A DNA stretch of 54,820 bases from an uncultured Actinomycetes bacterium (GTDB lineage: Bacteria; Actinomycetota; Acidimicrobiia; IMCC26256; PALSA-555): NCBI GenBank assembly GCA_903899845.1, contig CAIUKV010000147.1, forward strand, positions 1-54,820, given 5' to 3'. The notes beneath the pieces are model-generated. The model saw only the letters and a program-made list of their open reading frames with translations, searched no databases and was not told the DNA's origin. Each line of letters starts with the position of its first letter. The first letter of the stretch is position 1. The translations under genes were made by a program, and so were the position numbers. Positions 1-54,820 of this stretch are shown piece after piece.

Positions 1-533
1 AGCACCTCCACCAGCAGCGGCGTGCCCAGCGCGACCAGACGCGCCCGCAGCTCGCCCGCAGTCTCCTCCGGGCCGATGGCCGTGGTCACCTCGGCGAGCA
101 CGGGCCCGGTGTCCATGCCCTCGTCGAGGGCCATCACGCACACGCCGGTCTCGTCGTCGCCGGCCAGGATCGCGCGCTCCACCGGAGCCGCACCCCGCCA
201 GCGCGGCAGGCGCGAGAAGTGCAGGTTCACGAACCCGAGGCGGCCCGTCGCCAGCACCGCCGGGGGGAGCAGCTGACCGAAGGCGACCACCACCCCGGCG
301 TCGAGGCCGAGGTCGGCCAGCTCGGCGGCGCACTCCCGGGCGCGCGCGGGGGTCCGGACCGGCAGCCCGAGCGCCTCGGCCGCCGCCCGCACCGGACTCG
401 GCGTCGTCGCCGACCCGCGGCCCCGCCGACGGTCGGGTTGGGTGACCACGCAGGCGACGTCGTGCCCGGCGGCGACGACCGCCTCGAGCGGGGGGACGGC
501 CTCGACCGGGGTCCCGAAGTAGGCGAGTCGCAC
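1..533 (-). CDS. fmt: Methionyl-tRNA formyltransferase, 3' end truncated by window edge
   Basis: Read by reverse-complementing 1-533: VRLAYFGTPVEAVPPLEAVVAAGHDVACVVTQPDRRRGRGS...NLHFSRLPRWRGAAPVERAILAGDDETGVCVMALDEGMDTGPV. GTG start at 533; not in the ORF track because there is no stop inside the window. Confidence 0.93.
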   Translation of the reverse strand, partial: MRLAYFGTPVEAVPPLEAVVAAGHDVACVVTQPDRRRGRGSATTPSPVRAAAEALGLPVRTPARARECAAELADLGLDAGVVVAFGQLLPPAVLATGRLGFVNLHFSRLPRWRGAAPVERAILAGDDETGVCVMALDEGMDTGPVLAEVTTAIGPEETAGELRARLVALGTPLLVEV

Positions 534-550
534 GACCGGCCGCGAGCCGG

Positions 551-1072
551 TCAGCGCCCGTCGGTGCCGGGCACCGCCGCCAGGGCGTCGCGGCGGCGCA
601 GCTCGCGCAGTGCCGCGGCGCGCGCCTCGGGATCGATCCGGTCGATCGCGAGCACGCCGTCGAGGTGGTCGATCTCGTGCATCAGCATCCGACCGAAGTA
701 GTCGTCACCCGCCTCGAACACCACCTCGTCGCCGTCGAGGTCGAGACCCCGCACGGTGACGAACGCCGGGCGCACGACCTCGAGCCGGAGCCCCGGCAGC
801 GACAGGCAGCCCTCCTCGAACACCATCTCGCCGGAGGACTCCACGATCTCGGGGTTGATCAGCACGTCGGGCACGTCGTCGTCGCCGAGGTAGGTGAAGA
901 AGCGCTGCGGGATGCCCACCTGGGGGGCCGCGAGGCCGCCCCCGACGGCGCGGTGCATGGTCTCGATCATGGCGTCGACGGTGCGGGCCAGCGCGCCGTC
1001 GATCTCGGTGACCTCGCGGGCGCGCATGCGCAGGACCGGGTCGCCGAGGGTGCGGACCACGAAGACGTCCAT
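551..1072 (-). CDS. def: Peptide deformylase
   Basis: MDVFVVRTLGDPVLR...GGGLAAPQVG...EGCLSLPG...HEIDHLDG: all three PDF motifs. Start set at the ATG at 1072, not the longer ORF start. Confidence 0.97.
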   Translation of the reverse strand: MDVFVVRTLGDPVLRMRAREVTEIDGALARTVDAMIETMHRAVGGGLAAPQVGIPQRFFTYLGDDDVPDVLINPEIVESSGEMVFEEGCLSLPGLRLEVVRPAFVTVRGLDLDGDEVVFEAGDDYFGRMLMHEIDHLDGVLAIDRIDPEARAAALRELRRRDALAAVPGTDGR

Positions 1073-1078
1073 GGGGCG

Positions 1079-1084
1079 AGCGTA
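1079..1084 (-). promoter_or_regulatory. -10 element TACGCT, 6 nt before the def ATG (predicted leaderless mRNA)
   Basis: Minus strand reads TACGCT-CGCCCC-ATG. Confidence 0.6.
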
Positions 1085-1091
1085 CCCGTCG

Positions 1092-2894
1092 TCACACCCG
1101 GGCCGGATCGACCGCGACGCGCAGGCGCCCGCGGGCCCGGGCCGGTCCGAGGTCGGCGGCGGCGATGCCGTCGGCCAGCGCGTCCGGGGTGGCCGCCCGC
1201 ACCAGGGCCGCGCCGGTGTCCCCGCCCACGACCGTGAGACCGACGGCCCGGAGCGCATCCGCGGCGACGGTGACGGCGGCGGCGACCCCCGAGACCTCGG
1301 CGACCGCGCCGAACGGCGGGTAGGCCAGCGCGCGCCGGATCTCGGTCTCGGCGGCCAGGAACCCGTCGGGGTCGCCGGTCGCGGCCACCGCGAGCACCGG
1401 ATGGTCGGGCATCCGGGTCTGGACGACCAGGCGACCGCCCCGGGACCGGTCGCCGAGCAGCCGGGCGGCCCGGACCAGGAGCCACAGGGCCTGCTCGTGG
1501 GCCCGGTAGCGCAACGCGCACAGCTCCTCGTCGAACGTCGGGAACGCCACGAGGCGGACCGGCGGCACACTCCCCCGAGCCACCCGGTGCAGCACCGCCT
1601 CGGTCCCGACCAGCACCGGCGCCGCGCCGAGGTCCGCGGTCTCGGCGTCGACGTCGGTCACCGCCGTGCGCGGCACCAGCGCGGCGATCTCGTCCCGGAC
1701 CGCGTGCACACCCGGCCGCACCGCCCGGATGCTCGTCGCGCCGCACGCCGCGCACACGGGCGGCCGGGTCGTGCCGCACCGGCCGCACTCGAGCTGGTCG
1801 TCGGGCTGCGCGAGCGCAGCACCGCACACCTCGCACCGGGCCAGGCTCGCGCACGCGCGACACGCGAGCAGCCGGGCCCGGCCGCGTCGGTTCACCACCA
1901 CCAGGGCCCGGCCGTCGGCGTCGACGGCCCGGCGCACGGCGGCGCCGAGGCCCTCCCCCGCAACGCCCGCCCGGGGCGGCTCGTCGCGCAGGTCGACGAC
2001 GTCGAGCACCGGCCAGCCCCGCCGCAGCGTGCGGACCGGTGGCGTCACCCGCACCGCGCCCGGGAGCGCCGCCGCCTCGGGACCGGGGACCGGGCTCACG
2101 AGCGTGACGACCGCACCGGCGCGGCGGGCCCGCTCGAGCGCGACGTCGCGGGCGTGCCAGGTCGGCGCCCGCTCCTCCTGATAGGCCTCGTCGCGCTCGT
2201 CGAGCACCACGACCGCGGCCAGGTCCGGGATGGGGAGCCACACGGCGGCCCGCCCCCCCACCACGACCTGGGCCCCCCGGCGCGCGGCCTCCCACACCTG
2301 GGTCCGGGCCCGGTCGGACAGCGCACTGTGGTGGTGCAGCACCGTCCGCCCGGTCCGGGCGACGGCGCGCACCAGGGGCGCGGCCCCGGCCGGCTCGGGC
2401 ACGAGGACCAGGGTCGTGCCCTCGGGCGCACACGCCGAGAGCACCAGCTCCCGCCGGTCGAGCGCCGGGGGCCAGGTCACGACCCGCACCGGCGCGTCCG
2501 GCCACGGGCCGCCGAGGTCGGCGGGCGGCGCGCCGACGGGATGGAGCGCCGCGGCGGGCTCGACCGGATCCGTGGGGGTGACGACGTTGGGGGGTGAGGC
2601 CGCCCGCAGGAACGCGGTGTCGGGTCCCGCCCACCGCCGCGCCGCCCACCGGGCCAGGTCCACCACTGCGGCCGGCGGCCCGGCCGACACCACCCGGTGC
2701 ACGGGGACGAGCCGCGCGACCGGCGTCGCCGGGGTCACCCCGTCGGCCACGACCCAGCCCCGGACCCGCCGCCCGTGCAGCGGGACGCGCACCACCGTCC
2801 CCACCCCGATCGGGTCGGTGAGGGTCTCGGGCACGAGGTAGTCGAACTCCCGGGTCACCGCGGGGACGTCGGGTCGGACCCGGCACACCCTCAT
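1092..2894 (-). CDS. priA: Primosomal protein N' (PriA), helicase-motif-degenerate type
   Basis: N-terminal VCRVRPDVPAVTREFDYLVPE...VGTVVRVPLHGRRVRGWV; zinc-binding CRAC..CEVC..CGRC..CAAC cluster; C-terminal PPFG region. No GxGKT Walker A seen. Confidence 0.88.
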   Translation of the reverse strand: MRVCRVRPDVPAVTREFDYLVPETLTDPIGVGTVVRVPLHGRRVRGWVVADGVTPATPVARLVPVHRVVSAGPPAAVVDLARWAARRWAGPDTAFLRAASPPNVVTPTDPVEPAAALHPVGAPPADLGGPWPDAPVRVVTWPPALDRRELVLSACAPEGTTLVLVPEPAGAAPLVRAVARTGRTVLHHHSALSDRARTQVWEAARRGAQVVVGGRAAVWLPIPDLAAVVVLDERDEAYQEERAPTWHARDVALERARRAGAVVTLVSPVPGPEAAALPGAVRVTPPVRTLRRGWPVLDVVDLRDEPPRAGVAGEGLGAAVRRAVDADGRALVVVNRRGRARLLACRACASLARCEVCGAALAQPDDQLECGRCGTTRPPVCAACGATSIRAVRPGVHAVRDEIAALVPRTAVTDVDAETADLGAAPVLVGTEAVLHRVARGSVPPVRLVAFPTFDEELCALRYRAHEQALWLLVRAARLLGDRSRGGRLVVQTRMPDHPVLAVAATGDPDGFLAAETEIRRALAYPPFGAVAEVSGVAAAVTVAADALRAVGLTVVGGDTGAALVRAATPDALADGIAAADLGPARARGRLRVAVDPARV

Positions 2895-2948
2895 CCGGTC
2901 GTCACCGTCGTCCCCCGGCGTCGCGGTCCGCGCGCGGCGGCGATGGCG

Positions 2949-4142
2949 TCAGGCCAAGGACTCGGCCGCCCGCCGGAGCTCGGCGGCGGCCTCGGTCGAC
3001 TCCCAGGTGAACGTCGGCTCGTTGCGCCCGAAGTGCCCGTAGGCCGAGGTCCGCCGGAAGATCGGTCGCCGCAGCTGGAGGCGGTCGATGATGGCCGCCG
3101 GCCGCAGGTCGAACAGCTCCTGCACCAGCGCCGGGAGCTTCTCCGGGTCGATCTCGGAGGTCCCGAAGGTCTCGACCATCACCGACACCGGCCGGGCCAC
3201 GCCGATCGCGTAGGCCACCTGCACCTCGCACCGCTCGGCGATGCCGGCCGCGACCACGTTCTTGGCGACGTGGCGCACGGCGTAGGCGGCCGACCGGTCG
3301 ACCTTCGTCGGGTCCTTGCCCGAGAACGCGCCACCGCCGTGGCGGGCCATGCCGCCGTAGGTGTCGACGATGATCTTGCGGCCGGTGAGGCCGCAGTCGG
3401 CGTGCGGGCCGCCCTTCTCGAACGCCCCGGTCGGGTTGACCAGCACGCGGAAGTCGCCGTCGGCGAACTGCTCGGGCAGGGTCGGACGGATCACGTGCTC
3501 GATCAGGTCCGGCGCCATGATCGAGTCACGGTCGACGCCCGGAGCGTGCTGGGTCGAGATCAGCACGGTGTCGAGGCGGACCGGGCGACCGTCGACGTAC
3601 TCGATGCTCACCTGGGTCTTGCCGTCGGGACGGAGGTACGGCAGCGTGCCGCTCTTGCGGACCTCGGTGAGCCGGTGGGCGAGGCGGTGGGCCAGCCAGA
3701 TCGGCATGGGCATGAGGTCGGCGGTGTCGTCGCACGCGTACCCGAACATCATCCCCTGGTCGCCGGCGCCGGTCTCGTCGAGCGCGTCGCCCACGCCGTC
3801 GCGGACCTCGGCCGCCTTGTCCACGCCCATGGCGATGTCGGTCGACTGCTCGCCGATCGACGTGATCACGCCGCAGGTGTTGCCGTCGAAGCCGAACGAC
3901 TCGCGGTCGTAGCCGATGCCGCACACCGTGTCGCGCACGATGCGGGGGATGTCGACGTACTGCGTGGTGGAGAACTCGCCCGCGACCACCACCAGCCCCG
4001 TGGTGGCCATCGTCTCGCAGGCCACCCGGCTCATCGGGTCCTTGTCGAGGATGGCGTCGAGGATGGCGTCGGACACGGCGTCGCACATCTTGTCGGGGTG
4101 ACCTTCGGTCACCGACTCGGACGTGAACGTGAAGCGCTTCAC
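2949..4142 (-). CDS. metK: S-adenosylmethionine synthetase
   Basis: [24 protein letters not shown]...[12 protein letters not shown]...[27 protein letters not shown]. Confidence 0.98.
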
Positions 4143-5371
4143 TCGGGGGCTCCTTGTCGGGGGTGGGGGGTGCGCACTCGGTCGAGGATGAGATCGGCGA
4201 GCCGGACCTTGGTGACGAGACCGAACTCCTCGACCCCACCGTCGGCGTCGAGCAGGACGGCCCGGTTGGTGTCGACCTCGAATCCGGAGTCCTCGGACCG
4301 TACGTCATTGCCGACCATCAGGTCGACCCGCTTGGCCGCGAGCTTCGCCGCGGCGTTCTCCTGCACGTCGTCGGTCTCGGCGGCGAAGCCGACGAGGTAC
4401 TGGTCGGCCCGCTTGCGCTCGCCGAGCAGGCGGAGGATGTCGGGGGTCGGCTCGAGCACGATCTCGGGCACACCGTCGGCCTTCTTGAGCTTGGCCGGGG
4501 CCGCGGCCTTGGGCCGGAAGTCGGCGACCGCCGCGGCCATGACCACGACGTCGGCGGACTCGGCCGCAGCCAGGGTGGCCGCGGCCATCTCGTCGGCGGT
4601 CACCACCGCCTCCACCCGGACCCGGGGGTGCACCGGCCGGTGCACGGTCGTGACGAGCACGACGTCGGCCCCGCGCGCGGCGGCGGCGTCGGCGATCGCG
4701 TACCCCATCTTCCCCGACGACCGGTTGCCGATGTAGCGGACCGGGTCGATGGGCTCCCGGGTCCCCCCGGCGGTCACCACGACCCGCAGGTCCGCGAGGT
4801 CTCCCGACCGGGACAGCACCTCGGCGGCGGCGGCGACGATCCGCTCGGGCGCGGCGAGCCGCCCGGCACCGACGTCGCCGCCGGCCAGGCGCCCGGACTC
4901 GGGGGGCACGACGTGGACCCCGCGCGCGGCGAGGAGGGCGAGGTTGTCGACGACCGCCGGGTGCTCCCACATCTCGGTGTGCATCGCCGGCGCCACGAGC
5001 ACCGGCGCCCGCGTCGCGAGCAGGGTGGCGGTGACCAGGTCGTCCGAGATCCCGTGGGCGTACTTGCCGATCACCTTGGCGGTGGCCGGAGCCACGACGA
5101 CGAGGTCGGCCCCCTGGCCGAGGCGGGTGTGGGGGATCGCCTCGGGCCCGGCGAACAGCGACGTGCGGGCGGGCTCGGAGGCGAGCGCCGAGAAGGTCGT
5201 GGCGCCGACGAACTGCTGGGCGTCGTCGGTGAGCACGGGGGCGACGTGGGCGCCCGCGTCCACGAGGCGACGGCAGACCTCCACCGCCTTGTACGCGGAG
5301 ATCCCACCCGTGACGCACAGGACGACGGACCGGCCCCGCAGGGCGGCCAGCACATCGGATCGTGGCTGCAT
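4139..5371 (-). CDS. coaBC: Bifunctional phosphopantothenoylcysteine decarboxylase / phosphopantothenate-cysteine ligase
   Basis: [21 protein letters not shown]...[13 protein letters not shown]...[29 protein letters not shown]. Confidence 0.97.
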
Positions 5372-5401
5372 CGGGGACCCGTCGTCCGGTGGTGCCGGGG
5401 G

Positions 5402-5731
5402 CTACTCGGCGGTGGGGTCCTCGCCGGCGGCGTCCATCGCCGCCGCGTCGGCCGCCGCGGCAGCCTCGGCCTCGGCGGCCTCGGGGTCGATCGGGTGGGC
5501 CTCGATCTTGCCCTGCTGGATCTCCTCGAGCGCGATTGTCAGGGGCTTGCGCGACACCGAGGTGACCTGGGGCGGGACCAGCTTGCCCAGGCCCTCGCTC
5601 AGCTGGTTGTAGTAGTCGTTGATCTCGCGGGCCCGCATGGAGGCCAGGACGACCAACGTGAACTTCGACCCCACCCGATCGAGGAGATCCTCCATCTTGG
5701 GGTCCATGAGGTCGACACGCCGTTCGGCCAT
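5402..5731 (-). CDS. rpoZ: DNA-directed RNA polymerase omega subunit
   Basis: MDPKMEDLLDRVGSKFTLVVLASMRAREINDYYNQL plus genomic position between gmk and coaBC. Confidence 0.93.
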   Translation of the reverse strand: MAERRVDLMDPKMEDLLDRVGSKFTLVVLASMRAREINDYYNQLSEGLGKLVPPQVTSVSRKPLTIALEEIQQGKIEAHPIDPEAAEAEAAAAADAAAMDAAGEDPTAE

Positions 5732-5779
5732 GGGGTCTCCAGCACGCGAGGGGAAGGGGGACGGGCCGCGACCGGGTGG

Positions 5780-6349
5780 TCAGCGGGACCCGTCGGTCCC
5801 GGCACGCCGCGCCCGGAGGATAGCAGCCACCTCGGCGGCGGCCCGGGAGAGGTCGTCGTTGACGACCACCGCGTCGAAGTCGACGGCGGCGGCCTCCTCG
5901 GCCTCGGCCTGGTCGAGCCGGCGCTCGAGGGCGGCGACGTCGGCCCCGGGGTCCCGCCGGAACAGGCGCTCACGCTGCACCGCCCGGCTCGGGGGCTTGA
6001 CGAAGACCAGCAGCGCGTCCGGGAAGGCCGTCCGCACCGCCCGCGCCCCCTGCACGTCGAGCTCCAGGACGACGTCGTCCCCGGCGGCCAGGTGCTCCTC
6101 GAGCGGTGCCCGGGGGGTGCCCTTCAGGTCGTCGTAGACCTCGAACCACTCGAGCAGGCCCCCGGAGTCGCGCAGGCGCTCGAACTCGGTGCGGTCGACG
6201 AACCAGTAGTCGACGCCGTCGACCTCGCCGGCGCGTGGCGCGCGGGTGTTCAGCGACACCGAGAACCACAGCCCCGGCTCCTGGGCCCGCAGCGCTCGGA
6301 GGATCGATCCCTTCCCCACCCCGGACGGCCCTGCGATCACGAGCAGCAC
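5780..6349 (-). CDS. gmk: Guanylate kinase
   Basis: MLLVIAGPSGVGKGSILRAL...SVSLNTRAPRAGEVDGVDYWFV...GGLLEW. Confidence 0.97.
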   Translation of the reverse strand: MLLVIAGPSGVGKGSILRALRAQEPGLWFSVSLNTRAPRAGEVDGVDYWFVDRTEFERLRDSGGLLEWFEVYDDLKGTPRAPLEEHLAAGDDVVLELDVQGARAVRTAFPDALLVFVKPPSRAVQRERLFRRDPGADVAALERRLDQAEAEEAAAVDFDAVVVNDDLSRAAAEVAAILRARRAGTDGSR

Positions 6350-6364
6350 TCCGACGACCCCGGC

Positions 6365-6679
6365 TCAGGCGAAGCGCTCGAGCAGCCGCGCGCGTTGGTG
6401 CGCGCCCAGGCCGCGGAGCCGGCGACTCTCGCTGATCCCCACCTCGTCGAGGACGCGCCGGGCCCGGACCTTGCCCACTCCCGGGAGGGACTCCAGCATG
6501 CTCAGCACCTTGAGCTTGCCGACGGTCTCGTCGGCGTCGGCCAGCGCGAAGAGCGCGCCCAGGGTGAGCTGGCCCTGCTTCAGGCGGTCCTTGACCTCCG
6601 CCCGCTGCTGTCGCGCGGCCGCCGCCTTCTCGAGCGCGGCACGCCGCTGCTCGGGCGTCAGCGCGGGCGGCTGCGACAT
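6365..6679 (-). CDS. mihF: Actinobacterial integration host factor (mIHF-type)
   Basis: MSQPPALTPEQRRAALEKAAAARQQRAEVKDRLKQGQLTLGALFALADADETVGKLKVLSMLESLPGVGKVRARRVLDEVGI; next to gmk as usual. Start at ATG 6679. Confidence 0.95.
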   Translation of the reverse strand: MSQPPALTPEQRRAALEKAAAARQQRAEVKDRLKQGQLTLGALFALADADETVGKLKVLSMLESLPGVGKVRARRVLDEVGISESRRLRGLGAHQRARLLERFA

Positions 6680-6706
6680 CGGGACCTCCGGAGGGACGGA
6701 GCGCGG

Positions 6707-6712
6707 AGTATA
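6707..6712 (-). promoter_or_regulatory. -10 box TATACT upstream of mihF
   Basis: Minus strand TATACT about 28 nt before the mihF ATG, followed by GGAGG Shine-Dalgarno; no clear -35. Confidence 0.55.
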
Positions 6713-6734
6713 CGCAGGGGCCCGTTCGTCGCGA

Positions 6735-7463
6735 TCAGTGGCCGGGGGCGGCGAGCGCCGCCGCGACCTCGGCGTGCACTGCCGCCGCCGCACCGGCGGG
6801 GTCGTCGGCCTGGGTGACCGCCCGGCCGACGACGAGCCACGTCGCGCCGTTCGCGATCGCGGCCGCCGGGGTCGCGATCCGGGCCTGGTCGTCGGGCGCG
6901 GTTCCCGCCGGGCGGATCCCCGGCACCATCGTCCGCATCCCGGCCGCCGCCGCGGCACCCACCTCGTGGGCCGAGCAGACGACGCCGTCGCAGCCGGCGG
7001 CGACCGCGGCGGCGAGTCGGCCCGGGAAGGCGCCGGCGTCGGGGTCGCTCGTGAGCACGGTGACCGCGAGGGCCACCGGGGACGGATGCCCGCCCTCGGC
7101 CGCGCCCTCCCGCAGCCCCGCCACCGCCGCTGCCATCATCTCGGGCCCGCCGGCGGCGTGGAAGTTGGCGAGGTCGACCCCGGCCCGCCCGAGCACGCGG
7201 GCGGCCCGACCCACGGTGTTGGGGATGTCGTGGAGCTTGAGGTCGGCGAAGACCCGGTACCCGAGCGCGGCGAAGCGGGTGAAGGCGTCGGGACCGGCCT
7301 CGGTGAACAGCTCGAGGCCGACCTTGGCGACCCCGAACCACGGCCCGACCCGCGCGGCCATCGCCTCGGCCGCAGCCAGATCACCCACGTCGAGGGCCAG
7401 GACCAGGCGATCACGGACACCGGGATCGCCGCCGCCAGGATCGCCGATCGTGGGATCACTCAT
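6735..7463 (-). CDS. pyrF: Orotidine 5'-phosphate decarboxylase
   Basis: LVLALDVGDLAAAEAMA...VFADLKLHDIPNTVGRAA...ATWLVVGRAVTQADDP; start ATG 7463. Confidence 0.96.
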   Translation of the reverse strand: MSDPTIGDPGGGDPGVRDRLVLALDVGDLAAAEAMAARVGPWFGVAKVGLELFTEAGPDAFTRFAALGYRVFADLKLHDIPNTVGRAARVLGRAGVDLANFHAAGGPEMMAAAVAGLREGAAEGGHPSPVALAVTVLTSDPDAGAFPGRLAAAVAAGCDGVVCSAHEVGAAAAAGMRTMVPGIRPAGTAPDDQARIATPAAAIANGATWLVVGRAVTQADDPAGAAAAVHAEVAAALAAPGH

Positions 7464-8394
7464 CGTGGTTCCTCTCGCAGGGCGCCGATCAGGTCGGCGA
7501 CGCGGTCGATGCCATGACGCCCGCACCAGGCGGCGAGCTCGTCGCGGATGCGCAGGGTCGCGCGGGGGTCTCGGAAGGTGGCGGTGCCGACCCCGACGGC
7601 CACCGCCCCGGCCAGGAGCATCTCGACCGCGTCGACCCCGGTCGCCACTCCCCCGGTGCCGATGACCGGCACGCCCGGGAGCGCGCGGGTGACGTCGTGG
7701 ACGACCCGGAGCGCGATCGGCTTGACCGCCGGACCCGACAGGCCCCCGTTGCCGGCTCCGAGCGCCGGGGTCCGGGTCTCGGCATCGATGAGGAACGCCC
7801 GCACGGTGTTCACGCACGTGAGTCCGACCGCCCCCGCCCCCACCGCAGCCTCGGCGACCGCGACCACGTCGGTGGCGTTGGGCGAGAGCTTGGCCAGGAC
7901 CGGCACCGATCCCGCGGCGTCGACCACCGCCCGCACCGTCGTCGCGGTCGCCCCGGGGTCGTGGGCGATGAGGTCACCGTGGGCGAGGTTGGGGCACGAC
8001 AGGTTCACCTCGACCGCCAGCACCCCCGGCGCGGCCGCCACCGCGGCCGTCGCGCCGACGTAGTCGTCGGTGGTGAAGCCCCACACCGATGCGATGACCC
8101 GCGCGCCCCGGGCCACGAGCGGGGGCAGGTCCTGGGCCAGCCACACGTCGACCCCGGGACCCTGGAGCCCCACCGCGTTGACCATGCCCGCCGCGCTCGG
8201 GTGCAGGCGGGGGGCCGGGTTCCCGGCCCACGGGAACGGGGCCTGGCTCTTCGTGGTCACCGCGCCGAGGCCGGCCGGGTCGCAGAGCGCCGCCACCTCG
8301 TCGCCGTGGCCGAACGTCCCGGAGGCCGCCACCACCGGGTTGGGCAGGACGAGCGGGCCGACCCGGACCGAGAGGTCGACCGCCGGACGCGCCA

Positions 8395-8395
<1 letters not shown>
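7460..8395 (-). CDS. pyrD: Dihydroorotate dehydrogenase, class 1 (Cys active site)
   Basis: PNPVVAASGTFGHG...EVNLSCPNL...GTGGVATGVDAVEMLLAGA; 4-bp overlap with pyrF. Confidence 0.95.
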
Positions 8396-11711
<3,316 letters not shown>

Positions 11712-11712
<1 letters not shown>

Positions 11713-12857
11713 CAGGTCACATCCATGAGCGCGGTGAACTCCGAGAACAGGTAGGCGGCGTCGTGGGGGCCCGGGCCGGCCTCGGGATGGTGCTGCACGC
11801 TGAAGGCCCGCAGGTCGTCGAGCGCGAGACCCTCGACCGTGCCGTCGTTGAGGTTCACGTGGGTGATCCGGGCGCCCCCGGGGACGGTGTCGGCGCGCAC
11901 CACGTAGTTGTGGTTCTGGCTGGTGATCTCGACCCGCCCGGTCGCCTCGTGGCGCACGGGGTGGTTGGCCCCGTGGTGCCCGAAGGCCAGCTTCTCGGTC
12001 CCGGCGCCGAGCGCCAGACCCATCATCTGGTGCCCGAGGCAGATCCCGAACACCGGCACGGCGCCGAGCAGGCTCCGCACGGTGTCGGGCACCCCGGCCA
12101 CCGCCGCGGGGTCCCCGGGGCCGTTCGACAGGAAGACGCCGTCGGGGGTGCGGGCCAGGATCTCCGCCGCCGGGGTGCCGGCGGGCACCACCTCGACCCG
12201 GCAGCCGGCCCGGACCAGGTGGGTGAGGATGGTCCGCTTGATCCCGAGGTCGAGCGCCACCACCCGGTACGGGGCGTCGGCGTCGCCGACCACGTAGGGC
12301 GTCGGGGTGGTCACCTCCGCGACCAGGTCGCGCCCGTCGGTGGGGGCTGCGGTCGCGGCCGCGGCGCGCACCGCGTCCTCGTCGGCGCCGAACGCCCCGG
12401 GGCGGGCCCCGGTGTCCCGGAGGTGCCGGGTCAGGCGCCGGGTGTCGATGCCGGCGATCACCGGGACCCCGGCGGCGTCGAGGAAGCCGGCGAGGTCACC
12501 CCGGCTCCGCCAGTTGCTCGGCCGCCGGGCCAGGTCGCGCACGACCAGGCCGCGGCAGAACGGGCGCGCGTGCTCGGAGTCGTCGTCGTTGACCCCGTAG
12601 TTGCCGATGTGGGGGTAGGTGAACGTGATGATCTGCCCGGCGTAGGACGGATCGGTGACGATCTCCTGGTACCCCGACAACGAGGTGTTGAACACCAGCT
12701 CGCCGGTGGCGACCGCACCGCCGGCACCGTCGACACCCTCGGGACCGTCGGCGCGCGCGGTGCCGGCCGCGACGGCGACCTCGCCCTCGAACGCGGTGCC
12801 GTCGTCGAGGATCAGCACCCCGTCGGTCCACGTCGTCGTCGCCGCCGCTGTCCTCAT
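11712..12857 (-). CDS. carA: Carbamoyl-phosphate synthase small subunit
   Basis: [12 protein letters not shown]...[39 protein letters not shown]...[17 protein letters not shown]; start ATG 12857. Confidence 0.98.
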
Positions 12858-14140
12858 CGCTGGGCCTCCCCGTCGCGGACGACCACGTCCCCGCGGAGCA
12901 GGGTGTGGCGCACCTTCCCGGTCAACGTGCGTCCGGCGAAGGGCGTGTTGCGGGCCTTGCTCGCGAGCCGCTCGGGCGCGACCTCCCACCGGTGCTCGGG
13001 ATCGAACACGCAGAGGTTGGCGACCGCTCCGGGCGCGACCGGGCCACCGTGGTCGGCGAGCCCGGCGATGGCGGCCGGCTTCCACGAGCAGGCCGCGAAC
13101 GCGGCGAGCGGCGTGAGCACCCCGGGGCGCACGAGCTCCTCCCAGACCAGCGCGAGGGCCGTCTCCAACCCGAGCATCCCCGAGGGCGCCTCCTCGAACG
13201 GCCGCTCCTTGGCCTCGGTCGGATGGGGCGCGTGGTCGGTCGCGATCACGTCGATGGTGCCGTCGGCCAGGCCGGCCTTGATCGCCGCGAGGTCCGCATC
13301 CGTGCGCAGGGGCGGGTTGACCTTGAACACGGGGTCGAAGGTCGCGCAGCACGCGTCGGTCAGGGTGAAGTGGTGGGGACACGCCTCGGCCGTCACCCGC
13401 GCACCGGCGGCCTTGGCCGCCCGGACCAGCTCGACCGCCCCGGCGGTGGAGATGTGCTGGAAGTGCAGCCGGGCCCCGGTGGCTCGCGCCAGGATGACGT
13501 CCCGGGCCACGACGACCTCCTCGGCCATGGCCGGGCGACCGGGGATCCCGAGACGACTCGACCACTCCCCCTCGTGCATGGCGCCGCCCGCGACCAGGTC
13601 GGGGTCCTCGGCGTGCTGGCTGATGACCGCACCCGGCAGGGCGCGCGCGTACTCGAGGGCCCGGCGCATCACCCCGGCGTCGGCCACGCAGTCGCCGTCG
13701 TCGGTGAACATCCGCACACCGAGGGCGTGGAGCTCCCCCATCGGCGCGAGCTCCTCGCCCGCCCGACCCCGGGTGATGGTGCCCGAGGACACGACCTCGC
13801 ACGCGGCTCGGGCACCCGCCGCGAGCACGGCGGCGACCACCGTGGGGTCGTCGAGCGGCGGGGTGGTGTTGGGCATCGCCACCACCGCGGTGTACCCGCC
13901 GAGCGCCGCGGCCCGGGCGCCGGTCTCGACCGTCTCGGCGTCCTCCATGCCCGGCTCCCGCAGGTGCACGTGGACGTCGACCAGCCCCGGGGCCACCAGG
14001 CATCCGGAGGCGTCGAGGGTCGTGTCGCCGGTCAGGTGCTCCCCCACCTCGACCACGACGCCGTCGTGGACGCGCACGTCGGCCGTGCGCTCGCCGCCCG
14101 GATCGAGGACCCGTCCGCCCCGGATGACCAGATCAGCCAT
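12854..14140 (-). CDS. pyrC: Dihydroorotase
   Basis: [24 protein letters not shown]...[46 protein letters not shown] 14140 preceded by GGGAGG; alternative GTG at 14155. Confidence 0.95.
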
Positions 14141-15056
14141 GTCCACCTCCCGCACCCAGCAGCTCGTAGAGGACCGCCATGCGCATCGCCACTCCGTTCG
14201 CCACCTGCTCCGTGATCAGCGACGCCGGCCCCTCGGCCACCTCGGCGGCGATCTCGACCCCCCGGTTCATCGGGCCCGGGTGCATGATCAGCGCCTCGGG
14301 CCGGAGCCGGGCCGCCCGCTCGACGGTCAGCCCGTAGCGCGCGGTGTACTCCCGCAGCGAGGGGAACCGGGTCTCGCGCTGACGCTCCCGTTGGATCCGC
14401 AGCAGGTACACGACGTCGAGGTCGCCGAGCACGGCGTCGAGGTCGTGCGAGACCGTCACCGGCCACCCCGCCACCGTCGACGGCAGCATCGTGGGCGGCG
14501 CGACCAGGGTGACGTCGGCACCGAGGGCGGCGAAGGCGTGCGCACCGCTGCGGGCCACCCGGGAGTGGAGGATGTCGCCGACGATGGCGATGCGGGCGCC
14601 GTCGAGCCCGGGACCGATCCGGTGGCGGAGGGTGAGCAGGTCGAGCAGGGCCTGGGTGGGGTGCTCGTGGCAGCCGTCGCCCGCGTTGACGACGCTGGCG
14701 TCGATCCACTCGGCGACCCGGTGGGGGGCCCCGGCCGCGGAGTGCCGCATCACCACGGCGTCGATCCCCATCGCCTCGATGGTCTGGACGGTGTCGCGCA
14801 GGCTCTCGCCCTTGGTCACCGACGACGACGCGACCGAGAACCCCATGACGTCGCAGGACAGCCGCTTGGCCGCGGTCTCGAACGAGATCCGGGTCCGGGT
14901 GGAGTCCTCGTAGAAGAGGCTGACCACGACCTTGCCCCGGAGGGCGGGGACCTTGGGGATCTCGCGGCGCGTCACCTCCCGGAAGGACGTGGCCAGCTCG
15001 AGCAGCTGCTCGATCCCGGTCCGGTCGAGGTCGCCGACCGACAGGAGGTGCTTCAC
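14133..15056 (-). CDS. pyrB: Aspartate carbamoyltransferase catalytic subunit
   Basis: [22 protein letters not shown]...[22 protein letters not shown]...[12 protein letters not shown]. Confidence 0.98.
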
Positions 15057-15763
15057 GGCCGGGCCTCGTCGGGATCGGGCCCGGGATCGGCCCCGGGATC
15101 GGCCCCGGGATCGCCAAGGGCCGCGGGACTCCAGAGCTCGATGCCGTCGTCGGTGCCGTCGGTCTCGGCGAGTCGGACCCGCACGTCGTCGTCCTCGTGG
15201 GTCGGGAGGTTCTTCCCGACGAAGTCGGCCCGGATCGGCAGCTCGCGGTGCCCCCGGTCGATCAGGACCGCGAGCTGCACGGCGCGGGGCCGACCGAGCT
15301 CGGTGAGCGCGTCGAGCGCGGCGCGCACCGTGCGACCGGTGAAGAGCACGTCGTCGACGAGCACCACCACCCGTCCGGTGACGTCCACGGGCACCTCGGT
15401 GGGCCCGAGGGGCTGGACCGGCCGCAGGGCGATGTCGTCGCGGTAGAACGCGACGTCGAGGGCACCCACCGGGACGGTCACCCCCTCGAACGCGCCGATC
15501 GCGTCGGCGAGGCGCCGGGCCACGGCCACGCCGCGGGTGTAGAGCCCGACCAGCACGACCGCCTCGGCGCCCTGGTTGCGCTCGACGATCTCGTGGGCGA
15601 TGCGGGTGTGGACCCGCCGCAGGGCGTCGGCGTCGAGGAGCCGGGCCCGCCGGACCCAGACCGGCGGGACGGCCCCGGACGCGGAACGACCGCCGGGAAC
15701 GGCGGCCGCAGGCAGGGTGGTTCCGTCAGGATCAGGGCCGGCCGAGCCGGTCGGGGGTACCAC
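15053..15763 (-). CDS. pyrR: Bifunctional PyrR: pyr operon regulator / uracil phosphoribosyltransferase, extended at both ends
   Basis: Core [25 protein letters not shown]...YRDDI...[22 protein letters not shown]...[24 protein letters not shown] start at 15763; no in-frame ATG/GTG/TTG start seen between it and the core. Confidence 0.94.
15068..15115 (-). repeat. 12-bp tandem repeat (4 units) encoding the GADP-rich C-terminus of PyrR
   Basis: gtcgggatcggg / cccgggatcggc / cccgggatcggc / cccgggatcgcc. Confidence 0.85.
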
Positions 15764-15775
15764 CGTCGCATCCTC

Positions 15776-15808
15776 TCCGTGGAGGCCTCACGGGACCTCC
15801 TTCACGGA
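15776..15808 (-). promoter_or_regulatory. PyrR-binding-loop-like RNA hairpin in the pyrR leader
   Basis: Minus-strand RNA UCCGUGAAGGAGGUCCCGUGAGGCCUCCACGGA: lower stem UCCGU/ACGGA, one-sided purine bulge GAA, upper stem GGAGG/CCUCC, bulged U, CC/GG, loop CGUGA. Matches the core UCCNGNGAGG of the PyrR consensus ARUCCNGNGAGGYU. Confidence 0.8.
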
Positions 15809-15816
15809 CGACCGAG

Positions 15817-15822
15817 ACGGTA
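15817..15822 (-). promoter_or_regulatory. Putative -10 TACCGT for pyrR operon
   Basis: Minus strand TACCGT; predicted TSS near 15810, just before the hairpin. Confidence 0.5.
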
Positions 15823-15844
15823 TCACGCCCACCCCCGGGGACGA

Positions 15845-15873
15845 GCACCGGCGGGGCGGACCCCCGCCGGTGC
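15845..15873 (-). terminator. Hairpin downstream of SDR gene
   Basis: Perfect 12-bp inverted repeat gcaccggcgggg-cggac-ccccgccggtgc starting 9 nt after the SDR stop; no U tract. Confidence 0.6.
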
Positions 15874-15881
15874 CCCCGCCC

Positions 15882-16778
15882 TCAGGAGTTCGGCTTGTCG
15901 CCCGACGCCGCCGCCTTGGCCATCGCGTCGAGCCGGTCGATCATGCCCATGCGCTCCTGGCCGACCTCGTCGAAGCGGGCGCTGATCTCCTCGACCGACC
16001 ACCGGCCGTCCTTGTCCATGGCCCGGACCTCGTGGGGCTGGTCCCACACGGCGATGTGGCCGCCGTTGACCGTGTAGATCTGCCCGGTCACGTGGCGCGA
16101 GTCGGGGCCGACCAGCCACGCGACCATCGGCGCGACGTCCTCGGGCTCACCCATCTTCAGCTCCATCGGGACCTGACCCGACATCCGGCTCTTGGCCACC
16201 GGCGCGATCACGTTGGCGGTGACGCCGTACTTGTACATCCCCACCGCGGCGGAGCGGGTCAGCGACACGATGCCGCCCTTGGCCGCCGAGTAGTTGGCCT
16301 GGGCCACCGACCCGGCGAAGGCGCCCGACGTGAACGAGATCATCGACCCGGACTTCTGCTCGCGGAAGATGGGGGCGGCGGCGCGGAACACGGTGAACGT
16401 GCCCTTGAGGTGGGTCTCGATGACCGGGTCCCACTCTTCCTCGGACATGTTGAAGAGCATCCGCTCACGCAGGATGCCGGCGACGCACACGACGCCGTCG
16501 ATGCGACCGAACGAGTCGACCGCGGTCTGCACGATGCGGGCACCGCCCTCCATCGTCGTGACGGTGTCGGCGACCGCGACCCCGTTGCCGCCCCCAGCCC
16601 GGATCTCCTCGACCACCTCGTTGGCGACGGCGGAGTCGGGGTCCTTGCCGTCCATGGCCACGCCGAAGTCGGCGACGACGACGCTGGCGCCGAGTCGGGC
16701 GCACTCCAGCGCCACCGCCCGGCCGATGCCCCGGCCGGCGCCGGTCACGGCGATGCTCAATCCATCGAGGTACCCCAC
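15882..16778 (-). CDS. SDR family oxidoreductase (17beta-HSD4-like / 3-oxoacyl reductase-like)
   Basis: VTGAGRGIGRAVALECARLGASVVVADFG...NYSAAKGGIVSLTRSAA; Rossmann GxxxGxG and YxxxK. Confidence 0.9.
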   Translation of the reverse strand: MGYLDGLSIAVTGAGRGIGRAVALECARLGASVVVADFGVAMDGKDPDSAVANEVVEEIRAGGGNGVAVADTVTTMEGGARIVQTAVDSFGRIDGVVCVAGILRERMLFNMSEEEWDPVIETHLKGTFTVFRAAAPIFREQKSGSMISFTSGAFAGSVAQANYSAAKGGIVSLTRSAAVGMYKYGVTANVIAPVAKSRMSGQVPMELKMGEPEDVAPMVAWLVGPDSRHVTGQIYTVNGGHIAVWDQPHEVRAMDKDGRWSVEEISARFDEVGQERMGMIDRLDAMAKAAASGDKPNS

Positions 16779-16855
16779 GCTGTTCCCCTTGTGCTCGGGC
16801 CCCGGTCCGGGACGCCAGATGTGGCGGCCGCCCGCAGTCCGGGGCGACCCGCGCG

Positions 16856-16874
16856 CCCGGTCGGAGCGACCGGG
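16856..16874 (-). terminator. Hairpin after DUF2017 gene
   Basis: cccggtcg-gag-cgaccggg inverted repeat in the 108-bp gap before the SDR gene; no U tract. Confidence 0.45.
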
Positions 16875-16886
16875 GCGGGCCGAACG

Positions 16887-17390
16887 CTAGTCGGGCAGGC
16901 CGTGCAGCATCGCCTCGACCAGGGCCCCCTGGAGGGCCGAGCACCACACGTAGGCCGCCTTCTCCGCCGCGTGCGGGTCGTCGGGCCCGATCCGCGAGAA
17001 GTCGGTGTCGTCCTCGACCCCGAGCCGCGTGCCGAACGCCAGGCGGACGTCGTTGAGCACGGCCGCCCACAGCGCCACGTCGGGCGCGCGCAGGGTCACC
17101 CGTCGGCGCCGCCCCTTGGGCGTGGCCGCGGCCAGGTGGGCCTGCAGCGCGGCGAGGGCGTCGAGCCGGTCCCGGAGCAGCCCCGGCTGCACCAGCGCCT
17201 GCCATTCGCGCTCGGCGGTCTCCTCGGTGGGGTCGAGGTACGCCCGCGGGAACAGGCGGGCCCGGGCAGGGTCGTCGGTGGGCGCCTCGTAGCAGGCCCG
17301 CAGCTGCTCGGGCAGCGTCTGCAGGAACCCGACCTCGACCGGGTCGAGGAGCAGGTCGACCCCGCCGTCGGGCACGGTCCGGATCCTCAC
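16887..17390 (-). CDS. DUF2017 family protein
   Basis: MRIRTVPDGGVDLLLDPVEVGFLQTLPEQLRACYE..., directly downstream of clpS as in other actinobacteria. Confidence 0.8.
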   Translation of the reverse strand: MRIRTVPDGGVDLLLDPVEVGFLQTLPEQLRACYEAPTDDPARARLFPRAYLDPTEETAEREWQALVQPGLLRDRLDALAALQAHLAAATPKGRRRRVTLRAPDVALWAAVLNDVRLAFGTRLGVEDDTDFSRIGPDDPHAAEKAAYVWCSALQGALVEAMLHGLPD

Positions 17391-17400
17391 CGCGCCCCCG

Positions 17401-17694
17401 TCACGCCGGCTGCTCCATGGTCGCCCACAGTCCGTGGGCGTGCAGGCGGGCGACGTCGGCCTCGCACTGCTCCCGGCTGCCGTCGCTGACGACGGCCTTG
17501 CCCTCGTAGTGCACCTGGTACATGAGCCGGGTCGCCTTCTCGCGCGAGTAGCCGAAGAGCTTCTGGAGCACCCACACGACGTAGACCATCAGGTTGACCG
17601 GGTCGTTCCAGACCACGACGATCCAGGGACGGTCGGTCGCCGTGTGCTCGTCGAGCTCGGGATGGCCGATCTCGACCGGCGCCGTGGTGGCCAC
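17401..17694 (-). CDS. clpS: ATP-dependent Clp protease adaptor ClpS
   Basis: [59 protein letters not shown] start 17694. Confidence 0.95.
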
Positions 17695-17705
17695 CGACGC
17701 TCCCC

Positions 17706-18116
17706 TCACGCAGGCACCTCGGTGGGCGTCCCCCGGAGGTGGTCGGCGATCGCTGAGAGCAGCGCGTTCACGAAGCGACCGGAGTCCTTGGTCGAGTACT
17801 CCTGGGCGAGCTCGACCGCCTCGTTGATGACGACGGCCCGGGGCAGGTCGGGCTCCCACCCCAGCTCGTAGGTCCCGATGCGCAGGAGCGCGCGGTCCAC
17901 CGCGGGCATCCGGGAGACCGACCAATTCTCCGAGTACCGGGTCAGGAGCGCGTCGATCTCCTCCCGGTGCGCGGCCACGCCGCGGACCAGCGCCAGGGCG
18001 TACGGGTCGGGCGGCACCGGTTGCTCGTCGAGCACCGCGGTGGGCGCCGATCCCCGGGCCTCGGCCTCGTAGCAGAGTCCGAGCGCCCGCTCGCGCGCTG
18101 CCCGCCGGGTCGGCAC
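17706..18116 (-). CDS. nusB: Transcription antitermination factor NusB
   Basis: [19 protein letters not shown]...[47 protein letters not shown]. Confidence 0.95.
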
Positions 18117-18119
18117 GGC

Positions 18120-18680
18120 TCAGGCCCGGGCGAGGTACTCGCCGGTGCGGGTGTCGACCTTGACCCGCTCCCCCGGCCCGACGAACAGGGGCACCTGGAC
18201 GACGAGGCCGGTCTCGAGCGTGGCCGGCTTGCGGGCACCCGAGACCCGGTCGCCCTGCACGCCGGGCTCGGTCTCGGCGATGGTGAGCTCGACCGCGGCC
18301 GGGAGCTCGACCCCCACGACGTTGCCGTCGTAGACCGGGAGGATGACGGTGTCGCCCTCCTTCATGAAGTTGACCGCGCTCCCCAGGTCGCTGGTCTCGA
18401 CGTGGATCTGCTCGTAGCTCTCGTTGTCCATGAAGACGTACGCCGAGCCCTCGCGGTAGAGGTACTGCATCTCCCGCTTGTCGATGACCGCGAGCGGGAC
18501 CTTCTCGTCGGCCCGGAACGTCCGCTCGAGCACGGCCCCGGTGCGGAAGTTCTTCAGCTTGGTGCGCACGAACGCGCCGCCCTTGCCCGGCTTGACGTGC
18601 TGGAACTCGATGACCGTCATGAGCCCCTCGGGGAGGTTCAGGGCCATGCCGTTCTTGAGATCGTTGGTCGAGATGCTCAC
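18120..18680 (-). CDS. efp: Elongation factor P
   Basis: [61 protein letters not shown]. Confidence 0.97.
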
Positions 18681-18710
18681 GGGCGGGTTCCTCGCAGGGC
18701 TCGGGGCGGA

Positions 18711-19826
18711 CTAGGGGACGGCGAGCTGGATCGGGAACTCGGTCAGGGGCTCGGCACCGTCGTCGGTGACGACCAGGGTGTCCTCGATCCGCACGCCGCC
18801 GACGCCGGGGAGGTACACGCCGGGCTCGACCGTGACCACGAAACCGGGTTGCAGGGTATCAGTCGTGGTGCGGGCGACCCGGGGGCTCTCGTGGATCTCG
18901 AGACCCACACCGTGCCCGGTGCTGTGCACGAAGTACTCGCCGAGCCCGGCGTCGTCGAGCACGCCCCGGCTCGCGCCGTCGACCGTCGCGCACGCGACCC
19001 CGGGCGCCACGGTCGCGCACCCCCGCCGCTGGCTCTCGCGCACCGCCTCCCACAGCCGGACGGCGTCGGGACCGGGGTCGCCCACGCTGACCGTGCGGGT
19101 CATGTCCGAGCAGTATCCGTCGACCACGCATCCGAAGTCGATCACCACCAGCTCCCCCCGCCCGATCGGACGGTCGGAGGGACGGGCGTGCGGGAGCGCG
19201 CCGTTGGGGCCGGCGGCCACGATCGGATCGAAGCTCACCTTGGTCGCGCCGCGGCGGCGCATCGCGAACTCCAGGTCGAGGGCGAACTCCCGCTCCGTCG
19301 GGCCGGCGGCGAGGCCCGGGAGCAGCTCGTGCAGGGCGTCGTCGGCGATGGCGCACGCGGCCCGGATCCGGGCCACCTCGGCGGGCTCCTTGACCCGCCG
19401 CACCGCCTCCACCAGGTCGCGGGTGGCCACGAGCTCGTGGGCGCCGAACCGGCCGGCGAGGTCGCGCTGCTGGGCCCAGGTCACCCCGTCGGCCTCCAGG
19501 CCGAGGCGGTCGTGCCCGGCGACGACGTCGGCGACCGCGGCCAGCTGGTCGGCCTGGGTGGCCCCGATCACCACGGTGGCTTCCACCCCGGCCGCCTCGA
19601 GCTGGGCCCGGGACTGCTCGGCGTAGCGCCCGTCCGTCACGAGGAGGAGCCGGTCGGGGGTGACCGCGACCGTGCCCGCCGATCCGGTGAAGCCCGTGAG
19701 GTAGCGGACGTTCGGCAGGCGCGTCACGAGCAGCGCGTCGATCCCGGTGCCGTCGGCCGCACCGGCGAAGGCGGCGCGGACCCGGTCGGCCCGCGCGCCG
19801 ACGTCCATGGGGGCCAGCCCGGTCAC
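18711..19826 (-). CDS. pepQ: Xaa-Pro peptidase family M24
   Basis: [23 protein letters not shown]...[17 protein letters not shown]...[25 protein letters not shown] start 19826 makes a 4-bp overlap with aroQ; ATG 19808 is an alternative. Confidence 0.9.
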
Positions 19827-20275
19827 GCCGACCCCGTCCGCGCGCCCACCGCGGCGACCGCGGCTTCGACCGCGAGCCGGTAGCCCGCCCGACCGAAGCC
19901 GGCGACGGTCCCGGTCACGTAGGGGGCGACCACCGAGGTCCGCCGCCACTCCTCGCGTGAGGCCGGGTTGGAGAGGTGGAGCTCCACCGCCACGCCGTCG
20001 TAGGCGGCGAGCGCATCGGCGAGAGCGAACGACGAGTGGGTGTAGGCCCCCGGGTTGACCACGATCGCCGCGCACCGACCGCGCGCGCCCTGCACCGCGT
20101 CGACGAGGTCGCCCTCGTGGTTCGACTGCACGTGCTCGACGGTGTGCCCGTGCGCCCCGGCCGCCGCCCGGGCGTCGGCGACGCAGTCGTCGAGGGTGTC
20201 GGTGCCGTAGATGTGGGGCTCACGCGTTCCGAGCAGGTTCAGGTTGGGACCGGACAGCAGCAGGATGACGGCCAA
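19823..20275 (-). CDS. aroQ: 3-dehydroquinate dehydratase, type II
   Basis: LLSGPNLNLLGTREPHIYGTDTLDD...QSNHEGDLVDAV...NPGAYTHSSFALADAL...EVHLSNP-type ELHLSNPASREEWRR. Confidence 0.97.
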   Translation of the reverse strand: MAVILLLSGPNLNLLGTREPHIYGTDTLDDCVADARAAAGAHGHTVEHVQSNHEGDLVDAVQGARGRCAAIVVNPGAYTHSSFALADALAAYDGVAVELHLSNPASREEWRRTSVVAPYVTGTVAGFGRAGYRLAVEAAVAAVGARTGSA

Positions 20276-20284
20276 CGGGACTCC

Positions 20285-21370
20285 TCAGGCGTCGATGCCG
20301 ACCGCGGTGAACGCGGCGTCGAGGGCGGGGGCGGGGGGATCGTCGACGGTCGCCAGCCCGTCGGGGCCGCGCAGCACGAAGGTCAGGCCGCCGTGCGCCT
20401 TCTTGTCCCGGCGCATGACGGCGAGCAGGTCGGCGGCGGGCAGACCCGGTGCGACCGTCGGCAGGCCGAGGCCGGCCACGAGGTCGCGATGGTGCGCGGC
20501 GGCGGGACCGGGGATGCGCCCGAGCGCAGCGGCCAGGGCACCGGCGAACACCAGACCGACGGCCACGGCCTCGCCGTGGTGGAGGTCGTGATGACCCACG
20601 GTCTCGAGTGCGTGGGCGAGGGTGTGGCCGTAGTTCAGCGTCGCCCGCAGCCCGGTGCGCTCCTCGGGATCGTCGCTCACCACCCGCACCTTGATCGCGG
20701 CGCAGCGGGCGACGAGCTCGGCGAGCGCCGCCGGGTCCCGGGCGAGCACGGCGTCGCGCCGGGCGTCGAGCAGCGCCGCGACGGCGGTGGAGTCGGGTCC
20801 GACGTCCATGAGGGCGTACTTCGCCACCTCGCCCAGGCCGGCCCGGAACTCGCGTTCGGGGAGGGTCGCCAGGGTCGCGACGTCGGCGAGCACGGCGACC
20901 GGTTGGTGGAAGGCGCCCACGAGGTTCTTGCCCTCGGGGAGGTTCACCGCGGTCTTGCCCCCGATCGCGGCGTCGACCTGGGCGAGCAGCGTCGTGGGGC
21001 ACTGCACCACGGCCACGCCGCGGTGGTAGACCGCGGCGGCGAACCCGGCGGTGTCGCCCACCACCCCGCCCCCGAGCGCGACGACCGCGTCGCCCCGGAG
21101 CAGGCCCGCCGCCGCCCACTCCCGTGTGAGGGCCTCCACCGTGGCCAGGGACTTCGCGTCCTCACCGTCGGCGATCGGCGTGACGACCACCCGGGCCCCG
21201 GCGGCCGCGACGGCGTCGAGCACCGCATCGCCGTGGGCCGCGAGCACCCCCGGCTGCGAGACCACCGCGACCGTCCGGCGGGCGCCGACGGCATCGGCCA
21301 CGGCCACGAGGGCGCCCACGCCCACGAGCACGTCGTAGGCCGGAGGGACCGTGACGGTCAGCCGCTCCAT
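20285..21370 (-). CDS. aroB: 3-dehydroquinate synthase
   Basis: MERLTVTVPPAYDVLVG...VALGGGVVGDTAGFAAAVYHRGVAVVQCPTTLLAQVDAAIGGKTAVNLPEGKNLVGAFHQP; start ATG 21370. Confidence 0.97.
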   Translation of the reverse strand: MERLTVTVPPAYDVLVGVGALVAVADAVGARRTVAVVSQPGVLAAHGDAVLDAVAAAGARVVVTPIADGEDAKSLATVEALTREWAAAGLLRGDAVVALGGGVVGDTAGFAAAVYHRGVAVVQCPTTLLAQVDAAIGGKTAVNLPEGKNLVGAFHQPVAVLADVATLATLPEREFRAGLGEVAKYALMDVGPDSTAVAALLDARRDAVLARDPAALAELVARCAAIKVRVVSDDPEERTGLRATLNYGHTLAHALETVGHHDLHHGEAVAVGLVFAGALAAALGRIPGPAAAHHRDLVAGLGLPTVAPGLPAADLLAVMRRDKKAHGGLTFVLRGPDGLATVDDPPAPALDAAFTAVGIDA

Positions 21371-21888
21371 CGCCCGAACTCCTCGAGGACCGCGTCGGCG
21401 ACCTCGCCGACCGTGCGGCCGGCGGTGTCGACGGTGACGTGGGCGGCCGCCGCGTAGGCCGGGGCACGCAGGGTGGCCAGGCGCTCGAGGGTCGCGACCG
21501 GCGGGTCGCCCCCTGCGAGCAGGGGGCGTCGGGCCTGCTCGGCCCCCGCCCCGACCCGGTCGGCCAGGGTGGCGCTGTCGGCGGTGAGCCACACGACCAT
21601 GCCCGCGGCGCGCGCCCGGCGCCGGTTGTCGGGGTCCACCATCGCCCCGCCCCCGCACGCGACCACGAGGGGCGCCGGCGAGCGGCACACGTCGTCGAGC
21701 GCCGTGCGCTCGAGCGCGCGGAAGCCGGCTTCGCCGACCTCGGCGAAGATCTCGGGCACGGGCCGACCTGCCGTCGTCGCGACGAGGTCGTCGACGTCGA
21801 CGAAGGGGCGCCCCAGCCGCTCGGCGCAGACCCGCCCGACGCTCGACTTGCCCGCGCCCATCAGGCCCACGAGGACGAGGTGCGCCAC
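21358..21888 (-). CDS. aroK: Shikimate kinase
   Basis: LVLVGLMGAGKSSVGRVCAERLGRPFVDVDDLV...VVACGGGAM. Confidence 0.96.
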   Translation of the reverse strand: MAHLVLVGLMGAGKSSVGRVCAERLGRPFVDVDDLVATTAGRPVPEIFAEVGEAGFRALERTALDDVCRSPAPLVVACGGGAMVDPDNRRRARAAGMVVWLTADSATLADRVGAGAEQARRPLLAGGDPPVATLERLATLRAPAYAAAAHVTVDTAGRTVGEVADAVLEEFGRWSG

Positions 21889-21892
21889 GGTC

Positions 21893-23047
21893 CTAGGTCA
21901 ACGAGTCGACGAACGCCCGGTGGTTGCGGGTCAGCTCGGCCAGCGAGTCGCCGCCGAACTTCCGCAGCACCTCGGCCGCGAGGACCAACGCGACCATCGT
22001 CTCGGCGACCACGCCCGCCGCGGGCACCGCGGTGACGTCGGTCCGCTCCTTGAACGACACCGTGGCCTCCTTGGTGGCGACGTCGACCGTGCGCAGGGTC
22101 GGCCGGTTCAGGGTCGCGAGCGGCTTCATCGCCACGCGGGCCACGAGGAGGTCGCCGGTGGTCATGCCGCCCTCGGTGCCGCCGGCCCGGGTGGTCTCGC
22201 GGTTGTACGTGGCGGTGTCGGGGTCCCAGAGGATCTCGTCGTGGGCGGCGCTCCCCCGCACCCCGGCGACGTGGAAGCCGTCGCCGATCTCGACGCCCTT
22301 CATCGCCTGGATGCTCATCAACGCCTGGGCGAGCAGGCCGTCGATCCTGCGGTCCCAGTGCACGTGGCTGCCGAGGCCCGCGGGCACGCCGTAGCCGAGG
22401 ACCTCGACCACGCCCCCGAGCGAGTCGCCCACCTTGGCCGCGCCCTCCACCTCCGCGACCATCGCAGCCTCGGCCGCGGCGTCGAAGCACCGCACCGGGG
22501 ACTCGTCGACCCGGGCGAGGTCGGCCGGGGCGGGTCGGGGCTCCCCCGGGGCCCGGGCGGCGCCCATCTGGACGACGTGGCTGATCACGGCGGTGCCGAG
22601 GTGACCGAGCAGGGCCTTGGCCAGGGCGCCGGCGGCGACCCGCGCCGCGGTCTCGCGGGCGCTGGCCCGCTCGAGGACGTTGCGGGCGTCGTCGAACCCG
22701 TACTTCTGCATGCCCACGAGGTCGGCGTGCCCGGGCCGGGGCTGACGCAACGGCGTCGCGGTGGCTCCGGGGGCCGCCGACATCTCCTCCTGCCACTTGG
22801 GCCACTCGGTGTTGTGGATGATCACCGACACGGGTGAGCCGAGGGTGACGCCGTGACGGACCCCGCCCAGGAACTCGACGTCGTCGCGTTCGAAGCGCAT
22901 CCGGGGCCCCCGGCCGAAGCCGAGGCGGCGGCGGGCGAGCTCGTCGCCGACGACGTCGATGGTGACGGGGAGTCCGGCCGGCAGCCCCTCGACGACGACG
23001 ACGAGCGCCGGGCCGTGGGACTCCCCGGCCGTCAGGAAGCGCAGCAC
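21893..23047 (-). CDS. aroC: Chorismate synthase
   Basis: [28 protein letters not shown]...[29 protein letters not shown]...[19 protein letters not shown] start 23047. Confidence 0.97.
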
Positions 23048-23132
23048 GACTCCGGAGGATACCGGCAATCCCGCCCGGGTCCGGGCCTGGTTCCCGGCCC
23101 GCGCCCGGGACCCGGTGCTCCGGCCGGATCGC

Positions 23133-23825
23133 TCAGGGTCGCCACCAGTCGATGATCGCGGCGCCGACCAGGATCGCGGTGCACGCCCCCGCCGCCATGA
23201 ACGGCCCGAAGGGGACGTGGTCGCGCCGGGTCCGGCGGCGGGCCACGAGCAGGCCGACGCCGACCACGGCACCGAACAGGAACCCGAGGAACAGTCCCAG
23301 CACCAGCTCGGCCCAGCCGAGGTATCCGAGGGCGAGCCCGAGCACGAACGCGAGCTTGACGTCGCCGAAGCCGAGGCCGCGGGGCGACGCCAGGTGGAGC
23401 AACGCGTAGGCCACGAACGCGACGACGCCCGCGAGCAGGGCACGTCCGAACGCCCCCGGCGTGCCGTCGACCAGCGCGCCGAGCCCGAGCGCCACCGCCA
23501 CGAAGCCCGCCAGGGGGAAGACGATCCGGTTGGGCAGGAGGTAGGTCGCGAGGTCGATCGCCGACAACGCGACCAGACCGGCGGCGAGCCCGAGGTAGGC
23601 GGGCAGCACACCCACCGCGCCGAACCGGGCAGCCGTCGCCCCGAACAGCGCCGCCGTCACCACGACCAGGGCCCAGCCCGACGGGGACCGCAACGACGCC
23701 GCGACCTCGGGGTGGGGCCGGGCCCGCAGGCCGAGGCGCGCGGGCACCCGGGCCACCGGCACCGCGAGCGCGACCCCCACCCCCGCGCCGAGCGCCGAGC
23801 AGCCGGCCACGAGGGCGAGGGTCAC
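23133..23825 (-). CDS. A24-family prepilin peptidase (peptidase domain without Cys-rich methylase domain)
   Basis: Multiple TM helices; [17 protein letters not shown] and [15 protein letters not shown] (GxGD). Confidence 0.88.
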
Positions 23826-24664
23826 GGGTCGAGGCCGGAGCGGGCCGCGGCCGCCATCACCGCGAGCGGCGCGTCGCGGCCGGTCCAGTGGGTGAACGCC
23901 AGCGCGGCCTGGTGCACGAGCATGCTCAGCCCACCCGCGCTCGGGATCCCGCGGGCCTCGGCCGCGGCCAGGAGCGGGGTCCGGACCGGGTGGTAGACGG
24001 TGTCGTACACGAACTGGGCGGCCGTGAGCGCCGCGGGGTCGAAGGGCGGAGGCTCCCCCTGCATGCCGATCGGGGTCGCGTTGACCACCACGTCGACCGT
24101 CGGCACCACCGCGTCGAGGTCGGCGAACCCCACCGCACGCGCGCCGGGGGCGAGCGCGGCGGCCGCGGCCCCGGCCTCGGATCGGCGAGCCGCGACCGTG
24201 ACCGTGGCGCCCGACCGACCGAGCGCGTCGACGATCGCCCGGGCCGCGCCCCCGGCCCCGAGCACGAGGGCCCGTCGCCCGGCCGGCTCGACCCCGTGCT
24301 CGCGCAGGGCCGCGACCAGCCCGGGACCGTCGGTCGAGTCGCCGAGGAGGCGACCGTCGCGGTGGACCACCGTGTTGACCGAGCGGAGGACGGCCGCGCC
24401 CGGGGTCAGCTCGTCGCAGGCGGCGGCAGCCCCCTCCTTGTGCGGCATCGTGACGTTGAGCCCGGCGAGGCCGAGGGCGCGGACCGCGTCCAACGCCGCG
24501 GCGGCCCGCCCCGCCGCCACCGGGAAGGCGACGTAGACGAAGTCGAGGCCGAGGGCGGCGAACGCGGCGTTGTGGATGGCGGGCGAGCGGGAGTGACGGA
24601 CCGGATCGCCGATCACCCCCACCACCTGCGTCGAGCCACGCGGTGCCGTCGGGCCGGGGTGCAC
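23822..24664 (-). CDS. aroE: Shikimate dehydrogenase
   Basis: VVGVIGDPVRHSRSPAIHNAAFAALGLDFVYVAF...NVTMPHKEGA...VLGAGGAARAIVDAL. Confidence 0.96.
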   Translation of the reverse strand: MHPGPTAPRGSTQVVGVIGDPVRHSRSPAIHNAAFAALGLDFVYVAFPVAAGRAAAALDAVRALGLAGLNVTMPHKEGAAAACDELTPGAAVLRSVNTVVHRDGRLLGDSTDGPGLVAALREHGVEPAGRRALVLGAGGAARAIVDALGRSGATVTVAARRSEAGAAAAALAPGARAVGFADLDAVVPTVDVVVNATPIGMQGEPPPFDPAALTAAQFVYDTVYHPVRTPLLAAAEARGIPSAGGLSMLVHQAALAFTHWTGRDAPLAVMAAAARSGLDP

Positions 24665-24693
24665 GATCCCGATTACAGCAGACGCCCCCGCCG

Positions 24694-25932
24694 TTACAGG
24701 AGACCCTTCGCCCGCGCCTCGGCCACGTTCGCGTTGTGCTCGTTGAGCGTGGTCGCGAACTTGTGCCGACCGCTCGGGTCGATGAGGACGTAGTACTTGA
24801 ACGGCACGTCGGCGGGCCGCAGCGCGCTGGTCAGGCTGGCCTCGGTGACGCTGGAGATGGGTCCGGGCGGCAGGCCGCTGATCCGGTAGGTGTTGTACGG
24901 CGAGTCGATGGCCTTGTCGGCGTTGGTCGGCACCGGCGGGCAGCCGCCCTTGGCGAAGCAGAGCGTCGAGTCGATCTGCAGCGGCATGCGATCGCGCAGC
25001 CGGTTGCGGATCACGCCGGAGATGAGCGGCCCCTCGTCGACCAGCTTGGCCTCGGTCTGGATCAGCGATGCCGCCACCACCGTCTGGTACGGCGTGAGCC
25101 CGTTGATGGCGGGCGACCCGAGCAAGCCGATCTTGTCGGCGATCTGGTCGAAGCGGGCCACGAGCTTCTTGGCGATGTCGACCTCGCGCTCGGCCTGCCC
25201 GATGCGGTAGGTGTCGGGGAACAGGAAGCCCTCGGCCGAGAGGACCTCGGGCGGCATGTACTTCGACCGGACGGTCCCGGACCGCACGACGTTCAGGAAG
25301 GTGTTGCGGTCACGGCCGGGGAGCTGGGCGACCCGGTCGGCAATCTGCTCGAGCGTGAGGCCGGGCGGCAGGAGCAGGGTGACGTCGGTGTCGACCGCGG
25401 GAGGGGGTGGAGGCCCGATCTTGAGCGTGTTCACCGCGGCACGGGCCCCGAGGTCGGTGCGCATCGTGTAGGTGCCCGCGGTGTACGGGCTCGCCCCCGA
25501 GAACGTGGCCCAGACCCGGAACGCCGAGGTCGAGCCGATCACGTCGGCGTCGGCCAGCGCGCTGGCGACCTCGCCGGTGCCCCAGTCGGGGCCGATGGTG
25601 ACCGCAACCTCCGGACCGGGGGCGCCGGCGGGATCGACCTGCAGGTAGAACCACACCGCCAGGAGCACGATCGGGACGACGACGACGGCCAGCACGGCGA
25701 GCACGCCGACGCGCCGGGCGGCGCGCCGCCGCCGCGGCCGCGGGCGGCGACCGCCCGAGGATCGGGTCCGGGTCGCGGGGGAACCGCTCCCCGCCGACCA
25801 GGTGGCCTCGGACGCCTCGGCCCAGGCCCGGGCCCGGCGGTCGTCGGGATCGAACCCGGCGTCGAACCCGGCATCGAACTCGGCGTCGGACCCGGGGCCG
25901 GGACCGACCGGGGGCCGGGGCGGGCCGCTCAT
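24694..25932 (-). CDS. mltG: Endolytic transglycosylase MltG (YceG-like)
   Basis: TM anchor followed by ...LLPPGLTLEQIADRVAQ...AEGFLFPDTYRI...VVAASLIQTEAKL...PLQIDSTLCFA...SPYNTYRISGLPPGPISS...YYVLIDPSGRHKFATTLNEHNANVA; start ATG 25932. Confidence 0.95.
   Translation of the reverse strand: MSGPPRPPVGPGPGSDAEFDAGFDAGFDPDDRRARAWAEASEATWSAGSGSPATRTRSSGGRRPRPRRRRAARRVGVLAVLAVVVVPIVLLAVWFYLQVDPAGAPGPEVAVTIGPDWGTGEVASALADADVIGSTSAFRVWATFSGASPYTAGTYTMRTDLGARAAVNTLKIGPPPPPAVDTDVTLLLPPGLTLEQIADRVAQLPGRDRNTFLNVVRSGTVRSKYMPPEVLSAEGFLFPDTYRIGQAEREVDIAKKLVARFDQIADKIGLLGSPAINGLTPYQTVVAASLIQTEAKLVDEGPLISGVIRNRLRDRMPLQIDSTLCFAKGGCPPVPTNADKAIDSPYNTYRISGLPPGPISSVTEASLTSALRPADVPFKYYVLIDPSGRHKFATTLNEHNANVAEARAKGLL
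25850..25897 (-). repeat. 12-bp tandem repeat (4 degenerate units) in the MltG cytoplasmic N-terminus
   Basis: tcgaacccggcg / tcgaacccggca / tcgaactcggcg / tcggacccgggg, encoding SDAEFDAGFDAGFD. Confidence 0.75.
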
Positions 25933-26366
25933 CGGGCCGGCTCCCCCGCCGGTCGGCGGTCGAGCCAGGCCTGCAGCAGCACCGCCGCGGCGGCCGCGTC
26001 GATCCGCTCGCGCTGGTCGCGGGCCCGCACGCCGGCCGCGCGCAGGTCCCGGGCCGCCGAGTGGGTGGTGAAGCGCTCGTCGTGGAGGACCACCGGCACG
26101 GGATCGGCGGCGGCGCCGATCGCGGCCGCCTCGGCCCGGGCCGCCCGGGCCGCCGGACCGTCGGCACCCGACAAGGACCGGGGCAGGCCGACCACGATCA
26201 CCGTGGCGCCGATCTCGGTGGCGGCGGCCACGATCGCCGCCCGGTCGGCGGCGGCGTCGCCGCTGCGGACCAGCGTGCGCCAGGGCGAGGCCAGGACCCC
26301 CGACGGGTCGGAGGAGGCCAGCCCGATCCGCCGGCTCCCGAGATCGACCCCGAGCGCGCGCGCCAC
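25929..26366 (-). CDS. ruvX: Holliday junction resolvase-like protein YqgF/RuvX
   Basis: VARALGVDLGSRRIGLASSDPSGVLASPWRTL...VIVVGLPRSLSG...DERFTTHSA...RERIDAAAAAVLLQAWLD; GTG start 26366. Confidence 0.95.
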   Translation of the reverse strand: MARALGVDLGSRRIGLASSDPSGVLASPWRTLVRSGDAAADRAAIVAAATEIGATVIVVGLPRSLSGADGPAARAARAEAAAIGAAADPVPVVLHDERFTTHSAARDLRAAGVRARDQRERIDAAAAAVLLQAWLDRRPAGEPAR

Positions 26367-26368
26367 GG

Positions 26369-29014
26369 TCAGCCGGCGAGCCCGTCGATGGCGGCACGGG
26401 CCGCGGCGCGGGCCGCCTCGAGCGCGGCGTCGGCCGCCTCGGGGTGCTTCCCGCCCCCGACGACGAGCTCGGCGTTCTTGGCCGTGCCCCCGCCGAGGAG
26501 TCGGGCGGCCGGGCCGGCGAGCTCCGCCGCCGACACCCCGGCCGACACCAGGTCGGGACTCACCGCGACGACCAGGGCCGCCTTCTCCCGGTCGGGCGGC
26601 ACCGCGCCGACCAGGACCACCACCCCCGAGCCGAGCGCGTCGCGGGTCGCGAGCGCGAGGCGGCGCAGGTCGTCGCCGGACTGGTCGCGCCGGACGGCGA
26701 CGACGCGGTCGGCGGCGGCGGCGGCGAGCTCCGTGGCCTCCCCGGCGGCGGCCCGGGACTGGGCGGCCGCGATCTCCTGGCGCGCGGCGCGCAGCTCCCC
26801 GAGCAGGCGCTCGATCCGCTCCGGCACCTCCTCCACCGTGACCTGCAGCGCACCGGCCGCGGCCACGAGGGTGTCCTCCTCGTGGCGGATGTGGGCGAGG
26901 GCGGCGTCGCCGGTGACGGCCTCGATCCGGCGGAGGTTCGAGCCGATCGACCCCTCGCTGACGATCTTGACCGGCCCGATGAAGCCGAGCGCGTGGACGT
27001 GGGTGCCGCCGCACAGCTCGATGGAGTGCTCCCCCGCCTCGAGCACCCGGACCAGGTCGCCGTACTTGTCGCCGAAGAACGCGATCGCGCCGAGCCCGAG
27101 GGCGTGGTCCTTGGTGGTCTCGTAGTGGCGCACCGGGGCGTCGGTGATCACCTCGGCGTTGGCGCGGGCCTCCACCCGGGCGAGCACGTCGGGCGGCACC
27201 GCCTCGAAGTGCGAGAAGTCGAAGCGGAGGCGGTCGGGCCCGACGAAGGAGCCCGCCTGCTGGACGTGCGCCCCCAGCTCCTCGCGCAGCGCCCAGTGCA
27301 GCAGGTGGGTGGCGGTGTGGTTGCGCCGGATCGCGTCGCGTCGGGGACCGTCGATGCGGGCGAGGACGGTGTCGCCCTCGGCGAGCCCGCCCGACGCCAC
27401 CACGCCGACGTGCACGACGAGACCGGGCAGGCCGTAGCGGGTGTCGGTGACGCGCACGGTGCCACCCGAGGCGGTCTCGAGCACGCCGGTGTCGCCGATC
27501 TGCCCACCGCTCTCGGCGTAGAAGGGCGTACGGTCCAGGACGACGGCGACCGTCGCCCCGGGTCCGACCGAGGCGACGCGGTCGGTCCCCCCGATCAGGG
27601 CCCGCACCTTGGCGCCGTCGGTCGCGTACTCCTGCCGGCCGGTGAACTCGGTGGGCCCGACCTCGTCGAGCAGCTCCCGGTAGACCTCGAGCGGGACGTC
27701 GCCCTTGCCCCCGGCGGCCTTGTGAGCCTCCTTGGCCCGCGCCTGCTGCTCGGCCATCTGGGCCCGGAACCCGTCGAGGTCGACGGACCGGCCCCGCTCC
27801 CCGGCGATCTCGCGGGTGAGGTCGATCGGGAAGCCGAGCGTGTCGTGCAGGAAGAACGCGTCGGCGCCCGAGACGTCGCCGGTCCGGGCCACGCCGTCGA
27901 GGAACTCGAGCCCCCGGGTGAGGGTGGTCCGGAAGCGCTCCTCCTCGCGCCGCACGATGTCGGTGACGAGGCGGTGCCGGGCGACCAGCTCCGGGTAGGC
28001 GGTGCCCATCACGCCGACGGCGGCGTCGACCAGCGCCGGGGTGACGAGGTCCTCGGCGCCGAGCAGGAAGGCGTGACGGACGGCCCGCCGGATGATGCGG
28101 CGCAGGACGTAGCCGCGCTCCTCGTTGGACGGCACCACGCCGTCGGCGACGAGGAAGGTCATCGAGCGCCCGTGCTCGGCGAGGATCCGCAACGAGACGT
28201 CGGTGTCGCCGCCGGGGAAGCCCCCGTACCGGACCCCGGTCGCGGCCTCCGCCGCGGCGATCATCGGCCGGAACACGTCGATGTCCCAGACCGTGTCGAC
28301 GCCCTGGAGCAGCGAGAGGATGCGCTCCAGGCCTGCGCCGGTGTCGACGCTGGGCGCGGGGAGGGGCACCAGCTCGCCGTCGGGGCGGGCGTCGAACTGC
28401 ATGAACACGAGGTTCCAGAACTCGACGTAGCGGTCCTCGTTGCCGGCGGGGCCGAGATCGGGTCCGTGCTCGGGACCGAGGTCCCAGAAGATCTCGGAGC
28501 TCGGTCCGCACGGACCGGTGTCGGCCATCCGCCAGAAGTTGTCATCGCCCAGCCGCTGGATGCGGTCGGCGGCCACGCCGACCTCGTCGCGCCAGATGCG
28601 CTCGGCGTCGTCGTCGGTGGTGTGCACGGTGACCCAGAGCCGGGCGGGGTCGAGGCCCAGGACCTCGGTCACCAGCTCCCAGGCCCAGACGATGGCGTCG
28701 GACTTGAAGTAGTCGCCGAAGCTGAAGTTGCCCAGCATCTCGAAGAAGGTGAAGTGCCGGTTCGTCCGACCGACGTCGTCGAGGTCGTTGTGCTTGCCCC
28801 CGGCCCGCACGCACTTCTGGACCGAGGTCGCCCGCCGGTACGGGGGGACCTCGTCACCGACGAAGTAGGGCTTGAACGGCACCATGCCCGAGTTCGTGAA
28901 CAGCAGGGTGGCGTCGACCGGGATCAGGCTCGCCGACGGCACCGTGGTGTGCCCGCGCGTCGCGAAGAAGTCGCAGAACGCGGCGCGCAGCTCGTCGGCG
29001 GTGCGGGGCGGCAC
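26369..29014 (-). CDS. alaS: Alanyl-tRNA synthetase
   Basis: DELRAAFCDFFATRGHTTVPSASLIPVDATLLFTNSGMVPFKPYF...HTATHLLHWALREELGAHVQQAGSFVGPDRLRFDFSH; 881 aa. Confidence 0.98.
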   Translation of the reverse strand: MPPRTADELRAAFCDFFATRGHTTVPSASLIPVDATLLFTNSGMVPFKPYFVGDEVPPYRRATSVQKCVRAGGKHNDLDDVGRTNRHFTFFEMLGNFSFGDYFKSDAIVWAWELVTEVLGLDPARLWVTVHTTDDDAERIWRDEVGVAADRIQRLGDDNFWRMADTGPCGPSSEIFWDLGPEHGPDLGPAGNEDRYVEFWNLVFMQFDARPDGELVPLPAPSVDTGAGLERILSLLQGVDTVWDIDVFRPMIAAAEAATGVRYGGFPGGDTDVSLRILAEHGRSMTFLVADGVVPSNEERGYVLRRIIRRAVRHAFLLGAEDLVTPALVDAAVGVMGTAYPELVARHRLVTDIVRREEERFRTTLTRGLEFLDGVARTGDVSGADAFFLHDTLGFPIDLTREIAGERGRSVDLDGFRAQMAEQQARAKEAHKAAGGKGDVPLEVYRELLDEVGPTEFTGRQEYATDGAKVRALIGGTDRVASVGPGATVAVVLDRTPFYAESGGQIGDTGVLETASGGTVRVTDTRYGLPGLVVHVGVVASGGLAEGDTVLARIDGPRRDAIRRNHTATHLLHWALREELGAHVQQAGSFVGPDRLRFDFSHFEAVPPDVLARVEARANAEVITDAPVRHYETTKDHALGLGAIAFFGDKYGDLVRVLEAGEHSIELCGGTHVHALGFIGPVKIVSEGSIGSNLRRIEAVTGDAALAHIRHEEDTLVAAAGALQVTVEEVPERIERLLGELRAARQEIAAAQSRAAAGEATELAAAAADRVVAVRRDQSGDDLRRLALATRDALGSGVVVLVGAVPPDREKAALVVAVSPDLVSAGVSAAELAGPAARLLGGGTAKNAELVVGGGKHPEAADAALEAARAAARAAIDGLAG

Positions 29015-29020
29015 CCCGTC

Positions 29021-29026
29021 AGGCTA
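29021..29026 (-). promoter_or_regulatory. -10 TAGCCT, 6 nt before the alaS GTG (predicted leaderless); its TAG is the stop codon of the upstream gene
   Basis: Minus strand TAGCCT-GACGGG-GTG; stop codon of the 85-aa ORF at 29024-29026. Confidence 0.6.
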
Positions 29027-29281
29027 CCGCCCGACCGCCCGGGCCTCCCCGGCGCCCGGTCCGTCCCGGCGCCCGGACCGGTCGGGCGCGGCGAGGGTCT
29101 CCCGCAGGCGCCGCTCGCGCGCCCGCATCTCGGCCCGGCCCGCGTCGAGCGCGTCGGCGACCGCGCCCCGGACCCGGTCACCCACGGTGTCGGGGGTCCA
29201 CCTCACCACGGTGCGCCGGACCCGCTCCCCCGCGTAGACGCCGAGGCCGAAGCCCGCGGCCAGCCAGAACGAGCGACGCAC
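29024..29281 (-). CDS. Small membrane-associated hypothetical protein (DUF6167-like position between alaS and rarA)
   Basis: VRRSFWLAAGFGLGVYAGERVRRTVVRWTPDTVGDRVRGAVADALDAGRAEMRARERRLRETLAAP..., 85 aa, GTG start 29281; family suggested by synteny. Confidence 0.7.
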   Translation of the reverse strand: MRRSFWLAAGFGLGVYAGERVRRTVVRWTPDTVGDRVRGAVADALDAGRAEMRARERRLRETLAAPDRSGRRDGPGAGEARAVGR

Positions 29282-29282
29282 G

Positions 29283-29753
29283 TCAGCCCGCCCGCCGCGT
29301 GCGGCCGTCGGATCCGGGCCGCGTGCGGCCGTCGGATCCGGGCCGCGTGTCGCCGCGTCCCCGGGCCGCGGCGCCGACGATGCGCAGCGTGCGCGCGGCC
29401 CCCTTCCGGGTGCGCTTCGCCGGCGCGACGTCGGCGGCGAAGCGGGCGAGCGCCGTGCGGGCCCCCGCTCCGAACGCCACCGCCCGCACGACCGGGCCGG
29501 TGACGCGCTCGCCCGCCAGCCGCGGGGGCGGCGCCTCGATGCCCACCGCCCGCGAGACCAACCGGGCCGCGGCGACCGCCTCCTCGCTGTCGCGCCGGCT
29601 GAGGTCGAGCGCGGGCAGCACCCGGTCGTGGACCTCGCGGTCGAGCCGGGCGACCCGGGCCTCGAGCGCCCCGACCCGGCGCGCCGTGCGCCACCAGCCG
29701 ACCCCGCACCCGGCACCGAGCGCCACCAGGACCACGACCACGACCGCCGTCAT
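29283..29753 (-). CDS. DUF948-like membrane-anchored hypothetical protein
   Basis: N-terminal TM then coiled/helical region; ATG 29753 overlaps the rarA stop by 4 bp; syntenic position between rarA and alaS. Confidence 0.7.
   Translation of the reverse strand: MTAVVVVVLVALGAGCGVGWWRTARRVGALEARVARLDREVHDRVLPALDLSRRDSEEAVAAARLVSRAVGIEAPPPRLAGERVTGPVVRAVAFGAGARTALARFAADVAPAKRTRKGAARTLRIVGAAARGRGDTRPGSDGRTRPGSDGRTRRAG
29294..29348 (-). repeat. 24-bp tandem repeat, about 2.3 copies
   Basis: gccgcgtgcggccgtcggatccgg at 29294-29317 and 29318-29341, partial gccgcgt at 29342-29348; encodes repeated GSDGRTRP. Confidence 0.9.
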
Positions 29754-31117
29754 CGGGGCTCCTCCACTTCGGGATCCAATCCGGGTTCAACCCCGGGTTG
29801 GATCCCGGGGTCGACCTGGGGGTGGTCCCCCGTCCGGTCCCGGGCGGGGAGCCGGTCGAGGTACCGCCGGCCCGCGACCTCGGCGGGCCGGTACTCCTGG
29901 CCGGGCCCGTCGCCGGCCCCGGGCGCAGGCTCGTCGTGGGGAGAGCGGTAGCCGACCCCGTGACCGAGCGCGCGTGCGCCAGGGTAATGAGCGTCCCGGA
30001 GGTGGGCGGGGACCCTCCCGGCCGGGCGTTCCCGCACGTCGGCGGTGGCCGCGTCGAGGGCCCGGATCACCGCGTTCGACTTCGGGGCGAGCGCCAGGTG
30101 GATGGCGGCCTGGGCGAGGTTGAGGCGCGCCTCGGGCAGACCGACGAACTCGAGGGCCCGCGCCGCCGCGTCGGCGACGAGCAGCGACTGCGGATCGGCC
30201 AGTCCGATGTCCTCGGAGGCGAGGATGACCATCCGGCGGGCGATGAGCCGCGGGTCCTCGCCCGCCTCGAGCATCCGCGCCAGCCAGTAGAGCGCGGCGT
30301 CGGCGTCGGAGCCGCGCAGGCTCTTGATGAACGCCGACAGGATGTCGTAGTGCTCGTCCTCGCCGTAGCGCAGGGCCCGCAGCGACAGCGCGGCCTCGGC
30401 GTCGGCGAGCGCGATCTCGGTGCGGCCCTGCTCGAGCGCGAGCGCCGCAGCCACCTCGAGCGCGGTCAGCGCGTGGCGCGCGTCGCCCTCGGACCGCTCG
30501 GCGAGGTGCCGGACCGCCTCGGGCGCCAGGGTGACGCCGTCGGCACCCAGCCCCCGGTCGGGATCGCGCACCGCCCGCTCACACAGGGCGACGAGCGCGT
30601 CGGTCCCGAGGGGCTCGAGGCGGAAGAGCGTGGAGCGGGAGAGCAGCGGGCCGGTGAGCGAGAAGAAGGGGTTCTCGGTCGTCGCCGACACCAGGACCAG
30701 CAGGCCCTCCTCGACGTGGGGCAGCAGGGAGTCCTGCTGGGTGCGGGTGAACCGGTGGACCTCGTCGAGGAAGAGGATGGTGCCCTGCCCCCGCTCGCCC
30801 AGCCGGGCCCGGGCCCGGTCGGCGACCTCGCGGACGTCCTTGACCCCTGCGGTCACCGCCGACAGCGCCTCGAACGCCTGGCGGGTCGCCCCGGCCACGA
30901 GCCGGGCGATGGTCGTCTTACCGGTGCCCGGCGGGCCCCAGAGCACCACCGACGCGAGCCGGTCGGTCTCGATCAGGGCCCGCAACGGGCGACCCGGGCC
31001 GAGCAGGTGCTCCTGACCGACGACCTCGTCGAGCGACCGGGGCCGCAGCCGGGCCGCCAGGGGCGCCCGGCGGGCGAGCCGGGCCTCGGCGGCGGCGTGG
31101 AACAGGTCGTCGGGCAC
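29750..31117 (-). CDS. rarA: Replication-associated recombination protein A (RarA/MgsA AAA+ ATPase)
   Basis: DDLFHAAAEARLARRAPLAARLRPRSLDEVVGQEHLLGPGRPLRALIETDRLASVVLWGPPGTGKTTIARLVA...FLDEVHRFTRTQQDSLLPHVEEG. GTG 31117 preferred over the longer 31147 start because the family N-terminus is DLF and TACGAT lies just upstream. Confidence 0.95.
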   Translation of the reverse strand: MPDDLFHAAAEARLARRAPLAARLRPRSLDEVVGQEHLLGPGRPLRALIETDRLASVVLWGPPGTGKTTIARLVAGATRQAFEALSAVTAGVKDVREVADRARARLGERGQGTILFLDEVHRFTRTQQDSLLPHVEEGLLVLVSATTENPFFSLTGPLLSRSTLFRLEPLGTDALVALCERAVRDPDRGLGADGVTLAPEAVRHLAERSEGDARHALTALEVAAALALEQGRTEIALADAEAALSLRALRYGEDEHYDILSAFIKSLRGSDADAALYWLARMLEAGEDPRLIARRMVILASEDIGLADPQSLLVADAAARALEFVGLPEARLNLAQAAIHLALAPKSNAVIRALDAATADVRERPAGRVPAHLRDAHYPGARALGHGVGYRSPHDEPAPGAGDGPGQEYRPAEVAGRRYLDRLPARDRTGDHPQVDPGIQPGVEPGLDPEVEEPR

Positions 31118-31162
31118 CGTCGCCGATCGTACGGGCGTCCCCGGCACTGCGGGCGCCGGACC

Positions 31163-31168
31163 TACGCT
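31163..31168 (+). promoter_or_regulatory. -10 TACGCT, exactly 6 nt before the sORF GTG
   Basis: Plus strand TACGCT-GCGACG-GTG. Confidence 0.5.
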
Positions 31169-31174
31169 GCGACG

Positions 31175-31279
31175 GTGGAACCCGAGCCCGAGCCCGAGCC
31201 GCGCCGCCGTCTCGCCGTCGCCGTCGCCGTCGGCCTCGCGCTGCTCGCCGTGCTCGTCGCGCTCCAGCTCGGGTCCTGA
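31175..31279 (+). CDS. Putative 34-aa single-TM small membrane protein
   Basis: GTG...TGA encoding VEPEPEPEPRRRLAVAVAVGLALLAVLVALQLGS: acidic EP repeat, RRR, one hydrophobic helix. Sits wholly between rarA and aspS on the opposite strand. Confidence 0.5.
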   Translation: MEPEPEPEPRRRLAVAVAVGLALLAVLVALQLGS

Positions 31280-31291
31280 CCCCGGCCGGGC

Positions 31292-33037
31292 TCAGCCCCG
31301 GCGCCGGACCTGGATGCCGAGCTCGCGCAGGTGGCGGTCGTCGACGGGGGTGGGTGCGCCGGTGAGCGGATCGGCCCCCGACTGGGTCTTCGGGAAGGCG
31401 ATCACCTCGCGGATGTTCTCCTCCCCGGCGAGGATCCCCACGAGGCGGTCGATCCCGAACGCGAAGCCCGCGTGCGGCGGGGCGCCGTAGCGGAACGCGT
31501 CGAGCAGGAACCCGAACCGGGCCTGGGCCGTCTCGGCGTCGATGCCGATCCGCTCGAAGATCCGGGCCTGGAGGGCGCCGTCGTGGATCCGGACGCTCCC
31601 CGAGCCCAGCTCCCAGCCGTTGCAGACGAGGTCGTAGGCCTGGGACCGCACCGCGAGGAGCTCCTCGCCGTGGGCCCGCTCCAGCAGCGCCCGGTCGTCG
31701 GGGTGCGGTGCGGTGAACGGGTGGTGGGCCGGGATCGGCGCGCCGTCGTCGGCGATCGCCTCGAACAGCGGGAAGTCGACGACCCAGCAGAAGCGCAGCC
31801 CACCTTCGTTGACGGGCGGTCGGGCGAGGTCGTTGCGGACGGTCCCGAGCACGGTGTCGACCATCCGCCGCTCCCCCGCCACGACGAGGAGCAGGTCGCC
31901 CGGTCGTCCTCCGGTGGCGTCGAGCAGGCCGAGCTGCTCGGCCTCGCTCATGAACTTCACGGTGGGCGACTCGAGGACGCCCCCGTCCCGGACCTTGACC
32001 CAGACCAGCCCCGCCGCACCGAGCTGCTTGGCCCGGTCGATGAGGGCGTCGAGGCGGCCCCGCCCGAGGTCGGCCTGGCCCTCCCAGCGCAGCCCCTTCA
32101 CGGCGTCGGCCTGGAAGGCCCGGAAGTCGGTGGTGGCGAACACGTGCCCGAGGTCGACCAGCTCCATGCCGAAGCGCAGGTCGGGCTTGTCGGAGCCGAA
32201 CCGGGCCATGGCCTCCGCGTGGGTGAGCACGGGGATCTCCCCGACCGGCGCGCCGGTGACCCGTTCGACCGCGGCGGACACTGCGTCGGCGATCACGGCC
32301 CGGACGTCGGCGCCGTCGGCGAAGCTCATCTCGGCATCGAGCTGCATGAACTCGAACTGCCGGTCGGCCCGGAGGTCCTCGTCGCGCAGGCACCGGGCGA
32401 TCTGGTAGTAGCGGTCGAGCCCACCCACCATGAGCAGCTGCTTGAACAGCTGGGGGCTCTGGGGCAACGCGTAGAACTCGCCCGGGGTGAGGCGGGACGG
32501 CACGACGAAGTCGCGCGCCCCTTCGGGGGTGGACGCGACCAGCATCGGGGTCTCGACCTCGACGAAGCCGTTGGCCTCCATCGCGGTGCGGATCGCGCTG
32601 TTGACCGTGGCCCGGAGTCGGAGGTTGCGCTGGAGTCGCTCGCCCCGCAGGTCCAGGTACCGGTGGCGCAGTCGCAGCACCTCATCGACGTCGGTCCGGT
32701 CGCCGATCGGGATCGGCGGTGGCTCCGACGGGTTGAGCACCTCGAGCGATCCCGCCGCCACCTCGACCGCACCGGTGCGGAGGTCGGGGTTGACCGTGCC
32801 CGCCGGGCGCTCGCGGACCGTGCCGGTGACCCGGAGGCAGTACTCGGCCCGCACGCCGTGCGCATCGGCGCCGTCGACACCATCGGGGTCGACCACGACC
32901 TGGACCACGCCCGCAGCGTCGCGCAGGTCGAGGAACAGGACGCCGCCGTGGTCCCGGCGGCTGGCCACCCACCCGCAGAGCTCGACGGTCTCGCCGACGT
33001 GGTCGGGCCGGAGGTCCCCGGCCCGGTGCGTGCGCAT
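31292..33037 (-). CDS. aspS: Aspartyl-tRNA synthetase
   Basis: MRTHRAGDLRPDHVGETVELCGWVASRRDHGGVLFLDLRD...FVEVETPMLVASTPEGARDFVVPSR...ALPQSPQLFKQLLMVGG...AFGIDRLVGILAGEENIREVIAFPKTQSGADPL. Confidence 0.98.
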   Translation of the reverse strand: MRTHRAGDLRPDHVGETVELCGWVASRRDHGGVLFLDLRDAAGVVQVVVDPDGVDGADAHGVRAEYCLRVTGTVRERPAGTVNPDLRTGAVEVAAGSLEVLNPSEPPPIPIGDRTDVDEVLRLRHRYLDLRGERLQRNLRLRATVNSAIRTAMEANGFVEVETPMLVASTPEGARDFVVPSRLTPGEFYALPQSPQLFKQLLMVGGLDRYYQIARCLRDEDLRADRQFEFMQLDAEMSFADGADVRAVIADAVSAAVERVTGAPVGEIPVLTHAEAMARFGSDKPDLRFGMELVDLGHVFATTDFRAFQADAVKGLRWEGQADLGRGRLDALIDRAKQLGAAGLVWVKVRDGGVLESPTVKFMSEAEQLGLLDATGGRPGDLLLVVAGERRMVDTVLGTVRNDLARPPVNEGGLRFCWVVDFPLFEAIADDGAPIPAHHPFTAPHPDDRALLERAHGEELLAVRSQAYDLVCNGWELGSGSVRIHDGALQARIFERIGIDAETAQARFGFLLDAFRYGAPPHAGFAFGIDRLVGILAGEENIREVIAFPKTQSGADPLTGAPTPVDDRHLRELGIQVRRRG

Positions 33038-34374
33038 CACGTGATCGCTCCCGGGGGTCGGTCGGTGGTCGGAGGTCCTGGCGTGATCGCGGTGGCCCGG
33101 CGGAGCCAGGCGACGAGCTCGGCGCGGGGCACCTCGGACTGCTCGGCGTCGGGGGCGCGCAGGTCCTTGATCCCGACGACGCCCCGCTCGGCCGCGCGGG
33201 CACCCAGCATGACGGCGTACCGGGCGCCCGAGCGGTCGGCCAGCTTCCACTGGGCCTTCACCGAGCGCCCACCGTAGGCCCGGTCGGCGGCGAGGCCCGC
33301 CTCGCGCAGCTCGCCGACGACGACGGTGGCGACCCCGTCCCCCGCGGCGTCGACGACGAAGGCGTCGAGGGCCGGCAGTGCGGCCGCCGACCCCGCGTCG
33401 GCCCCCTCGGCCGCCAGGGCGATGAGCACGCGCTCGATCCCGATGCCGAAGCCGATGCTCGGCGTCGGGGGGCCGCCCATGTCCTCGGCCAGCCGGTCGT
33501 AGCGGCCCCCGCCACCGATCGCGTTCTGGGCCGCGTCGAGGGCATCGCTCACGAACTCGAACGTGGTCGAGGTGTAGTAGTCGAAGCCCCGCACGAGGCG
33601 GGGCGCGCACTCGAACCCGATCCCGAGCGCAGTGAGGCCGGCCTGCACGGCGGCGAAGTGGTCCCGGGCCGCCGGACCGAGGTGCTGGTCGAGCCGGGGG
33701 GCGCCGTCGAGCACCGCCTGCCACGCCGGCGTCTTGGCGTCGAGGACCCGCAGGGGGTTCTGCTCGACCCGCTCCCGGAACTCGTCGCCGAGCGCCGGGG
33801 CGTGGTCGAGGAGGTACGCGCGCAGCGCCGCGAGGTAGGCCGGGCGCGACTCGGCGTCACCCATCGAGTTCACGAGCAGGCGCACGCGCCCGAGCCCGAG
33901 GTCGCGGTAGAAGCCGTGCGCGAGCGCGATCACCTCGACGTCGGCCTCGGGGTCGTCGACCCCGAGCACCTCGGCCCCGAGCTGCCAGTGCTGCCGGTAC
34001 CGGCCCTTCTGGGGCCGCTCGTAGCGGAAGTGGGGCGCGAGGTACCAGACCTTCCACGGCACCGCCGGGCGGTGCTGCACGAACGCCCGCACCACCGGAG
34101 CGGTGCCCTCGGGCCGCAGGGCGAGCGCCCGGCCCCCCTTGTCGGTGAACTCGTACATCTCCTTGCGGACGACGTCGGTCGAGGCGCCGACCCGCTGGAA
34201 GACCTCCCGGTGCTCGAACACCGGGGTGACGACCAGGCCGTACCCGAAGCGTCGGGCCCGGTCGGCGAACCGGGCGACGGCGGCCTGCCAGGCGGCCGAC
34301 TCGGGCGGGAGCACGTCGTGGGTCCCGACCGGCGCTCGGTACACCTCGGGGTTGGCGTCGGCCGTGGCGCTCAC
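33037..34374 (-). CDS. hisS: Histidyl-tRNA synthetase
   Basis: YRAPVGTHDVLPPES...LALRPEGTAPVVRAFVQH...GGGGRYDRLAEDMGGPPTPSIGFGIGIERV. Confidence 0.98.
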   Translation of the reverse strand: MSATADANPEVYRAPVGTHDVLPPESAAWQAAVARFADRARRFGYGLVVTPVFEHREVFQRVGASTDVVRKEMYEFTDKGGRALALRPEGTAPVVRAFVQHRPAVPWKVWYLAPHFRYERPQKGRYRQHWQLGAEVLGVDDPEADVEVIALAHGFYRDLGLGRVRLLVNSMGDAESRPAYLAALRAYLLDHAPALGDEFRERVEQNPLRVLDAKTPAWQAVLDGAPRLDQHLGPAARDHFAAVQAGLTALGIGFECAPRLVRGFDYYTSTTFEFVSDALDAAQNAIGGGGRYDRLAEDMGGPPTPSIGFGIGIERVLIALAAEGADAGSAAALPALDAFVVDAAGDGVATVVVGELREAGLAADRAYGGRSVKAQWKLADRSGARYAVMLGARAAERGVVGIKDLRAPDAEQSEVPRAELVAWLRRATAITPGPPTTDRPPGAIT

Positions 34375-34380
34375 GCGGGC

Positions 34381-34386
34381 AGGCTA
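34381..34386 (-). promoter_or_regulatory. -10 TAGCCT, 6 nt before the hisS GTG (predicted leaderless)
   Basis: Minus strand TAGCCT-GCCCGC-GTG; same hexamer and spacing as alaS. Confidence 0.6.
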
Positions 34387-34405
34387 GACGCCGCCGCCCG
34401 CCGGA

Positions 34406-35215
34406 CTACGGGAGGAACCGGGGCACCGGACCGGGATCGCCACCGAACGCCGCCGCCTCGAGCCGGGCCACCGTGCCGTCGGCCACCAGCGCCGCCAGCG
34501 CCGCGGCGACGGCGGCGTTGCCCGGTGCGCCCCGGCGGAGCACGGCGCCGTAGCGCTCACCGGTCGGCACCCCGCCCGCGACCGTCAGCCCACCACCCGA
34601 CTCGGCCGCCACCGCCCGGGCGATGGGCACGTCGATGAGCACGGCGTCCACGGCCCCGCGCCGCAGCGCCGCGAAGGCCTTGGCCGCACTCGGGTAGGTG
34701 CGGATCCGGTCGGGGCCGACCACCGTCCGGACCGTGGTCGCCCCCGTGGTGGCGCGCGCCACGCCCCAGCGCGCGCCGGGGGCCCGTGGATCGGGACCGT
34801 CCCGCCGCACGAGCACCCCCTGGTCCACGGTGAGGTACGGCACGCCGAAGTCGACGACCCGGGCCCGGGCGGGGGTGATCGTGACCTGGGCCAGCGCGAG
34901 GTCGGCGGCGAAGCGGCCCCGGACGATCCGGTCGAAGGGCACCGGCACCACGACGACCCCGGGGCGCCCGAGCCGGGCGGCCAGGGCCTGGGCCAGGTCG
35001 GCCTCGAACCCCCCGTCGGCTGCGCCCTTCCCGTTCCAGAACCCGGGCGCCGGGAGCTCGGTCGCCACCCGCAGCGGCCCGTCGGGGTCGGTGGTCGCAC
35101 CGGCCGGCACGGCGCCGGGGACGGCCGCCGGGAGGGCGAGGGCGACCGTGACCGCCGAGGCGACCACGGCGGCGGCCACGGCGGCGCGCACCGGGCCGGG
35201 CCACCGGAGTCTCAC
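34406..35215 (-). CDS. Secreted solute-binding family 3 protein (amino-acid type)
   Basis: Signal-peptide-like N-terminus, then PLRVATELPAPGFWN...GGFEADLAQALAARLG...DRIVRGRFAADLALAQVTITPARARVVDFGVPYLTVDQGVLVR; GTG 35215 overlaps relA stop. Confidence 0.82.
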   Translation of the reverse strand: MRLRWPGPVRAAVAAAVVASAVTVALALPAAVPGAVPAGATTDPDGPLRVATELPAPGFWNGKGAADGGFEADLAQALAARLGRPGVVVVPVPFDRIVRGRFAADLALAQVTITPARARVVDFGVPYLTVDQGVLVRRDGPDPRAPGARWGVARATTGATTVRTVVGPDRIRTYPSAAKAFAALRRGAVDAVLIDVPIARAVAAESGGGLTVAGGVPTGERYGAVLRRGAPGNAAVAAALAALVADGTVARLEAAAFGGDPGPVPRFLP

Positions 35216-37452
35216 GAGCGCGCGCCGGGGAGGAGCCGCGCGGCGTCGTACACCGAGTCGACCCGCTTGATCGCCTTGAGGACGGAGTCGAGGTGGTCGG
35301 CGTCGGCCATCTCGAAGTCGAACCGGAAGCGGGCGACCCGATCGGCCGACGTCTGCGAGGAGGAGGCCCGGATGCTGACGTGGTGGTCGGACAGCACCTG
35401 GGCGATGTCGCGCAGGAGCGCGGTGCGGTCGAGCGCCTCGATCTCGACCGAGACCACGAAGGTGGCCGGCTGGTCGTGATCCCACTCGACCTCGATGAAG
35501 CGCTGGGGCTGGTCGGTCAGCGATGCCGCGTTGGCGCAGTCGGTCCGGTGGACCGCGACCCCTCGGCCCCGGGTCACGAAGCCGAGGATGTCGTCACCCG
35601 GGACCGGCGTGCAGCACCGGGCCAGGCGCACCATGACGTCGTCGAGTCCCTCGACGTGCACACCGACCGTCCGGCGGTGGTCGGGGCGGGCGGCCCGGGG
35701 CGGGCGCTGCGTGGTGATCGGCAGCTGCTCCTCACCGCCGAGGAGCTCGCGCTGGACCCGCTGCGCCACGGCCCGGGCGGCCACGTGCCCCTCGCCGATG
35801 GCGGCGCACAGCGTGTCGACGTCGGCGTAGTGGATCGACTCGGCCACCGCGGCGAGGGTCGGCGACGCGGTGATCTCCTGCACGGGGAGCCCCTCGTGGC
35901 GCAGCGCCTTGGCCAACTCGTCGCGCCCGGTCTCGATCGCGTCGACCCGGCGCTCGCGCGAGAACCACTGTCGGACCTTCGCGGTGGCCTTCGGGGTCCG
36001 CACGAACTGCAGCCAGTCGCGGCTCGGGCCCGCCCCCTCGACCTTGCTGGTGAAGATCTCGACCGTGTCGCCGCTGCCGAGGGTCGAGTCGAGCGCGACG
36101 AGGCGACCGTTGACCCGGGCGCCGATGCAGCGGTGCCCGACCTCGGTGTGGATCGCGTAGGCGAAGTCCACCGGCGTCGATCCCGCGACCAGCGTGATCA
36201 CCTTCCCCTTCGGCGTGAAGACGAAGACCTCGCCCTGCTCGAGGTCGATCCGCAGGGACTCCATGAACTCCGACGGGTCCTCGGTGTCCTGCTGCCAGTC
36301 GGCCATGCGCTGGAGCCACGCGAGGTCCGCGGCGCCCGAGCGGTCCTTGTAGCCCCAGTGCGCGGCGATGCCGAACTCGGCCCGCCGGTGCATCTCCTGG
36401 GTCCGGATCTGCACCTCGACCGGGCGGCCCCGCGGACCGACGACCGTCGTGTGGAGCGACTGGTAGAGGTTGAACTTGGGCATCGCGATGTAGTCCTTGA
36501 ACCGACCGAGCACCGGCGCCCACAGGGCGTGGATCGACCCGAGCGCCCCGTAGCAGTCCTTGACCGACTCGACCACGACCCGCACCGCGACGAGGTCCTG
36601 CACCTCGTCGAACTCCTTGCCCCGCACCACCATCTTCTCGTAGATCGACCAGTAGTGCTTCGGACGGCCCTGCACCTGGGCCGCGATGTCGAGGTCGGCG
36701 AGCGTGTCGCGGAGCTGCGCGATCACCTGCTGCAGGCGCTCCTCCCGTTCGGGGGACCGGGTCCAGACCATCTGCTCGATCTCGGCGTAGCGCTTGGGGT
36801 ACAGCACGGCGAAGGCGAGGTCCTCGAGCTGCCACTTCACCTCCGCGATCCCGAGCCGGTGCGCGAGCGGTGCGTAGACGTCGAGGCTCTCCTGCGCGAT
36901 GCGCCGCTGCTTGGCCTCCGGCAGCGACGCGATGGTCTGCATGTTGTGGAGCCGGTCGGCCAGCTTGATCAGCAGGACCCGGATGTCCTGGGCCATCGCC
37001 ACGAGCATCTTGCGGAGGGTGGCGGCCTGCTGGGCCTCCTTCGAGTCGAACTGCAGCCGGTCGAGCTTGGTGACCCCGTCGACGATCTGGGCGACCTCCG
37101 GACCGAACGCCTCGGCCACCTCGTCGAGGGTGACCCGGGTGTCCTCGACCGAGTCGTGCAGCAGCGCGCCGGCCAGGGTCACGTCGTCCATCCCGAGCCG
37201 GGCCAGGATCATCGCCACGCCGATCGGGTGCACGATGTACGGCTCGCCCGAGCGCCGGACCTGGTCGGCGTGGGCCTCCCGGGCCAGCGCGTAGGCCTGC
37301 TCGATGCGACTGGTGTCGGCCCGACGGTGCCGCGTGCGGAACTCGGCCAGGACGCCCTGGAGGCCGGAGTCGACCGCCGGTCGCCGCCAGGGGCGGCCCC
37401 GACCGGGTCGTCGGTCACCCCGGCCGTCGTGACGCAGGTCCGTGGCCGTCAT
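35212..37452 (-). CDS. relA: RelA/SpoT-family (p)ppGpp synthetase/hydrolase
   Basis: HPIGVAMILARLGMDDVTLAGALLHDSVEDTRVTLDEV (HD), RPKHYWSIYEKMV (synthetase), TGS and ACT domains. Confidence 0.98.
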   Translation of the reverse strand: MTATDLRHDGRGDRRPGRGRPWRRPAVDSGLQGVLAEFRTRHRRADTSRIEQAYALAREAHADQVRRSGEPYIVHPIGVAMILARLGMDDVTLAGALLHDSVEDTRVTLDEVAEAFGPEVAQIVDGVTKLDRLQFDSKEAQQAATLRKMLVAMAQDIRVLLIKLADRLHNMQTIASLPEAKQRRIAQESLDVYAPLAHRLGIAEVKWQLEDLAFAVLYPKRYAEIEQMVWTRSPEREERLQQVIAQLRDTLADLDIAAQVQGRPKHYWSIYEKMVVRGKEFDEVQDLVAVRVVVESVKDCYGALGSIHALWAPVLGRFKDYIAMPKFNLYQSLHTTVVGPRGRPVEVQIRTQEMHRRAEFGIAAHWGYKDRSGAADLAWLQRMADWQQDTEDPSEFMESLRIDLEQGEVFVFTPKGKVITLVAGSTPVDFAYAIHTEVGHRCIGARVNGRLVALDSTLGSGDTVEIFTSKVEGAGPSRDWLQFVRTPKATAKVRQWFSRERRVDAIETGRDELAKALRHEGLPVQEITASPTLAAVAESIHYADVDTLCAAIGEGHVAARAVAQRVQRELLGGEEQLPITTQRPPRAARPDHRRTVGVHVEGLDDVMVRLARCCTPVPGDDILGFVTRGRGVAVHRTDCANAASLTDQPQRFIEVEWDHDQPATFVVSVEIEALDRTALLRDIAQVLSDHHVSIRASSSQTSADRVARFRFDFEMADADHLDSVLKAIKRVDSVYDAARLLPGARS

Positions 37453-37482
37453 GGTCGGGCCCAGGCTACCGGCGCCCGGGCC

Positions 37483-37505
37483 GGGCCGGGGGGTCGGTCC
37501 GGCCC
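37483..37505 (-). terminator. Hairpin downstream of secF
   Basis: gggccgg-ggggtcggt-ccggccc inverted repeat in the secF-relA gap; no U tract. Confidence 0.4.
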
Positions 37506-37536
37506 CACCGGGACCGGCGACCGTCGGCGGGTCGGG

Positions 37537-38664
37537 CTAGTGCCGACGCCGACGGCGGGGCCGGGGCTGGATGACCGGCGCCGAGCCGGCGGTCGGCTCG
37601 ACCGTCGCCGCCACGCGGTCGCGGCCCGACGCGGCGTCGCCCCCGCCGCGCGCGAGTTGACCGGCGAGCCGCTCGCGGATGGCGCGGTAGTGGGGCTCAC
37701 GCTCCTTCAGCCAGGCCACGATCGGCGTGGCCACGAAGATCGACGAGTAGGCGCCGGTGATCAGACCCGCGAACAGCGCGAATGCGAAGTCCTGCAGCCC
37801 GACGGCGCCGAGCCCGAAGCGCCCCACGACGAGTAGGGAAACGACCGGCAGCACGGCGACGAACGAGGTGCTGAGCGACCGCATCAGCACCTGGTTCAGG
37901 GACCGGTTGACCATCTGGGAGTACGTCTCGCCCCGAGCCCCGACCAGCGCGGCCTCGTTCTCCTTGACCTTGTCGAACACGACCACGGTGTCGTAGAGCG
38001 AGAAGCCCAGGATGGTGAGGAAGGCGACGAGGGTGGCCGGCGTGACCTCGAGGCCGGTGATGGCGTAGACCCCGGCCGTGATCACGATGTCGTGGAGCAC
38101 CGCGATGATCGCGGCGACGGCCATGCGCCACTCGAACCGCAGGCTGATGTAGGCCGCGATGGCGAGGAAGAAGACGATCAGGGCCTGGAGCGCCTTCTCC
38201 GACACCCGGGCACCCCAGGTCGGGCCGACGTTGGTGACGCTGACGTCGGCGGCGGGCACCCCGGCGTACGCCGCGAGCGCCTCGGTGATCGCGGCGCGCT
38301 CCTGGGCCGGGATCTCCTCGGTCTGCACCCGGACCCCGGCCCGACCGAGCACGAGGACCTTCGCGCCCCCCTGCCCCACCGGGGCGAGGGCGTCACGCAC
38401 CTCACCCGACGTGGCGGTGCCGCCGGCCCGGGTGAACGACCACTGCGTGCCCCCCTCGAACTCGATGCCGAGGTTGAGCCCGCCGAGGACGAGGAACAGC
38501 AGCGAGACGACGATCGCGGTGCCCGAGAGCACGGCCCAGCGCCACGACCGGTCCATGAACTGGTAGTTCGTCGTCTCGTGGTAGAGGTCGGAGAACCGGT
38601 GCCGCCGCCCGCCGGGGCCGGGCTGGGCCGGATCGACCGCCACGGTGCGCTCGAGCTCGCTCAC
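37537..38664 (-). CDS. secF: Protein translocase subunit SecF
   Basis: FSDLYHETTNYQFMDRSWRWAVLSG...LGIEFEGGTQWSF...GFSLYDTVVVFDKVKEN...VNRSLNQVLMRSLSTSF. Confidence 0.97.
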   Translation of the reverse strand: MSELERTVAVDPAQPGPGGRRHRFSDLYHETTNYQFMDRSWRWAVLSGTAIVVSLLFLVLGGLNLGIEFEGGTQWSFTRAGGTATSGEVRDALAPVGQGGAKVLVLGRAGVRVQTEEIPAQERAAITEALAAYAGVPAADVSVTNVGPTWGARVSEKALQALIVFFLAIAAYISLRFEWRMAVAAIIAVLHDIVITAGVYAITGLEVTPATLVAFLTILGFSLYDTVVVFDKVKENEAALVGARGETYSQMVNRSLNQVLMRSLSTSFVAVLPVVSLLVVGRFGLGAVGLQDFAFALFAGLITGAYSSIFVATPIVAWLKEREPHYRAIRERLAGQLARGGGDAASGRDRVAATVEPTAGSAPVIQPRPRRRRRH

Positions 38665-38677
38665 GCCGTCCCCCCGC

Positions 38678-40234
38678 TCACGCCACGGCCTCCGGCGCGT
38701 CGAGCCCGGCAGCGATGCCGAACGGGCGGGTGCGCACGAGGCGCGAGTTGCGGGACATGAGCGACACCACCGGGTGCATGAAGAAGTAGGCCACCACCAC
38801 GTCGAGGAGGGTCGACAGGCCGAGGAAGAAGGCGAAGCCCCGGACCGACCCGACGGCCAGGAGGAACAGGATGGCGGCCCCGAGGAACGACACGAAGTTG
38901 GCGGCGAGGATGGTGCGCAGCGAGCGGGCGAAGCCCCGGTCGGCCGAGGTGCGCACGGTGCGGCCGGAGCGCACCTCGTCCTTGAGGCGCTCGAAGTACA
39001 CGACGTAGCTGTCGACGGTCACGCCGATCGAGACCACCAGGCCGGTGACCCCGGCCAGGGTCAGGACCGGGCGACCGCTCCCGCCGAGGAACCCGAGCAG
39101 CAGCTCCCCGACCACCGACGTGATGACCACGAGGAGCAGTGCGGCGCTGAGCATGATCCCGCAGATCACGACCAGGCCCAGGATCCGGTAGTACACCACC
39201 ATGTACAGCGACACCAGGAGGAGGCCGATGATCCCGGCGATGATGCCGGCCCGGAGCTGATCCTTGCCCAGGGTGGGCGAGACGTCCTGGACCGTGAGCT
39301 CCTCGAGCTGGACGGGCAGGGCGCCGTAGTTGATGAGCTGGGCGAGGTCCTCGGCCTCCTGCGCGGTGAAGTTCCCGGTGATCGACACGTCCCCGTCGAA
39401 GTTCGGGCTCTGGAACGCAGGGTTCGACTGCACGACGCCGTCGAGCACGATCGCGACCTGGTCCGTCGGGGGCGCCTGACCGAAGGACTGCGCCGCCAGC
39501 GCGTTGAACCTCGCCAGGCCCTCGTCGCTGAGGGTCATGAGGACGAGGTACTCGTTCTGGAACCGGGCCCGGGCCTTGTCGACGAGGTCACCGGTCAACG
39601 CGGTCGGCCCGAGGAGGAGGCGACCCGGGGTGGTCCCGTCCTCGGCCCGCAGCGGCAGCACCACGCAGGCGTCGCGGGTGTCGTCGGCCCGGTTGGTGGT
39701 CGGCACCTTGGCGAGCGCCTGGATCGTGGCGGCGTCGCACGCGGCGATCGCGGCCCGGGCCGCGGCCTCGTCGGGCGGGGTGGTGGTCGTGGTCGTGGGG
39801 GTCTCCTCGACCGGCGCCGTCGCGCCGGGCGTGGTGGCCGGGGGCGCGGTGGTCGCGGTCGGGCGCGGGCTCTCACCCGCGGGGCCGAGGGTGGCCAGGA
39901 CCGGCCGGAAGCGCAGCTCGGCGGTGCGCCCGACCAGGCGTCGGGCCTTGTTCCGGTTCTCGACCCCGGGCAGGTCGACGACGATGTTGCCGCCCTGACG
40001 GCTGATCTCGGGCTCGGCGACCCCGAGGCCGTCGACCCGGCTGCGGATGATGTCGACCGCCACGTCGATCGAGCCGGGCTTCACCTCGCCCACCGGCTGC
40101 AGCACCACCGAGATGCCGCCCTGGAGGTCGAGGCCCAGGAGCGGGGCGTTGCCCTGGACCACCGTGATCCCGACCAGGACCGCGACCACGGCCAGGAAGC
40201 CGAGCAGCTTCGCCCGGAGGCGCCCCGCGCTCAC
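38678..40234 (-). CDS. secD: Protein translocase subunit SecD
   Basis: PLLGLDLQGGISVVLQP...VDIIRSRVDGLGVAEPEISRQGGNIVVDLPGV...GVTVDSYVVYFERLKDEVRSG. GTG 40234 chosen because the 40294 start overlaps yajC. Confidence 0.96.
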   Translation of the reverse strand: MSAGRLRAKLLGFLAVVAVLVGITVVQGNAPLLGLDLQGGISVVLQPVGEVKPGSIDVAVDIIRSRVDGLGVAEPEISRQGGNIVVDLPGVENRNKARRLVGRTAELRFRPVLATLGPAGESPRPTATTAPPATTPGATAPVEETPTTTTTTPPDEAAARAAIAACDAATIQALAKVPTTNRADDTRDACVVLPLRAEDGTTPGRLLLGPTALTGDLVDKARARFQNEYLVLMTLSDEGLARFNALAAQSFGQAPPTDQVAIVLDGVVQSNPAFQSPNFDGDVSITGNFTAQEAEDLAQLINYGALPVQLEELTVQDVSPTLGKDQLRAGIIAGIIGLLLVSLYMVVYYRILGLVVICGIMLSAALLLVVITSVVGELLLGFLGGSGRPVLTLAGVTGLVVSIGVTVDSYVVYFERLKDEVRSGRTVRTSADRGFARSLRTILAANFVSFLGAAILFLLAVGSVRGFAFFLGLSTLLDVVVAYFFMHPVVSLMSRNSRLVRTRPFGIAAGLDAPEAVA

Positions 40235-40241
40235 GGACGCC

Positions 40242-40544
40242 TCAGGCCCCCGCGCCGTCGCCGGTCGTGTCGTCGCGCCCCGGGTCGGGGGCATCCTCGG
40301 TGATGCGCTGCGCCACCGCGCCGCGGGCGATCTTCAGCACCGTCCCCGGTGCCACCTCGAGGTCGAGCGTCTCCTCGTCCAGGCCGACGACGGTGCCGTA
40401 CACGCCGCCGCTGGTGACGATCTCGTCGCCCACCCCGACCGTGGCGATCATCTGGCGACGCAGCATCTGCTGGCGCCGCTGGGGCCGCACGATGAGGAGG
40501 TAGAAGGCGGCGACCAGGACCACCAGGTAGATCGCGATGACCAC
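40242..40544 (-). CDS. yajC: Preprotein translocase subunit YajC
   Basis: VIAIYLVVLVAAFYLLIVRPQRRQQMLRRQMIATVGVGDEIVTSGGVYGTVVGLDEETLDLEVAPGTVLKIARGAVAQ. Confidence 0.96.
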   Translation of the reverse strand: MVIAIYLVVLVAAFYLLIVRPQRRQQMLRRQMIATVGVGDEIVTSGGVYGTVVGLDEETLDLEVAPGTVLKIARGAVAQRITEDAPDPGRDDTTGDGAGA

Positions 40545-40630
40545 GGGACACGTCCGGTTCGGGAGGGGCGCTTCGGAGCGGGCGATGGAACGGGGGCACC
40601 GGGAGGGCGCCGGGTGATGCTAGCGAGGCC

Positions 40631-41668
40631 TCAGGCCTCGAACAGGTTCGGCCCCGCCGGGTCGGGAGGGGTGAGCCCGAGGTGCTCGTAGGCCGCCGCG
40701 GTGGCGACCCGGCCGCGGGGCGTGCGCCGCAGCAGCCCGCACTTGAGCAGGAACGGCTCGTAGACGTCCTCGAGGGTGTCGGGCTCCTCCCCCACCGACA
40801 CCGCCAGGGTGCCGAGGCCGACCGGATGGCCGGCGAAGGTCCGGCACAGCGCCCCGAGGATGGCGCGGTCCACCTTGTCGAGGCCGAGGGCGTCGACGTC
40901 GAACAGCCCGAGTGCGTCGCGTGCGACCGGCCCGGTCACCGTGCCGTCGGCCCGGACCTCGGCGAAGTCCCGGACCCGGCGCAGCAGGCGGTTGGCGATC
41001 CGGGGGGTGCCCCGGGAGCGGCGGGCGATCTCGCCCGCGCCGGCGGGGTCGGTGCGGACCCCGAGGATCCCCGCGGCCCGCTCCACGATCGTGACGAGGT
41101 CGTCGTCGTCGTAGTAGTCGAGCCGGGTCACGAAGCCGAAGCGGTCCCGCAGGGGACCGGCGATCATGCCGCTGCGCGTGGTCGCGCCGACGAGGGTGAA
41201 GCGGGGCAGGTCGAGGCGGATGGACCGCGCGGTCGGTCCCTTGCCGATGACGATGTCGAGCTGGAAGTCCTCCATCGCCGGGTAGAGGACCTCCTCCACC
41301 GCGCGGGGCAGGCGGTGGATCTCGTCGATGAAGAGCACGTCGCCGTCGTCGAGGTTGGTGAGGATCGCGGCGAGGTCGCCGGCCCGCTCGAGCGCCGGGC
41401 CGCTCGTGATGCGGCAGGCGACATCCATCTCGGCGGCGACGATGCCGGCCAGCGTGGTCTTGCCCAGCCCGGGCGGGCCCGCGAACAGGAGGTGGTCGAC
41501 GGCCTGACCCCGGTTGCGGGCGGCGCCGAGCATGATCTCGAGGTGCTCCCGCAGCCGGGGCTGACCGACGAACTCGGCGAGGCGGCGCGGGCGCAGCGTG
41601 GTCTCGTCGGCCGCCTCGGTCGGGTCGGTCGGGTCGGCGTCGGCCCGGAGCAGCTCGTCACGCGCCAC
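40631..41668 (-). CDS. ruvB: Holliday junction branch migration helicase RuvB
   Basis: [26 protein letters not shown]...[23 protein letters not shown]...LFIDEIHRL...[35 protein letters not shown]. Confidence 0.99.
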
Positions 41669-41701
41669 CGGTCACCGTCCCCGTCGCCGCTCCCGTCGAC
41701 A

Positions 41702-42292
41702 TCACCGGCTCGCGGCCAGCAGCCGCAGCGCCTCCCGCAGGAGGTCCTCGACCGCGCCCTCGTCGGGCAGCTGGCCCATCACCGCCCGCACCTCGTCGGT
41801 CCCGTAGCCGAGGCCGGTGAGCGCCTCGCGGACCTCGGCCCGGGCCGGGGCGACACCGCCGCCCGGACCTTCGGCGAGGTCGGCCTCGGGGAGGTCGAGC
41901 CGGGCCTTGAGGTCGACCACGAGGCGCTGCGCGGTCCGCTTGCCGACCCCGGGCACGAGGGTGAGCGCATCGAGGTCGTCCTCGAGCAGGGCCCGGCGCA
42001 GCGAGCCCGGCCCGTGGACCGAGAGGATCGCGAGGGCGAGCTTGGGCCCGACGCCCGACGCCCCGAGCAGCACCTCGAACGTGTCGCGCTCGTCGCGGGT
42101 GGGGAAGCCGTAGAGCACCATCGCGTCCTCGCGCACGTGGAGATGGGTGCACAGCATCGCCGGCTCCCCGGGCACCAGCGCGAGGAGCGCGCCGGCCGGG
42201 ACCAGGACCCGGTACCCGACGCCACCGACGTCGAGCACCACCTCGCCCCCCGGGTGCCGCTCGGCGACGGTGCCCCGCAGCGAGCCGATCAC
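41702..42292 (-). CDS. ruvA: Holliday junction branch migration protein RuvA
   Basis: VIGSLRGTVAERHPGGEVVLDVGGVGYRVLVP...FPTRDERDTFEVLLGASGVGPKLALAILS; GTG 42292. Confidence 0.96.
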   Translation of the reverse strand: MIGSLRGTVAERHPGGEVVLDVGGVGYRVLVPAGALLALVPGEPAMLCTHLHVREDAMVLYGFPTRDERDTFEVLLGASGVGPKLALAILSVHGPGSLRRALLEDDLDALTLVPGVGKRTAQRLVVDLKARLDLPEADLAEGPGGGVAPARAEVREALTGLGYGTDEVRAVMGQLPDEGAVEDLLREALRLLAASR

Positions 42293-42864
42293 CGGCTCGC
42301 CTCGCGCGCGAGCGCGGCGGCGACCGCCCGCCCGAGGCCGTCGGGACCCCCCACCCCGGCGTCGGTGGCGGCGCCGGCCGCGGTCGTGATCCGGGCCGCC
42401 CACAGGTGGCACACCGCGAGCGCGAGCGCGTCGGCGGCGTCGGGGGGCTTCGGCGGGGCGTCGAGTCCGCAGAGCCGCGCGACCATCGCCTGCACCTGGG
42501 CCTTCCCGGCGCCGCCGTGCCCGGTGACCGCGAGCTTGACCTCGTTCGGGCTGTAGTGGGTCACCGGGATCGACCGGCGGGCCGCCGCGGCCAGGGCGAG
42601 CCCGCTGGCCATCCCCACGGCGATCGCGGTGCGGGCGTTGACCTGGAACAGCACCCGCTCCACGGCCACCGCGGCCGGGCGGACCTCGTCGAGGAGGTCG
42701 TCGAGATCGCCGGCGAGCAGGGCCAGGCGCTCGGGCAGGTCGAGGTCGGGCGGGGTGCGCAGGACCCCGAAGGCCACGGGCACGAGGTTGCTCCCGGCCC
42801 GGCGCACCACCCCGTACCCGCAGCGGGAGAGGCCGGGGTCGATCCCGAGGACGGCGTCGAACAC
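42289..42864 (-). CDS. ruvC: Crossover junction endodeoxyribonuclease RuvC
   Basis: VLGIDPGLSRCGYGVV...VAVERVLFQVNARTAIAVGMASGLAL...YSPNEVKLAVTGHGGAGKAQVQAMV...PDAADALALAVCHL; GTG 42864. Confidence 0.97.
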   Translation of the reverse strand: MFDAVLGIDPGLSRCGYGVVRRAGSNLVPVAFGVLRTPPDLDLPERLALLAGDLDDLLDEVRPAAVAVERVLFQVNARTAIAVGMASGLALAAAARRSIPVTHYSPNEVKLAVTGHGGAGKAQVQAMVARLCGLDAPPKPPDAADALALAVCHLWAARITTAAGAATDAGVGGPDGLGRAVAAALAREASR

Positions 42865-42910
42865 GAGTTCGATCCTACGGGGGGCGCCACGAGCCGCGGC
42901 GGACCCCGCC

Positions 42911-43714
42911 CTACCGGCTCGTCGCCGACCGGTAGCGCCGCACCGACAGGGTCGCGAACACGACGGTGATCCCGGCCGCCCAGGCCAGCGCCAGCCACGG
43001 GTCGCTCCCGGGGTCACGCCCGTTGTAGAGCGCCCGGCCCGCGTCGGTGACGATCGTGACCGGGTTGTTCCGGGCGATGGGCTGGAGCCAGCCGGGCATG
43101 TTCTCGGGCGCGACGAACGCCGACGAGAGGAAGGTGGCCACGAACATCCAGAGGAACGCGATGGAGTTCACGGCCTCGGTCGAGCGGGCGACCAGCCCGG
43201 TGTAGGCCTGGATCCAGCTGAAGGCGTAGGCGAACACGAAGAGCAGTGCCGTCGCCGCGATCGCGGCCGGGATCGAGCCCTCGATGCGGAAGCCCACAAC
43301 GAACGCGACGACGAGCATCGCGGTGAACGACAGCGCGTTGCGCACGACGTCGCTCATGGTGCGCCCGATCAGGACCGCGCCGGGCGCCATGGGGAGCGAC
43401 CGCAGGCGATCGACCAGGCCCCGGCTCAGGTCCTCGGCGATGCCGAGCCCGGTGTAGATCGAGCCGAACAGCACCGTCTGGGCGAAGATCCCCGGGACCA
43501 CGTACTGCTCGTAGCTGCGGTAGCCCGGGACCACGATCGAGCCGCCGAACACGTACACGAACAGCACGACGAACATCACCGGCTGCAGCGCGGCGAACAC
43601 GAGAAGCTCGGGGTTGCGGGGCAGCGCCCGGAGATGGCGCAGCGCCTCGGTCCAGCTGTCGCGGACCGCCCACCCCAGCCCCCCGGGCGGGTCGGGATCG
43701 GTCGGTCGGCTCAC
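42911..43714 (-). CDS. ABC-2 type (daunorubicin/DrrB-like) transporter permease
   Basis: Six-TM ABC-2 permease; VMFVVLFVYVFGG...VPGIFAQTVLFGS...EDLSRGLVDRLRSLPMAPGAVLIGRTMSDVVRN; GTG 43714. Confidence 0.9.
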   Translation of the reverse strand: MSRPTDPDPPGGLGWAVRDSWTEALRHLRALPRNPELLVFAALQPVMFVVLFVYVFGGSIVVPGYRSYEQYVVPGIFAQTVLFGSIYTGLGIAEDLSRGLVDRLRSLPMAPGAVLIGRTMSDVVRNALSFTAMLVVAFVVGFRIEGSIPAAIAATALLFVFAYAFSWIQAYTGLVARSTEAVNSIAFLWMFVATFLSSAFVAPENMPGWLQPIARNNPVTIVTDAGRALYNGRDPGSDPWLALAWAAGITVVFATLSVRRYRSATSR

Positions 43715-44685
43715 GGCGCGTCCCCGGCGTCGCCCGCCGCGGCGTGCCCGGTGAGCGCGAAGAACACGTCGTCGAGGGTGGAGCCCCGCACCCCGACGTC
43801 GACGAGGGCGATCCCGGCGGCGTCGAGCCGGCGCACGACGTCGGGGACGACGCCCCGGGTGTCGCGCACCGGCACCACCACGCGGCGGCCGTCCGGGTCG
43901 AGGTGGGGCACCCCGACCGCGATCTCCCCCAACGCGGCGCCGACCCGGTCCCGGTCGGCGGCGTGCGCGCACACGACCTCGATCTGCTCGCCGCCCACCC
44001 GCCGCTTGAGCTCGGCCGGGGTCCCCCGGTCGATCACCGTCCCGTGGTCGATCACCGCGACGTCATGGGCGAGGCGGTCGGCCTCGTCGAGGTACTGCGT
44101 GGTCAGCAGCACCGTCATCCCCCCGGCGACCAGCTCGTCGACGAGGTCCCACATCACCGAGCGACTACGGGGGTCGAGCCCGGTGGTGGGCTCGTCGAGG
44201 AACAGCACCGACGGACGGCCGATCAGGCTCATGGCGATGTCGAGGCGGCGGCGCATGCCCCCCGAGTACGTCCCGCAGACCCGGTGCCCCGCGTCGGTCA
44301 GGTCGAAGCGGTCGAGCATCTCGTCGGCCCGGCGGCGGGCCTCCCGGGTGGGCAGGTGGAACAGCCGCCCGACGTGGACGAGGTTCTCGTACCCGGTCAG
44401 GCGCTCGTCCACCGCGGCGTACTGCCCGGTGAGACCGATGCGGGCCCGGGCCCGACGCGGCTCGGCGACCACGTCGATGCCGTCGATCGTCACCGTGCCC
44501 CGGTCGGGGACCAGGAGCGTGGTCAGGATCCGCACCGCGGTGGTCTTCCCCGCGCCGTTCGGGCCGAGGAGCCCGAGGACGCTCCCCCGCTCGACCGTGA
44601 GGTCCACTCCCCGCAGCGCCTCGGTCGCACCGAACCGCTTCGCGAGCCCGCGCGCGACGACCGCAGGCGCACCGGCACCGCTCAC
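43711..44685 (-). CDS. ABC transporter ATP-binding protein (DrrA-like)
   Basis: LLGPNGAGKTTAVRILTTLL...TYSGGMRRRLDIAMSLIGRPSVLFLDEPTTGLDPRSR; GTG 44685. Confidence 0.94.
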   Translation of the reverse strand: MSGAGAPAVVARGLAKRFGATEALRGVDLTVERGSVLGLLGPNGAGKTTAVRILTTLLVPDRGTVTIDGIDVVAEPRRARARIGLTGQYAAVDERLTGYENLVHVGRLFHLPTREARRRADEMLDRFDLTDAGHRVCGTYSGGMRRRLDIAMSLIGRPSVLFLDEPTTGLDPRSRSVMWDLVDELVAGGMTVLLTTQYLDEADRLAHDVAVIDHGTVIDRGTPAELKRRVGGEQIEVVCAHAADRDRVGAALGEIAVGVPHLDPDGRRVVVPVRDTRGVVPDVVRRLDAAGIALVDVGVRGSTLDDVFFALTGHAAAGDAGDAP

Positions 44686-45983
44686 GGGCGGTAGTAGCCG
44701 TAGAGGTCCACCACCAGGTTGGGGCAGCCGTTGTTGGTGTAGCCCCGGATGGTGCCGTCGGTCCCGATCTTCACCGACGCCAGGTTCGACACGACCTGCC
44801 CGGCGAGGTAGTTCAGCGTCGACGCCTGGGGCATCGTCGCCGCGCCCGGCCACACCGTGAGGTACCCGGGACCGGTGGGCACGACTGCGGTCACGTTGAC
44901 GGCGACCGCCGCGGCGTCGGTGGGGACCCCGAAGAACCCGGCGAACGGCACCGCCCCACCACCGGCACCGAGGCAGATCCCGCCGTAGCGGGAGTCGAGC
45001 ACGCGCGTCGGGCTGATCGCCACGAACCCGCCCGAGCCGGGCTCGCCCCCGGTGAAGTAGCCGAGGACGTCGGCCACGGCCCGCGGGCACCCGAAGCTCG
45101 AGTACAGCTGGACCGCACCCCCGGCACCGAGCTTGACCTGGACCTGGCTGGCCTGGTCCTCGCCCGGGGCGTAGTTGACGTTGGCCGCGAGCGGCATCGC
45201 CTCGCCCGCGGGCCAGGCTCGGGCGAAGCCCGCCCCACCGGCCCCGGCGACGGTGAAGTTCAGCACCACGGCCGCCGCGTCGGCGGGGATGCCCATCTCC
45301 GCCGCAGTGAGCGTCCGGCCCGCCGAGCTCAGACAGCCCGGAGCGGTGTCGAGGACGCGGGCCGGGGTCACCCCGACGAACCCGCCGGGACCGGTCGCGC
45401 CGCCGGTGAAGTAGCCGGTCACGTCGACCACGACGTTCGGACACGTACCGTCCAGGGCCCGGATCGCGACCGCACCGCCCGCGCCCAGCTTCGTCGTCAC
45501 CGCGTTCGCAGTGACCTCGCCTGAACCGAAGTTCAGGCTGGAGTTCCCGGGCCACGCGATCCCCGCCGCCCAGAGCGCGACCCAGCCGCTCGCCCCGGTC
45601 GGGGCGACCACGGTGACGTTGAGGGCGACGGCGGTGGCGTCCGCGGGGACCCCGAAGGCGCCGACCAGGGTCAGGGTCCGGGGGGTGGCACCGACACAGG
45701 GGCCGGCACTGCGGGTGTCGAGGGCCCGGACCGGGGTGAGGCCGACGAACCCTCCCCCGACCACCAGGGCGTCCGCTCCCGGGGAGGTGACCCGGGGACC
45801 CGTCCGGGCCCCGGGGAGCGCGCCGCCGACGACCAGCGCGACCACGGCGCCGACGACGAGGGCGACGAGCGCCATCGTCCGGGCCGGCCGCCGACGCACC
45901 CCACGCCCCGTCCGCATCGCCGAACCCGCTGCCCCCGCTGGCCCCGGGCGCTCCTCCGTCCTCTCGGTGCGCACCCGTCGCAT
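44682..45983 (-). CDS. Membrane-anchored/secreted protein with three tandem about 120-aa repeats (GFVxxxPxRxLDT...LNVTVV...VVVDVxGYF)
   Basis: N-terminal TM (ARTMALVALVVGAVVALVVGGAL) then three repeats, each ending GCP/TCPxxVxDVxGYF/Y and containing one N-terminal Cys. Confidence 0.85.
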   Translation of the reverse strand: MRRVRTERTEERPGPAGAAGSAMRTGRGVRRRPARTMALVALVVGAVVALVVGGALPGARTGPRVTSPGADALVVGGGFVGLTPVRALDTRSAGPCVGATPRTLTLVGAFGVPADATAVALNVTVVAPTGASGWVALWAAGIAWPGNSSLNFGSGEVTANAVTTKLGAGGAVAIRALDGTCPNVVVDVTGYFTGGATGPGGFVGVTPARVLDTAPGCLSSAGRTLTAAEMGIPADAAAVVLNFTVAGAGGAGFARAWPAGEAMPLAANVNYAPGEDQASQVQVKLGAGGAVQLYSSFGCPRAVADVLGYFTGGEPGSGGFVAISPTRVLDSRYGGICLGAGGGAVPFAGFFGVPTDAAAVAVNVTAVVPTGPGYLTVWPGAATMPQASTLNYLAGQVVSNLASVKIGTDGTIRGYTNNGCPNLVVDLYGYYRP

Positions 45984-45989
45984 CCGGCC

Positions 45990-45995
45990 ACGATA
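45990..45995 (-). promoter_or_regulatory. -10 TATCGT, 6 nt before the ATG of the repeat protein (predicted leaderless)
   Basis: Minus strand TATCGT-GGCCGG-ATG. Confidence 0.55.
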
Positions 45996-46000
45996 CCTAC

Positions 46001-46046
46001 GCCCACCCGGCGCACCGGGGCAGGCCCACCCGGCGCACCGGGGCAG
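46001..46046. repeat. Perfect 23-bp tandem repeat x2 with hairpin potential
   Basis: GCCCACCCGGCGCACCGGGGCAG twice; each copy contains CCCGG-CGCA-CCGGG. Confidence 0.95.
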
Positions 46047-46067
46047 GCCCGGCCGCGGCCCCGACCG

Positions 46068-46775
46068 CTACCGGAAGAGGCGTCGCAGCAGCCAGAGGAG
46101 GACCACGAGGCCGCCCACCCCGGCGAGCACCGGGACCAGGCGCTTGGCCACCGCGCCCCCGGCGGCGTCCATGAGGTCGACGGGCGCGACCTCGGGGGCG
46201 TCGATGCGCCGGATCCCGCCGGCCGGAGCGTCCGAGGGTGCGCTCGCCGTCGGCGCCGCCGAGTCCGCGGGCGACGCCCCGGTCGACGCCCCGGTCGAGT
46301 CCGCGGGCGACGGCGCATCCGCCGTCGGGCTCCCGTTCAGCACGTCGGCCTCGAGCGACGCCACGAACTGGGCCAGGAGCTTCGCCGAGACGTCGGCCAT
46401 GACGCCCCGTCCGAACTGGGCGACCTTGCCGGTGATGTTGAGATCGGTGTCGACGCCCACGGTCGTGCCGGTGCCGTCCTCGGCCAGGGTGACCGTCACG
46501 GTGGCCGACGCGTTGCCCTGGCCGCGCGTGTCACGCCCCTCGCCCTTGAGCACGATGCGGCGGGCGGCCTCGTCGGCCTCGACGATCCGGGCCGCGCCCT
46601 TGTACTGCGCGGTGATGGGCCCGACCTTGACCTTCACCACCCCCCGGTACTCGTCGCCCTCGATCTCCTGGAGCTGGGCCCCGGGCATGCACGGGGCGAT
46701 CCGCTCGACGTCGAGCAGGACACGCCAGGCCTCGTCGATGGGCACGTCGACCCGGAACTGGTCCTCGATCTTCAT
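46068..46775 (-). CDS. coxG: CoxG/SRPBCC family carbon monoxide dehydrogenase-associated protein with C-terminal TM
   Basis: MKIEDQFRVDVPIDEAWRVLLDVERIAPCMPGAQLQEIEGDEYRGVVKVKVGPITAQYKGAARI...; C-terminal VPVLAGVGGLVVLLWLLRRLFR. Confidence 0.9.
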   Translation of the reverse strand: MKIEDQFRVDVPIDEAWRVLLDVERIAPCMPGAQLQEIEGDEYRGVVKVKVGPITAQYKGAARIVEADEAARRIVLKGEGRDTRGQGNASATVTVTLAEDGTGTTVGVDTDLNITGKVAQFGRGVMADVSAKLLAQFVASLEADVLNGSPTADAPSPADSTGASTGASPADSAAPTASAPSDAPAGGIRRIDAPEVAPVDLMDAAGGAVAKRLVPVLAGVGGLVVLLWLLRRLFR

Positions 46776-47407
46776 GATGGCGACGTCTCCGTGCTCGGGT
46801 CGCCCGGCTCGGGCGGGAGTGCGGCGGCACCGAGCGCCGCCAGGTCGCCGAGCGTATCCACATCGGCCGGGTCACCGGTACCCGTGCAGTCGACCTCGAC
46901 CACCGGGACCCGACCCATCAGCTGGCGGGCCCCCTCGTCGCCGGTCAGGGCCCCGACCTCGGCCCAGCGGGCGCGCGGGACCAGCACCGGGTTGCCCCGC
47001 CGGCCCGCGTAGGTGGCCACCACGAGCGCGTCCCCCCCGGCACCGGCGGCGGCGACCAGGCGCCGGTAGGCCTCGGCCCCGATCCGGGGCTGGTCGGCGA
47101 GGCCCACGCAGGCGGCGGTGACCTCCGGATCGGTCCCGAGGGCGGCGAGCCCGGCCCGCACGCTCGCACTGATCCCGTCGGCCCAGTCGGGCGCGACCAC
47201 GACGCGCACGTCGGCCGGCGCGCGCGCCGCGACCGCGGACGCGGCGTGGCCGACCACGAGCACCACGGGCGCGCACCCGCTCGCGAGCGCGGCGTCGAGG
47301 GCCCAGTCGACGAGCGGTCGCCCCTCGAGCTCCACCAGCGGCTTGGGCGACGCTGCGCCGAGGCGCGTCCCCCGGCCCGCGGCGAGGACGATCGCCGCGG
47401 TCGTCAC
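46772..47407 (-). CDS. MobA/MocA-like nucleotidyltransferase (Mo-cofactor type)
   Basis: AAIVLAAGRGTRLGAASPKPLVELEGRPLVDWALDAAL...VVGHAASAVAA...LADQPRIGAEAYRRL...RRGNPVLVPR. Confidence 0.87.
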   Translation of the reverse strand: MTTAAIVLAAGRGTRLGAASPKPLVELEGRPLVDWALDAALASGCAPVVLVVGHAASAVAARAPADVRVVVAPDWADGISASVRAGLAALGTDPEVTAACVGLADQPRIGAEAYRRLVAAAGAGGDALVVATYAGRRGNPVLVPRARWAEVGALTGDEGARQLMGRVPVVEVDCTGTGDPADVDTLGDLAALGAAALPPEPGDPSTETSPS

Positions 47408-47414
47408 GCGCCGG

Positions 47415-48229
47415 TCAGAGTCCGGCCGCCTCGAGGGCGCGCCGGACGAGCACGCGGGCGAGGTGCTCGCGGTACTCGGACGAGCCGTTGAGGTCGGCGG
47501 GCGCCTCGGTCCCCTCGGCCGCGACCGCGGCCGCGTCGGCCGCGGACGCCCCGGCCGCCAGCGCCTCCTCGACCGCCCGGGCCCGCACCGGGGTGGCCCC
47601 CATGTTCACCAGCGCGACCCGCGTGCTGCCGTTGCGCACGGCGAGGGCGCCGACGATGGCCCAGTCCTGGGCCCGCCGGTTGAACTTCTGGTAGTTCCAG
47701 CCCCCGGCCGCCTTCGGCACCTGGATCTCGGTGAGGAGCTCGTCGGGCGCCAGCGCGGTCTCGAGGAAGCCGTGGAAGAAGTCGGCGGCGGCGATGGACC
47801 GCGTGCCCCCGGGGCCCCGAGCCACCAGGGTGGCGTCGAGCGCGAGCAGGACCGCCGGGAGGTCGGACGCCGGGTCGCCGTGGGCGACCGAGCCCCCGAG
47901 GGTGCCGCGGTGACGGACCTGGTTGTCGCCGACCTCGGCGGCCACGCCCCGCAGCGCCGGGCAGGCGGCGGCGAGGAGGTCGCTCGTCTCGAGGTCGCGG
48001 TGGCGGGTGAGCGCGCCGATCGCGACGTGGTCGCCGCCGTCGCGCACGTACGAGAGGTCGGTGACCCGGCCGAGATCGACCAGCACGGTCGGGGTCGCGA
48101 GCCGCAGCTTCATCAGCGGGATCAGCGACATGCCCCCGGCGAGGAGCTTGGCGTCGTCGCCGTGCTCGGCGAGCGCGGCGATCGCGGCGTCGGCCGAGTC
48201 GGCCCGCACGTACTCGAACGCGGCGGGGA

Positions 48230-48233
<4 letters not shown>
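47415..48233 (-). CDS. coxM: Molybdenum hydroxylase FAD-binding medium subunit (CoxM-like)
   Basis: [52 protein letters not shown]...[30 protein letters not shown] 48233. Confidence 0.93.
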
Positions 48234-48703
<470 letters not shown>

Positions 48704-48768
48704 GGGAACCTCGGATCGGGTCGTCGGGGGACCGCCGCACTCTATCGCCGGGGGGCCGGTCGGGGCCG

Positions 48769-48795
48769 GGTCCGGTGGGCCGGGACCGCCGGACC
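48769..48795 (-). terminator. Hairpin after yebC
   Basis: ggtccgg...ccggacc inverted repeat directly downstream of the yebC stop. Confidence 0.35.
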
Positions 48796-48798
48796 GGC

Positions 48799-49548
48799 CT
48801 AGAGCACCGCGGCCAGCACGTCGTCGGGGATGTCGAAGTTGGCGTAGACGTTCTGGACGTCGTCGTGGTCCTCGAGCGCGTCCACCACCCGGAGCACCGA
48901 CTTCGCCGCGGCCTCGTCGGGCAGGGGCACCGTGCTGCTGGGCAGCATGGTCAGGTCGGCGCTCTGGACCGCGATGCCGGCGTCGTCGAGGGCGGTGCGC
49001 ACGGCGTGGAGGTCGGTCGCTCCGGTCGTCACCTGCCAGGTGTCGCCGGCGTCGGCGATGTCCTCGGCCCCGGCGTCGAGCGCAACGGTCATGAGGTCGT
49101 CCTCGGTCGTCGCGTCGGCGCCCACCAGGATCAGGCCCTTACGCTCGAACTGCCACGCGACCGATCCGGGCTCGGCGATGGAGCCGCCGTTGCGGTTGAA
49201 GATGTTCTTCACCTCGGCCGTGGTGCGGTTCCGGTTGTCGGTGAGGCACTCGACGTACACGGCGACGCCGTTGGTGGCGTAGCCCTCGTACGACACCGCC
49301 TCGTAGCGCTTGCCCTCGAGCTCGCCGGTCCCCCGCTTGATCGCCCGCTCGATCTTGTCGACCGGCACCGAGCTGTCGCGCGCCTTCTGGATCATGGTCC
49401 GCAGAGTGGCGTTGGCCTCGGGGTCACCCCCGCCCTCGCGCGCCGCGACCTCGATCTGGCGGGTCAACCGGGCGAACAGCTTGGCCCGGGCCTGGTCGGC
49501 CGCGCCCTTCTTGTGCTTGATCGAGTGCCACTTGGAGTGTCCGCTCAT
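48799..49548 (-). CDS. yebC: YebC/PmpR family protein
   Basis: [56 protein letters not shown]. Confidence 0.97.
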
Positions 49549-49568
49549 CGTGTCTCCCGGAAGGTCGG

Positions 49569-50141
49569 TCAGGCCGCGCGGGCGGCGTGGAGGAACTGCT
49601 CGTGGAGGCGCGGGTCGCCGGCGAGCTCGGGGTGGAAGGTCGCGCCGAAGCGGACGCCGTCACGCACGAGGACCGGGGTGCCCCCGTGCTCGGCCAGCAC
49701 CGCGACCCCGGGACCGACCGCCTCGACGACCGGGGCCCGGATGAACACGCCGGGGAACCCCGGTGCACCCTCGAGATCGAGGACGCACTCGAACGACTCC
49801 TGCTGACGCCCGTACCCGTTGCGGCGCACGGTGACGTCGAGCACCCCGAAGGACTCCTGCCCGGGCAGGCCGTCGAGGATCGTCGTCGCGCACAGGATGA
49901 GGCCGGCGCAGGTCCCGAGCACGGGCAGGCCGTCGTGCAGGCGGGCCACCAGGGGATCGTGGAGGCCGGAGGTCCGCAGGAGCCGGGCCATGGTCGTCGA
50001 CTCACCGCCCGGGATGATCAGCGCCTCGCAGGCGTCGAGGTGCTCGGGGACGCGCACCTCCGTGACGGTCGCGCCGAGGGCCTCGCAGACCTCACGCTGC
50101 TCGCGGAACGCCCCCTGCAGGGCCAGCACGCCGACCCTCAC
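49569..50141 (-). CDS. pdxT: Pyridoxal 5'-phosphate synthase glutaminase subunit
   Basis: VGVLALQGAFREQREVCEALGA...LIIPGGESTTMARLLR...VLGTCAGLILCA...ATFHPELAGDPRLHEQFL. Confidence 0.97.
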   Translation of the reverse strand: MRVGVLALQGAFREQREVCEALGATVTEVRVPEHLDACEALIIPGGESTTMARLLRTSGLHDPLVARLHDGLPVLGTCAGLILCATTILDGLPGQESFGVLDVTVRRNGYGRQQESFECVLDLEGAPGFPGVFIRAPVVEAVGPGVAVLAEHGGTPVLVRDGVRFGATFHPELAGDPRLHEQFLHAARAA

Positions 50142-50165
50142 GGCCTGGGGGCCTCTCGGCGGTGA

Positions 50166-51056
50166 TCACCAGCCGCGCTCGGCGAGCTTGACCTCGAGGG
50201 TCTTGATCTCGTCGCCGCGCATGGCGGCGGGCAGACCGGTCGAGACCTTGGCCACGATCGACGGGTCCTGGTAGTGGGTCGTGGCCTCCACGATGGCCTT
50301 GGCCATCACCTCGGGCGCCTCGCTCTTGAAGATGCCGCTCCCCACGAAGACCGCCTGGGCGCCGAGCTGCATGGCGAGGGACGCGTCGGCCGGGGTGGCG
50401 ATCCCCCCGGCGCAGAACAGGGGCACAGGCAGCTCGCCGCGCTCGGCGACCTCCCGCACGAGCGCCTTGGGCACCCGCATCTCACGGGCCGCCGCCTTCA
50501 GATCCTTCGGCGTGGCCGAGGCGAGCCCCTCGATCGCACCGAAGATCGAGCGGAGGTGGCGGACCGCCTCGACGATGTTGCCGGTGCCGGCCTCACCCTT
50601 GGACCGGATCATGCAGGCACCCTCGGCGATGCGGCGCAGGGCCTCGCCGAGGTTGGTGGCGCCGCAGACGAACGGCGTGGTGAAGGCCCACTTGTCGACG
50701 TGGTACGCCTCGTCGGCCGGGGTGAGCACCTCGGACTCGTCGATGTAGTCGACGCCGAGGGCCTCGAGCACCTGGGCCTCGGCGAAGTGGCCGATCCGGC
50801 ACTTCGCCATGACCGGGATCGTGGCGACCGCCTTGATGCCCTCGATCATGGCCGGGTCGCTCATCCGGGCGACACCGCCGTCGCGGCGGATGTCGGACGG
50901 CACCCGCTCGAGCGCCATGACCGCCACGGCCCCGGCGTCCTGGGCGATCCTCGCCTCGTCCGGGGTGACGACGTCCATGATCACCCCGCCGCGGAGCATC
51001 TCGGCGAGGCCCCGCTTGACCCGGGCGGTCCCGGTGGTGCGTGCGTCGGAAGCCAT
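50166..51056 (-). CDS. pdxS: Pyridoxal 5'-phosphate synthase lyase subunit
   Basis: [62 protein letters not shown] 51056. Confidence 0.98.
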
Positions 51057-51062
51057 GCCCCG

Positions 51063-51068
51063 AGTGTA
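51063..51068 (-). promoter_or_regulatory. -10 TACACT, 6 nt before the pdxS ATG (predicted leaderless)
   Basis: Minus strand TACACT-CGGGGC-ATG. Confidence 0.6.
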
Positions 51069-51111
51069 CCGACGCCGCCCGCGGACCCGGTCGCCCGTGC
51101 CCGTCGCCCCG

Positions 51112-51129
51112 GGCCTCCGGTCGGAGGCC
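51112..51129 (-). terminator. Palindromic hairpin between DUF3048 gene and pdxS
   Basis: ggcctcc-ggtc-ggaggcc perfect 7-bp stem, 4-nt loop; no U tract. Confidence 0.5.
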
Positions 51130-51179
51130 ACGGCCGGGAATACGCGCGGCGCTCGCGAGCAGGCGGATCGGCGAGCGGC

Positions 51180-52313
51180 TCAGCGCGTGGTGCGCTTCTT
51201 CGCCGTGGTCGTGGTCGGGGGCGGGACCGTCGTGGGGGGTGGCGGCGGCGCGGCCACCAGGTCCACCGCCGTGCCGATCGGGACCAGCTCCACCCAGGTG
51301 GTGCCGGGGGTCAGGGCCACCGGCGTCCCCAGGGCATCGGTGTAGCGGGTGGGGGTGGCGTCGTCGGGCTTCGTCCAGGTCGTGCGCAGGAGCCGGCCGT
51401 CGGAGAAGACCCACGCCTCGCCGCTCCCCACGACGACGCCCTCGGAGCCGCGCGGGTAGTCGATGAACTGGACGACGACGTTGGTCGGGGCCACCTGGGC
51501 GCCGTTGGCGTCCATGAACGGGATGGCGCCGTAGGCCCGTCGCCAGGCCCGCGCGGTGGCGTCCCAGGTGTAGGTGGGGTCGTAGCCGGGCTGGAGGCCG
51601 ACCCGGAACTGGTCGATGGCCTCGGTGCCGGCGAAGGCCTGGCCCCGGGCGACGTACCCGAAGATCGCCGGTGGCGGCACCGGGGTCCCCCCGCGCTCCC
51701 AGAGCGCGCCGGAGCGTCCGTAGAGGTTGTGCGGCGCGGAGCGGGTCGACTCGCGGAAGAAGGCCGGGCCGGCGTTGTTCTCGTCGACGGTCACGGTCGG
51801 GGTGGCCCGGATCAACGCGACGTTCTCGGGGGTCCCGCCGGAGAACGCCACGATCCCGCCCAACGGCGACACGATGCCCGGGTCCATCAGGCGCACCGAC
51901 CGGATCGGGCCGACGGCCTCGGGGGCCTTGGTGTTGAACACGGCCCAGAAGCGCGTGATGCCGCCCTCCACCACCTCCTCGTAGACCACGTCGGCGTCGG
52001 CCAGGCCCGACTGGGGGCGCGCCTCGGGGGTGTTCTCGATCTTCACCGCCAACGACGACCGGGTCTGGCTCAGGCCGCTCGGGTCGGGACGGCCGGTGAG
52101 GGGGGCGATGGGCACGAACACCGTCGTGGTCGTGGTCGGCGCCGTGGGCGCCGGACGCCGGCTCGCGCTCGGCGCACCGTCGCCACCGCCCCGGACGACG
52201 ACCCCGAGCACGACCGCCGCGAGCACGACCAGGGCGATCCCGCCCCCGACGAGCGCGCGCCGTGAGACCCGCCGCCGGGCGGCCCCCCGGCGGCGGTCGC
52301 GGCGGGTGCTCAC
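51180..52313 (-). CDS. DUF3048 (YerB-like) membrane-anchored extracytoplasmic protein
   Basis: N-terminal TM; PLTGRPDPSGLSQTRSSLAVKIENTPEARPQSGLADADVVYEEVVEGGITRFWAVFNTKAPEAVGPIRSVR. Confidence 0.9.
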   Translation of the reverse strand: MSTRRDRRRGAARRRVSRRALVGGGIALVVLAAVVLGVVVRGGGDGAPSASRRPAPTAPTTTTTVFVPIAPLTGRPDPSGLSQTRSSLAVKIENTPEARPQSGLADADVVYEEVVEGGITRFWAVFNTKAPEAVGPIRSVRLMDPGIVSPLGGIVAFSGGTPENVALIRATPTVTVDENNAGPAFFRESTRSAPHNLYGRSGALWERGGTPVPPPAIFGYVARGQAFAGTEAIDQFRVGLQPGYDPTYTWDATARAWRRAYGAIPFMDANGAQVAPTNVVVQFIDYPRGSEGVVVGSGEAWVFSDGRLLRTTWTKPDDATPTRYTDALGTPVALTPGTTWVELVPIGTAVDLVAAPPPPPTTVPPPTTTTAKKRTTR

Positions 52314-53260
52314 ATGGACTCCAGGATCGCGATGCGCTGGTCGAGGGGCGGGTGGGTGTCGAACCAGGAGTTGAGCTTTGCGCCCTGGTGGCCCGGCTCA
52401 CGGTCGAGCGGCGACTCGATCCACAGCTGGGCCGTGGCCCGGGTGGCCTCGTCCACGACCGCGGTGTCGGCCTGGAGCTTGCGCAGCGCCGAGGCCAGGC
52501 CGGGTGGGTACCGGGTGAGCGAGACGCCGCGGGCGTCGGCGAGCAGCTCGCGCTTGCGGCTCAGCGAGAACTGCATGAGCACCGCGGCGATGGGGGCCAC
52601 GATGAGCAACGCCAGCGCGGCGAGGGCGATCACGATGCCGACGGGACCGGCGTCGACGTTGTCGCGCCGCCCCCGACGCATCCCGCCCCAAAACATGAAG
52701 CGCAGCCCGAGGTCGGAGAGCAGGGCCACCGCCCCGACCGCCACGACCGCGACCGTCGACACGAGGATGTCGTAGTTCTTGACGTGCGACAGCTCGTGGG
52801 CGAGCACGCCCTCGAGCTCGACCCGGTTCATCGTCGCGAGGAGACCGCTCGTGACCGCGATCGCCGCGTGCTCGGGGTTGCGGCCCGTGGCGAAGGCGTT
52901 GGGGGCGGGGTCGTCCACGACGTAGAGCCGGGGCTTGGGCAGGCCCGCCGCGATGCACAGGCCCTCGACCAGGTTGTGGTACCGGCGGTACTCGACCGGG
53001 TCGGCCGGACGGGCCCGGGTCGCGGCGAGGGCGATCGCGTCCGACTTGTAGTAGGCGACGAAGGCCATCACGACCGCGATCGCGAACGCGATCACCGCGA
53101 TCACGAGCCCGCCACCGACGAGCACGTCGATCGCGAGGCCCACCAACACGATGAGGAGCACGAAGAAGGTGATCAGGCCGAACGACTTGCGCCGGTTGCG
53201 CCCGATCTCCCGGGCGAAGGTGGTGCGGTCGAGGGCCGCGCTGAGATCGGGCTCGGTCAT
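52310..53260 (-). CDS. htpX: M48 family zinc metalloprotease HtpX
   Basis: PNAFATGRNPEHAAIAVTSGLLATMNRVELEGVLAHELSHVKNYDILVST (HExxH). Confidence 0.95.
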   Translation of the reverse strand: MTEPDLSAALDRTTFAREIGRNRRKSFGLITFFVLLIVLVGLAIDVLVGGGLVIAVIAFAIAVVMAFVAYYKSDAIALAATRARPADPVEYRRYHNLVEGLCIAAGLPKPRLYVVDDPAPNAFATGRNPEHAAIAVTSGLLATMNRVELEGVLAHELSHVKNYDILVSTVAVVAVGAVALLSDLGLRFMFWGGMRRGRRDNVDAGPVGIVIALAALALLIVAPIAAVLMQFSLSRKRELLADARGVSLTRYPPGLASALRKLQADTAVVDEATRATAQLWIESPLDREPGHQGAKLNSWFDTHPPLDQRIAILESM

Positions 53261-53280
53261 GGGGTCGGGGCGGTTCCGGC

Positions 53281-53838
53281 TCAGAAGGCGACGCGGGGAG
53301 CCTGCCCCGCCTCGGGCTCGGCGTCGAAGAACTCACGCGGCCCGAAGCGGAACACCCCGGCCAGCAGGTTGCGGGGGAAGGTCTGGATGGCGTTGTTGTA
53401 CGACAGCACGCTGTCGTTGAAGAACTGCCGGGCGTAGGCGATGCGGTCCTCGGTGGCGGTGAGCTCCTCCTGGAGGTTGAGGAAGTTCTGGTTCGCCTTG
53501 AGGTCGGGGTAGGCCTCGGCGACGGCGAAGAGGCTCTTCAGCGCGCCGGTCAGCACGTTCTCGGCCCGGGCCTGGTCGGCCACGCTGCCCTGGGACTGGG
53601 CGTCGATCGCGCCGGCGCGCGCCGCGGTGACCGCCTCGAGCGTCTGGCGCTCGTGGGCCGCGTAGCCCTTGACCGTCTCGACCAGGTTGGGCACGAGGTC
53701 GTAGCGCCGCTTCTGCTGGACCTCGACCTGGGAGAAGGCGTTGTCGACCCGGTTGCGGGCCCGCACGAGCCCGTTGTAGGTGAGCACGAGCAGGAGCCCG
53801 AGCACCACGACCACTCCGACGACGATCCACACGGCCAC
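53281..53838 (-). CDS. lemA: LemA family protein
   Basis: VLLLVLTYNGLVRARNRVDNAFSQVEVQQKRRYDLVPNLVETVKGYAAHERQTLEAVTAARA...YPDLKANQNFLNLQEELTATEDRIAYARQFFNDSVLSYNN. Confidence 0.97.
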   Translation of the reverse strand: MAVWIVVGVVVVLGLLLVLTYNGLVRARNRVDNAFSQVEVQQKRRYDLVPNLVETVKGYAAHERQTLEAVTAARAGAIDAQSQGSVADQARAENVLTGALKSLFAVAEAYPDLKANQNFLNLQEELTATEDRIAYARQFFNDSVLSYNNAIQTFPRNLLAGVFRFGPREFFDAEPEAGQAPRVAF

Positions 53839-53898
53839 GACGGCGATGGTACCGGGACCCCCGACGACGACCGCAGCACCGGGCCGGACCGGGTGCCG

Positions 53899-54813
53899 TC
53901 AGCCTCCCGGGCGGGCCAGCCAGGCCCCCAGGGCGTCGAGCCCCCGGTCCAGCACGGTCCGCACGGCGGCGTGGAGCGCGGCGGAGCCGGTGGCGAGCAC
54001 GTCGAGGCCGTGGGCCCGGCCCGAGCCGATCGCGGGCACGGGGGCCAGCGAGGAGCCGTCGGCCCGGGTCACGACGCCACCGGCCTCGGCCAGGACGAGC
54101 GCGCCGGCGGCCACGTCGTACGGGAAGTTCGTGCAGACCGCGCCCTCCCCCACCCGCAGGAAGGCGGGCTCGAGCGCCGGGTAGGCGTCGAGCGCGCGGC
54201 GGCCGACGTCGACGTAGGCGTCGAGCTGACCGTTGGCCACGCGGGTCAGCGCGAAAGCGGCCGAGCCCAGCTCGAAGGTGCCGCCGCCCATGCTCGCGCC
54301 GTCGGTGAGCTCCTCCAGGACGACGGCCATCGGCAGGCTCGGACGCCCGCGCAGGCCTGCGGTCCAGAACAGCGCGGACAGGTCGGTGGCCGCCGACGGC
54401 ACGAGCGGGATCGGCGTCCCGTCGGCCCGGGCCGCAGCGGCGCCTCCACCCCGCGTCGCCCAGTACCGGTCGCCGGTCTTGAGCTCGTGGACCACCCCGT
54501 CGGTGACGTCGCCGAGCGTGGCGTCCTCGCGGGGCGGCGTCACCCCGATCGACACCGCGCACGACTCGAGCCCCGCCGCTGCCGGCCGCGTGCCGTCGAC
54601 GGGATCGACCACGAGGAACCACCGCGGTCGGCCGAACACGACGAGCCCCCGGTCCTCGGAGTAGAAGCCCACGTCGCCCTCGGCCCGCAGCAGCCGCTCC
54701 ACCACCGCCTCGGCCACCTCGTCGATCGCGAGCGTGGCGTCGCCGCCGGGCGCGACCCCGACCCGGGCCCGCGCCTCGGGCCGGCCGAGCAGCGGCTGCA
54801 CCGCGGCGGCCAC
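53899..54813 (-). CDS. Inositol monophosphatase family protein (5' end may lie beyond window)
   Basis: FLVVDPVDGTRPAAAGLESCAVSIGVT; GD-rich metal-site region; N-terminus near the window edge, so start uncertain. Confidence 0.78.
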   Translation of the reverse strand: MAAAVQPLLGRPEARARVGVAPGGDATLAIDEVAEAVVERLLRAEGDVGFYSEDRGLVVFGRPRWFLVVDPVDGTRPAAAGLESCAVSIGVTPPREDATLGDVTDGVVHELKTGDRYWATRGGGAAAARADGTPIPLVPSAATDLSALFWTAGLRGRPSLPMAVVLEELTDGASMGGGTFELGSAAFALTRVANGQLDAYVDVGRRALDAYPALEPAFLRVGEGAVCTNFPYDVAAGALVLAEAGGVVTRADGSSLAPVPAIGSGRAHGLDVLATGSAALHAAVRTVLDRGLDALGAWLARPGG

Positions 54814-54820
54814 CGCCGCC

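Follow-up and report, generated by a model that had tools for sequence, protein, structure and literature searches.

In Mycobacterium smegmatis, Fields and Switzer (2007, J Bacteriol 189:6236) are said to have described PyrR-dependent translational repression of pyrR. For the pyr leader of Thermus ZO5, Van de Casteele et al. (1997, J Bacteriol) reportedly proposed PyrR-regulated attenuation, with a translating ribosome preventing the terminator. In the attenuation of pyrBI in E. coli, read-through occurs when a leader ORF is translated across an intrinsic terminator, and UTP is sensed there via pausing of RNA polymerase. The RNA element recognized by PyrR, the binding loop (BL), has the consensus ARUCCAGAGAGGYU, with the loop, the top of the upper stem and a purine bulge as its determinants (PMC7430163).

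The pyr operon analyzed here lies on a 54,820-nt contig of an uncultured member of the Acidimicrobiia (the window, by which we mean that whole stretch of DNA). The BL architecture and consensus, PyrR as the sensor and, in many relatives, a downstream terminator are shared with the pyr attenuators of Bacillus subtilis and Rfam family RF00515; unlike these, the Acidimicrobiia carry the BL on the Shine-Dalgarno (SD), show no specific complementarity for an antiterminator and gave no match above the family cutoff in 120 class genomes. As the M. smegmatis locus is reportedly organized, both it and the window have a BL just upstream of pyrR over the SD, pyrR as the first gene of the operon and no classical antiterminator. 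What sets the window apart from that reported description is a 35-codon extension of pyrR with a terminator-like hairpin, and in class relatives a full intragenic terminator.

The pyr operon and its leader

The genes are ordered pyrR-pyrB-pyrC-carA-carB-pyrD-pyrF on one strand (Table 1), the carA, carB, pyrD and pyrF ORFs being named by recognizing their sequences. The overlap of pyrR with pyrB given in the initial annotation is correct. Its further claim, that downstream genes are affected by coupling through these 4 bp, stands in part: the overlap is real, but polarity or attenuation is equally plausible.

Matches of PyrR structures in the PDB to the window PyrR begin at residue 38-41. The N-terminal extension of about 35 residues (15659-15763, minus strand), rich in proline, glycine and alanine, is absent from solved PyrR structures. 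The PyrR core is intact, including T-R-IAH, and the RNA contacts of B. subtilis PyrR, which we take to be T18/R19/H22, R141, R146 and K152, correspond to conserved segments of the window protein. The length of the extension is highly variable among relatives; in the window's order it ranges from 16 to 49 residues, with a mean identity of only 38% versus 31% for shuffled pairs.

Table 1. Features of the pyr locus in the window
Feature	Coordinates	Strand	Description
Extended -10 element (predicted)	15817..15825	-	TGATACCGT; hexamer TACCGT 15822-15817 with upstream TG
PyrR binding loop (BL, predicted)	15776..15808	-	lower stem, GAA bulge, upper stem, CC/GG cap, loop core UCCCGUGAGG; from sequence, fold, covariation and model R1
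Shine-Dalgarno GGAGAGG	15772..15778	-	first 3 nt within the 3' strand of the BL lower stem
pyrR	15053..15763	-	GTG start; 236 aa; NCBIfam PyrR equivalog 1.3e-70
9-bp hairpin	15687..15708	-	CGGCCGCCGUUCCCGGCGGUCG, inside the pyrR N-terminal extension, then UUCCGCGUCC; apparent degenerate counterpart of the relatives' intragenic terminator
pyrB (aspartate carbamoyltransferase)	14133..15056	-	overlaps pyrR by 4 bp (15053-15056)
pyrC (dihydroorotase)	12854..14155	-	
carB	8395..11712	-	ORF, name from sequence alone
pyrD	7460..8395	-	ORF, named likewise

The 33-nt sequence quoted in the initial annotation is found exactly at the BL position, and the fold drawn there was borne out, with a UCCGU/ACGGA lower stem, a GAA bulge, a GGAGG/CCUCC upper stem, an unpaired U and a CC/GG cap; the minimum free energy structure pairs slightly differently at the top of the stem. 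The isolated 33-mer reaches -16.8 kcal/mol (z -2.5; 2 of 200 shuffles equally good), and in the context of the 86-nt leader the total fold energy is no better than that of shuffles (z +1.1). Fold energy alone is thus insufficient in this GC-rich genome, and the case rests on conservation. The BL has the loop core UCCNGNGAGG, a short closing stem and a purine bulge beneath it, with a G-C pair where ARUCCNGNGAGGYU has its flanking A and U; it lies upstream of pyrimidine genes in a genome that encodes PyrR. The assembly (2.9 Mb) holds a single copy of the exact 33-mer and about 100 of the bare core TCCNGNGAGG, so recognizing a BL requires position and structure. Rfam gave no PyrR match, whether the full window was searched or the surroundings of the site at E<=10; a weak Guanidine-II match on the opposite strand near the site (E 0.13) was taken as chance.

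As the initial annotation had it, the BL overlaps the SD of the pyrR GTG start, as expected for a mycobacterial-type arrangement, and only 12 nt separate the BL from the start codon. In 46 of 86 relatives, counting from the TCC core, an SD-like motif is first encountered at +16/+17, which puts it over the 3' foot of the lower stem. The proposed -10 hexamer is likewise present, and in 69 of 86 relatives a TANNNT lies 6-12 nt before the foot of the BL, in most cases with a TG ahead of it; a full -35/-10 scan found no sigma-70 site. From the position of this conserved -10, transcription is predicted to start at the BL foot, at about 15809-15811. Farther upstream, between the stop of an SDR gene and the pyrR -10, is a GC-rich inverted repeat (CACCGGCGGGG/CCCCGCCGGTG, 15833-15875) that probably belongs to the SDR gene as its 3' hairpin.

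Conservation of the binding loop

PyrR is present in 113 of 120 relatives. Upstream of pyrR, the core motif is found in most of the 96 class (Acidimicrobiia) loci, and an upper stem of at least 3 bp in 87 of them. The stems covary strongly across orthologous pyrR leaders, an outcome by which the loop of the initial annotation could be judged. In 59 distinct aligned sites, all of equal length, 95.5% of paired cells can pair versus 82.5% after shuffling; here and below, percentages are not probabilities, as the related sequences are non-independent. Changes on both sides are seen in 8 of the 11 BL pairs, and the covariation score of 0.403 (shuffles, 0.155 +/- 0.012) was reached by none of 500 shuffles; slid versions of the structure collapse in the same test. 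The invariant letters, which include T14, C16, G18, G20, A21, G22 and the bulge A7, agree with the BL consensus and with its known determinants.

A covariance model built solely from Acidimicrobiia BL sites (R1) scores the window site at 51.6 bits (E 4e-9) and the runner-up in this genome at 19.7 bits (E 0.5), leaving the window BL as the only strong site. Across the phylum, R1 sites are found in 154 of 297 genomes. The model also finds BLs before pyrR in Bacillota loci (Bacillus and Anoxybacillus), and these matches link the window BL by homology to experimentally known BLs. In the Anoxybacillus locus, R1 sites at 1870, 2558 and 3998 follow the layout of three classical attenuators; those at 1870 and 3998 are significant (E 0.0001 and 0.006), and at 2558 the match is weak and partial (E 0.85). 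Rfam RF00515, with its gathering cutoff of 54 bits, gave no match above cutoff in any of the 120 relatives or in the window; three sub-threshold matches in the class each cover the whole model.

Could the element be a chance GC-rich hairpin that merely contains the core motif? The abundance of the core in the genome and the unremarkable stability of the 86-nt leader would allow it, but the covariation, the class-wide position before pyrR and the model score all speak against it; the covariation data already refute this reading, which we regard as virtually certain to be wrong. Covariation, recovery of Bacillota loops by the Acidimicrobiia model and a PyrR with conserved RNA-contact segments instead support the identity first claimed for the element, and the window hairpin is very probably a PyrR binding loop that occludes the SD.

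Related elements occur in other settings. In two relatives, a second strong BL lies directly before a carA detached from the pyr operon (L191:1501-1533, minus strand; L192:1501-1533, plus strand); in L192 a leader ORF overlaps the carA start and encloses a long, almost perfect inverted repeat with no U-tract. In a streamlined Acidimicrobiia family (L091, L092, L093 and L097; PyrR about 38% identical), the leader of a diverged PyrR still has a BL-like hairpin; its cap is shortened (CUUUAA-ACAAUG-UCAGUGAG-CAUUG-AAAGG), and by itself its fold is only weakly unusual.

Terminators within the reading frame after the loop

In 42 of the 87 BL-bearing class relatives, an intrinsic terminator lies downstream of the BL within the ORF that opens right after it, this ORF being either an in-frame N-terminal extension of pyrR or a separate leader peptide. 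The hairpin and subsequent U-rich tract stand in the open frame between the BL and the PyrR core, as in L010 (CGACCCCCGAGGGGGGTCGTTTTTTTGT) and L050 (ACGCCCTAACCGGGGCGTTTTTCTTTT). The terminator score, uniform across leaders and controls, adds up the hairpin energy and two points for each T in 9 nt. With this score, which was devised after examples had been seen and applied identically to all controls, 41% of 75 leaders reach at least 25, versus 0.8% of codon shuffles and 0.8% of 514 PyrR coding-sequence windows. Among 49 in-frame extensions the fraction is 53% versus 3.9% after protein-preserving synonymous recoding, and the hairpin is therefore supported by codon choice as well as by the amino acids.

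The leaders scoring at least 22 (n=42) were classed as 34 with an ORF fused to pyrR and 8 with a separate one, and the ORF reads through the terminator in 41 of the 42. In the exception, L056, and in L032, which was classed as separate, an out-of-frame start was picked automatically though an in-frame one exists; clear separate leader peptides are those of L055, L057, L059, L065, L074 and L089. No scoring terminator was found in 37 of 71 fused class cases, partly since some have no room for one, and at other loci the BL lies right at the pyrR start. The succession of BL, SD, short leader ORF and terminator is also seen outside the Acidimicrobiia, in Rokubacteria (L153), HR30 (L164) and Chloroflexi (L149), as well as in L138, L204-L207 and some Actinomycetota.

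In the window, the 9-bp hairpin at the orthologous position has a stability of -17.2 kcal/mol (4 of 200 shuffles equally good). By the usual definition of an intrinsic terminator, a GC-rich stem followed by a U-rich tract, the stem is present and the U-tract is insufficient, and both terminator scans rejected the tail. Where the PyrR core begins there is another inverted repeat rich in GC (CCCGCCGG...CCGGCGGG); its fold is not significant (z -1.2; 26 of 200 shuffles equal), it has no U-tract, and it was discarded. The initial annotation had described the locus as lacking an attenuator terminator; this holds insofar as no terminator in the window passes a standard scan, but class relatives have a conserved intragenic terminator at the equivalent position. 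Termination in the window's genus is doubtful, the hairpin being kept and the U-tract degenerate. Attenuation may thus be a property of many class members that is weak or lost in this genus.

A terminator after the BL in many relatives, together with RF00515 matches that span the whole model, could point to a classical attenuator of the Bacillus type, in which the BL is an anti-antiterminator and the antiterminator pairs the 3' half of the BL with the 5' arm of the terminator. In Bacillota, the mean duplex energy of these two segments is -14.9 for a locus's own pair versus -12.3 for pairs mismatched between species, but in Acidimicrobiia it is -8.3 versus -8.1, that is, without specific complementarity, and the antiterminator pairing was not supported in class relatives. 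A start codon with its SD between BL and terminator, and the short spacing of BL and start codon in the window, also argue against a Bacillus-type attenuator, which we consider very improbable here. With no specific BL-terminator pairing, nothing points to a classical antiterminator, and the obvious candidate for the antiterminating role is a translating ribosome.

A proposed ribosome-dependent switch

PyrR-dependent translational repression, as put forward in the initial annotation, fits a BL that overlaps the pyrR SD and has the best support of the mechanisms considered for the window. On a transcript starting at the BL foot, PyrR would bind the predicted BL in a UMP-dependent manner: when UMP is plentiful, PyrR-UMP would lock the lower stem and cover the overlapping SD. 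Judging from homology and from the anatomy of the leader, ribosomes would then be unable to start on pyrR. In roughly half of the relatives in the class, an intrinsic terminator lies within the codons read from that start, whether these are fused to pyrR or form a leader peptide. A ribosome translating those codons would prevent the terminator hairpin, and mRNA blocked by PyrR would terminate. Repression of translation by PyrR would thus become attenuation of transcription for the operon as a whole. For the window's genus, translational repression would be the main effect, possibly with weak termination or polarity.

The logic of ribosome-coupled pyr attenuation has a precedent in the proposal reportedly made for Thermus ZO5, in which a ribosome likewise prevents the terminator; a terminator region fused in frame to PyrR, as in the Acidimicrobiia, is not known from Thermus. 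As in E. coli pyrBI, translation of an ORF through an intrinsic terminator would lead to read-through, whereas polymerase pausing senses UTP in pyrBI and PyrR is proposed to gate ribosome entry here. In relatives, ribosome-coupled attenuation is likely, with coupling of ribosome and RNA polymerase presumed for Acidimicrobiia. In E. coli, a ribosome coupled to transcription is able to keep an intrinsic terminator from forming (PMC5021804).

A conservative version of this explanation, which takes the BL as given, is translational repression in mycobacterial style and nothing more, with the extension hairpin having no terminator role in this species and downstream genes affected only via translational coupling or Rho-dependent polarity. 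The negative terminator scans of the window favor it, as do relatives with the BL directly at the pyrR start and no room for a terminator (for example L067, L072, L075, L085 and L090 in the class, and L202, L213 and L226 among other actinobacteria). Against it, the window retains a 9-bp hairpin where relatives have the terminator, U-tracts of partial to good quality survive in L003, the nearest relative, and in family members, and the extension persists despite poor conservation at the protein level. We give this version an even chance of being right. For the Acidimicrobiia, we lean slightly towards PyrR gating ribosome entry to an ORF with its own intragenic terminator, often the PyrR extension, so that the extension would mainly encode an RNA switch leading to termination of the whole pyr operon.

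These findings widen the range of PyrR-RNA control by a class of actinobacteria that are mostly uncultured and that Rfam misses, and suggest a two-step, ribosome-dependent off-switch in about half of the relatives. Translational repression and transcription attenuation by one protein may interconvert, with direct SD blocking, a leader peptide plus terminator, and a terminator fused into the regulator gene as their forms. Some of the variable N-terminal extensions of bacterial proteins may accordingly be elements of the RNA, not features of the protein, and the pyr leaders of Acidimicrobiia provide a testable case of protein-gated, ribosome-coupled termination.
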